Shown piece after piece: positions 1 through 47,469 of a stretch of DNA of 47,469 bases. Numbering within the stretch: position 1 is the first letter of the stretch; each line of letters starts with the position of its first letter. The notes under the pieces are model-generated. The model was not told the DNA's origin and made no database searches. It saw nothing but the letters and a program-made list of their open reading frames with translations. The DNA is taken from assembly GCA_024642045.1 (NCBI GenBank), contig JAHEBX010000006.1, positions 1 to 47,469 on the forward strand, written 5' to 3'. The translations under genes and the position numbers were made by a program. This stretch comes from Pseudorhodobacter sp. (GTDB lineage Bacteria; Pseudomonadota; Alphaproteobacteria; Rhodobacterales; Rhodobacteraceae).

Positions 1-2700
1 CAGGGTGGCCACCATATCAACCTTGAGGCCGGCCGGAACGTGAACCTGCATCCGAGCTGATCGAATTGCTTCTATCAGGGCGATGACCCAGCCAATACTG
101 CCTTCGCTAAGCACGTCGTGTAGGTCAGGATTATAGGTAGGCCAATCTGTATGGACGAGTAGTTTTTCACGCGTGCCGGTGGTGGCCCAGAGTTCCTCAG
201 TGATAAAAGGCATCATCGGGTGCAGCATGATCATGCACTGATCCAACACCCAAGCCATCGTTGCGCGGGTTTCGGCAGCATCCGGCCCGTCAAACAAGGG
301 TTTGGCGAATTCTACATACCAATCGCAAACTTGGCCCCAAACGAATTTATAAAGTGCATCTGCCGCGCTATCGAAGCGGTAGTTGTCAAGCGCATCGTTT
401 ACGGCAAGCAAGGTCTTTGCGGTTTCAGCGAGAATCCACTTGTTCACCTTTGCGGACGGTTGCGGGGCAGGGCCGGTCTTGTGGCCTTCCCAAACGCCAT
501 TCATTTCGGCGAAACGGCAGGCGTTCCACAGCTTGGTGCCAAAGTTGCGATAGCCCGCGATGCGTTGGGTGTCGAGCTTGAGCGTGCCGCCAAGGCTGGC
601 CATCGCGGCATTGGCAAAGCGCAAGGCATCGGCGCCGAATTCGTCGATGATCTCGAGCGGGTCGATGACGTTGCCCAAGGATTTCGACATCTTCTTGCCC
701 TTGGCGTCGCGCACAAGGCCGTGCAGGTAGACGGTCTTGAACGGAACCTCATCCACCACGGCCAGCTGCATCATCATCATGCGGGCGACCCAGAAGAAGA
801 TGATATCGGCCCCGGTGATCAGGGTCGAGGTGGGGAAATATTTCGCGAGTTCAGGGGTTTGCTCGGGCCACCCAAGGGTGCCGATGGGCCAGAGGCCGGA
901 GGAGAACCATGTGTCGAGCACGTCGGGGTCGCGCCAGACGGGGTAGGTCAGATGGGTCGGGTCCTGGCTGAGGTTATAGTCGGCAAGCGAAGCCGCGAGG
1001 GTTGCCACGGCCGCATGACGGTCGGCCACCTCGACGATGCGAGCTGCGTTGAGCGGGTGGGGCAAGCCTGCAAGGGCGTCGCGGAACTGTTCGGTCACCC
1101 CGTTCAGGTCGGCAGCACAGCGCAGGATCGAGTCGCGGTCGAGATAGCCCCCGTCGCCAAGCACACCAAGGATTTCCACCTCGTCCAGCGCATTGTCGCC
1201 TTCATCATCCTTGAAGCCGGGCGCATCGAGGTCAAGGCCATACCAAACCGGAATCTGGTGGCCCCACCACAATTGGCGCGAGATGCACCACGGCTCGATG
1301 TTCTCCAGCCAGTGGAAATAGGTTTTCTCGCCCGATTCCGGCATGATCTTGGTGGCACCGGAGCGGACAGCCTCCAAAGCGGGTTCCACGATCTTTGCGG
1401 TGTCGACGAACCATTGGTCGGTCAGCATCGGCTCGATGACGACCTTCGAGCGGTCGCCAAAGGGCTGCATGATCTTTTTGGATTCAACAAACGGCTCGCG
1501 GGTCAAATGCTCGCTGCCGGTTTCGGGGTCGATTTCCGACATCAGGATCGAGACGGAGAGGCCAAGCGCGTTGATGTCGGCGATCACGGCCTTGCGGGCC
1601 TCGAACCGATCAAGGCCGCGGTATTTCTCGGGCACGAGGTTAAGACTGTCGACCTCAGACTCGGTCGTGGGCGCGCCTGCCGCGATTTCGCGGGCACGCT
1701 TGACTGCCTCGGCATAAGGCGCCCCGTCAGCACGCATATGGGCGCGGGTGTCCATCAGGCGGTAGCACGGCAAATTGTTGCGTTTGGCGACGGCATAGTC
1801 GTTGAAATCATGCGCGCCGGTGATTTTCACCGCGCCCGAGCCAAAGGTCGGGTCGGGGTATTCATCGGCGATGATCGGGATCAGGCGGTCGCAGAGCGGC
1901 AGGTGCACCATCTTGCCGATGATGGACTGATAACGTGCGTCGGAGGGATGCACCGCAACAGCGCCATCACCCAGCATGGTTTCGGGCCGCGTTGTGGCGA
2001 TCGAGATATAGTCGCGCTTTTCGCGCAGGGTGACCGCGCCGTCTTCGTCTTTTTCAACGTATTCATAGGTTTCGCCATTCGCGAGGCGATATTTGAAATG
2101 CCACATATGGCCCGCGACTTCGAGGTTTTCAACTTCGAGGTCAGATATGGCGGTCTCAAAATGGGGGTCCCAGTTGACCAGACGCTTGCCGCGATAGATC
2201 AGGCCTTTGTTGTACATATCGACAAAGACCTTGGTCACCGCATCGGGGAAGTTGCCCGACATGGTGAAGGCCTCGCGGTCCCAATCACAAGAGGCCCCCA
2301 GCCGTTTGAGCTGGTTGATGATGGTGCCGCCGGATTGATCCTTCCACTCCCAAACCTTGGCCAGGAAGGCGTCGCGGCCCATCTCGCGACGGCTTGGCGC
2401 CTTAGCCTTGGCCAGCTCGCGTTCGACCACCATCTGCGTGGCAATGCCCGCGTGATCGGTGCCAACCTGCCACAGCACATCATGCCCGCGCATGCGGTGC
2501 CACCGGATCAGGATGTCTTGCAAAGTATTGTTGAACGCATGGCCCATATGCAGCGAGCCCGTCACGTTGGGCGGCGGGATCATGATGGAAAATGCCTCCG
2601 AGCCCGCCCGCGCATTCGCGCCCGCAGCCCCGACCTTTTGATCGATCCAGAGCGCAGAGATCCGTGCTTCGGCCTCGGCGGGCGAGAAGGTTTTTTCCAT
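1..2700 (-). CDS. valS: Valyl-tRNA synthetase, 3' part truncated by window start
   Basis: Minus-strand translation from ATG at 2700 gives [23 protein letters not shown]...[34 protein letters not shown]...[16 protein letters not shown] (PPPNVTGxLHMGHA and KMSKS signatures). Open through position 1; not in the ORF track because no stop lies inside the window. Confidence 0.97.
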
Positions 2701-3124
2701 GGGCATCGCGGTCTTCCTGATCTGGTTTGCCCCGTGTATTAGCGAAGCTTGGCGGTCAGGAAAAGGGGATTGGGGCGGCGATGGGGCGTTATCCCGAAGT
2801 GTGGCCGTTTTGGCCGCCCATCACCGCGCGGCGTTGGACCCGTCTGTTGCGGCGTTAGGGCGGGCAGAGAGGTCGGTCAGGCCCCGTCGCGCGTCTTGGG
2901 TGCGGCAAAATAGGGCCCCTCGAGATCACATACCCGCTGCGGACCGCGGCTTGCGCCTTTTGCCGATCTGCCGCCGAACGGCGCGCGCATCACGGTCTAT
3001 AGCGATCTTGACCGACCGGATGAGTCGTTTTGCGAAGAGGATGTCGGTCCGCGTCAGACCCTGCCGAGACAGGTGACGGCAAGGCGTGCCCGTCTTGGCG
3101 ATCCTGCGGCAGCCGCGGGTGCGT

Positions 3125-3141
3125 CCCCCCTCGATGGGGGG
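3125..3141 (-). terminator. GC hairpin CCCCCC-TCGAT-GGGGGG just 3' of the VOC gene
   Basis: Perfect 6-bp inverted repeat with 5-nt loop, 23 bp downstream of the minus-strand stop; no clear U tract. Confidence 0.4.
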
Positions 3142-3163
3142 CAAGCCCGCACCTGCCCACGGA

Positions 3164-3928
3164 TCACGCGGCTCCGACGAGGCCGAGGATGGTGCCCGTC
3201 GGGTCGGTGATTTGCAGCGTGAACTGACCGCCGGGCACAGGGTCAGGGCCGTGCAGGACCTGACCGCCGTTGGCTTTGACCTGCGCGGCCGCAGCCTTGG
3301 TCGAGGCGACGCCGAAATAAGGTTTCCAGTAGGGCGCGGTCTGCGACGTAAAGGTGCCGCCGATATCCGTGCCCCGGTGAGACAGAATATGGTAGCTCGC
3401 ATCTGGCCCCATCGCCATCGAGCGCGCGACGGTCCAGCCAAACAGGCTGCCATAAAACGGCAGCGCGGCCTTGGTATCCGAGGTGATCAGGTCTTGCCAT
3501 TGACCGTGGCCCAGTTTGTCTGGCGCAAAGGCGGGCGTGCCTGGGTTTTGCATCGGCAGCGGCTGCAGAATGCCAAATCGCGCGCCTTGCGGGTCGCTGA
3601 GCACGCCAAAGCGGCCGGTGCCCGGGATGTCGGCGGCGGGCTGAAGCACTTTCGCGCCCAAAGCCAGCGCCTCTTTCACCGTCGCATCGGCATCCTCGAC
3701 CGAAATGTAGATCTGCCAGCCAGCAGGGTGCGCGTCATCTGCCGTGTGCAGGCCTGCGATCATCGCCCCGTCTCTTGCGCCCAGCAGATAGCTCATCCCC
3801 TGCATCCCGGCATCGCGCCAGCTCCAGCCCAGGGCCTCGGCGTAAAACCTCTGAACGGCGGCGGGGTCTTTGCTGGCCAGTTCATACCAGCAAGGCGTTC
3901 CGTGATCTGACATGGCCTTTCCTTTCAA
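3164..3928 (-). CDS. VOC family (glyoxalase/dioxygenase superfamily) protein, two VOC modules
   Basis: MSDHGTPCWYELASKDPAAVQRFYAEALGWSW... and second module DLITSDTKAALPFYGSLFGW; start probably at 3913 (MSDHG). Confidence 0.88.
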   Translation of the reverse strand: MKGKAMSDHGTPCWYELASKDPAAVQRFYAEALGWSWRDAGMQGMSYLLGARDGAMIAGLHTADDAHPAGWQIYISVEDADATVKEALALGAKVLQPAADIPGTGRFGVLSDPQGARFGILQPLPMQNPGTPAFAPDKLGHGQWQDLITSDTKAALPFYGSLFGWTVARSMAMGPDASYHILSHRGTDIGGTFTSQTAPYWKPYFGVASTKAAAAQVKANGGQVLHGPDPVPGGQFTLQITDPTGTILGLVGAA

Positions 3929-3961
3929 CGGCAGGGATGTCTGCGACCGATCATAGCGGCA

Positions 3962-4393
3962 TCAGACCGCGCGATCCAGCCGGGTCGACAGGTGGATCAG
4001 GCTTTCCGACGATTTCACCCCAACCAGCGCGCCGATCTGATCCAGCACACCATCCAGCACTTGGGTATTTTCGGCCGCGATCTGCAGCAGCAGATCAAAG
4101 CGCCCCGAGGTGGTAAACACACGCTCGACTTCGCCAATGGCCTTGAGCCGGCTCAGGATGGCGGCCTGCGCGCGCGGCTCGATGCTCAGCAGAACCGAGG
4201 CGCGCAGCCGCCCCTGCCTTGCCCCTTCGCCCAGTTTCAGCGTGTATCCGGCGATGACGCCCGTGGTCTCCAGCCGCTCGAGCCGCGCCTGAATCGTCGA
4301 GCGGGCGACCTTGAGCCTGCGCGCCAGAGTGGCCACGGACATCCGTGCATCGGCCCCCAGCAGCGCCAATATGTTGCGATCCAGTTCGTCCAT
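3962..4393 (-). CDS. Lrp/AsnC family transcriptional regulator
   Basis: MDELDRNILALLGADARMSVATLARRLKVARSTIQARLERLETTGVIAGYT: canonical Lrp/AsnC HTH plus RAM-like C-domain. Confidence 0.95.
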   Translation of the reverse strand: MDELDRNILALLGADARMSVATLARRLKVARSTIQARLERLETTGVIAGYTLKLGEGARQGRLRASVLLSIEPRAQAAILSRLKAIGEVERVFTTSGRFDLLLQIAAENTQVLDGVLDQIGALVGVKSSESLIHLSTRLDRAV

Positions 4394-4427
4394 GCAATAT
4401 GCATCCTTTTTTCGTCATTATAACGAA
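4392..4427. promoter_or_regulatory. Candidate Lrp-type operator pair between the regulator and ornithine decarboxylase
   Basis: Inverted repeats ATGCA-ATA-TGCAT (4392-4404, overlapping the Lrp start codon) and TTCGT-CATTATA-ACGAA (4411-4427). Confidence 0.45.
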
Positions 4428-4630
4428 GAAATCTTACATTTATATAGTTTTGTTCGGTGAAGTTGTACCCCATATGCGACATCCTAAGTTGCAGGAAAAG
4501 GGCGGCTCATACGCACCTGGCCTGGTTGGAAAAACCATGCTTGTGCCTATAAAGTCGGCGCGCCCTTGTTATTTTTGACAGCGGCAACGATAAAGGCACT
4601 CCTATTTTGTTGGCAGAAAGGAACACGCCG

Positions 4631-5776
4631 ATGGGCCTGTCCAAGACGATCTGGACCAATCCGACCGAATATCTGCGCAATCAGCATCCGGAGAATCCGG
4701 TGCTGTTTTTCGCACCGCAAGCCGTGCAAGCGGTGGCGCGGAAATTCCTGCAGGGCTTTCCGGGGCTGGTGACCTATGCGGTCAAGTCGAACCCCGGCGA
4801 AGAGGTGATCGAGAACCTGATCGCTGCAGGAATCAAGGGCTTTGACTGCGCCTCGCCCTTCGAGATTGATCTGATCCGTCGTCTGGCCCCGGATGCCGCG
4901 ATTCACTACCACAACCCCGTGCGCTCGCGCGCCGAGATTGCCCACGCCGTCAAGCGTGAGGTCAAATCCTGGTCGGTGGATTCGCACAGCGAGCTGGCCA
5001 AGCTGATCGAGATGGTTCCCGTCGAGGGCTGCGAAATCTCGGTTCGCTTCAAGCTGCCGGTGGGCGGTGCGGCCTATAACTTTGGCGCCAAGTTCGGGGC
5101 TACGGCCGAGGATGCGGTGGACCTTTTGAAAACCGTGGCGGCTGCGGGCTATATTCCTTCACTGACCTTCCACCCCGGCACGCAATGCACCGATCCTGCG
5201 GCCTGGGCGTCGTATATCCGCGAAGCTGCGGTGATCGCGGCCAACGCGGGCGTCAAGATCAAGCGGCTGAACGTGGGCGGCGGTTTTCCCAATCACCGGG
5301 TCGAGGGGGTGCTGCCGCAGCTGACCGATACATTCATGACCATTGGCGACGTGGCAAAAGAGGCCTTTGGCGCCGACGTGCCTGCGCTGGTCTGCGAGCC
5401 GGGGCGCGCCCTGTGCGGCGATGCCTTTACGCTTGCGTCCAAGGTCAAGGCCGTGCGGGATGACAGCCATGTGTTCCTCAATGACGGGCTTTATGGGTCG
5501 CTGTTCGAGCTGGGTCAGATCGGCATCATCGACCGGATCGAAGTGATCTCGGACGAGGGCACCAAGCGCGAGGGCGAAACGTTGCCGCGCATCTGCTTTG
5601 GCCCGACCTGCGATTCAGTCGACCGTCTGCCCGGCGATGTGCCGTTTCCCTCTGACATTGCCGAGGGGGATTATGTCATCTGGCACGGCATGGGGGCCTA
5701 TTCGACGGTGACCAACAGCCGCTTTAACGGCTTTGGCGAGTTGGGGCTGGTCACGGTCTTGAATCAGGCCGTCTAA
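4631..5776 (+). CDS. Ornithine/lysine decarboxylase, fold type III PLP (alanine-racemase-like barrel)
   Basis: MGLSKTIWTNPTEYLRNQHPENPVLFFAPQAV...GLVTYAVKSNPGEEVIENL...FDCASPFEI...CEPGRALCGDAF...FGPTCDSVD; start ATG 4631 preceded by AGAAAGGAA. Confidence 0.94.
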   Translation: MGLSKTIWTNPTEYLRNQHPENPVLFFAPQAVQAVARKFLQGFPGLVTYAVKSNPGEEVIENLIAAGIKGFDCASPFEIDLIRRLAPDAAIHYHNPVRSRAEIAHAVKREVKSWSVDSHSELAKLIEMVPVEGCEISVRFKLPVGGAAYNFGAKFGATAEDAVDLLKTVAAAGYIPSLTFHPGTQCTDPAAWASYIREAAVIAANAGVKIKRLNVGGGFPNHRVEGVLPQLTDTFMTIGDVAKEAFGADVPALVCEPGRALCGDAFTLASKVKAVRDDSHVFLNDGLYGSLFELGQIGIIDRIEVISDEGTKREGETLPRICFGPTCDSVDRLPGDVPFPSDIAEGDYVIWHGMGAYSTVTNSRFNGFGELGLVTVLNQAV

Positions 5777-5800
5777 TTCCGCCGAAGACGAAACAAAATG

Positions 5801-5832
5801 CGCCCTTGGCTGGACAAACCCGGCCAAGGGCG
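5801..5832 (+). terminator. Rho-independent terminator after ornithine decarboxylase
   Basis: CGCCCTTGGC-(12 nt)-GCCAAGGGCG perfect 10-bp stem followed by TAGTTATTTT. Confidence 0.88.
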
Positions 5833-5866
5833 TAGTTATTTTCCAAGAGCGATCTTGGAGGTGAAG

Positions 5867-8152
5867 ATGACGAAGTTTGGCAAAGGTCAGGGCGTTGGGC
5901 GGCTGGAAGATGTTCGACTGCTGACCGGCAAGGGCCGCTATGTGGATGATATTGCACCACCAACGGCACTTTACGGCTATTTCCTGCGCTCGCAGATCGC
6001 ACATGCAACGATTACCCAACTGAACCTGCAAGCGGCGCGCGCGGCCAAGGGCGTGCATCTGGTGGTTGGGGCGGATGATCTGGAGGCGATGGACGTGGTG
6101 CTGGGGATGAGCAGCACCCAAGTGCGCGCCCGCAGCGGCGGCAAAGGGGCCGCCCCCGAGCGCCCGGTTCTGGCCCGCGGCGTCGTGCGCCATGCGGGTG
6201 AGGCGATTGCGCTGGTGGTGGCCGACAGTCTTGCACTGGCGGTAGAGGCGGCGGATCTCATTCAGGTCGATTTCGAGGAACGCGAGGTGATCACCGCGCT
6301 GGTGCCGGGTGGTGCCGACATTCACCGCGAGGCCCCCGGAAATCTGGCCTTTGACTATAGTCTTGGCGACGAGGCGGGGGTGGCGGCGGCGCTGGAGGCC
6401 TCTGCGCATCGGGTGGCGCTGGATGTGGTGCACAACCGGATCATCGTCGCCTCGATGGAGCCGCGCGGTTGCTTTGCCGAATGGGATGGCGCGCGGTTGC
6501 ATCTGGCGGTAAACGGGCAGGGGGTCTGGGTGCAAAAGACCGAGCTTGCCCGCCAGTTAAAGCTGGACCCAGCTTCCGTGCGGGTGACCAACCCCGATGT
6601 CGGCGGCGGCTTCGGGATGAAGGGGATGACCTACCCCGAGTATATCGCCATCGCGGCTGCATCGCGCGCACTGGCGCGCCCCGTGCGCTGGATGTCGGAC
6701 CGGTCCGAGGCGATGCTGACCGACAATGCGGGGCGCGATCTGATTGCCCATGCCGAGATGGGCTTTGACGCTGATCATAAAATCACCGCATTCCGCGTTA
6801 ACATTGTCTCAAATCTTGGTGCGTACAATTCACAGTTCGCACAGATGATTCAGACGGAGCTGTATTCCAAGGTGTTGACCGGCGTTTACGACATCAAAAT
6901 GGCACAGATGGGGGTGTTGGGGGTCTATACCAACACCACGCCAGTTGACGCCTATCGCGGTGCGGGCCGGCCTGAGGCCAATCTGACGATCGAACGGGTG
7001 ATGGATCATGCCGCGCGCGTCTTGGGCGTCGATGGGTTTGATCTGCGGATACGCAATGTGATCAAGGCGTTCCCCTATCCGTTGATTTCGGGGGCCGAGG
7101 TCGATTGCGGCGATTTCGCCAATGTCTTGGCGGTCGCGCGCACGCGGGCGGATGTCGCGGGGTTTGCGGCGCGGCGCGAGGCCTCGGCGGCGCGCGGGCT
7201 GCTGCGCGGCCTTGGAATTGCCAGCTATCTTGAGGCGATCCTTGGCTCGCCGGTGGAAACCGCGCGGGTGGTGCTGGATGCGGACGGGGGGGCCACGCTC
7301 TATGTCGGCACCCAAAGCAACGGGCAGGGGCACGAGACGGTTTATGCTCAGATGTTGTCCGAGCAAACTGGCATCGACGTGGCCTTGATCCGCATTGTGC
7401 AGGGCGACAGCGATGCGATCCCCTCGGGTGGCGGGACGGGCGGGTCACGTTCGGTTACCGTGCAGGGCACCGCGACCAAGGCGGCCGTGGGCACACTTGT
7501 GGCGGGGCTGACCGAGTTTCTGGAAACCGATGTCGGGGTGAAAGACGTGCGCTTTGACGGCGCAGTGTTCTCGGCGCCCAATTCCAACATGAGCCTGACA
7601 ATGGCCGAGGCCGCCGAATGGGCGCGCGAAAAGGACCGCGCGGATCTGCTGGATATCTCTGAAACCATCAAATTGCAGGCGGGGTCTTATCCAAACGGCT
7701 GCCATGTGGTCGAGGTCGAGATTGACCCTGAAACCGGCGCGATGGTGATGGATCGCTATACGGTGGTCGATGATTTCGGCAATCTGATCTCGCCCGAACT
7801 GGTGGCAGGGCAGGTGCATGGCGGCATCGCGCAGGGCTTTGGCCAAGCGGTGACCGAGCTTGCGGTCTATGACGCGCAAGGCCAGTTGCTGACCGGCAGC
7901 TTTATGGATTACGCGCTGCCGCGCGCCTCTGATCTGCCGTTTTTCGAGATTCACCACGCGCCCACCATCACCAAGACCAATCCGCTGGGCATGAAGGGCT
8001 GCGGTGAGGCGGGGACGGTGGGGTCTTGCGGCGCGATTGGCAATGCGGTTTTGGATGCGCTGTCAGCCCGTGGCGTCAAGGCCGTTGATATGCCGTTTAC
8101 CCCCGCGCGACTCTGGCACTGGTTAGAGGAGGCGCGCGCTGTCGCTGTTTGA
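5867..8152 (+). CDS. Xanthine dehydrogenase family protein, molybdopterin-binding subunit (form-II CoxL-like)
   Basis: MTKFGKGQGVGRLEDVRLLTGKGRYVDDI..., PDVGGGFGMKG, VDAYRGAGRPEANLTIER, GMKGCGEAGTVGSCGAIGNAV. ATG at 5867 is a better start than the track start 5798, which lies upstream of the terminator stem. Confidence 0.93.
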   Translation: MTKFGKGQGVGRLEDVRLLTGKGRYVDDIAPPTALYGYFLRSQIAHATITQLNLQAARAAKGVHLVVGADDLEAMDVVLGMSSTQVRARSGGKGAAPERPVLARGVVRHAGEAIALVVADSLALAVEAADLIQVDFEEREVITALVPGGADIHREAPGNLAFDYSLGDEAGVAAALEASAHRVALDVVHNRIIVASMEPRGCFAEWDGARLHLAVNGQGVWVQKTELARQLKLDPASVRVTNPDVGGGFGMKGMTYPEYIAIAAASRALARPVRWMSDRSEAMLTDNAGRDLIAHAEMGFDADHKITAFRVNIVSNLGAYNSQFAQMIQTELYSKVLTGVYDIKMAQMGVLGVYTNTTPVDAYRGAGRPEANLTIERVMDHAARVLGVDGFDLRIRNVIKAFPYPLISGAEVDCGDFANVLAVARTRADVAGFAARREASAARGLLRGLGIASYLEAILGSPVETARVVLDADGGATLYVGTQSNGQGHETVYAQMLSEQTGIDVALIRIVQGDSDAIPSGGGTGGSRSVTVQGTATKAAVGTLVAGLTEFLETDVGVKDVRFDGAVFSAPNSNMSLTMAEAAEWAREKDRADLLDISETIKLQAGSYPNGCHVVEVEIDPETGAMVMDRYTVVDDFGNLISPELVAGQVHGGIAQGFGQAVTELAVYDAQGQLLTGSFMDYALPRASDLPFFEIHHAPTITKTNPLGMKGCGEAGTVGSCGAIGNAVLDALSARGVKAVDMPFTPARLWHWLEEARAVAV

Positions 8153-9218
8153 TCGCCTTCGTTCCTGGTGGCGCGGTCATCCGACAGCGGAGACCGAGCC
8201 CGCCGCCGCGCCGGAATCCGGGCGGGCGCGTGGATCGGTTGATCATATCATTATTCTGGACGGCACCCTTTCGACGCTGGAACCCGGCCACGAGGGGAAT
8301 TGCGGCATCCTTTTCAAACTGTTGACAGAGGGCGGGCGGTCGGCGCATCGCACCGTCTATTACGAGCCGGGCCTGCAATGGGAAGGCTGGCGGCAATCGA
8401 TGAACATCGTCGAGGGCAAAGGGCTCAATCGCCAGATCCGCCGCGCCTATGGCTGGCTGGCCAGCCACTACCGCGAGGGGGATCGTATTTTTCTGTTCGG
8501 CTATTCGCGCGGCGCCTATGCGGTGCGCAGTCTGGCGGGGGTGATCGACCGGGTCGGTCTGCTGCGGCGCGAACACGCCACCGAGAGGGGCGTGCAGCTT
8601 GCCTATCGCCACTATCAGAATGCGCCCGACTCGACCGCTTCGGCCGCGTTTGCGCGCCGGTTTTGCCATCAACGCCCGATGATCGAAATGGTCGGCGTCT
8701 GGGATACGGTGAAATCACTGGGCATCCGGCTGCCGTTTCTGTGGATGTGGACAGCGCGCAAACATGCGTTCCACAACCACGAGTTGGGCCCCGCGATCCG
8801 TCACGGCTTTCACGCCTTGGCGATTCACGAAACTCGGGTGGCCTTTGAGCCGGTGCTGTGGACCTGCCCGCCGAACTGGCAGGGCAATGTGCAGCAGATG
8901 TGGTTTCGCGGCGCGCATGGCGACATCGGCGGGATGATCGGCGACGATCAGTCTGCGCGGCCCTTGGCGAATATTCCGTTTGTCTGGATGCTGGATCGCG
9001 CGCAAACGGTCGGGCTTGAGCTGCCCGAGGACTGGCGCGGGCGCTATCCTTGCGACCCTGCCGCGCCGATGGTGGGCACGATGCGCGGTTGGGGGATGAT
9101 GTTTCTGTTTCGTCGCAAGCGGCGGATACTGCGCGATCCATCAGAATCTGTGCATCCTTCGGCCGAGGGCCAGCGCCCGTTTTGCTGGACGCCCTGGCCG
9201 CTGACCTTGCTTTTTTGA
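8139..9218 (+). CDS. DUF2235 (T6SS phospholipase effector Tle1-like catalytic) domain protein
   Basis: HIIILDGTLSTLEPGHEGNCGILFKLL...DRIFLFGYSRGAYAVRSLAGVIDRVGLL (GxSRG nucleophile elbow). N-terminal homologous segment lies upstream of the track ATG (8322); frame is open back to a CTG at 8139 with SD AGAGGAGG at 8125-8132. Confidence 0.85.
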   Translation: MSLFDRLRSWWRGHPTAETEPAAAPESGRARGSVDHIIILDGTLSTLEPGHEGNCGILFKLLTEGGRSAHRTVYYEPGLQWEGWRQSMNIVEGKGLNRQIRRAYGWLASHYREGDRIFLFGYSRGAYAVRSLAGVIDRVGLLRREHATERGVQLAYRHYQNAPDSTASAAFARRFCHQRPMIEMVGVWDTVKSLGIRLPFLWMWTARKHAFHNHELGPAIRHGFHALAIHETRVAFEPVLWTCPPNWQGNVQQMWFRGAHGDIGGMIGDDQSARPLANIPFVWMLDRAQTVGLELPEDWRGRYPCDPAAPMVGTMRGWGMMFLFRRKRRILRDPSESVHPSAEGQRPFCWTPWPLTLLF

Positions 9219-9263
9219 TCGACAGCGCCGAAGCTGCAGCGGGTCAGACAGGTAGGGGAATTC

Positions 9264-10139
9264 ATGCGCAAGGTTACGGTCGCTGCAACACAATTCGGCT
9301 GCAGTTGGGATCTGCCCCGCAATACCGATCGCGCCGAAGCGTTGGTGCGTCAGGCCGCTGCCAAAGGCGCAGAGGTGATCCTGATCCAAGAGCTGTTCGC
9401 CGCCCCGTATTTCTGCCTTGAAGAACGCCCCGAGTATTTCGACCTTGCCCAACCGATGCAGGGCCATCCGCTTATCGCGCGGTTTGCTGATCTGGCGCGC
9501 GAGTTGGGTGTGGTGCTGCCGGTTTCCTATTTTGAAAAGGCGGGGCAGGCGCATTTCAACGCGATGGCGATGGTCGATGCGGACGGCAAAGTGCTGGGGA
9601 ACTATCGAAAAACCCATATTCCTCAGGGGCCTGGATATGAGGAGAAATACTATTTCTCGCCCGGCGATACCGGCTATCGGGTGTGGGACACGGCCTTTGG
9701 CCGGATCGGCGTCGGCATTTGCTGGGATCAGTGGTTCCCCGAATGCGCCCGCGCGATGGCCTTGATGGGGGCGGAGATGCTGCTTTATCCAACCGCAATC
9801 GGCTCTGAGCCGCCGAGCCCCGGCTATGATAGCCAGCCACATTGGGAGATCTGCATGCGGGGGCATGCGGGGGCGAACATCATGCCGGTGATCGCCTCGA
9901 ACCGGATCGGGCGCGAGGTTGCCCCGGAGGGGCGCGAGGTGACCTTTTACGGGTCGAGCTTTATTGCAGATCACACTGGTGGGCTGCTGGCCAAGGCGGG
10001 GCGCGAGGCCGAAGAGGTCGTGATCGCGACGCTTGATCTGGATGCCATTGCGTCACTGCGCCGCAGTTGGGGGATATTCCGCGACCGGCGCCCGGAAACC
10101 TATGGTGCCGTGGCCGGATTGGACGGCTTCAGCCGCTGA
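9264..10139 (+). CDS. aguB: N-carbamoylputrescine amidase (nitrilase superfamily)
   Basis: MRKVTVAATQFGCSW...ILIQELFAAPYFC...NYRKTHIPQGPGYEEKYYFSPGD...IGVGICWDQWFPECARAMALMGAE: Glu-Lys-Cys triad contexts typical of AguB. Confidence 0.93.
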   Translation: MRKVTVAATQFGCSWDLPRNTDRAEALVRQAAAKGAEVILIQELFAAPYFCLEERPEYFDLAQPMQGHPLIARFADLARELGVVLPVSYFEKAGQAHFNAMAMVDADGKVLGNYRKTHIPQGPGYEEKYYFSPGDTGYRVWDTAFGRIGVGICWDQWFPECARAMALMGAEMLLYPTAIGSEPPSPGYDSQPHWEICMRGHAGANIMPVIASNRIGREVAPEGREVTFYGSSFIADHTGGLLAKAGREAEEVVIATLDLDAIASLRRSWGIFRDRRPETYGAVAGLDGFSR

Positions 10140-10848
10140 TCTGCACAAAGGCCCAGACGAGGCCTATGAGAACGGGTTGATGGATGAGATAGATCGGCAG
10201 GCTATGTCGACCCGCCCAGGTCGCCCATCCTGGCAATCTGATTTCCGCGAATTTTGCCCAAAGACCGAGGCTTTGCCCGATTTGGCCGAGCGCAATTCCG
10301 ATCAGGAAAGCGCCGAACCACGGGAATATCGGTTCAAAATCAACGGTGTAGGCGGGCAGGGTGGATAGGCCTGTAAAGCGCAAAAGATCTGCATCAAAGG
10401 CCGGGCCTTGTAGCCATCCTGCTGCAACAAGCACGAAGGCGCCTGCCGCCGCGACCACGGCTGCGGGCAAGTGTAGCGCTGCGAGGCCAAGCAGGCTGAA
10501 CAGGGCGATTGCGTGCAGGATGCCGAAATAGACATAGGCGTCCGGCATGGCAAATCGTGTGGCGAGGCTGACAAGGGCAGCCGCCGCGACGATCTTGATC
10601 CAGCGGCGCCAAAAGGCGGGCCAGCGCATGGCCTGCCCATGCGCAAGATACAGCCCGAGCCCCGCCAGAACGATAAAGCTGCCCGCGACGATGCGCGCGT
10701 GCAAATAGAACGTCCATGTCCCGGCATAGCGCGGAGAGACCAGCCCGAACATCACCAGATCATAGCTGAAATGAAACGCCGCCATCCCGATCAGGGCAAG
10801 GCTGCGGGCTGCGTCGATCAGGTCGATACGCGAGGAAGCGGCGGACAT
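10129..10848 (-). CDS. DUF1624/heparan-alpha-glucosaminide N-acetyltransferase-like membrane protein
   Basis: MSAASSRIDLIDAARSLALIGMAAFHFSYDLVMFGLV..., multi-TM, ...RHSLPIYLIHQPVLIGLVW. Confidence 0.85.
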   Translation of the reverse strand: MSAASSRIDLIDAARSLALIGMAAFHFSYDLVMFGLVSPRYAGTWTFYLHARIVAGSFIVLAGLGLYLAHGQAMRWPAFWRRWIKIVAAAALVSLATRFAMPDAYVYFGILHAIALFSLLGLAALHLPAAVVAAAGAFVLVAAGWLQGPAFDADLLRFTGLSTLPAYTVDFEPIFPWFGAFLIGIALGQIGQSLGLWAKFAEIRLPGWATWAGRHSLPIYLIHQPVLIGLVWAFVQISG

Positions 10849-10901
10849 GGGGCACCTTTTTCGCGCCAAGGTGCCAGCGCCAAACGGCAAGCGCAAGCGT
10901 G

Positions 10902-10931
10902 AAGCGGCAGCCCGGTGGGCCGCCGCCGCTT
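10902..10931 (-). terminator. Hairpin downstream of gltA
   Basis: Inverted repeat AAGCGGC ... GCCGCTT just beyond the minus-strand gltA stop. Confidence 0.45.
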
Positions 10932-10936
10932 TGGGG

Positions 10937-12232
10937 TCAGCGATGCTTTACGTCGACATAATCGCGACGCGGCGCGCCGATATAGAGCTGACGCGGGCGC
11001 CCGATCTTTTGATTCTTTTCGGTGATCATCTCTTTCCACTGCGAGATCCAGCCGACGGTGCGCGAAATCGCGAAAATCGGGGTGAACATCGAGGTGGGGA
11101 AGCCCATCGCATCCAGAATGATGCCCGAGTAGAAATCGACGTTGGGATAGAGCTTTTTCGAGATGAAATACTCATCCGACAGCGCAATCCGCTCCAACTC
11201 CTTGGCCACTTGCAGTGTCGGGTTGTTGTGGATGCCAAGCAGTTCCAGCACCTCATCCGCCGACTCCTTCATCACCGTCGCGCGCGGATCGAAGTTTTTA
11301 TAGACGCGGTGACCAAATCCCATCAGGCGGAAGCCCGAATCCTTATCCTTGGCCTTGGCAATGTATTCGGGAATGCGGTCAACGGTGCCGATTTCGCGCA
11401 GCATCTCGAGGCAGGCCTGGTTTGCGCCGCCATGCGCCGGGCCCCAGAGGCAGGCGATGCCAGCCGCGATGCAGGCAAAGGGGTTCGCCCCCGAAGAGCC
11501 CGCCAGACGCACGGTCGAGGTCGAGGCGTTCTGCTCATGGTCGGCATGCAGCATCATGATCCGGTCCATTGCTTTGGTCAGGACCGGGTTGACGTGATAA
11601 TCCTCGGCCGGCACGGCAAAGCACATATTCAGGAAGTTGCCAGCGTAGGACAGCGAATTCTTCGGATAAACAAAGGGTTGGCCGACCGAGTATTTGAACG
11701 CCATCGCCGCAATCGTCGGCAGTTTGGCGATCATGCGGATGGCGGCAACCTCGCGCTGCCAGGCGTCGGTGATGTCAAGGCTGTCGTGATAAAAGGCCGA
11801 CATCGCACCGACCACGCCCACCATGGTCGCCATCGGATGCGCGTCACGGCGGAAGCCACGGAAGAAATTGTGCATCTGCTCGTGCACCATGGTGTGATTG
11901 GTCACACGGGCCTGAAAGTCGTGCAGCTGGCCCTCGTTCGGCAGCTCTCCATAGAGCAGCAGATAGCAAACCTCGAGGTACGTGGACTTATGCGCCAGCT
12001 GTTCGATCGGATAGCCGCGGTGCAACAGCTCGCCCTTATCGCCATCGATGAAGGTGATCGACGATTCGCAGGCCGCAGTCGAGGTGAAGGCCGGGTCGTA
12101 GGTAAAGACATCCGCCTCGCCATAAAGCTTGCGGATGTCGATCACATCAGGGCCCAGCGTCGGCGACAACACCGGCAGGTCATAGGTTTTGCCATCAAGG
12201 CTCAGTGTCGCGGATTTGGTCGGTTCGGCCAT
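10937..12232 (-). CDS. gltA: Citrate synthase
   Basis: [37 protein letters not shown]...[14 protein letters not shown]...[15 protein letters not shown]. Confidence 0.98.
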
Positions 12233-12301
12233 CTTTCATCCCCAGGTTGGTGCCAACCCCGCAGTGCAGGGTGGCTTGGTTCCGGATCGGCCGAAGACGC
12301 G

Positions 12302-13702
12302 CTACTGGCTTGCGTCGTTCAACCGGGCAATCGTTTCGTCCTGACCGATGACGAGCATCATGTCAAAAACGCTTGGTGTGGCGCTGCGGCCAGCAAGTGC
12401 GGCGCGAAGCGGGGCAGCAAGCTTGCCAAACCCCATTCCGTTTTCAGCAGCTACATCGTTCAGGATCGGCTCCAAAACATCCTTTGTCCAGCTAACATTT
12501 TGCAAGCGCGGCGTCAATGATTTCAGTATACCACGGGATACCGTATCAAGTGATTTCGCCGCGGACTCATCAGCAACAATCGGCCGCGATGTTAGCATAA
12601 AGTGTGCTTTATCAAGTAGTTCGTGAAAGGTCTTCGCGCGTTCCTTAACAGTGTAGAGCCCCCGGCCGAGCAGGTGTTTTTGGGCCTCGGTCAGGGCGGG
12701 CAAGCCTGCTGCGGCCATGAATGCGGTCAATTCATGCAGCAGTGCAGCATCGCCCATCATCGATATGTGATGCCCGCAGGTGTTTTCCAGTTTCTTGAAA
12801 TCGAGTCGCGCGGGCGCGCGTCCGATGCCGGAAAGATCAAACATCTTGACCGCTTCGTCTGTGGTGAAGATTTCGGCATCGCCATGCGCCCAACCAAGCC
12901 GCGTCAGATAGTTGCGCATCCCGGCCGCCGGATACCCCATGGCCTGATATTCTTCGACTCCCGTGGCACCGTGACGCTTGGACAGTTTTTTACCGTCAGG
13001 GCCGTGGATCAGCGGGATATGCGCCCAAACAGGGATCTCCCACCCCATCGCGTCATAGATCATCTGCTGGCGAGCCGCGTTGTTCAGATGGTCATCCCCC
13101 CGGATCACATGCGTCACGCCCATGTCGTGGTCATCGACAACAACGGCAAGCATGTAGGTGGGCGTACCATCCGATCGTAAACAAATCATATCGTCCAACG
13201 ACGAATTCTGGATCACCACGCGCCCCTGAACCTGGTCGTCGATCACCGTTTCACCCGTGCGCGGCGCGCGCATTCGGATCACATAAGGCGCATCGGGGTG
13301 GGTCGCGGGATCGGCGTCGCGCCAAGGCGACTGAAACAAGGCATAAGAGCCGCGCGCCTCGGCCTCAGCGCGAAAAGCGGCGATTTCTTCTTGTGTTGAA
13401 AAGCACTTATAGGCCGTGTTGCGTGCGAGCATCTGATGCGCGACCTCGGCGTGGCGGTCTTTGCGCGCAAACTGGCTGATTGGCTCGCCGTCCCAGTCCA
13501 GCCCCAACCACGTCAGCCCCCGCAGGATTGCCGCCGTCGCCTCGGGGGTTGACCGCTCGCGGTCGGTATCCTCGATGCGCAGCAGGAACTTACCGCCCCG
13601 CCCCCGCGCATAGAGCCAGTTGAACAGCGCGGTCCGCCCGCCGCCGATGTGCAGATATCCCGTAGGCGAAGGAGCAAAGCGGGTGACGACGGGACGGGAC
13701 AT
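12302..13702 (-). CDS. gltX: Glutamyl-tRNA synthetase
   Basis: [51 protein letters not shown]...[14 protein letters not shown]. Confidence 0.97.
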
Positions 13703-13738
13703 CAAAATTAACCTTTCGGAAACCATATCGGCGTTAGT

Positions 13739-15883
13739 TTGGGGTCACCTTTAGGCAAATGCGGGGGGCAAAACAAGGTGGCGGGGCTGCGCGCGATTTT
13801 GGCAGGGCCGCTTTTGCGGCTGGAGGCGGCGCGGGGACAGCTGTTTGTCTGGGTTCCGGTCTTTATGGGGATCGGGATCACGGCCTGGTTTTCTGTGCCG
13901 TTTGAACCCTCTGCAGGGGCCTATGGGGCGATCGCGCTGTTTGGGATATCCGCGGTGATGTTGTGGCGCTTGGGGCCGGAACTCTTGCAACCCTTTGCCG
14001 TGGCCGGTGCTTGCGTGGCTGTGGGCGCCCTTGCGGCAGGCTGGCGCGCGCATGATGTGGCAGCGCCAATGCTTGATTTTCGCTATTATGGTGCGGTGCA
14101 GGGGCGGGTGATCGAGATTGACCGCTCGCAATCGGATGCCTTGCGCCTGACGCTGGATCGGGTGGTGCTTGAGGATATGGCACCCGCGCGCACGCCTGAG
14201 CGAGTGCGAATATCACTGCATGATCAGGACTTTACCCCCGATCCGGGGCAAGTGGTTCTGGTCACGGCGTTTTTGGCGGCCCCGGATGGGCCTGCGGAAC
14301 CGGGGGGCTTTGACTTTCGCCGCATGGCCTATTTCCGGCAGTTGGGGGCGGTGGGGTATACCCGCGCGCCCGTTGTGCTGTGGCAAGATCCCGAAGAGGG
14401 CACGCAGGTGATCAACCGGCTGCGAACTTGGCTTGCGGCCAAGATGATGGCGGCGGTGCCCAGTGAGGCAGGGGCCTTTGCGGCGGGGGCGATGACGGGG
14501 GACCGATCGGGTATCGGTTTGCAGACGGTGCAGGATCTGCGCGACAGCAACCTTGCGCATTTGCTGGCGATCTCGGGGATGAACATGGCGTTTCTGACCG
14601 GATTTGTCTTTATGCTGGTGCGCTATGGTGCGGCCCTTGTGCCAGTGCTGGCGGTTCGGGTGAATTCCAAAAAGCTCGCGGCGATCGTGGCCTTTGCCGT
14701 GGCGCTGTTCTATCTGCTGCTGTCGGGGTCGAACGTGGCAACTGAGCGCGCGTTTCTGATGGTGTGCGTCATGCTTGGGGCGATTTTGCTGGATCGGCGG
14801 GCGCTGACCATGCGTTCGGTGGCGATTTCTGCGGTGCTGCTGTTGTTGGTCGAGCCTGAAAGTCTGGGCGAGCCGGGGTTTCAGCTGTCCTTTGCGGCGA
14901 CGGCGGTGCTGATCGCGGGCTTTGGTGCGTTGGACCGCGCGATCTTGCGCGAGAAGCTGCCGCGCTGGATGCTGCCGGTGTTCACGATGGTGCTGACCTC
15001 TTTGCTGGCCGGGCTTGCGACAGCGCCTTATGCGGCGGCGACCTTTAACCGCTTTACCGATTACGGGCTGCTGGCGAATGTGCTGACGGCGCCATTCATG
15101 TCGATTCTGATGGCTGCGGGGGCTGTGGCGGCGCTGCTGGCTCCGCTGGGTCTGGCCTGGCCCGCGCTTTGGGTGATGGAGCAAGCCTCGCGTTGGATCT
15201 TGTTTGTGGCGCATTGGGTTGCGGGGCTTGAGGGCGCGGTGACGGCGGTGGTGCAGCCCAGTGCCTGGGTGATGCCGGTGATCACCTTGGCGGGCATCTG
15301 GCTGCTGGTCTGGCGCGGGCGCTGGCGCTGGGGCGCAGTGTTGCCGATGGCGCTGGCGTTTGCTGGGTGGAGCGTGACCGCACGCCCTCAGGTGCTGGTC
15401 AGCTCTGACGGCTCTTTGGTCGGGCTGATGGGCCGTGAGGGGCGCGCGCTTTCGGTGCCCAAGGGCGGCGGGTTCATTGCCGAAAACTGGTTGCAGGACG
15501 ATGGCGATCTGGCGGTGCAAGAAGTGGCGGCGGCGCGGGCGGGGTTCGAGGGGCCTGCCACGGCCCGCAGGTTCGAGGTTGCCGGCTGGCGCGGGGTGGC
15601 TTTGCGTGGCAAGGGAGCGGCAGAGGCCTTTGCCGCAGCGTGTCGCTCGGCTGATCTGGTCATTTTGCCGTCAGCCATCAAACCGGTGCGCGCACCCGCT
15701 GGCGGTTGCGTGGTGATAGGGCGCGAGGTTCTGGACGCCACTGGCGCACTGGCGCTGACGATCTGGCCGGATCATCTGGAACTGCGGCCGTCACGCTTTG
15801 GCGCGCGGATCTGGATGTCGGGCCGACCCACGCTGCAACAACTGCGGATCGACAAGCCCAACGCCTCAATAGCTGCGAATTAG
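13739..15883 (+). CDS. comEC: ComEC/Rec2 family competence/transport membrane protein
   Basis: DUF4131-like N-term, then [38 protein letters not shown], multi-TM with [26 protein letters not shown]; the true start may be downstream (e.g. GTG near 13779). Confidence 0.9.
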
Positions 15884-16552
15884 CCCGACGAGACGGCCCT
15901 GCACCTTGACCATATGGTCGGGGATGACGCGGGTCTCATAGGCGGGATTGGCCGCCTCGAGTGCAATCATGTTTCCCTTGCGGCGGAACCGCTTCAGCGT
16001 TGCTTCGGCATCTTCGACCAGCGCCACAACGATATCGCCGTTTTCCGCCGTGGTCTGTTCGCGGATCACCACGATGTCCCCATCATTGATCCCGGCGTCG
16101 ATCATGGAATCGCCTTTGACTTCCAGCGCATAGTGCTGACCATTGCCCGAGAGCATCGAGCCGGGCACGGCGACATGATGCGAGATATGGCTGATCGCCT
16201 CGATCGGCACACCGGCGGCGATGCGGCCCATGACCGGCACTTCCATCGCATAGACTGCCTCGATCGGCAGCGCATTGCGTGGGGTCTCAACGCGGTCACC
16301 TTGAATGACCTTGGGTTTGAACGCGGTCTTTTCCATCGACTCGGGCAGCTTGATGATTTCCAGCGCCCGCGCGCGGTGCGCGAGGCGGCGGATAAAGCCA
16401 CGCTCTTCCAGGGCTGTGATCAGCCGGTGGATGCCGGATTTGGAGCGCAGGTCAAGAGCATCCTTCATTTCATCAAAAGACGGCGGAACACCATCGATAT
16501 CCATCCGGGTCTTGATGAAATCCAGAAGTTCCAACTGCTTGCGCGTCAACAT
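15866..16552 (-). CDS. lexA: LexA repressor
   Basis: [45 protein letters not shown]...[14 protein letters not shown]...[19 protein letters not shown]. Confidence 0.98.
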
Positions 16553-16584
16553 GGCTCGGCCCCCGTGGCGGTTGTTGTCGCTAT

Positions 16585-16599
16585 GTTCTGCCCGCGTTC
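16585..16599. promoter_or_regulatory. Alphaproteobacterial SOS box (LexA operator)
   Basis: GTTC-TGCCCGC-GTTC (GAAC-N7-GAAC on the minus strand), 33 bp upstream of the lexA start. Confidence 0.93.
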
Positions 16600-16633
16600 T
16601 TGCTTTGTGTCAAGGGCTTTGGTTCCGCTCGGG

Positions 16634-17809
16634 CTAGAGCGGGATATAGGTCACAGGCGTGCCCGCGCGTTGTGGCGGCGTCTCGGCGGGGACAATCACC
16701 AGCGCATCGGCCTCGGTCAGGATCGTGAGCAAAGCACTGTCCTGACGCGCAAAAGGCGTCACCGTCGGGGTGCCATCCTCGATCGAAAGACGCGCGCGCA
16801 TGTAATGGGTGCGCGCGCCGTTGGCGGGCAGATCGGCACCCAGCTGCGCGGCCAGCGTCTGCGGTGCGGGGTCAAGGCCAAGCATCGCCTTCAGCATCGG
16901 GATCAGAAACAGATGGCCGCAAACGATGGCCGAGACGGGATTGCCCGGCAGGCCCAGCATCGGAATGCCCAGCACGCGGCCCGCCATCAGCGGCTTGCCC
17001 GGGCGCATGGCGATCTTCCAGAAGGCGCGCTCGAGCCCAAGGTCGGTGGCAACTTTGCCAACCAGATCGTGATCACCAACCGAGGCACCGCCGACGGTGA
17101 CGATCAGATCGCAGCCTTGGGTCAGCGCAAAAACCGCCCGCAGGCTGGCTTCGGTGTCGCGGGCGATCGGCAGCAGGCGCGCCTCGCCGCCCGCAGCCTC
17201 GATCATCGCGGCCAGGGCAAAGGTGTTGGAGGCGATGATCTGATCGGGGCCGGGGTCTTCGCCCGGCATCACCAACTCATCCCCCGAGGCGATAAGGGCG
17301 ACGACGGGGCGGCGGCGGACGTGCAGGTTTGGCACATTCATCGCGGCGAGCAGGGCCAGATCGTTTGGGCGCAACAGGCGCGGCGAAAGGCTTTGGCCAA
17401 GCTGGAAATCCTGACCGCGCGGGCGGATGTTATCGCCTGCGCGGGCGGCGGTGTTCAGCGTGATTTGTGTGCCGTTTGCGGTGATGTCTTCCTGGATGGC
17501 GATGCTGACAGCGCCTTGGGGCAGGGGGGCGCCGGTAAAGATGCGGGCGGCTTCGTGGCTTGCGAGTGTGCCGGCAAAGGCGTGGCCTGCACCCGCCTCG
17601 CCGATCACGGTAAAGCGGTCGCCGACAGCGGCCTCGGCACCCAAGGCGTAGCCGTCCATCGCCGAGGCATCAAACGGCGGCTGGGTCAGGCGTGCCTGCG
17701 CAGGCGTCGCCATCACGCGACCGCGCGCCGCGCGAAGTGGCACGCTTTCGGTGTCAAGCGGGGTGGTCAGGGCCAGACAGCGGGCCAGTGCTTCGGCAAC
17801 CGTGATCAC
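16634..17809 (-). CDS. moeA: Molybdopterin molybdotransferase MoeA
   Basis: [56 protein letters not shown]...GGASVGDHD...[27 protein letters not shown]. Confidence 0.97.
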
Positions 17810-18282
17810 AGCTTTGCCTCGTAACGCCCTGATTTTCCGCCGTCTTTCAGGATAACCTGGATGCCCTCGATCACCATGCTTTTCTCAACCGCCTTGACCA
17901 TGTCATAAATGGTCAGGCAGGCGACCGAGACAGCCGTCAGCGCCTCCATCTCGACCCCGGTCTGCCCGCCGGTTTTCACCGTGGCCGAGACGCGCACACC
18001 TGGGAGGCTTGCGTCGGGAGTCAGATCGAGCGTGACCTTGGTGATCGGCAGCGGATGACACAGCGGGATCAGATCGGCGGTTTTCTTGGCCGCCATGATG
18101 CCCGCCAGTCGCGCGACACCCAGAACATCGCCCTTTTTGGCGCGCCCCTCGGTGATCAGGGCCAGCGTTTCGGGCAGCATCCGAACAGCACCGATCGCGG
18201 TGGCGATACGGTCTGTCACCGGCTTGCCGGAGACATCGACCATATGCGCATGGCCCTGATCGTCGAAATGCGTGAGGCTCAT
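17806..18282 (-). CDS. moaC: Cyclic pyranopterin monophosphate synthase MoaC
   Basis: [29 protein letters not shown]...[13 protein letters not shown]...[33 protein letters not shown]. Confidence 0.98.
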
Positions 18283-19091
18283 CTGCCGCCCTCAGACGTG
18301 AGCGGTCGTGCAAGGATTGCGCGGGTTGCCGCGGTGACGTCGTCTTGACGCATCAGCGCCTCGCCGATCAGAAAACAGCGCGCGCCGTATCGGGCGACAT
18401 CGGCCAGATCTTCGGGGGTAAAGAGGCCCGACTCTGAAACGATCAGGCGGTCTTCGGGCACATAGCGGGCAAGTTTGCGCGTGGTGTCCAGCGTGACCTC
18501 GAACGTGTGCAGGTTGCGGTTGTTGATGCCGATCAGCGGCGATTTCAGCGCGCAGGCGCGGTCCAACTCGGCGCGGTCGTGAACCTCGATCAGCACATCC
18601 ATGCCCAACTCGAAAGCGGCGGCTTCCAGTTCGGCGGCCTGGGTATCCGAAAGTGAGGCCATGATGATCAGGATACAATCGGCATGCAGCGCGCGGGCCT
18701 CGGCCACCTGATAGGTGTCATAGAGGAAATCCTTGCGCAGGCAGGGCAGCTTGGTGGCGGCGTGGGCTGCGGTCAGGAATTTGTCCCGACCCTGAAACGA
18801 GGGCTCATCGGTGAGGATCGACAGGCAGGTCGCGCCACCTGCCTCATAAGCCTTGGCCAGATCGGCGGGATGGAAGTTTTCACGGATCAAGCCTTTGGAG
18901 GGGCTGGCCTTTTTGATCTCGGCTATCAGGCCATAGCCAGCGCTTGCGGCCTCGGACAGCGCGTTGGCAAAGCCGCGCGGGGCGGGGGCCGCATGGGCGG
19001 CATCCTGCAAATCGGCCAAGCTGCGCGCGGCCTTGCGCGCCGTGATTTCTTCCAGTTTATAGGCTTTGATACGGTCAAGGATCGTGGGCAT
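18279..19091 (-). CDS. trpC: Indole-3-glycerol phosphate synthase
   Basis: [21 protein letters not shown]...[47 protein letters not shown]...[18 protein letters not shown]. Confidence 0.98.
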
Positions 19092-19103
19092 ATGTGCGGC
19101 CTT

Positions 19104-20117
19104 TCAGGCGTGGCTTAGTCGGGCAAGCGCCTCGATCTTGGCTTTGGCGGCGCCTGAATCAAGCGAAGCGCGGGCGATTTCAACGCCGTCTTTCAGGGTC
19201 GCGGCGCGGTCAGCGACCACAAGGGCTGCGGCCGAATTCAACAGCACCGCATCACGAAAGGCCCCCTTGGCCCCGTCAAGCAGCGCGCGGAACGCCGCGG
19301 CGTTTTCCGCCGGAGAGCCGCCCATGATCGCGCTGAACGGATGCGCGGGCAGGCCTGCGTCTTCGGGGTGGATCTGGAATTCGCGGATGGCGCCGTTTTC
19401 AAGCGCGGCCACCTCGGTCGGCTCGGCAATCGAAATTTCATCTGTGCCGTCGCCACCGTGAACGAGCCAGGCTTTTTGCGAGCCAAGCACCTGCAAGGTT
19501 TCCGCCATCGGGCGGATCAGAGCTGCGGAAAACGCCCCCGTCAACTGTCGCTTGACGCCCGCAGGGTTGGTCAGCGGGCCAAGGATGTTGAAGATCGTGC
19601 GGGTGCCCAATTCCGCACGCACCGGCATGACGTGGCGGGTGGCGGGGTGGTGCATCGGTGCCATCATAAAGCCGATGCCAGCCTCGTTCAGGCAGCGTTC
19701 GACGATTTCGGGACCAACCATCACATTCAGGCCCATTTCGGTCAGCGCATCGGCGGCACCGGATTTGGACGACAGGTTGCGGTTGCCGTGCTTGGCGACG
19801 GTGACGCCTGCCCCTGCAACGACAAAGGCCGTGGCGGTCGAGATGTTGAGCGTGCCCTTGCCGTCGCCGCCGGTGCCGACAATATCCATCGCGTCCGCAG
19901 GCGCGCGCACCGCATTGCATTTTGCCCGCATCACCGACGCGGCTGCGGCATATTCATCCACCGTTTCGCCGCGCGTGCGCAGCGCCATCAGAAAACCGCC
20001 CATCTGCGCGGGCGTGGCCGCCCCTTCGAACAGCGCAGCAAAAGCGGTTTCGGCCTCGGCGCGGGTGAGGGGGCGGGTGGCGGCAATGCCGATCAGGGGG
20101 CGGAGGATATCGCTCAT
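19104..20117 (-). CDS. trpD: Anthranilate phosphoribosyltransferase
   Basis: [54 protein letters not shown]. Confidence 0.98.
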
Positions 20118-20716
20118 GCCGGCACCCTATTTTCCGAGTTTGCCGCGCGGGCCGCGTCGAGGAAGTTGCGCAACAGCTGGTGGCCATGTTCCGAAGCGAT
20201 GGATTCGGGATGGAACTGCACGCCTTCGATCAGCTTTTCGCGGTGGCGCAGGCCCATGATGGTGCCGTCCTCGAGCCAGGCCGTGACTTCGAGGCAGTCG
20301 GGGAGTGATTCCTTTTCCACCACAAGGCTGTGATAGCGGGTGGCGGCAAAGGGCGAGGGCAGGCCTGCGAACATACCCTGACCCTTGTGATGCATTGCCC
20401 CCATTTTGCCGTGGACGATTTCATGGCAGCGCACCACGCGGCCGCCAAACGCCTCGCCAATCGTCTGATGGCCAAGGCAGACGCCCAGCAAAGGCACGTC
20501 CTGCGCCGCTGCGGCCTTGGTCAGGGGCACGCAAATCCCTGCCTGCGCAGGGTCGCAAGGCCCCGGCGAGAGCACGATCAGTTCAGGCCGCAGCGCCAGT
20601 GCGTCCTGCACCGACATCGCATCATTGCGCACCACACGCACATCAGCCCCCAACTCGCCCAGATAATGGACAAGGTTGTAGGTAAAGCTGTCGTAGTTAT
20701 CGATCAGAAGGAGCAT
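20114..20716 (-). CDS. trpG: Anthranilate synthase component II (glutamine amidotransferase)
   Basis: [32 protein letters not shown]...[13 protein letters not shown]...[17 protein letters not shown]...[14 protein letters not shown]. Confidence 0.97.
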
Positions 20717-20834
20717 CTTGCAGGGTCCGGTCGGAAAAAGGATGAAGGCACGGGAACTTTCGGTCTATAGAAAGCCAGTGTATAGATGGGCCTAGCGGCC
20801 AAGGGGCGTCAAGGGCAACTGACGTCTAATAACA

Positions 20835-22385
20835 GTGGAGACAGGTGTGATCCAGAATTTCGTGAAAGGGATCGTCTTTGGAGGCGTGGTGGCCGGGCTT
20901 GGGCTGGCGGTCGTTTCGGAAATCTCTCCGATGCCGAAAGGCGGTCAGGTCGCCGCAAATCAAGAGGTGAGTGCCTCGCAGGCAACGCCAGAAGCGATGA
21001 CGACACCAGAACCGCAACCAGAGGCCGCGCAGGCCCCCGCAGCCGCGGCGCCGGTGATCGCAGAGGTGCCACAACCGAAGCCTGTGAGCGAACCCGCGCC
21101 CACCGCAGAACCAGCGCCCGCCGCAGAACCCGCACCTGCGGCTGTGCCTGCACCCATGAACAGCGCGAGTGTCGAAGCGGCCCCCGCAACCGCTGCCCCC
21201 GCTGCCCCCGCCACCGCTGACCCGTCGCCCACAGAACCAGCGCCCGCAGAACCGGCACCTGCCGTGATGCCGCCTTCGGTTGCGAGCGACGCTCCTGCGG
21301 CCCTTGCCATCCCAAGCGCGGGGGACGCGCCAGAGGTGTCTGCACTGGCTGACCCCTCTGGCTTGCCGGCAGCGCCCGATGCGCTGCCCGATGCGATGGT
21401 AGGGGATACGCAACCGCTCGCGGATGCCGAACCTGCCGCTCCACCGCCTGCGGAGGAGCCAAAAGAGGCGCTGTTGACCCCTCCGCCCGAGGCTGCTGCA
21501 CCGGCGCCTGCGCAGATCGTGATGGACCCGCCGCTGCCGGTCACCGAGGCGCCAAAGGTGTTGGTCCCAGCAGAGCCGGTGGTGCTGCCACCCGCTGCAA
21601 GCCTGCCCAAAAGCGTGGAGGGCGTCACCATCGGCCGCTTGCCCACCATCGGTGCCCAGACCACGCCGGCCCCTGCATCCGAGAGCGCGAACGATGCGCC
21701 CGTAACGCCCGACGGCCCACCCGTGACCAAATACGCGCGCGCCTTCACCAATGATGCCGGCAAACCGCTGTTTGCCGTGGTGCTGCAAGATACCGGTGCT
21801 GCCGATCTCGATCGCGCAGCGCTTGCCGCCTTGCCCTTTGCTGTCAGCTTTGTGATCGACCCGCTGGATCCGACCGCCGCCGAGGCGGAAAAGATCTATC
21901 GCGCAGGCGGGCAAGAGGTGATCATGCTGGCGTCGGGCATTCCGAACGGGGCCACAGCCGGAGATCTGGAACAAAGCTTTCAGGCCAATCAAGCGGTGCT
22001 GCCCGAGGCCGTGGCGGTGATGGATGTTGGCGCAGGCGGCTTTCAGGACAACCGCCCGCTTGCCACACAAGTCGTGCCGTTGATCGCAGAGCAGGGGCGC
22101 GGGCTTTTGACCTTTGACCGGGGGCTGAACGCCGCAGATCAAGTGGCGCGTCGCGACGGCGTGCCGGCCGCGATGATCTTTCGCGAACTGGACGGCGGCG
22201 GAGAAGATGCGCCGCTGATCCGGCGCTATCTGGATCGCGCGGCCTTCAAGGCGGCCCAAGAGGGACGGGTCGTGGTGCTTGGCGCCACGCGGCCCGAGAC
22301 GATTGCAGCCCTGATGGCCTGGACAGTCGAGGGGCGAGGCGCTTCGGTGGCGCTTGCGCCGTTGACGGCGGTTTTGACCAAATAA
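20835..22385 (+). CDS. YibQ-type divergent polysaccharide deacetylase with long Ala/Pro/Glu-rich linker
   Basis: N-terminal membrane anchor VIQNFVKGIVFGGVVAGLGLAVVSE, ~200-residue A/P-rich linker, C-domain FAVVLQDTGAADLDRAALAALPFAVSFVIDPLDPTAAEAEKIYRAGGQEVIMLASGIPNGAT...DRGLNAADQVARRDGVPAAMIFRELD. GTG at 20847 is an alternative start. Confidence 0.85.
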   Translation: METGVIQNFVKGIVFGGVVAGLGLAVVSEISPMPKGGQVAANQEVSASQATPEAMTTPEPQPEAAQAPAAAAPVIAEVPQPKPVSEPAPTAEPAPAAEPAPAAVPAPMNSASVEAAPATAAPAAPATADPSPTEPAPAEPAPAVMPPSVASDAPAALAIPSAGDAPEVSALADPSGLPAAPDALPDAMVGDTQPLADAEPAAPPPAEEPKEALLTPPPEAAAPAPAQIVMDPPLPVTEAPKVLVPAEPVVLPPAASLPKSVEGVTIGRLPTIGAQTTPAPASESANDAPVTPDGPPVTKYARAFTNDAGKPLFAVVLQDTGAADLDRAALAALPFAVSFVIDPLDPTAAEAEKIYRAGGQEVIMLASGIPNGATAGDLEQSFQANQAVLPEAVAVMDVGAGGFQDNRPLATQVVPLIAEQGRGLLTFDRGLNAADQVARRDGVPAAMIFRELDGGGEDAPLIRRYLDRAAFKAAQEGRVVVLGATRPETIAALMAWTVEGRGASVALAPLTAVLTK

Positions 22386-22408
22386 GCCCATAGGGCCGGG
22401 GGCAAGGG

Positions 22409-23098
22409 ATGGGCGTGCCGTTTTTTCTGCTCATGGCGTCAGTTGCTGGCGTTATCGCGGCTTGGGCCGCTCAATCGCCAGAGCTGTTGATGGTGGCGGG
22501 GCCTGCGATGCTGGGCAGCTTGTGGCTTTGGCTGAAGGCGTTTGTGCTGTGGCTCGAGCGGCGGATGCGGCAGGGCGAGCCAAGCGCCTTCGAACCGGCG
22601 GAGCCGGATGGGGCGCCGCGAAGCCGGTTTGCGCGGCCTTCGCGCAGGGTGCTGCCACGCCGCCCAAAACGCCCGCCCAAACTGATCGTGGTCGATGGAT
22701 CAAACGTCATGTATTGGAAGGATAACACCCCGCATTTGGCGACCCTGCTAGAGGTTTTGCGGGCGTTGGAGGCGCGCGGCTATAGCCCGGGCGTGGTATT
22801 TGATGCCAACGCGGGCTATATCCTTGCGGGTCGGTATCTGCATCACAATGCGTTCAGCCGACTGCTGCATGTGCCCGAAGAACGGGTCATGGTGGCCCAT
22901 AAGGGCGAGCCTGCGGATAAGACTGTGCTGGCGGCCGCGCGGGACTTTGGCGTGCGCGTGGTCAGCAATGACCGGTTTCGCGACTGGGCGGCAGAGTTTC
23001 CCGAAGTGGCCGCGCCATCGCATTTTTTGCGCGGTAATTACCGCGACGGAGTGCTGTGGTTGCAGCCAGAGCCGGCCGCAGACCCTGTCACGGCCTAG
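22409..23098 (+). CDS. NYN/PIN-like (Zc3h12a-type) predicted ribonuclease with N-terminal TM segment
   Basis: PPKLIVVDGSNVMYWKDNTPHLATLLEVLRALEARGYSPGVVFDANAGY...VMVAHKGEPADKTVLAAARDFGVRVVSNDRFRDW: VDGSNV plus acidic residues of the NYN family. Confidence 0.85.
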   Translation: MGVPFFLLMASVAGVIAAWAAQSPELLMVAGPAMLGSLWLWLKAFVLWLERRMRQGEPSAFEPAEPDGAPRSRFARPSRRVLPRRPKRPPKLIVVDGSNVMYWKDNTPHLATLLEVLRALEARGYSPGVVFDANAGYILAGRYLHHNAFSRLLHVPEERVMVAHKGEPADKTVLAAARDFGVRVVSNDRFRDWAAEFPEVAAPSHFLRGNYRDGVLWLQPEPAADPVTA

Positions 23099-24603
23099 CT
23101 GTTGCCGCGATTGGCGAACAGGCCTGCGTCCTCTGCTGCACGGCGCAGGGCAAAGCTCTTGTTGACGGTTTCCTGATATTCGGCCTCGGGGTCGCTGTCA
23201 TAGACAACACCGCCGCCTGCCTGAATATAAAGCTGCTCGTCTTTCAGCACCGCCGTGCGCAGGGCGATGCAGAAATCCATCTCGCCGTTGCAGGCGAAAT
23301 AGCCGACACCGCCGCCATAGACGCCACGCTTTTCGGGTTCCAGCTCGTCGATAATCTGCATCGCGCGAACTTTGGGCGCACCAGACACCGTGCCTGCGGG
23401 CAGGCCTGCCAGCAGGGCCGACAGCGCGTCCTCGCCCTCGGCAATCTCGCCCACCACGTTCGAGACGATGTGCATGACGTGAGAATAGCGCTCGATGATG
23501 AACTGCTCGGTTGGACGAACGGTGCCGATTTTGGCGACGCGACCGACATCGTTGCGCCCCAGATCCAACAGCATCAGATGCTCGGCCAACTCCTTTTGAT
23601 CCGCCAGAAGGTCCAGCTCCAGCGCCTTGTCTTCCTCGGGTGTGGCGCCGCGCTTGCGGGTGCCGGCAATGGGGCGCACGGTGACTTCGCCATCGCGCAG
23701 GCGCACCAGAATCTCGGGGCTGGCGCCAATGACTTGAAAGCCGCCAAAGTTGAAAAAGAACATGAAAGGCGAGGGATTCGTGCGGCGAAGTGAGCGATAA
23801 AGTGCGAAAGGTGCAAATTCAAACCGCTGCTTCCAGCGTTGCGAGGGCACGACCTGAAAGATGTCTCCGGCGCGGATGTAGTCCTTGGCCTTTTCGACCG
23901 CGGCCTTATAGCCTGCGTGGGTGAAGTTCGAGACCATCTCGCCCACCGGGGCGGCCACGCCCAGATCGCGCGGCGTGGCGGGGGCACGGTCCAGATCGCG
24001 CAGGCCGTCCATCACCCGCTCGGCGGCCTGCGCATAGGCCGCGCGGGCCGACAGACCCGAGGCGGCCCAAGCCGGGGCCACCATCGTCACCTCGCCCTTG
24101 ACGCCGTCCAGCACCGCCACCAGCGACGGGCGGATCAACACGGCATCGGGCAGACCCAGAGGGTCTGGGTTGACGTTTGGCAGGTGTTCCACCAGCCGGA
24201 TCATGTCATAGCCCAGATAGCCAAACAGCCCCGAGGCCACCGCGGGCATGCCCTCGGGCAGATCAATCCGGCTCTCGGCGATCAGCGCGCGCAGGGTTTC
24301 CAGCGGATGACCGGGCAGGGCGACAAAGGCCTGCGGATCAAAGCGCGCCTCGCGGTTGATGCGGCTTTGCTGCCCGTGGCATTGCCAGATCAGATCGGGT
24401 TTCATACCGACCACGGAATAACGCCCGCGCACCTCGCCACCTGTCACCGACTCGAGCATGAAGGTGTCGGTGCGCGCCTCGCCCAGTTTCAGCATCAGCG
24501 ACACAGGCGTGTCCAGATCGGCGGCCAGACGGGCATAGACCATCTGGTTCTTGCCCTGCGCCCAAGCCCGCTCAAAATCCTCGAAAGACGGCAGAAGTTT
24601 CAT
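23095..24603 (-). CDS. trpE: Anthranilate synthase component I
   Basis: MKLLPSFEDFERAWAQGKNQMVYARLAADLDTPVSLMLKLGEA...FQVVPSQRW...GTRKRGATPEEDKALELDLLADQKELAEHLMLLDLGRNDVGRV...GTVSGAPKVRAMQIIDELEPEKRGVYGGGVGYF. Track start 24852 is an over-extension. Confidence 0.97.
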   Translation of the reverse strand: MKLLPSFEDFERAWAQGKNQMVYARLAADLDTPVSLMLKLGEARTDTFMLESVTGGEVRGRYSVVGMKPDLIWQCHGQQSRINREARFDPQAFVALPGHPLETLRALIAESRIDLPEGMPAVASGLFGYLGYDMIRLVEHLPNVNPDPLGLPDAVLIRPSLVAVLDGVKGEVTMVAPAWAASGLSARAAYAQAAERVMDGLRDLDRAPATPRDLGVAAPVGEMVSNFTHAGYKAAVEKAKDYIRAGDIFQVVPSQRWKQRFEFAPFALYRSLRRTNPSPFMFFFNFGGFQVIGASPEILVRLRDGEVTVRPIAGTRKRGATPEEDKALELDLLADQKELAEHLMLLDLGRNDVGRVAKIGTVRPTEQFIIERYSHVMHIVSNVVGEIAEGEDALSALLAGLPAGTVSGAPKVRAMQIIDELEPEKRGVYGGGVGYFACNGEMDFCIALRTAVLKDEQLYIQAGGGVVYDSDPEAEYQETVNKSFALRRAAEDAGLFANRGNS

Positions 24604-24613
24604 CGGCGTGGCC

Positions 24614-26494
24614 TTAGTTGGTGATCTGCGCGTTGACCGCGTTGATGGCATTCTGATCCAGCGAGATCCCCGCCTCGGCGGTAACGGCCGAGGTGTAGAG
24701 TTGCAGCGCATCCTCCGCGATTGATTTGGCGGCATTGCTGGCCACCGTCTGGCGAATCTGTTGCGTTGCGGCGGCATCCATCTTGGCAGGCTCGACCGAG
24801 GTAAGCTGCAAGACGGCCGTATAGCCCTGATCCTGCACCACCCGCACCTCATTTACCGACATCTCGAAAGCCGTTGTCACCACCGAGGCCGGTGCGTCCT
24901 TGAGCTGACCCTGACGGTCCATCGCAGCCGCGCGCGACACGATGCCAAAGCTGCCCAGACTTGCGCCGCCATCGACCGCGGTCTTGATCCGGTCGGCCTC
25001 GGACTTCAGCGCTGCGGTCAACGCCTCGGCTCGGGCGGCAGCAGCGACCTTGTCCTTGACCGCCTCAAAGGGGCGCGGGGTCGGCGGCAGGGTGCTGTCC
25101 AGCTGCATCGCGATCACGCCACCATCCGACAACACGATGGCTTGCGGGTAATCCCCCTCGGCCAGCTTGTCGGCGGCCGCCACAAAGGCCTTGTCAGCGG
25201 TAATCGGATCGTTGTCCTCCGCGCCCTTGGCGTAATCGGTCTTGCCTGCGACCATGGCTTGCTCTTTCGCCAGATCCGCAAGGCTCGCCCCGCCCGCCAG
25301 TGAGTCGTCGATGGCGTTGACCTTGTCGGCAATCGCCTTGCGCGCCGCGTCCAGCTGCTGCGCCTTGGCCAGATCGGGTTTCGCCTGCTCGAAGGTGGTT
25401 TCCTGCTTGGCCAGAATCGCGTTCATCCGGAATAAGGCAGGCCCGACGTTCGAGTTCAGTGGCCCGACGACCCCCGGTGCGCTCAGCGCATAGACGGCAT
25501 CGCCTGCCGCGCCCAATTGCGATTTGGTGACATCACCCAGATCGACATCGGCCAGCGTCAGATTGCGCTCTTTGACCAAAGCCTCAAAGCTTTCGCCTGC
25601 ATCAAGGCGCGCCTTGGCGGCAGCGGCGTCGGCCTCGGTGGCAAAGCCAAGCCGTTCGACCAGCCGCTTTTCCGGCACGACGAATTCGGACAAACGCTCG
25701 TTATAGGTCTGCTGCAACTTGGCCTCATCGACGGGCATGTCCTTGGCCAGATCTTCGGGCAGCAGCGCCGCATACGAAATCCGCTTGGCCTCGGGGCGGG
25801 TGTAGTCCGCGATATGCGCGGTGTAATAGGCCTGTAGGGCGGCCGCATCGGGTTCAGCCAACGGTGTCGCCAGTGACTTTTCGGTCAGGGTCAGCAGCGA
25901 CAATCCGCGCTGCTCGGCAGCCCAGGCCGTTACCGTATCGGTCAGCGCATCGGGTGCGCTCAGGCCCGTGCTCACCGCCGCCTGCAGGATCTGGCGCGCC
26001 GTTTCCGATCGAATGCCCGATTCGAAACCGGCCTTGGTCATGTTGTTCTGCTTGAGCACCTGATCGTAGACCAGCTTGTCCAGCTTGCCGTCCACGCCCT
26101 TGAAGGCCGAGATCGCGCTCAGCTTTTCCGCCACGGCCGCATCGCCAATCGACACCCCGATCCGGGACGCCTCGTTGTCAAGTGCGGCATTGTCGATCAC
26201 AGACTGCAGAACCTGCCGGTCTAGCCCAAAGGCCTGCGCCATCTGAAAGGTCATCGGCTGCCCCATCTGCTGCGAATAGGCATTCATCTGGTTGCGCAGC
26301 GCACGCGCATAGTCGTTCACGTCAATCTTCTGATCGCCCACCGATCCGATCGAGGTCATGCTGCCGCCAAAGTTGGTCACACCAAAGCCGCCCAAACCCC
26401 CGATCAGCATCGCCATCAGGATCCATGCCATCACCGAGGCGCCGCGGCGCGTTTTCTTCGGGGTCTCGTCGTCGGTCTGCGGTGCTTTGGCCAT
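24614..26494 (-). CDS. ppiD: PpiD-like peptidylprolyl isomerase/SurA-N domain periplasmic chaperone
   Basis: N-terminal TM anchor GASVMAWILMAMLIGGLGGFGVTNFGG, SurA_N-like ...RNQMNAYSQQMGQPMTFQMAQAFGLDRQVLQSVIDNAALDNEASRIGVSI, rotamase-like middle. Confidence 0.88.
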   Translation of the reverse strand: MAKAPQTDDETPKKTRRGASVMAWILMAMLIGGLGGFGVTNFGGSMTSIGSVGDQKIDVNDYARALRNQMNAYSQQMGQPMTFQMAQAFGLDRQVLQSVIDNAALDNEASRIGVSIGDAAVAEKLSAISAFKGVDGKLDKLVYDQVLKQNNMTKAGFESGIRSETARQILQAAVSTGLSAPDALTDTVTAWAAEQRGLSLLTLTEKSLATPLAEPDAAALQAYYTAHIADYTRPEAKRISYAALLPEDLAKDMPVDEAKLQQTYNERLSEFVVPEKRLVERLGFATEADAAAAKARLDAGESFEALVKERNLTLADVDLGDVTKSQLGAAGDAVYALSAPGVVGPLNSNVGPALFRMNAILAKQETTFEQAKPDLAKAQQLDAARKAIADKVNAIDDSLAGGASLADLAKEQAMVAGKTDYAKGAEDNDPITADKAFVAAADKLAEGDYPQAIVLSDGGVIAMQLDSTLPPTPRPFEAVKDKVAAAARAEALTAALKSEADRIKTAVDGGASLGSFGIVSRAAAMDRQGQLKDAPASVVTTAFEMSVNEVRVVQDQGYTAVLQLTSVEPAKMDAAATQQIRQTVASNAAKSIAEDALQLYTSAVTAEAGISLDQNAINAVNAQITN

Positions 26495-26577
26495 GGTTCT
26501 GCCTGTTCTGAAAGATTTGCAACTGTCTAAGCGGTTGACGCAAGAGGAGCAAGGCTTGCCAAACGCGCGGCAGTATT

Positions 26578-26652
26578 CCCCCTTTCACATTGGCCTAAAT
26601 ATCCTCGGGAGGGGAGCTGCGGCACGCAGCGGGGAGGGCAGACAGCCCTCCC
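26578..26652 (-). repeat. Intergenic repeat element, copy B (tail CCCGAGGATATTTAGGCCAATGTGAAAGG plus two hairpins)
   Basis: Hairpins GCTGCG-GCA-CGCAGC (26616-26630) and GGGAGGGC-AGACA-GCCCTCCC (26632-26652) followed (minus strand) by CCCGAGGATATTTAGGCCAATGTGAAA; shares the tail with copy A at 34318-34364. Confidence 0.75.
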
Positions 26653-26664
26653 ACCCGGCCCGCC

Positions 26665-27843
26665 CTAGCCGCGCAGCCCCGACAATCTGCGAAAGGTCTC
26701 GGCAATCCCGGACACATCGACATTGGCAAAGGCGATGCGGATCTGGCGCGCGCCCTCAGCCGCGCCTTCGGGCTGAAACATCGTGCCGGGCAACATCAAC
26801 AGCCCCGCATCGCGCACAAGCCTTTGGCAAAGCACATCCGAGCTTTCGGCAAAGGGATGCTCGACATAGGCGAAATAGGCACCGCAGCCCAAAAGCTTCC
26901 ACTCGGGCAGCGCGTCAAACCCTGCCACCATCGCCGCGCGGCGCGTCAGAATCTCGGCCCGCTCGCCCGCCAGCCACTGGCTTAGGTTCTGCATGCCCCA
27001 AAGTGCTGCGATCTGGCCCAGCTGATTGGGGCAGATGGCGACAGTATCGAGAAATTTCTCGATCTGAAACAGCCGTTCGGGACTGGCCACGACGGCACCG
27101 ACGCGGTGTCCGGTCAGCCGGTAGGCCTTGGAGAACGAATAGAGCTGGATCAGCGTGTCATCCCAATCCGGGTCGGTGAACAGATCGTGAGGGCGGCCCG
27201 TCCGGCTGTCAAAGTCGCGGTAGGTCTCGTCAACGATCAGCGCAAGCCCGCGCGTCCGGGCCAGATCGCGAAAGGCTGCAAGCGTTTCGGCGGGATATTC
27301 CACGCCGCCCGGATTGTTGGGCGAGACCAGCACGATGGCGCGAGTGCGCGGTGTGATCAGCGCCGCTGCGGCTTCCGCGCAGGGGATCAGGCCAGCACCT
27401 GTCGCCAGTGGCACAGCGCGCACCCCCTGCATGTCCAGCCACATCTTGTGATTGAAATACCAAGGCGTCGGCAGGATCACCTCGTCGCCCGCGGCGGCCA
27501 GTGTCGACATCACCGCGCAAAAGGCTTGGTTACAGCCTTGGGTGATCGCGGTCTGGCTTTCCTGCACAAGACCGCCGTAATGCTCACTCCACTGGCGCGC
27601 AATCTCGGCCCGCAGCGCAGGCAAACCCAGCACGGGGCCGTAAAGATGCGCCTCGGGCGTGTTGATCGCGGCATCGGCAATCGCCTGGCGCAGCGCCAGC
27701 GGTGGCACATCGACGGGGGCGGCCTGACTGATATTGATCAGCGGACGATCTGGGGGAAAGCTCACACCTTGCAACCAACGCCGCGCCTCCATCACTGGCG
27801 GCGGAAAGGTTGCGGCCATATGCGGGTTCAGCGGATGGGTCAT
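26665..27843 (-). CDS. Class I/II PLP-dependent aminotransferase
   Basis: LINISQAAPVDVPPLALRQAIADAA...VLVSPNNPGGVEYPAETLAAF...LIVDETYRDF...LYSFSKAYRLTGHRVG. Confidence 0.93.
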   Translation of the reverse strand: MTHPLNPHMAATFPPPVMEARRWLQGVSFPPDRPLINISQAAPVDVPPLALRQAIADAAINTPEAHLYGPVLGLPALRAEIARQWSEHYGGLVQESQTAITQGCNQAFCAVMSTLAAAGDEVILPTPWYFNHKMWLDMQGVRAVPLATGAGLIPCAEAAAALITPRTRAIVLVSPNNPGGVEYPAETLAAFRDLARTRGLALIVDETYRDFDSRTGRPHDLFTDPDWDDTLIQLYSFSKAYRLTGHRVGAVVASPERLFQIEKFLDTVAICPNQLGQIAALWGMQNLSQWLAGERAEILTRRAAMVAGFDALPEWKLLGCGAYFAYVEHPFAESSDVLCQRLVRDAGLLMLPGTMFQPEGAAEGARQIRIAFANVDVSGIAETFRRLSGLRG

Positions 27844-27851
27844 GGCGTGTC

Positions 27852-28349
27852 CTATGCGATAAGCTGCTTGGCCTTGAGGGCTTTGTATTCCTGCCAGATC
27901 AGCCCGATCATGAACAGATCAAAGAACGCCAGCAGCAAGAGCATCGGTGAGCCGGTATGGGCAAATTCAAACACCTGATAGACCACGAAACCCGACAGCA
28001 CGACCATCGCGGCAGGATAGGCCCAAAGCACCCGAAGCCAGAGCATGACCACCATCAGCACCTTTAGCCCGCCATGAAACATCAGGTAATAGGCGTAAAA
28101 GTTTTGCGTACTGACCGGAAACTGCGACACGGCAAGCTGTGTCCATTGCGCCATCGTGTCGGTCGAATTCTCGGCAATCTCGTAGTGGGTGATGAAATAG
28201 CGCAACCGCGCCACCAGCGGATTGGGCGTCAACAACAGACCCAAACCGGTGAGCGCCTCGGCACTGGTCAAGACCGCCTTGATCACAAGGCTCATCTCGA
28301 AAAGCCAATGCAAGACCCTCGCGAGGGTCGGGTTGGTGACAGGTTTCAT
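27852..28349 (-). CDS. DUF2127 family small membrane protein
   Basis: MKPVTNPTLARVLHWLFEMSLVIKAVLTSAEALTGLGLLL..., four predicted TM helices. Confidence 0.75.
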   Translation of the reverse strand: MKPVTNPTLARVLHWLFEMSLVIKAVLTSAEALTGLGLLLTPNPLVARLRYFITHYEIAENSTDTMAQWTQLAVSQFPVSTQNFYAYYLMFHGGLKVLMVVMLWLRVLWAYPAAMVVLSGFVVYQVFEFAHTGSPMLLLLAFFDLFMIGLIWQEYKALKAKQLIA

Positions 28350-28359
28350 TCGCTTGGCT

Positions 28360-28866
28360 TCAGTCTTGGCCGCGGAAAGGCTGGACATATTGCAACGCCA
28401 TATCCCAAGGGAAAAAGATCCAGGTGTCCTGGCTGACTTCGGTGATATAGCTGTCCACTTGCGGCTTGCCCGAAGGTTTTGCGTAAACGGTGGCAAAATG
28501 GGCCTTTGGGTAGAGCCGGCGCACCACTTCAAGCGTCTTGCCGCTGTCCACCAGATCATCGACGATCAGAATACCGGTGCCGTCTCCCATCAGATCGGCT
28601 TGCGGCGCCTTGATCACCTGCGGCTCGGCACCTTGGGTCTGGTGGTTGTAGCTTTTGATCGAGATGGTATCGACGCGGCGGATGTCCAGCTCGCGCGCGA
28701 CGATCATCGCGGGCACGAGGCCACCACGAGTGATGCCCACAACCGCCTTCCATGCGCCATCGTCTGGCCCCTTGCCATCCAGCCGCCACGCCAGCGCGCG
28801 GGCGTCGCGGTGCATTTGGTCCCAAGAGACATGGAAGCCTTTTTCGTGCGGCAAGCGGTCGGTCAT
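28360..28866 (-). CDS. gpt: Xanthine phosphoribosyltransferase
   Basis: [29 protein letters not shown]...[22 protein letters not shown]...[37 protein letters not shown]. Confidence 0.95.
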
Positions 28867-28875
28867 GGCGGGTCC

Positions 28876-29490
28876 TCAGGTAACGGCGATCTTGAGCCCG
28901 AGCACGGCAAGCAGCCCGCCAAAGCTTCGGTCGATAATGGTCTTCAGGCTGATATAGGCAGTCTTTGAGCGCTGAAAAGAGAAAATGCGGGCGACAAGCG
29001 TGTTCCAGATCGTTTCATTCAGAAAAACCACGCAGAGCAGGGCGGCAATCACCCAAAACGGCGTACCCTGCGGCACCGTTCCGATAAAGATCGCCGAGAA
29101 CAGCACGGCGGGTTTGGGGTTGGAAAGCTGGGTGATCAGCCCCAGCCGAAAGGCCGAGGCCGCCGAGCGGGGCGGGCGGCCGGTTTCGGCCATATCCAGC
29201 GGCTGATCGGCATCGCGCCACATCCCCCAAGCCATATGGATCAGGTATATCCCGCCAAGGATTTTCAGCCCCCACAGCAGGGCAGGCGCGGCCTGAAACA
29301 GGACCGCCAGTCCAAAAAGCGCCGCCGCTGCCCAGACCACCGCGCCCGCACCGATGCCCATTGCCAGAAAGGCCCCCGTGCGCAAACCCTCGGTTACCCC
29401 TGTGCGCGCCGACATCAGCACGGCAGGGCCGGGGCTGATCGCGGCCATCAGATGCAGCAAGGCGACGGCCAGAAAGGCGGCAAGGGTCAT
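28876..29490 (-). CDS. LysE family translocator
   Basis: MTLAAFLAVALLHLMAAISPGPAVLMSARTGVTEGLRTGAFLAMGIGAGAVVWAAAALFG. Confidence 0.93.
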   Translation of the reverse strand: MTLAAFLAVALLHLMAAISPGPAVLMSARTGVTEGLRTGAFLAMGIGAGAVVWAAAALFGLAVLFQAAPALLWGLKILGGIYLIHMAWGMWRDADQPLDMAETGRPPRSAASAFRLGLITQLSNPKPAVLFSAIFIGTVPQGTPFWVIAALLCVVFLNETIWNTLVARIFSFQRSKTAYISLKTIIDRSFGGLLAVLGLKIAVT

Positions 29491-29494
29491 GGGA

Positions 29495-30316
29495 CTAGTC
29501 TTTCCGGTTGGTGACCACGTCGATATCGGGGGCATCGACGGCCTTCATGCCGACAACATGATAGCCTGCGTCCACGTGCAAATTTTCACCCGTGGTGCCC
29601 GAACCGAGGTCCGACAGCAAATAGAGCGAGGCCTTGCCGACCTCTTCCTGCGTCACATTGCGGCGCAACGGCGAATTCAGCTCGTTCCACTTCATGATAT
29701 AGCGGAAATCGCCGATACCCGAGGCTGCGAGGGTCTTGATCGGGCCTGCCGAGATGGCATTCACCCGGATGCCATCCTTGCCTAGGTCTTCAGCGAGGTA
29801 TTTCACGCTCGCCTCAAGCCCCGCTTTTGCCACGCCCATCACGTTGTAATGCGGCATGACCTTTTCCGCGCCGTAATAGGTCAGCGTCAACATCGAGCCG
29901 CCGGCATTCATCATCGCGGCGGCGCGCTGGCACACGGCGGTGAAGGAATAGACCGAGATATCCATCGTCATTGCGAAATTCGCCCGGCTGGTATCGACAT
30001 AGCGGCCCCGAAGTTCGTTCTTGTCGGAAAAGCCGATGGCATGGACCAGAAAGTCGATCTTGCCCCAGATCTTGGACAGATGCGCAAACAGCGCATCCAT
30101 GCTGTCGTCCGAGGCGACATCACATTCGACCATTTCCGACATGCCAATGGATTCGATCAACGGCAGCACGCGCTTTTTCAGAGCATCGCCCTGATAAGAA
30201 AAGGCAATTTCAGCGCCTTGCGCGGCCAGAGCCTGTGCAATGCCCCAAGCGATCGATTTATCATTGGCAAGGCCCATGATAAGGCCGCGTTTTCCTGCCA
30301 TTAGTCCGGTTGACAT
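29495..30316 (-). CDS. fabI: Enoyl-[acyl-carrier-protein] reductase (NADH)
   Basis: MSTGLMAGKRGLIMGLANDKSIAWGIAQALAAQGAEIAFSYQGD...LTLTYYGAEKVMPHYNVMGVAKAGLEASVKYLAEDLG...GPIKTLAASGI. Confidence 0.97.
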   Translation of the reverse strand: MSTGLMAGKRGLIMGLANDKSIAWGIAQALAAQGAEIAFSYQGDALKKRVLPLIESIGMSEMVECDVASDDSMDALFAHLSKIWGKIDFLVHAIGFSDKNELRGRYVDTSRANFAMTMDISVYSFTAVCQRAAAMMNAGGSMLTLTYYGAEKVMPHYNVMGVAKAGLEASVKYLAEDLGKDGIRVNAISAGPIKTLAASGIGDFRYIMKWNELNSPLRRNVTQEEVGKASLYLLSDLGSGTTGENLHVDAGYHVVGMKAVDAPDIDVVTNRKD

Positions 30317-30410
30317 TCGGTCTTCCTCGCCCACCCTATTTCATCGAGAAGCTGTGTAGGCGAAAGATTGGCCTGCATCAAGGCGCGGGTTGAGCGCAAG
30401 AGAGGGAACG

Positions 30411-31013
30411 ATGGACAGATCGGGTATTTTTGCAGGCGACGACCCCTTTGAGATCGCGCGCCGCTGGTTGGGCGAAGCCGAGGCGAGCGAGATCAACGAT
30501 CCCAACGCGATTGCTTTGGCCACGGTTGATGCTGCGGGTTTGCCGAATGTGCGCATGGTTCTGCTGAAGGATATCGAGCCGGCGGCCTTTGTGTTCTACA
30601 CCAACTATGGCTCGGCCAAGGCGCAGGAAATCGACGCGACGGGCAAGGCGGCTTTTGTGCTGCATTGGAAATCCTTGCGCCGTCAGGTGCGGGTGCGCGG
30701 GGTTGTCAGCCGCGAAGAGGGCGCAGCGGCGGATGCTTATTACGCCTCGCGCAGCCTCAAATCGCGGCTGGGCGCCTGGGCTTCGGAGCAATCGCGCCCG
30801 CTCAGCTCGCGCACAAAACTGATGGCCGACGTGGCAAAGGTTGGCGTGAAGTTCGGCACCAACCCACCGCGGCCGCCGTTTTGGGGCGGATTTCGTATTG
30901 TCCCTTTAGAGATGGAATTTTGGGCAGATGGCGACTTCCGGTTGCACGATCGATTCAAATGGTCAAGACAAGCGATTGAAAATGAATGGAAAATATCCAG
31001 ATTGAACCCCTAA
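30411..31013 (+). CDS. pdxH: Pyridoxamine 5'-phosphate oxidase
   Basis: [74 protein letters not shown]...[24 protein letters not shown]. Confidence 0.95.
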
Positions 31014-31014
31014 C

Positions 31015-31031
31015 TTTCACGAAGCGTGAAA
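31015..31031 (+). terminator. Short hairpin after pdxH
   Basis: TTTCACG-AAG-CGTGAAA perfect 7-bp stem 2 bp after the pdxH stop, followed by TTTCG. Confidence 0.5.
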
Positions 31032-31130
31032 TTTCGACCTGTTTGATGCCCTACAAATTGGCCTTGCATCTGGATTGGGTTTGCAGGCATGACACATGTG
31101 TGGGACATTATCTGGGGAAATGGTCCTTTT

Positions 31131-31658
31131 ATGGCTGAAGATGAAATGGAACTGCAGACTCTGCAGGGCCGCGTGAAGTGGTTTGACCCAAGCAAAGGCT
31201 TTGGGTTTATCGTGTCGCCTGAACATTCCGGCGACATCCTTTTGCACGCCAATGTGCTGCGAAATTTCGGTCAGGGCTCTGTTGCCGATGGCGCTGCGAT
31301 AACGGTCAAGGTTCAACAGACCCAACGCGGCGTTCAAGCCGTTGAGGTGTTGAAGATCGAGCCGCCCGAAGGCAGTCCTATGCCTCTGAGCGAAGAAGAA
31401 AACCTGGCGACACCAGAAGAGATCGCTGCCCTGCCGTTGGAACCCGCAAGGGTCAAATGGTTCGACAAAGGCAAGGGGTTCGGGTTCGCAAATGTATTTG
31501 GCCGGCATGAAGATGTCTTTGTGCATATCGAAGTCTTGCGGCATTCTGGCTTTGCCGATTTGGCGGCGGGTGAGGCGGTCTGTCTGCGCATTGTCGAGGG
31601 CAAGCGCGGGCGGATGGCCGTTCAGGTGGTGTCATGGGAAACGTCTACGCGGTTGTAA
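31131..31658 (+). CDS. Double cold-shock-domain protein
   Basis: Two CSDs: LQGRVKWFDPSKGFGFIVSPEHSGDILLHANVL and ARVKWFDKGKGFGFANVFGRHEDVFVHIEVL; start could also be 31089. Confidence 0.93.
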   Translation: MAEDEMELQTLQGRVKWFDPSKGFGFIVSPEHSGDILLHANVLRNFGQGSVADGAAITVKVQQTQRGVQAVEVLKIEPPEGSPMPLSEEENLATPEEIAALPLEPARVKWFDKGKGFGFANVFGRHEDVFVHIEVLRHSGFADLAAGEAVCLRIVEGKRGRMAVQVVSWETSTRL

Positions 31659-32113
31659 TTGCGGCGGTTTGTGTTTTGAACGGGGCGCAGGCGCAGGCCC
31701 TGTGTGCGCCTGATAGCGTCGAGCTGCGCGGGCAGGGCGGCCTTCAGCGCTTTGGCGTCGAGATTGCCGATACCGAAGCCGAACGTGAACGCGGGCTGAT
31801 GCAGCGTGACAAGATGTCGGCCTCGGCGGGGATGTTGTTTGTCTATGAAAAGCCAACCCATGCCTATTTCTGGATGAAAGACACGCTGCTGCCGCTGGAT
31901 ATGGTCTTTGCCGATGCCACGGGCCGGGTCACCAAGGTGCATTCCAATGCGATTCCGCAGGACCTCACGCCGATTGACGGCGGTGAGGGGGTGAGTTTTG
32001 TGCTCGAAATCAATGCCGGGCTGGCAAAACGTCTGGGAATTGTCGCCGGAACCGAGATGCGGGCGGCGGCGATTAAACAATCTGATGCGATTTGGCCCTG
32101 TTCTGACGACTAA
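31634..32113 (+). CDS. DUF192 family exported protein
   Basis: Signal peptide, then FGVEIADTEAERERGLMQRDKMSASAGMLFVYEKPTHAYFWMKDTLLPLDMVFADATGRV. Confidence 0.9.
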   Translation: MGNVYAVVIAAVCVLNGAQAQALCAPDSVELRGQGGLQRFGVEIADTEAERERGLMQRDKMSASAGMLFVYEKPTHAYFWMKDTLLPLDMVFADATGRVTKVHSNAIPQDLTPIDGGEGVSFVLEINAGLAKRLGIVAGTEMRAAAIKQSDAIWPCSDD

Positions 32114-32155
32114 GCACTTTTCATTTCCGAAATGGCGTCGTAAGAGACGCGCAGT

Positions 32156-32232
32156 CGGGGCGTAGCGCAGTCTGGTAGCGCGGCTGCTTTGGGAGCAGTA
32201 GGTCGAGAGTTCGAATCCCTCCGCCCCGACCA
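32156..32232 (+). tRNA. tRNA-Pro (anticodon UGG)
   Basis: CGGGGCG acceptor pairs CGCCCCG; anticodon loop TTTGGGA with TGG; T-arm GTTCGAATCC; encoded CCA at 32230-32232. Confidence 0.97.
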
Positions 32233-32291
32233 TTCCCTTTGAACTTGTCACCGCGAAGTGCAAAACTCAGCTGTGCAGGCACGGGGGCGAA

Positions 32292-33701
32292 ATGATCCAG
32301 TTTGACAACAGCTATATCCGGGATTTGCCCGGAAGCTATCTGCGGCTTGCGCCTGATGTGGCGCCTGCGCCCAAGCTGATCGTCTTGAACGAGGCGCTCT
32401 CAAAAGCACTTGGCTTGCGAATCGAGGATGCAGCGGGCTGGTTTTCGGGCGCGCGCCTGCCAGAGGGCGCCGAGCCTGTGGCGCTGGCCTATGCGGGGCA
32501 TCAGTTTGGCGGGTTTTCAGCGCAATTGGGCGACGGGCGGGCGCATTTGCTGGGTGAGTTTCTGGGGCCGGACGGGCGGCGGTGGGATTTGCAGCTGAAA
32601 GGCTCGGGCCGCACGCCATTTTCGCGTGGCGGCGACGGCAAGGCGGCGCTGGGCCCGGTGCTGCGCGAATATCTGATCTCGGAGGCGATGGCGGCGCTGG
32701 GGATTGCCACCACGCGCAGCCTTGCGGTGGTCGCTACGGGCGAGACGATTTTGCGCGATCAGGGGCCGGTGCCGGGGGCCGTGCTGGCGCGGGTCGCCGC
32801 CAGCCACATCCGTGTCGGCACATTTCAGTTCTTTGCCGCGCGCGGCGAGACGGACAAGCTGCGCGCACTGATGGACTATACGATTGCGCGCCATTACCCC
32901 CAAGCGCATGGCCCGCTTGAGTTTTTCGCGGCCGTTGTCGAGGCCCAGGCGCGGCTGGTGGCTGAGTGGATGGGCGTGGGTTTTGTTCACGGGGTAATGA
33001 ACACCGACAATATGGCCTTGTCGGGCGAGACGATCGACTATGGCCCCTGCGCCTTTATGGAGGGCTATGCGCCCGAGACGGTGTTTTCCTCGATTGATCG
33101 GCAGGGGCGTTATGCCTATGGCAACCAGCCCGCGATCATGGGCTGGAATCTGGCGCGTCTGGCCGAAAGTTTGCTGCCTTTCATCGATCCCGACCCCGAG
33201 CGTGCGGTTGATCTGGCCAATGGGGCACTGGACAGGATTTCTACGGTTTATCAGGGCGCGTTCGAGGCGGTGATGCGCCGAAAACTTGCTCTGCAGGGTG
33301 AAGAGGCGGGCGATGCGGCCCTGGTCCGCGATTTTCTGAGCGCGATTCGGGGTGTTGACTGGACCCTCGCCCAGCGCAGGCTTGCGGCGGCCTTGGGTGA
33401 TGAGGCGTCTTATCTTGGCCTGTTCGACGCGCCAGAAGCAATCAGCGCATGGTTGCCACGCTGGCGCGCGCGGCTGCGCCCTGATGCGCAGGTCTGGTTG
33501 CGCTCGGTCAATCCGGCTGTGATCGCGCGCAATCATCTGGTGGAAGCGGCGTTGGACGCGGCGCAAGCGGGCGACATGGTGCCATTCGACGCGCTGCTGG
33601 CCGCGCTGCGCGACCCCTTTGGCGGTGAAGCGGGGCGCGAGAGGTTCGCGCTGCCGGCTCCGAAGGGCTTTGAGCGCTATGTAACCTATTGCGGCACTTG
33701 A
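32292..33701 (+). CDS. selO: SelO/YdiU protein adenylyltransferase (pseudokinase fold)
   Basis: AYAGHQFGGFSAQLGDGRAHLLGEFLGPDGRRWDLQLKGSGRTPFSRGGDGKAALGPVLREYLISEAM...HGVMNTDNMALSGETIDYGPCAFM. Confidence 0.97.
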   Translation: MIQFDNSYIRDLPGSYLRLAPDVAPAPKLIVLNEALSKALGLRIEDAAGWFSGARLPEGAEPVALAYAGHQFGGFSAQLGDGRAHLLGEFLGPDGRRWDLQLKGSGRTPFSRGGDGKAALGPVLREYLISEAMAALGIATTRSLAVVATGETILRDQGPVPGAVLARVAASHIRVGTFQFFAARGETDKLRALMDYTIARHYPQAHGPLEFFAAVVEAQARLVAEWMGVGFVHGVMNTDNMALSGETIDYGPCAFMEGYAPETVFSSIDRQGRYAYGNQPAIMGWNLARLAESLLPFIDPDPERAVDLANGALDRISTVYQGAFEAVMRRKLALQGEEAGDAALVRDFLSAIRGVDWTLAQRRLAAALGDEASYLGLFDAPEAISAWLPRWRARLRPDAQVWLRSVNPAVIARNHLVEAALDAAQAGDMVPFDALLAALRDPFGGEAGRERFALPAPKGFERYVTYCGT

Positions 33702-33742
33702 TTAACATTGACGCGCAGGGGGCGGGCGGCTTTAGTGGGGGG

Positions 33743-34303
33743 ATGAACCCGCGCTCTGACATCCATGACCGATTGGCCGCTTCGCTGCGAGAAGCCCGCA
33801 AGGCGCGTGGCCTTAGTCTTGATGCGGTGGCAAAGCTGTCGGGGGTAAGCCGGTCGATGGTCAGCCAGATCGAGCGGGCGGAAAGCTCGCCAACCGTGGC
33901 GACGCTGTGGAATTTGACCCAAGCTCTGCAGGTGGATTTCGCGGGGCTGTTGGAAGGGCGCGGCGAGGCCGGGATCGAAGTGGTGCGCGCTGGCGCCGCG
34001 CCAGTGATCGGTGGGCGGGGCAAGGGGGTGTCGATCAGGATCCTGTCACCCGCCGAAGCCGTTGGCGTGCACGAGGTCTATGATTTGCGGCTGTTGGCCA
34101 ATGGTCTGCTGGAGAGCGAGCCGCATAATCAAGGGTGTCGCGAGCATCTGACCGTGCTGGAAGGCCAGGTGCGTATCCGTTCGGGCGAGGAAGAACAGGT
34201 TCTGGCCACGGGCGACACGGCGCGCTATCCGGCGGACCGCGACCATGCGATTGCAGCCGAAGGCGGCGCTGCCCGCGCGCTTTTGATCGTTCAAGACAGT
34301 TGA
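33743..34303 (+). CDS. XRE-family HTH regulator with C-terminal cupin
   Basis: ASLREARKARGLSLDAVAKLSGVSRSMVSQIERAESSPTVATLWNLTQALQVDFAGLL then cupin-type LTVLEGQVRIRSGEEEQVLATGDTARYPADRDHAI. Confidence 0.92.
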   Translation: MNPRSDIHDRLAASLREARKARGLSLDAVAKLSGVSRSMVSQIERAESSPTVATLWNLTQALQVDFAGLLEGRGEAGIEVVRAGAAPVIGGRGKGVSIRILSPAEAVGVHEVYDLRLLANGLLESEPHNQGCREHLTVLEGQVRIRSGEEEQVLATGDTARYPADRDHAIAAEGGAARALLIVQDS

Positions 34304-34313
34304 GTTGCGCCGA

Positions 34314-34364
34314 GCCGGGGGGCTCGCCCCCCGGACCCCCGAGGATATTTTCGCCAGTATGAAA
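34314..34364 (+). repeat. Intergenic repeat element, copy A (GC hairpin + CCCGAGGATATTTTCGCCAGTATGAAA)
   Basis: CGGGGGGC-TC-GCCCCCCG hairpin followed by GACCCCCGAGGATATTTTCGCCAGTATGAAA; 13-nt identity CCCGAGGATATTT plus GCCA and RTRTGAAA with copy B. Confidence 0.75.
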
Positions 34365-34435
34365 TCCGTTAGGTTGGATTTTTATCCGTTATATTGACAT
34401 AAATCGGCGATGTGGTAAATTCCGTTAAACTGGAA
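34364..34435 (+). promoter_or_regulatory. kbl-tdh promoter with three operator-like repeats
   Basis: ATCCGTTAGGTTGGAT (34364-34379), ATCCGTTATATTGACA (34384-34399), TTCCGTTAAACTGGAA (34420-34435); TTGACA at 34394-34399 and TAAATT at 34416-34421. Confidence 0.75.
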
Positions 34436-34446
34436 GGATTTCCCTT

Positions 34447-35640
34447 ATGACAGACGTAGCTGCTTTTCTGGACCAGGTTTCTGCCACTCTGGCCTCGATT
34501 GACGCCGAAGGATTGACCAAGCGTGAACGCTTGATCGAGGGGGCGCAGGGCGCGCATGTGACGATTGGCGGGCGCAGGATGCTTAACCTGTGCGCCAACA
34601 ATTACCTGGGTTTGGCGGATGACCCGCGACTGATTGCGGCGGCGCAGGCGGCGATGCAAAGCCACGGCTATGGCATGGCCTCGGTTCGGTTCATCTGCGG
34701 CACTCAGGATTTGCACCGCGCGCTTGAGACGCGGATCGCGGGCTTTCTGGGTATGGAGGATTCGATCCTGTTTGCGGCCTGTTTTGATGCCAACGGTGGG
34801 CTGTTCGAGCCGCTGCTGGGCGAGGCGGATGCGATCATCTCGGACAGTTTGAACCATGCCTCGATCATTGACGGGGTACGGCTGTGCAAGGCGCGGCGGT
34901 ATCGATTTGCTAACAATGACATGGCCGATCTGGAGGTGCAGCTGCGGCGCGCGCGGGCCGAGGGAGCGCGGTTCATCATGGTGGCAACGGACGGCGTGTT
35001 TTCGATGGATGGCACACTGGCCGATCTGGGCGAGATCACCCGACTTGCGGCGCATTATGGTGCGCTGACCATGGTGGATGACTGCCACGCGACGGGCTTT
35101 ATCGGGCCGCAGGGGCGCGGCACGCCCGCGGCGGCCGGGGTCAAGGTGGATATTCTGACCGGGACCTTGGGCAAGGCTTTGGGCGGGGCCTTGGGGGGCT
35201 ATATCGCTGGACCGCAGGGGGTGATCGACCTGTTGCGCCAGCGGGCGCGGCCCTATCTGTTTTCGAACGCGCTGCCGCCTGCGGTGGTGGGGGCGGCGCT
35301 GGCGGCGCTGGACATTGTCGAGCGCGCCGATGATCTGCGCGCGCGGCTGGTCGAACATGCCACTTATTGGCGCGCCGGTCTGACGCGGTTGGGGTTCACA
35401 CTGTTGGAGGGCCGCCATCCGATCGTTCCGGTGATGATTGGCGAGGCGCCGCTGGCGCAGGCCTTTGCGCGTGCGCTTGATGCGCGTGGGGTGATGGTTT
35501 CGGCGTTCTTTTTCCCGGTCGTGCCGCGCGGTCTGGCGCGGATCCGCACGCAAATGAACGCAGCCTTGACGCGGCAGGATCTGGATTTCGCCCTTGAAGC
35601 CTTTGCGGCGGCGGGCAAAGAGGTGGGGGTGGTGCAATGA
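34447..35640 (+). CDS. kbl: Glycine C-acetyltransferase (2-amino-3-ketobutyrate CoA ligase)
   Basis: [61 protein letters not shown]...[17 protein letters not shown]...[14 protein letters not shown]. Confidence 0.96.
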
Positions 35641-36662
35641 AAGCTCTGGTCAAGGCAAAGCCCGAGGTCGGTCTGTGGATGCAAGAGCGCGCGGTGCCCG
35701 AGATTGGCCCCGAGGATGTACTGATCCGGGTCAGAAAGACCGGCATTTGCGGCACCGACATCCATATCTGGAATTGGGACGACTGGGCCGCGCGCACGGT
35801 GCCGATCGGGCTGGTCACCGGCCACGAGTTTGCCGGCGAGATTGTTGCGGTGGGCGCACAGGTGAGCGGGCTTGCGATCGGGCAGCGGTGCTCGGGCGAG
35901 GGGCATCTGATCGGCAAGCAAAGCCGTCAGAGCCGTGCGGGCAAGTTCCACCTAGACCCTGCCACGCGGGGCATTGGTGTGAACGAGCCGGGGGCCTTTG
36001 CCGAATATCTGCGCTTGCCTGCCTTTAACGTTGTGCCATTGCCTGACAGCATTGATGACGACATTGGTGCGATCCTCGACCCTTTGGGCAATGCGGTACA
36101 CACGGCCCTGTCGTTTGATCTGGTGGGCGAGGACGTGCTGATCACCGGCGCGGGCCCGATCGGGATCATGGCGGCGGCGGTGGCGCGGCATGTCGGCGCG
36201 CGGCATGTGGTGATCACCGATGTGAACCCTACGCGGCTGGACCTTGCGGCCAAGGTCGCGGATGTGACGGCAGTGAACGTGGCGCAGGAGGATCTGCGCG
36301 AGGTAATGGCGCGGCTGAAGATCGTGCAGGGCTTTGATGTGGGCATGGAGATGTCGGGCAACCAGCAGGCACTGGACCAGATGGTCGAGGCCTTGGTGAT
36401 GGGCGGGCGCATTGCGATGCTTGGCATCCCACCTGGCAAGTCGCCGGTCGATTGGAGCCGGATTGTCTTTAAGGCGATCACCATCAAGGGGGTCTATGGT
36501 CGAGAGATTTTTGAGACCTGGTACAAGATGATCGCCATGTTGGAAAACGGTTTGGACGTGCGCGGCGTGATCACGCACAGGTTCGGGGTGGATGATTACG
36601 AAAAGGGCTTTGAGACGATGCGCTCTGGCGCTTCGGGCAAAGTCGTGCTGGACTGGGGCTGA
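35637..36662 (+). CDS. tdh: L-threonine 3-dehydrogenase
   Basis: [43 protein letters not shown]...[12 protein letters not shown]-like context, [29 protein letters not shown]. Confidence 0.97.
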
Positions 36663-36744
36663 AGGGCAAGACTTTTTGGGGCGGTTACGGCATCGTCGGG
36701 CCTTTGGCAACGTCGTTGCCAGAGGCGACGGCGCAGGCCGCCCC

Positions 36745-36770
36745 GATGCGTTTTGGCAGGCAAACGCATC
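36745..36770 (+). terminator. Hairpin downstream of tdh
   Basis: GATGCGTTT-TGGCAGGC-AAACGCATC perfect 9-bp stem, no obvious U tract. Confidence 0.4.
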
Positions 36771-37098
36771 CGATGGTCCAAGGATTATCGTCCGACTGAT
36801 CAACCCAACGTTCTGACATGCACCTGAATAGGCAAGCTGACGGCGGTCTTTAGCGGCGCCGGAACGGCGCGGTGTTGTTCAATGAACCGCGACGTGGCTG
36901 CGGCGGATCCTCGGCAACAACACGCATCGGGTGTAGTGTTCTGGGGGCTGGATACCTTGCAGGTTGCAAGCGGGTGCGTTTTGGCTGGAGGGCCAACCCA
37001 ACCTTAGCGCTGTCGCTTAAATCCTTGCTTTCCAGACGTAACGGGGGCGTGTATCAATGACTTACGTGACACCCACCTTTGTGACAGGAGCTCTTCAG

Positions 37099-37497
37099 AT
37101 GAAATCAGTAGTGCTTGCGATACCTTTGGTTTTTGCGGCTGGTCTGGCCTTTGCGGGAACATCGGTGGTGACGACGACCACCACTAAGACGGACCCAACG
37201 CTTTTTCTGGGACTGAGTTGGACCTTGGGGCAGGGTGCCTCGAGTGCGGGTGGCAGTTCGGGCATCACTCTCAAACTTCTTTCCACCAACAAGCGCAACT
37301 CTGGTGCCTTGGCCGCTGGTGTGACCTACAATTTCGACAGCACGTTTGGCTGCGATCTGGGTCTGGCCTATAGCGGCAGCGGGATGGAGACCGTGACGTT
37401 TGGCTATGATATTTGCAAGCGGGCGCCGCAGATGAGCATCGGCGCATCGGGCAAGCCCAAGACCACGACCACGACGACGGTGGTCCCGCCAGCGTAA
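37099..37497 (+). CDS. Secreted protein of unknown function with Thr tracts at both mature ends
   Basis: MKSVVLAIPLVFAAGLAFAG signal peptide; SVVTTTTTKTDP near mature N-term and KPKTTTTTTVVPPA at C-term. Confidence 0.75.
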   Translation: MKSVVLAIPLVFAAGLAFAGTSVVTTTTTKTDPTLFLGLSWTLGQGASSAGGSSGITLKLLSTNKRNSGALAAGVTYNFDSTFGCDLGLAYSGSGMETVTFGYDICKRAPQMSIGASGKPKTTTTTTVVPPA

Positions 37498-37532
37498 TGC
37501 AGTGTGCACATGCCTGACCGGGGCGGCCTTTG

Positions 37533-38003
37533 ATGACCGCCCCTTCGCTGGAACGACGACGCGCTTTGCTCGTGATGTTGTCCGCAGGCGTGGCGCCCCT
37601 GTTGCCGCACGCGGGGATGGCGTCTGGCTCGCAGGATCTGGCCTCGCTCGGCGCTGTGCTTGACATTGTCTTTCCCTCTGACGCGCTGTGCCCTTCGGCC
37701 ACCGAGCTGGGGGTTGATGCCATGATACGCGAGGCTTTGGGTCCGCAAGGGCCACTGTTGCAGCTTTTTACGCTGGCTTTGGGCTGGATGGACGGGATAG
37801 CGGACCGCCCGTTTCATGAGCTGCCCACGGCGCAGCGCACTGAAATCGTTGCGGCGATGGCGACGAGCGACTTCAACGAGATCCCGGGGCGGTTTTATCA
37901 CATCGCCCGTGCGCTGACGTTGGAATTTGCCTATGCCGCGCCCGAGGCGCTTGGTGGCCTGCCGCTTCATCCCGCGCCGCAGCCCGAGGGGTATGCGCCA
38001 TGA
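37533..38003 (+). CDS. Putative small subunit of a gluconate 2-dehydrogenase/FAD-GDH-like complex (Tat-type signal)
   Basis: MTAPSLERRRALLVMLSAGVAPLLPHAGMASG; LGAVLDIVFPSDALCPSATELGV; located directly upstream of, and 4-bp overlapping, a GMC oxidoreductase. Confidence 0.65.
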   Translation: MTAPSLERRRALLVMLSAGVAPLLPHAGMASGSQDLASLGAVLDIVFPSDALCPSATELGVDAMIREALGPQGPLLQLFTLALGWMDGIADRPFHELPTAQRTEIVAAMATSDFNEIPGRFYHIARALTLEFAYAAPEALGGLPLHPAPQPEGYAP

Positions 38004-39646
38004 CGATTGGCTCGGGCCATGATGCTGTGGTGATCGGCTCGGGCGCTGGCGGGGGGGCTGTGGCATGGCAGCTTTGCCAAATGGGCCTCAAGGTCTTGGT
38101 GCTGGAAGCCGGACCAGCCTTTGATCCGCCAACGGACTACCCGCTGACCACCGCCGGCTGGGAACGTCGAGGCTTCCCATCGCCGCCCGGCAGCCGGGCC
38201 ATGCTGCGCTATGGCGACCTTGGCACGCTGGACCCGGACTCTGAAGACCTTGCCTCGTGGTCGCGCGGCGGCTTTCCGTGGCGCCTGCCTTCTGGTGCGG
38301 CTCGTCCGCCCTCGGATGCGGGCTATTCGCATGTGATGGGCCTTGGTGGCAGCACGCTGCACTATGTTGGCGAGTCGCATCGGTTGCATCCTGACGTCTT
38401 TCGCCGCCACAGCCTTACGGGGCAGGGCAGGGATTGGCCGTTGAGCTATGACGACCTTGAGTCGTATTATTCGCAGGCTGAACAGGTCATCGGCGTCGCC
38501 AGTGACGGCGCGGCTGATGGTCGGCCGCGCGCGGCGCCCTATCCGCTGCCACCCCACCCGCTTGGCCCGGGTGCGCGCGCCCTGGTCGCCGCCGGTGCCC
38601 GCATCGGCCAGCGGTGGCAAGTCAACCCGCGCGCGGCATTGTCGCAGCCCTACAACGATCGCCCGGCCTGCAACTATTGCGGCGGGTGCAGCCGCGGCTG
38701 TCCGCTGGGCGACAAGGGTTCGACCGACGTAACGTTTCTGCGCCAGGCCTCGCGCACTGGCCGGCTGAGCGTGGTCCCCGAGGCCATCGTAACCCGGCTG
38801 CTGGCGGGCCCCAATGGCAGGATTGTCCGGGCCGACGTCATCGTGCAAGGCCGCGCAGAAACGGTTGAGACGCCGATTTTGTTCCTTTGTGCCGGTGCCG
38901 TCCAAACGCCCCGGCTTTTGTTGCTTTCCGCCAGTGCCGATCAGCCTCTGGGGCTTGCCAACAGCTCGGATCAGGTGGGTCGCAATTTCATCGAGACGCT
39001 GGCGTGGCGATCTACGGGTCTGGTGGCGGGCCTGAAAGGCAGTCATCGTGGGCTGCCCGCAGATGCCATCTGTTGGGCGCCAGATGCGGCTGATCCCGGC
39101 GGTTTCCGCCTCAACCACACCACACTCGAGGCCGGGCTGAACGGCCCCATCGCCTATGCCAACCGGTTGCTGTCCGGCCATGGTGTCGCGTTGAAAGAAG
39201 CCTTGCGCAACCAGTTCGGCAGTGCGGTTTCTGTCGGCGCGATCGGTGAGCTTGTGCCCGACGAGCGTTCCCGCGTCACGCTTGACGCGCAGATGCGCGA
39301 TGCGCTGGGCCTGCCGGTGGCCCAGATTTCCTCGGTGCTGACCCCCGCCGCACTGGACCGCTTGCGCAGGATGCGGTTGGCCGCCCGCGCCGTTCTGGCC
39401 GAAGCGGGGGCCGAGCTGGTCGAGGAAGCTGGCAGTCGTGACGCCTTTACCGCGACCCATGTCTTTGGCACTGCTCGGATGGGAACCGATCCGACCACGT
39501 CTGTCACCGACCCTTTCGGGCGCACGCATGACCATCCCAACCTCTGGGTCGCCGATGCAAGCCTTTTTCCGGGTTCAGGCGGTGGAGAGTCCCCGTCACT
39601 GACGATCATGGCCCTTGCCCTACGCGCGGCAAAAGCCGCAGCTTAG
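38000..39646 (+). CDS. GMC-family FAD oxidoreductase (GDH/gluconate dehydrogenase-like catalytic subunit)
   Basis: DAVVIGSGAGGGAVAWQLCQMGLKVLVLEAGPAFDPPTDYP; HVMGLGGSTLHYVG; CNYCGGCSRGCPLGDKGSTDVTFL; C-terminal HVFGTARMGTDPTTSVTDPFGRTHDHPNLWVADASLFPGSGGGESPSLTIMALALRAA. Confidence 0.93.
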   Translation: MTIGSGHDAVVIGSGAGGGAVAWQLCQMGLKVLVLEAGPAFDPPTDYPLTTAGWERRGFPSPPGSRAMLRYGDLGTLDPDSEDLASWSRGGFPWRLPSGAARPPSDAGYSHVMGLGGSTLHYVGESHRLHPDVFRRHSLTGQGRDWPLSYDDLESYYSQAEQVIGVASDGAADGRPRAAPYPLPPHPLGPGARALVAAGARIGQRWQVNPRAALSQPYNDRPACNYCGGCSRGCPLGDKGSTDVTFLRQASRTGRLSVVPEAIVTRLLAGPNGRIVRADVIVQGRAETVETPILFLCAGAVQTPRLLLLSASADQPLGLANSSDQVGRNFIETLAWRSTGLVAGLKGSHRGLPADAICWAPDAADPGGFRLNHTTLEAGLNGPIAYANRLLSGHGVALKEALRNQFGSAVSVGAIGELVPDERSRVTLDAQMRDALGLPVAQISSVLTPAALDRLRRMRLAARAVLAEAGAELVEEAGSRDAFTATHVFGTARMGTDPTTSVTDPFGRTHDHPNLWVADASLFPGSGGGESPSLTIMALALRAAKAAA

Positions 39647-40204
39647 TCGTGCGTTCTCATGGAGGTAATCGCCGCGGCGAATCCGCCAATGTGACCCCGC
39701 GCCGCGCTCGGTCGACAGCATGCAACGGATCGTGAAGTGCCGACGGGTGAGCCGATCGCTCGGCAGCAGATAATCGTCGATGATCCAAGCCCGTCCTTTC
39801 GCCTGCGGCTTCATGCAGGTGTGGGCCACGGTGCTTTTGCTGTCGTGCGTGCAAAGCGAAAAGGTCGCAATGGCTTGAGAGGCGCGGATCAGAGACCAAA
39901 GCCGCGTTCATCATGCCGGTCTCATCCCGGGAAAACGGCGTTTTCGGCAGATTCTACGTCCCCATTCTGGCTAGGTAATTCTGTGGCGAGGTGTTCCAGA
40001 CGTTCCGCGATGCCCTGACCCGTGTCGATCGGCGGTGCCGCCATTCCGACACCGTCAGGCACGATAGCGCCCTTGGGTTACCGTCGACCGGCGCGATAAA
40101 GCACGAAGGTGATAGACCAGCGGCTCACCGGGCATGAATATTTAAACCGGATCAGCTGACCGGGGCACTCTACACCCGCAGAGCCCTCCAGACAGGACAG
40201 CGCC

Positions 40205-40798
40205 TCAGAACCGATAGGACAGTCGCAGGTTCAAGACGGAACTGTCGGTTTTTAGATCGCTCAGCGGCGCGGTGTTCTTGAGCTTGTACCAGTCAAATTC
40301 GGCTCCCGCGACGATATTTGACGTTACTTTGTAGTCGACCCCGACCCCATAGGACATGCCGCGGTAATTTTGTGTCGCTCCCGTCGCGACGCCTATGCTT
40401 TGCCACGCCTGCCCGGCGACGACATAGGGGAGAACCGCGCCCCCATCAAACCCGACGCGAAGTTTCATTTCTGTTGTCTGCTTTACGGTGCGGCCGCTCG
40501 ACACACCGGGCAAGACCGCGAAGTCAGGTTTCAAGGAGGAAAAGTTCAGGGCGACTTCTCCACCCACAACGAACTGGCCAAAATCATGGGTGTAGCCAGC
40601 AAACGCCCCCAATTGTCCACCAGAGCCTTGATACAAGGTCGTGCCGGGCAGAACCACGCCTTTGGACGGATACGTTTTGTCCTTAAAGTTGAGATGGCCG
40701 ATCTGACCCCCGGCGTAAAAGCCGGTCCAGTCCTCTGCCAACAAAGGAGTTGCCGCTGACGCTGCCAGAAAAATAGCGAATAGTGATGATTTCAGCAT
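40205..40798 (-). CDS. Outer-membrane beta-barrel (porin-like, OMP_b-brl) protein
   Basis: MLKSSLFAIFLAASAATPLLAEDWTGFYAGGQIGHLNF...GAFAGYTHDFGQFVVGGEVAL...SSVLNLRLSYRF (C-terminal aromatic). Confidence 0.88.
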   Translation of the reverse strand: MLKSSLFAIFLAASAATPLLAEDWTGFYAGGQIGHLNFKDKTYPSKGVVLPGTTLYQGSGGQLGAFAGYTHDFGQFVVGGEVALNFSSLKPDFAVLPGVSSGRTVKQTTEMKLRVGFDGGAVLPYVVAGQAWQSIGVATGATQNYRGMSYGVGVDYKVTSNIVAGAEFDWYKLKNTAPLSDLKTDSSVLNLRLSYRF

Positions 40799-40886
40799 GT
40801 CAGTTCGTTCCCTTGCGTTTGGTTCACGTCCCTAAAAATTATCAACCATCTCGGCCTTGTTTGTCAATTCACCGTGCCCACGATTT

Positions 40887-42491
40887 TCAATCGGTGGGTT
40901 GAAAATTCAACACCGTCAACCCCTTTATATTGTTGGTAAAAATTGACATGTCGTTGTCAACAACCGAAGCGCTAACCGCTTGGCCCAACAGCTGCAGAAA
41001 AAGCTCTGATTTCGAGTCGTCGGGACAGAGCGCACGCGTTGTTGGACCAATCGTGATCGTCATGGCCAGCTTGTCCAGACCCCAATCGCCGATAGCACGA
41101 TTGCAATCCGCCTTGATGGTGACGCTGCCGTCGGGATGGAACCGGATCTGGTACTGGTTTGGCGACTGAATTTGGGTTGTATGGCCGTCCGCTTCAATGC
41201 CCACCATCTGCCAGGCCGTGCTGGTTAGATCTTCAATCAACGCGGCGGTCGCGGCGTCCGCCGGGTCCTTGATGACCCCGGTTTTTTGCAGCGCCTCGGC
41301 TGCCGATGCTGCGCCGAGCTCCATCACGTTCTCGGACGACGTAGCCCATGCCACTACGGAAATGCCGCTATCCTGAAACCCTGCGACATCCGAGGCGTAA
41401 CCCGGTGTCTGACCGCCATGACCCCAAAGACCCGGCTCTTTTTCAGCCAGGCCGATGCCGTAGAAAGATAATGACGGTATGCCAGTCGGCAGACCGTCTT
41501 GCATTATCGCAAGCGTCTCGGAGTTGTGAAAGAGCCCGCCGGACAGGAGCGTCGACATAAAAACGTGCATATCGTTGGCCGTCGAAATGACACCCCCGGC
41601 GGCCCATCCTTGCGACATGTTCCAAGAGGTGGCCTCGATCTCAAAAGGTGCGCGTTGAAAGGATCTGGGCAGACCGAACTCGGCACGTGGCACGCCGTCC
41701 CAAAGGAAGGTGTCTTTCATGCCAAGGGGGGCAAAAATGCGCGTCTGGTAAACGTCACCGATCGGCTTTTGTTCAAGCTTTTCGATCACAAGACCCAGCA
41801 GCACAAATCCGGTATTGCTATAGGACCAAGCGCCATCCGATCCCGGTGCAAACTGCGGTTTCCCATGGGCGAGCGCAAAGCCGACCAGATCTTCGGGCCT
41901 GTAGCCTTTGCGCATGGCATCGGGTTCGGCGAAGTCGCCCTCGATGATCCCGGGCGTGCCGTCAGGCGCGTTGTCGGTATAGCTGAATACGCCAGATCTG
42001 TGCTGCGCCAGTTGTCGGAGCGTTACGGCCTTGCCGTAGGGAAGGGCGGCTGCGATTTCCGGCAAGTATTTTGACAGCGGATCGTCAAGTTGCAACGCTC
42101 CTTCTTCAACCAGTTGCAACAGGACCGTTGCCGTCATCATCTTGGTATTACTGCCGATCTGAAAGGGAGACTCACAGTCCAGTGCCACTGCGGTATCGGG
42201 GTCGGCGACGCCAATAGACCGAATGTAGCGCCAGTCAGGGCCTTTTATTGAAAGGACGGCACCCGGCGCATATCCCAAGATCCCCGCGATAGGAGAGTCC
42301 GGATCCACCGCCCTTGCCAATACTTCGTCAAGAGCAGCAACAACCGATTGCGGAGCGGTCGTCGCGATTGCGCAAGGCCCGAATGAGGCCGCCTCAGCGC
42401 TCCCGACGGATAGGAGAGCGACGAGTGCTGTAGCTCCTGCAATGGATCTGGCGCAGGTCACGAAAGGCCGCCGGAACAGCTCAAGTGCCAT
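40887..42491 (-). CDS. Exported serine hydrolase (beta-lactamase/DD-peptidase fold) fused to C-terminal META/HslJ-like domain
   Basis: Signal peptide; SxxK in QIGSNTKMMTATVLLQL; YxN in WSYSNTGFVLLG; HGGQTPG; C-term TAWQMVGIEADGHTTQIQSPNQYQIRFHPDGSVTIKADCNRAIGDWGLDKLAMTITIGPTTRALCPDDSKSELFLQLLGQA resembles META. Confidence 0.88.
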   Translation of the reverse strand: MALELFRRPFVTCARSIAGATALVALLSVGSAEAASFGPCAIATTAPQSVVAALDEVLARAVDPDSPIAGILGYAPGAVLSIKGPDWRYIRSIGVADPDTAVALDCESPFQIGSNTKMMTATVLLQLVEEGALQLDDPLSKYLPEIAAALPYGKAVTLRQLAQHRSGVFSYTDNAPDGTPGIIEGDFAEPDAMRKGYRPEDLVGFALAHGKPQFAPGSDGAWSYSNTGFVLLGLVIEKLEQKPIGDVYQTRIFAPLGMKDTFLWDGVPRAEFGLPRSFQRAPFEIEATSWNMSQGWAAGGVISTANDMHVFMSTLLSGGLFHNSETLAIMQDGLPTGIPSLSFYGIGLAEKEPGLWGHGGQTPGYASDVAGFQDSGISVVAWATSSENVMELGAASAAEALQKTGVIKDPADAATAALIEDLTSTAWQMVGIEADGHTTQIQSPNQYQIRFHPDGSVTIKADCNRAIGDWGLDKLAMTITIGPTTRALCPDDSKSELFLQLLGQAVSASVVDNDMSIFTNNIKGLTVLNFQPTD

Positions 42492-42551
42492 GAAAATCTC
42501 TCCTTTGTCACGCTTTACAACAAGGATCGGGGTCTTGCGGGGCGCGATCGT

Positions 42552-42833
42552 TCAGGTCCGTCGGATCAGCCGCACGACGAGCAGGATGATGACGGCACCC
42601 GCCGCCGCTGCAAGGACCGTCCCGATCAAGGATGCCGACACATTGAGGCCGAGGACAGGCAGCAGGAACCGTGCAACCATCGCTCCGGCGATGCCAAGAA
42701 CAACATCGCCCCACAACCCCATGCCCGACCCTCTTACGACGAGGCTTGCAAGCCAGCCGGCAAGTCCGCCAATGACAATGATAATAAGCAAGCCCGCAAG
42801 CAGGCCGACACCTGATCCAATAGCCGTTTCCAT
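42552..42833 (-). CDS. GlsB/YeaQ/YmgE family stress-associated membrane protein
   Basis: GLLAGLLIIIVIGGLAGWLASLVVRGSGMGLWGDVVLGIAGAMVARFLLPVLGL. Confidence 0.93.
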   Translation of the reverse strand: METAIGSGVGLLAGLLIIIVIGGLAGWLASLVVRGSGMGLWGDVVLGIAGAMVARFLLPVLGLNVSASLIGTVLAAAAGAVIILLVVRLIRRT

Positions 42834-42915
42834 TTTTCATCCTCTCGTGAGCGTCTTCAAAACTTGAGTTGTTGGCGTCCCGCAAGACAAGCGGAACGTG
42901 TACAGGGTCTCATTG

Positions 42916-43179
42916 CTATGCGCGTCGCCCTATCCATCGGCAAAGCGCAAAGAGAAGGGCGAGCGTCAGCAGCGGCGACAGCACCGCCGCGCCCATGTGC
43001 AAAGACTCGGGCAGGTTATCAATAAGCAAGACCCATGGCTGACCCAGCAAGATCACGAAGACCGCTGACACCGGATCAGCTTCCTGCCCAAAAAGGCCGA
43101 AGTGGCCGACCACAAAAATGACCAGGGCCAACACATAGGCGACACTGAAAGCATACAAGAATATTCGGCATAGCCGCAT
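42916..43179 (-). CDS. Small membrane protein of unknown function
   Basis: 87 aa with three hydrophobic stretches: MRLCRIFLYAFSVAYVLALVIFVVGHFGLFG...AVFVILLGQPWVLLID...AAVLSPLLTLALLFALCRWIGRRA. Confidence 0.6.
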   Translation of the reverse strand: MRLCRIFLYAFSVAYVLALVIFVVGHFGLFGQEADPVSAVFVILLGQPWVLLIDNLPESLHMGAAVLSPLLTLALLFALCRWIGRRA

Positions 43180-43750
43180 TTTATTCTTCCTTTGAGGTCA
43201 GACCATCCACACGGACCATCTGATGTTGCTGAACGACCCTAAGCTGCGACGCTCAAACCACAACAATCAGCCAAATCGCCGCGCCTGTTGGTTTTGCCGC
43301 TCCGCCCCCCCCTGATACCCTACTGACGCCGATCTATTGCATCCGCCCGACATCAACATCGAAGGCCGTTCCGCTAGTGCCCATCCTGCAAGGAGTGTGC
43401 TCGCAGCCAGAGACGCTTTCAACCCTGAAATCATGCGTGCCAAACGTTACACTTTTGACAGCAGGAACGTTGTGCGCTCTGGTGCCGCAGATACCCGCGG
43501 CACCAGCGCGGCACATCCGTGCAGCGCTTCTGCTGGCACCCGTTGCCCCCGTAACGTGTCAGGTGCGCCAGATTGCGTTCACGCTCCTTGGACCCCGTGT
43601 CATAACCGTAAACCTAATCAACACGGCCACTGGCACTCACAAACCGAACTGCGTGCAAGCCATCACGATCACCTTACTCTGAACACAACAAGTTTCCTCA
43701 ATCACACCGAAATCGTAATCAAGAATTTTGGCTGACACCCATGAGTTTGC

Positions 43751-43768
43751 ACCGTTCAATTGAACGGT
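43751..43768. promoter_or_regulatory. 18-bp perfect palindrome ACCGTTCAATTGAACGGT, 3' of LysR gene
   Basis: Exact palindrome; core TCAATTGA recurs at 43785-43792. Confidence 0.5.
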
Positions 43769-43804
43769 CATGCTGACCCAGAGGTCAATTGAGATAACTT
43801 GGGA

Positions 43805-44764
43805 TTAGTTGAGCGAGGATACAGTGATGCCTTCTTCGGCCCTGATGTGATCCTTGATCTCTCTGCGCAGCCACCGCACAAAGGCCCGAATTGCCGGTTC
43901 ATTTGCGCGCGAAGCCTTGAAGCAGAAGTTGTAGGACCGCATCGAGGGAATTCGGGTTTCGTTCATCGGTTCCAAAAGCCCACAGCGCAGCGATTCGGCG
44001 GCCTGAAATTCAGGAACGAGGGCTACACCAACCCCCGATTTGGCCATTTCCATCGCAAGGATATAGTGGCTGCTACGGATCCAGCCGCCGCTGCGGGCCG
44101 CGTCAACATCAAGACCAATCGAGTGTCCGAAACGATACCAGTCAGCGCCCAGATTTTCGGCCTCGACTTCTGTGGTGATCATCGGAAACGGATCGAGGAA
44201 GGTGCCCGGCTTTCTGACGGCAATCAAAGATTCATCGAAGATCGGAATCGGGTCATACCCCTGCTGGACCGTGCCCGATGTAAAGATCAAGTCGCCGCCA
44301 AGACTGCTCATCTCAGGCGTCTCGGCATAAAGCCGAAGCTCTATTTCAATGTTCGGGTTCGCCGACAGGAAACGTGGAAGCCGCGGCGCAAGCCAATATG
44401 GACCAAAGGCCGAACAGACCAACAGTGTCAACTTGGCGTTTTGTCCGCCCACAGCACTGGAAATGCTTGCGTCAAGCATCGCAAACGTTTCCGTCAGATT
44501 TTCGGCAAGCCTTTCGCCCACCGGCGTCAACTTGATCCCGCGACCAGAGCGTTCAATCAGTGTCTCGCCAAGCCGGTTGGAAAGCTCTCGTATCTGATGG
44601 CTGACCGCACTCAAGGAGACCCCGATCTCGGCGGCGGTGGCCGTGATCGATAAATGGCGCGCCACGGCCTCGAAATATTGCAGGTTGCGCAACAGACGAG
44701 GGTCGCGCCTGGCGCCAAGGGACAAGACGGAATAGGGTTCTAAATTACGATCAGATTTTGTCAT
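43805..44764 (-). CDS. LysR-type transcriptional regulator (GcvA-like)
   Basis: RRDPRLLRNLQYFEAVARHLSITATAAEIGVSLSAVSHQIRELSNRLGETLIERSGRGIKLTPVGERLAENL; start likely MTKSDRN at 44764 (track ORF starts 44833). Confidence 0.93.
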   Translation of the reverse strand: MTKSDRNLEPYSVLSLGARRDPRLLRNLQYFEAVARHLSITATAAEIGVSLSAVSHQIRELSNRLGETLIERSGRGIKLTPVGERLAENLTETFAMLDASISSAVGGQNAKLTLLVCSAFGPYWLAPRLPRFLSANPNIEIELRLYAETPEMSSLGGDLIFTSGTVQQGYDPIPIFDESLIAVRKPGTFLDPFPMITTEVEAENLGADWYRFGHSIGLDVDAARSGGWIRSSHYILAMEMAKSGVGVALVPEFQAAESLRCGLLEPMNETRIPSMRSYNFCFKASRANEPAIRAFVRWLRREIKDHIRAEEGITVSSLN

Positions 44765-44860
44765 CTTTTCCCGCGCAGGGTTCACATTGAAACGGTGGTC
44801 CGGCATCCTGCGATGCCACGAGAAAAGCATCAATGCAAAACGAGCGATGGTCCTATGAAA

Positions 44861-44889
44861 ACAGCCCGGGCCAGACGGGCCCGGGCTGT
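44861..44889 (-). terminator. Rho-independent terminator of the lipoprotein (and possibly PliG/SH3) transcript
   Basis: ACAGCCCGGGCC-AGACG-GGCCCGGGCTGT perfect 12-bp stem; minus strand continues TTTTCAT. Confidence 0.9.
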
Positions 44890-44912
44890 CGATGATAAAG
44901 ACTTAGCCAACC

Positions 44913-45209
44913 TTAGTTCAGCATTGACATGACCTCAGCCACGCGGCCGCCGTTCGAAAGGCATTTCCAGGGGGCCCGATCCGGACCGACGCCAACCATT
45001 ACAATGGTGTTCGCCTCCGAGAATTCAGAACTGATGATACTGACTGAATTGCCCGTCTGCGCCGCCACCGCGCTCAGGCAGGCCTGCTCGTCGGCCGCCG
45101 TTCCAGTGCGCAGAGGCGCGTCCATGGTGCCGGTCTGCTCGACGCATCCGGACAGGGTTACAAGTGCCGTTGCGATCACGGCGAATGTGGTGAGTTTCCT
45201 AAGTGCCAT
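44913..45209 (-). CDS. Small lipoprotein of unknown function
   Basis: MALRKLTTFAVIATALVTLSGCVEQTG lipobox (LSGC), mature ACLSAVAAQTGNSVSIISSEFSEANTIVMVGVGPDRAPWKCLSNGGRVAEVMSMLN. Confidence 0.82.
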   Translation of the reverse strand: MALRKLTTFAVIATALVTLSGCVEQTGTMDAPLRTGTAADEQACLSAVAAQTGNSVSIISSEFSEANTIVMVGVGPDRAPWKCLSNGGRVAEVMSMLN

Positions 45210-45264
45210 ATCAGTCTCCTTGATGTTGCAGCTGGTTATAGTCGTGGAGGAACGGGGCGCCCGA

Positions 45265-46338
45265 TCAGCCACCAAAGATGGCGGCCTCGGGAATGAAATA
45301 CTGTTCTTTGCCGATGGTAATGTTGAAGGTGCCACCCTGAAGCATTGAGGTCATCTGCTGCTCTCCATCGGCTTGCGAGAAGTCATAGCTTTCCGCCGTG
45401 CCGTTCTCGAAGAAGATCAGCCGCGTGGTCCCGTCGGGCCAGGTGATCGACAGGTCGGCACTGCCGTTGCCCCGGCGGACAACGCCGAACGTGCAAGTTG
45501 TCTGCGGGGAGTCGCCACGAATGCAGTCGATCGGGCCGGTCGCGTTGAAATTGGTGCCCGGGACCAGTGCGTCGACGGACTCGACCGGAGCCTGTTCGGG
45601 AAGCTGCGTCGCGACACCGCCGAGCGCGGGATCGCTGCCCTCGATCAGGAAATCGCCCGAAGCCCAGCCTTGGTATCCGGGATCAGCCAAAGTGGCCACG
45701 TTGCACCAGCGACGGCCTTCCGCATTCTTACAGCCAAGGTTGCGCACGACTGTGCCACGCGAAAGCTTGACAATGATGCCGGCGCCCGATGACGCATCGC
45801 TGCGCAGGTTCAGCGTGCCCGCGCCCGTGGTGCGGACTTCAAAGAAATCGGGACCACCTGCCAAACCGTCGGCAAAATCATTTTGAACCATTCCTTCGCT
45901 TTTACCATCGATCCCGATGTTCAGCGTAAAATTGGCCGTCTCGGCACGTCGCGCGGCATTGCGATAGAGGTATACAGAAATCGTATACTCTCCCGACGTC
46001 GGCAAAACCCCGTCAAAACGGTTGATGTCGGGCACCATTGCTCCGATGTTTTCGCTGACGGCCAGCGCCTCGTCACCCGGGCCTTGACCGGGGCCGTAAA
46101 CATTGAAGTAGGAAGAGGTATTGTCGGTGGTCATCGAAATCTGCATCGTCTGTCCGGCGTTGGCGCCCAACTTGTAAAGCACCATGTCGTAACCTTTGAC
46201 GCGGTCTTTGATCGTCGTGCCGCTGGCCCCCGCAGCAAAGTGAACTTGGACTGTTCGCACATCATCCTGGGCCTGGCCCAAGCCGGGTGCGAAGGCCGCG
46301 ACGGCCATGGCAAGTGTTAGGGCAATCCTTAGTTTCAT
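45265..46338 (-). CDS. Secreted protein: g-type lysozyme inhibitor-like N-domain + SH3b domain + Cys-containing C-domain (paralog 1)
   Basis: Signal peptide; RVKGYDMVLYKLGANAGQTMQISMTTDNTSSYFNVYGPG...GVLPTSGEYTISVYLYRNAARRAETANFTLNI; SH3b TLNLRSDASSGAGIIVKLSRGTVVRNLGCKNAEGRRWCNV; C-term DCIRGDSPQTTCTFGVVRRGNGSADLSITWPDGTTRLIFFENG. Confidence 0.87.
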   Translation of the reverse strand: MKLRIALTLAMAVAAFAPGLGQAQDDVRTVQVHFAAGASGTTIKDRVKGYDMVLYKLGANAGQTMQISMTTDNTSSYFNVYGPGQGPGDEALAVSENIGAMVPDINRFDGVLPTSGEYTISVYLYRNAARRAETANFTLNIGIDGKSEGMVQNDFADGLAGGPDFFEVRTTGAGTLNLRSDASSGAGIIVKLSRGTVVRNLGCKNAEGRRWCNVATLADPGYQGWASGDFLIEGSDPALGGVATQLPEQAPVESVDALVPGTNFNATGPIDCIRGDSPQTTCTFGVVRRGNGSADLSITWPDGTTRLIFFENGTAESYDFSQADGEQQMTSMLQGGTFNITIGKEQYFIPEAAIFGG

Positions 46339-46420
46339 CTGGTGCTCCTCTGGGTTTGGGTTCGTGCCACCGAAATCGCTTGGGCGATTTGGTCAAAGTT
46401 GAGGTGTGCGTTTCAACGCT

Positions 46421-47469
46421 TCAGCCACCAAAAAGAATCGTATTCGGAACAATATATTTCTCAAGTCCACCAATCATGACGACCACATCGCTTCCCTTCC
46501 ATTCGGCAAAAATCTCACCCTTGCCCGTCGAGTTGATTGGCCGACCGCCGGAAAACTCGATACGGCGCTGTACGCTGGGCAGAAGCGTCACAGTCAGCGT
46601 GGCATTTCCGTTCCCGCGCCGGATGACAGTGTAGGGACAGCTTGCGATGATGCCCAAAGCCTCGCATCTGATCCTGCCGCTGGTTGTGACCGGAGCTTGG
46701 CCGGGCAGTTGCGCGGCCGTGCCGGCGGCCGGTGCGCGGGCCGGTCGCAGATAAGTGGCCGACGCCCATCCGGACCGACGCGGTTGGCCGATGCGATGGA
46801 CCTCACACCAGCTTTGTCCGCTCTGATTCACCGAACAGCCAAGGTTGCGGACGACCTCTCCCATCGGCAAACGCTCGACGATACCGAAGCTGGTCGACGG
46901 TCCGGCCCGCATGTTCAGTCTGTCGCCCGCTGCGAGACCAGCGACCGCAAGATACGCGCTGCCAAGGCCAGACGGCTGGTTGCCCGGCGCGGCAGGAAGC
47001 TGCGCGGCCGCACCGCTGCGGATCGCAAGGTCGATGGTAAAGCGCGTGCTTTCACCCCTGCGCGCCGCCGCCCGGTACAGAAAGACCGAAAGAGTGTAGA
47101 CGCCGTCAGACGGCAGCGTGACCTTGATGCTGTTTGGCTGCGCAACATTCGTCCCGATCTGGTTTCCGATCGCCAGTGCCTGATCGCCCGGCCTTTTCCC
47201 CGGAGCGTAAAGGTTGAAGCTGGTCCCGGCATTGGTTGCCGAAAGCGCTGCCGTCAGAACCTGCCCCTTCGCGGCGCGGACCTGGTACAGAACCATCTCG
47301 CGCCCGGTCAGCCCGCCCTGCAACCTGATAGAGGAGCTCCCTTTCGCGAATTCGACACGGGTGCTGCGCGTTTCCTGACCTTGCGCACTTACGGCGAGGG
47401 GGAGCGTCGCGCAGGCTGCAAGGATCAGCAGGGTTAGAAATGCCTTGGACGTCGCCGCGCGTATGATGC
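46421..47469 (-). CDS. Paralog 2 of the same architecture; start lies beyond the window end
   Basis: Frame open to 47469 with signal-like AFLTLLILAACATLPLAVSAQG; GGLTGREMVLYQVRAAKGQVLTAALSATNAGTSFNLYAPGKRPGD...; SH3b DRLNMRAGPSTSFGIVERLPMGEVVRNLGC...; C-term RCEALGIIASCPYTVIRRGNGNATLTVTLLPSVQRRIEFSGG. Track start 47323 is internal. Confidence 0.87.
   Translation of the reverse strand, partial: IIRAATSKAFLTLLILAACATLPLAVSAQGQETRSTRVEFAKGSSSIRLQGGLTGREMVLYQVRAAKGQVLTAALSATNAGTSFNLYAPGKRPGDQALAIGNQIGTNVAQPNSIKVTLPSDGVYTLSVFLYRAAARRGESTRFTIDLAIRSGAAAQLPAAPGNQPSGLGSAYLAVAGLAAGDRLNMRAGPSTSFGIVERLPMGEVVRNLGCSVNQSGQSWCEVHRIGQPRRSGWASATYLRPARAPAAGTAAQLPGQAPVTTSGRIRCEALGIIASCPYTVIRRGNGNATLTVTLLPSVQRRIEFSGGRPINSTGKGEIFAEWKGSDVVVMIGGLEKYIVPNTILFGG

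Follow-up and report, generated by a model that had tools for sequence, protein, structure and literature searches.

A tandem pair of PliG-SH3b proteins in Pseudorhodobacter sp. as candidate wall-tethered inhibitors of GH23-fold muramidases

Two tandem genes at the end of a contig of Pseudorhodobacter sp. encode proteins, P0001 and P0002, in which an N-terminal domain homologous to the lysozyme inhibitor PliG is followed by a bacterial SH3 (SH3b) domain and by a C-terminal domain (C-domain). We assume, at roughly even odds (probability about 0.5), that both act as exported and probably wall-tethered inhibitors of GH23-fold muramidases. The modules of these proteins recur in a conserved gene neighbourhood, which suggests a system that guards the cell wall against enzymes that cut it.

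The window is the whole stretch of DNA that was analysed, one entire contig of 47,469 nucleotides (G000:C13). Re-reading its open reading frames placed the two genes co-directionally on the minus strand between 47467 and 45265. The first-pass annotation had described tandem paralogs at 45265-47469 with a set of shared motifs; both reading frames are present, the quoted motifs appear in the alignment, and the products are 36-37% identical over their full length (E=8.2e-52) with the same order of PliG, SH3b and C-domain. The upstream paralog P0002 (46421-47467, -) comprises 348 aa within the window; since its reading frame is open at the contig end, which cuts the 5' end, the start codon is absent, and the upstream promoter lies beyond the contig end. 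The downstream paralog P0001 (45265-46338, -) has 357 aa plus a stop codon. Judged by eye, both proteins appear to carry Sec-like signal peptides.

A third gene begins 55 bp 3' of P0001 (44913-45209, -) and codes for a lipoprotein-like product of 98 aa with a lipobox (LSGC) by inspection; we named it SEAN after a conserved SEAN stretch. Directly after it stands a hairpin with a 13-bp stem followed by TTTTC (44860-44890, -; -31.3 kcal/mol, z -4.6), a candidate terminator. Because of the short distance to SEAN and this terminator-like hairpin, P0002-P0001-SEAN is likely a transcription unit, and the SEAN lipoprotein would be made from the P0002-P0001 transcript. Further on, and on the strand of the module genes, follow a gene for a LysR-type regulator (43805-44833, -), the remnant of a gene that we call YRDG (43337-43679, -), broken into two frames with internal stops, and a gene for a small Transgly_assoc membrane protein of the GlsB/YeaQ/YmgE type (PF04226; 42552-42833, -; E=1.2e-10). 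Between the YRDG remnant and the latter gene lies a reading frame for an apparent membrane protein of 87 aa (42916-43179, -) without a family match. Just past the Transgly_assoc gene an AmpH-like serine hydrolase is encoded (40887-42491, -); it matches Beta-lactamase (PF00144), carries a META domain at its C-terminus and is possibly a peptidoglycan enzyme. The same genome contains a second module cluster on another contig (G000:C186, locus L106, 10596-12281, -), made up of one gene for SEAN and one for an SH3b-PliG protein.

That the N-terminal domain is of the PliG type had been proposed from resemblance, and comparison with solved PliG structures bears this out. By phmmer, the domain of P0001 (45910-46266, -) aligned with chain positions 2-113 of the 114 of Aeromonas hydrophila PliG (4dzg; E=5.2e-17) and that of P0002 (47021-47359, -; limits from the HMM) with positions 7-112 (E=4.7e-15), and the PliG proteins of E. 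coli and Salmonella were matched with E between 1e-5 and 1e-7. As far as sequence can tell, the N-domain is a PliG homologue over the full domain. An unrelated PPC-type sandwich (PF04151), which the first-pass annotation had named as the contrary outcome, was rejected: the family reached 18.3 bits in P0002, below its cut-off of 25.9 and far weaker than the PliG match, and gave no match in P0001. No PliG family is found among the Pfam or NCBIfam matches of the two proteins, which would explain database labels such as 'SH3 domain-containing', 'DNA breaking-rejoining' and 'PPC domain-containing'; some stand-alone PliG homologues also bear the last of these. Among phages, similarity to the PliG domain is seen in PHROG 2177 (E=2.5e-18), a family of 'unknown function', and the Acinetobacter phage records H21 and H22 each carry a gene annotated pliG.

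We take Y47, D48, R115 and R119 to be the residues by which E. coli PliG inhibits, a numbering that agrees with GYD and RNDAR in the sequence of the solved protein. All four positions are kept in P0001 (GYD, residues 49-51; RNAAR, residues 126-130). P0002 reads GRE and RAAAR, that is R, E, R and R, and keeps only the two arginines. In 61 N-terminal PliG modules from many genera, the positions of R115 and R119 are occupied by Arg in 50 cases each. Position 47 holds Tyr in 27 modules and Arg in 15; at position 48, Glu, Gln, Asp and Ala predominate, Asp accounting for 10 modules only. The C-terminal PliG-like modules of this protein family do not have the two arginines. Since position 47 is variable and Asp at position 48 is so infrequent, inhibition may not be general. 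P0001 with its full tetrad would be the likely classical inhibitor, and P0002, with Tyr exchanged for Arg and Asp for Glu and with both arginines kept, would probably have another target or affinity.

The middle domain is an SH3b domain, as had been supposed: SH3_3 (PF08239) matches it in P0002 (46748-46954, -; HMM limits) with E=3.8e-9 and 37 bits, over the cut-off of 27, and in P0001 (45646-45852, -) with E=7.4e-6 and 26.5 bits, half a bit under it. The C-domain (46424-46684, -, in P0002; 45268-45549, -, in P0001) has two invariant Cys and is an undescribed domain, as the first-pass annotation had suspected, with neither a Pfam match nor a sequence match in the PDB. Its model in P0001 (pLDDT 91) is all-beta with eight strands and one short helix, and a fold search against the PDB returned nothing with E below 0.001, the top entry being LolB (E 0.01, TM 0.39). 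PliC-St (3oe3) is among the best whole-domain TM-scores (0.42/0.46; Foldseek E 0.13), and we considered membership of MliC/PliC. This was rejected on sequence: none of 36 C-domain members matched PF09864 (MliC), and hhalign of the C-domain profile against 25 MliC sequences of the same bacterial family gave a probability of 1.1%, for which reason the C-domain is not filed there. The SEAN model (pLDDT 93) combines one helix with four strands (alpha-beta4) and is cystatin-like; its best fold matches include DsbG, a related dimerisation domain and designed cystatin folds (TM 0.56-0.70, E above 0.05), and by sequence it has no Pfam or PDB match.

In a relative represented by a MAG locus (L009), the order and strand of P0002-P0001-SEAN-LysR-YRDG are kept, with YRDG intact and the LysR copy 67% identical. 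Comparison with a relative indicates purifying selection, with dN/dS values of 0.12 for P0001, 0.19 for P0002 and 0.17 for the SEAN gene. In a tree of PliG domains, which was built from few columns and has weak deep support, P0001 and P0002 stand on separate branches, each with its own L009 orthologue. Because the two types are split in this way, the sequences point to P0001 and P0002 being old paralogs, not a recent duplication. A fixed rule for tandems of one Tyr47 and one Arg47 protein fits the window and L009 and fails in locus L076.

A survey of genomes for the architecture, as the first-pass annotation had called for, returned 37 PliG-SH3b-Cdom reading frames from iterated profiles (91 sequences; some loci overlap, so that duplicates are counted). 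Rearranged forms were found as well, namely PliG-SH3b-PliG, PliG-SH3b-SEAN, SH3b-Cdom, SH3b-PliG, SEAN-PliG and PliG with up to three SH3b and two Cdom modules. P0001 and P0002 are thus one instance of a mosaic family of four modules (PliG, SH3b, C-domain and SEAN). It occurs in Rhodobacterales, Hyphomicrobiales and other alphaproteobacteria and, further afield, in outliers such as Thiocapsa, Comamonas and Janthinobacterium. Among 298 genomes from the bacterial family of the window, 90 gave some module match, in many of them only to the SH3b stretch or to individual modules, and P0001 itself was matched in 3 of 61 genomes, its own included.

The surroundings of the module genes are conserved. 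In 27 genomes picked for having modules, a choice that should not bias proximity, 12 of 33 PF04226 genes, spread over 10 genomes, are no more than 2.5 kb away from a match to a module or to SEAN where 0.14 were expected (P=1e-20), and 7 of 20 genes for a TAP-like hydrolase (PF08386; 6 genomes) do so against an expectation of 0.09 (P=2e-12), under a null of uniform gene placement with genomes treated as independent. Genes for lytic transglycosylases (PF01464), taken as a control, were not clearly enriched (2 of 132 by inspection, about 0.5 expected). Across 70 module loci, many with short flanks and a few overlapping, the neighbours within 5 kb share the strand of the module gene almost throughout (SEAN 20/21, Transgly_assoc 13/13, TAP-like hydrolase 14/15, YRDG 9/9). 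We found no description of this neighbourhood in the open-access literature. The 'two-paralog system' of the first-pass annotation, whose lysozyme inhibition, peptidoglycan binding and eukaryotic targets are conjectural, is too narrow in view of the third, probably co-transcribed gene, the larger mosaic family and this neighbourhood; one of its two members, moreover, deviates at two of the four presumed inhibitory residues.

Several further features were recorded at these loci. YRDG is longer and apparently intact in L009, L010, L013, L023, L076, L082, L091 and L092, and the C-terminal part of its product is SEAN-like. A gene for a Met-zincin (DUF4953/DUF5117) peptidase-like protein adjoins modules at L014:1899-4418, L065:3-1112 and L090:1048-3939 (two of them maybe from one genome, G094), and an M13 peptidase is encoded in L023 and its relative in L024. 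A SigEcfG general-stress promoter (GGAAC-N15-18-CGTT) was rejected as a general feature, such sites being present only upstream of three genes of one cluster, that of Gemmobacter aestuarii (L010; upstream of 928, 3983 and 4785). The PADLOC models of known anti-phage defence systems gave no match for P0001, P0002, SEAN, the PF04226 protein or the LysR regulator; a TAP-like hydrolase (L077:7524-9464) matches the PADLOC model C3a206 (TAP-like protein) with E=8.7e-17.

In E. coli, PliG is an inhibitor of g-type lysozyme that aids survival in mussel haemolymph (PMC10609593) and in goose egg white (PMC3458809). Since Tse3, a T6SS effector, has the same fold as g-type lysozymes and lytic transglycosylases (PMC3792639), any of the three could be the target of a PliG domain. 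In E. coli, stress on lipoprotein transport induces the PF04226-type gene ymgE together with the lysozyme inhibitor genes mliC and ivy (PMC5105897). The shared fold, the protection by PliG, the precedent of Ivy and this joint induction lead us to favour a tethered inhibitor of GH23-fold enzymes. The homology to solved PliG proteins, the arginines retained in most N-terminal modules, the SH3_3 matches, the PF04226 neighbour and the hairpin after SEAN speak for this reading too. P0001 and P0002 would be exported to the periplasm, where the PliG domain would block the groove at the active site of a muramidase with the GH23 fold, be it a goose-type lysozyme, a lytic transglycosylase or an effector of the Tse3 type. 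The SH3b domain and probably the C-domain would anchor the protein at the wall or at a partner, so that the inhibitor is tethered and not free. P0002-P0001-SEAN would then be part of an envelope-protection neighbourhood, often together with the Transgly_assoc membrane protein and the TAP-like hydrolase. Besides the variability at positions 47 and 48, two observations count against an inhibitor of this kind: virulence of an E. coli pliG knock-out was unchanged in a chicken model (PMC3458809), and lytic transglycosylase genes do not lie near the modules. More tentatively, swappable PliG, SH3b, C-domain and cystatin-like modules, the Transgly_assoc protein and the TAP-like hydrolase could together form an undescribed alphaproteobacterial envelope system, a wall-tethered and diversifying shield against GH23-fold muramidases in which the C-domain and SEAN may inhibit further classes of enzymes.

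The modules might instead restrain the cell's own lytic transglycosylases during envelope stress and not a foreign lysozyme. Many hosts are environmental alphaproteobacteria, SLT enzymes are present in all 27 surveyed genomes, and the PF04226 neighbour would suit such a role; IltA, which inhibits MltF, is a published precedent, and Ivy inhibits lytic transglycosylases according to the passage of PMC10746161 that cites Clarke 2010. We nevertheless consider endogenous control unlikely, given that the modules show no genomic linkage to SLT genes and that their patchy occurrence would be odd for a housekeeping function. It is likewise improbable that the PliG domain has been repurposed as a generic beta-sandwich module for binding or scaffolding in an envelope-stress or secreted-hydrolase cluster, with no muramidase inhibited. 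The shuffling of the modules, the C-terminal copies devoid of the Arg pair, the variability at positions 47 and 48 and the TAP-like hydrolase that often adjoins would all be in agreement with such a scaffold, but the Arg pair is kept in most N-terminal modules across many genera. Immunity to weapons, that is a shield against Tse3-like T6SS muramidase effectors or phage tail or lysis muramidases, appears very unlikely: the GH23-like fold of Tse3 (PMC3792639), the PliG homologues of phages, an Ivy-type protein listed as a T6SS immunity protein (PMC13340143) and the clusters of diverged copies, which look like stored immunity sets, speak for it, yet no secretion-system or effector gene appeared among the Pfam-scanned neighbours (one of the listings giving the 25 commonest families) and the module proteins have no PADLOC match.

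Compared with the solved PliG proteins of A. hydrophila (4dzg), E. coli (4dy3, 4dxz and 4g9s) and Salmonella Gifsy-1 (4dy5), P0001 and P0002 have in common the homologous domain, apparent export and the RxxAR and SGxY-like motifs, and P0001 also the GYD residues. PliG, however, is a single domain of ~110 aa; since P0001 and P0002 join this domain to SH3b and C-domain, we file them as a PliG-carrying architectural variant and not as classical PliG. Unlike PliG, they are encoded in tandem, are followed by a lipoprotein-like gene and belong to a mosaic family. Their SH3b domain is set apart from other bacterial SH3 domains by a conserved C...WC pair. The C-domain model is small and all-beta as are MliC and PliC, but with TM-scores below 0.5, no Pfam match and the low profile probability we do not count the C-domain as a member of that group. 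PliG inhibitors are known as single-domain proteins and have been studied in gammaproteobacteria that meet animal hosts. Their occurrence as one module of envelope proteins in environmental alphaproteobacteria, where proteins of this type are annotated only as 'SH3 domain-containing protein', widens the possible users and targets of lysozyme inhibitors. With two undescribed domains, the C-domain and SEAN, and a statistically strong neighbourhood, the question whether lysozyme inhibitors are directed at own or at foreign enzymes becomes directly testable.
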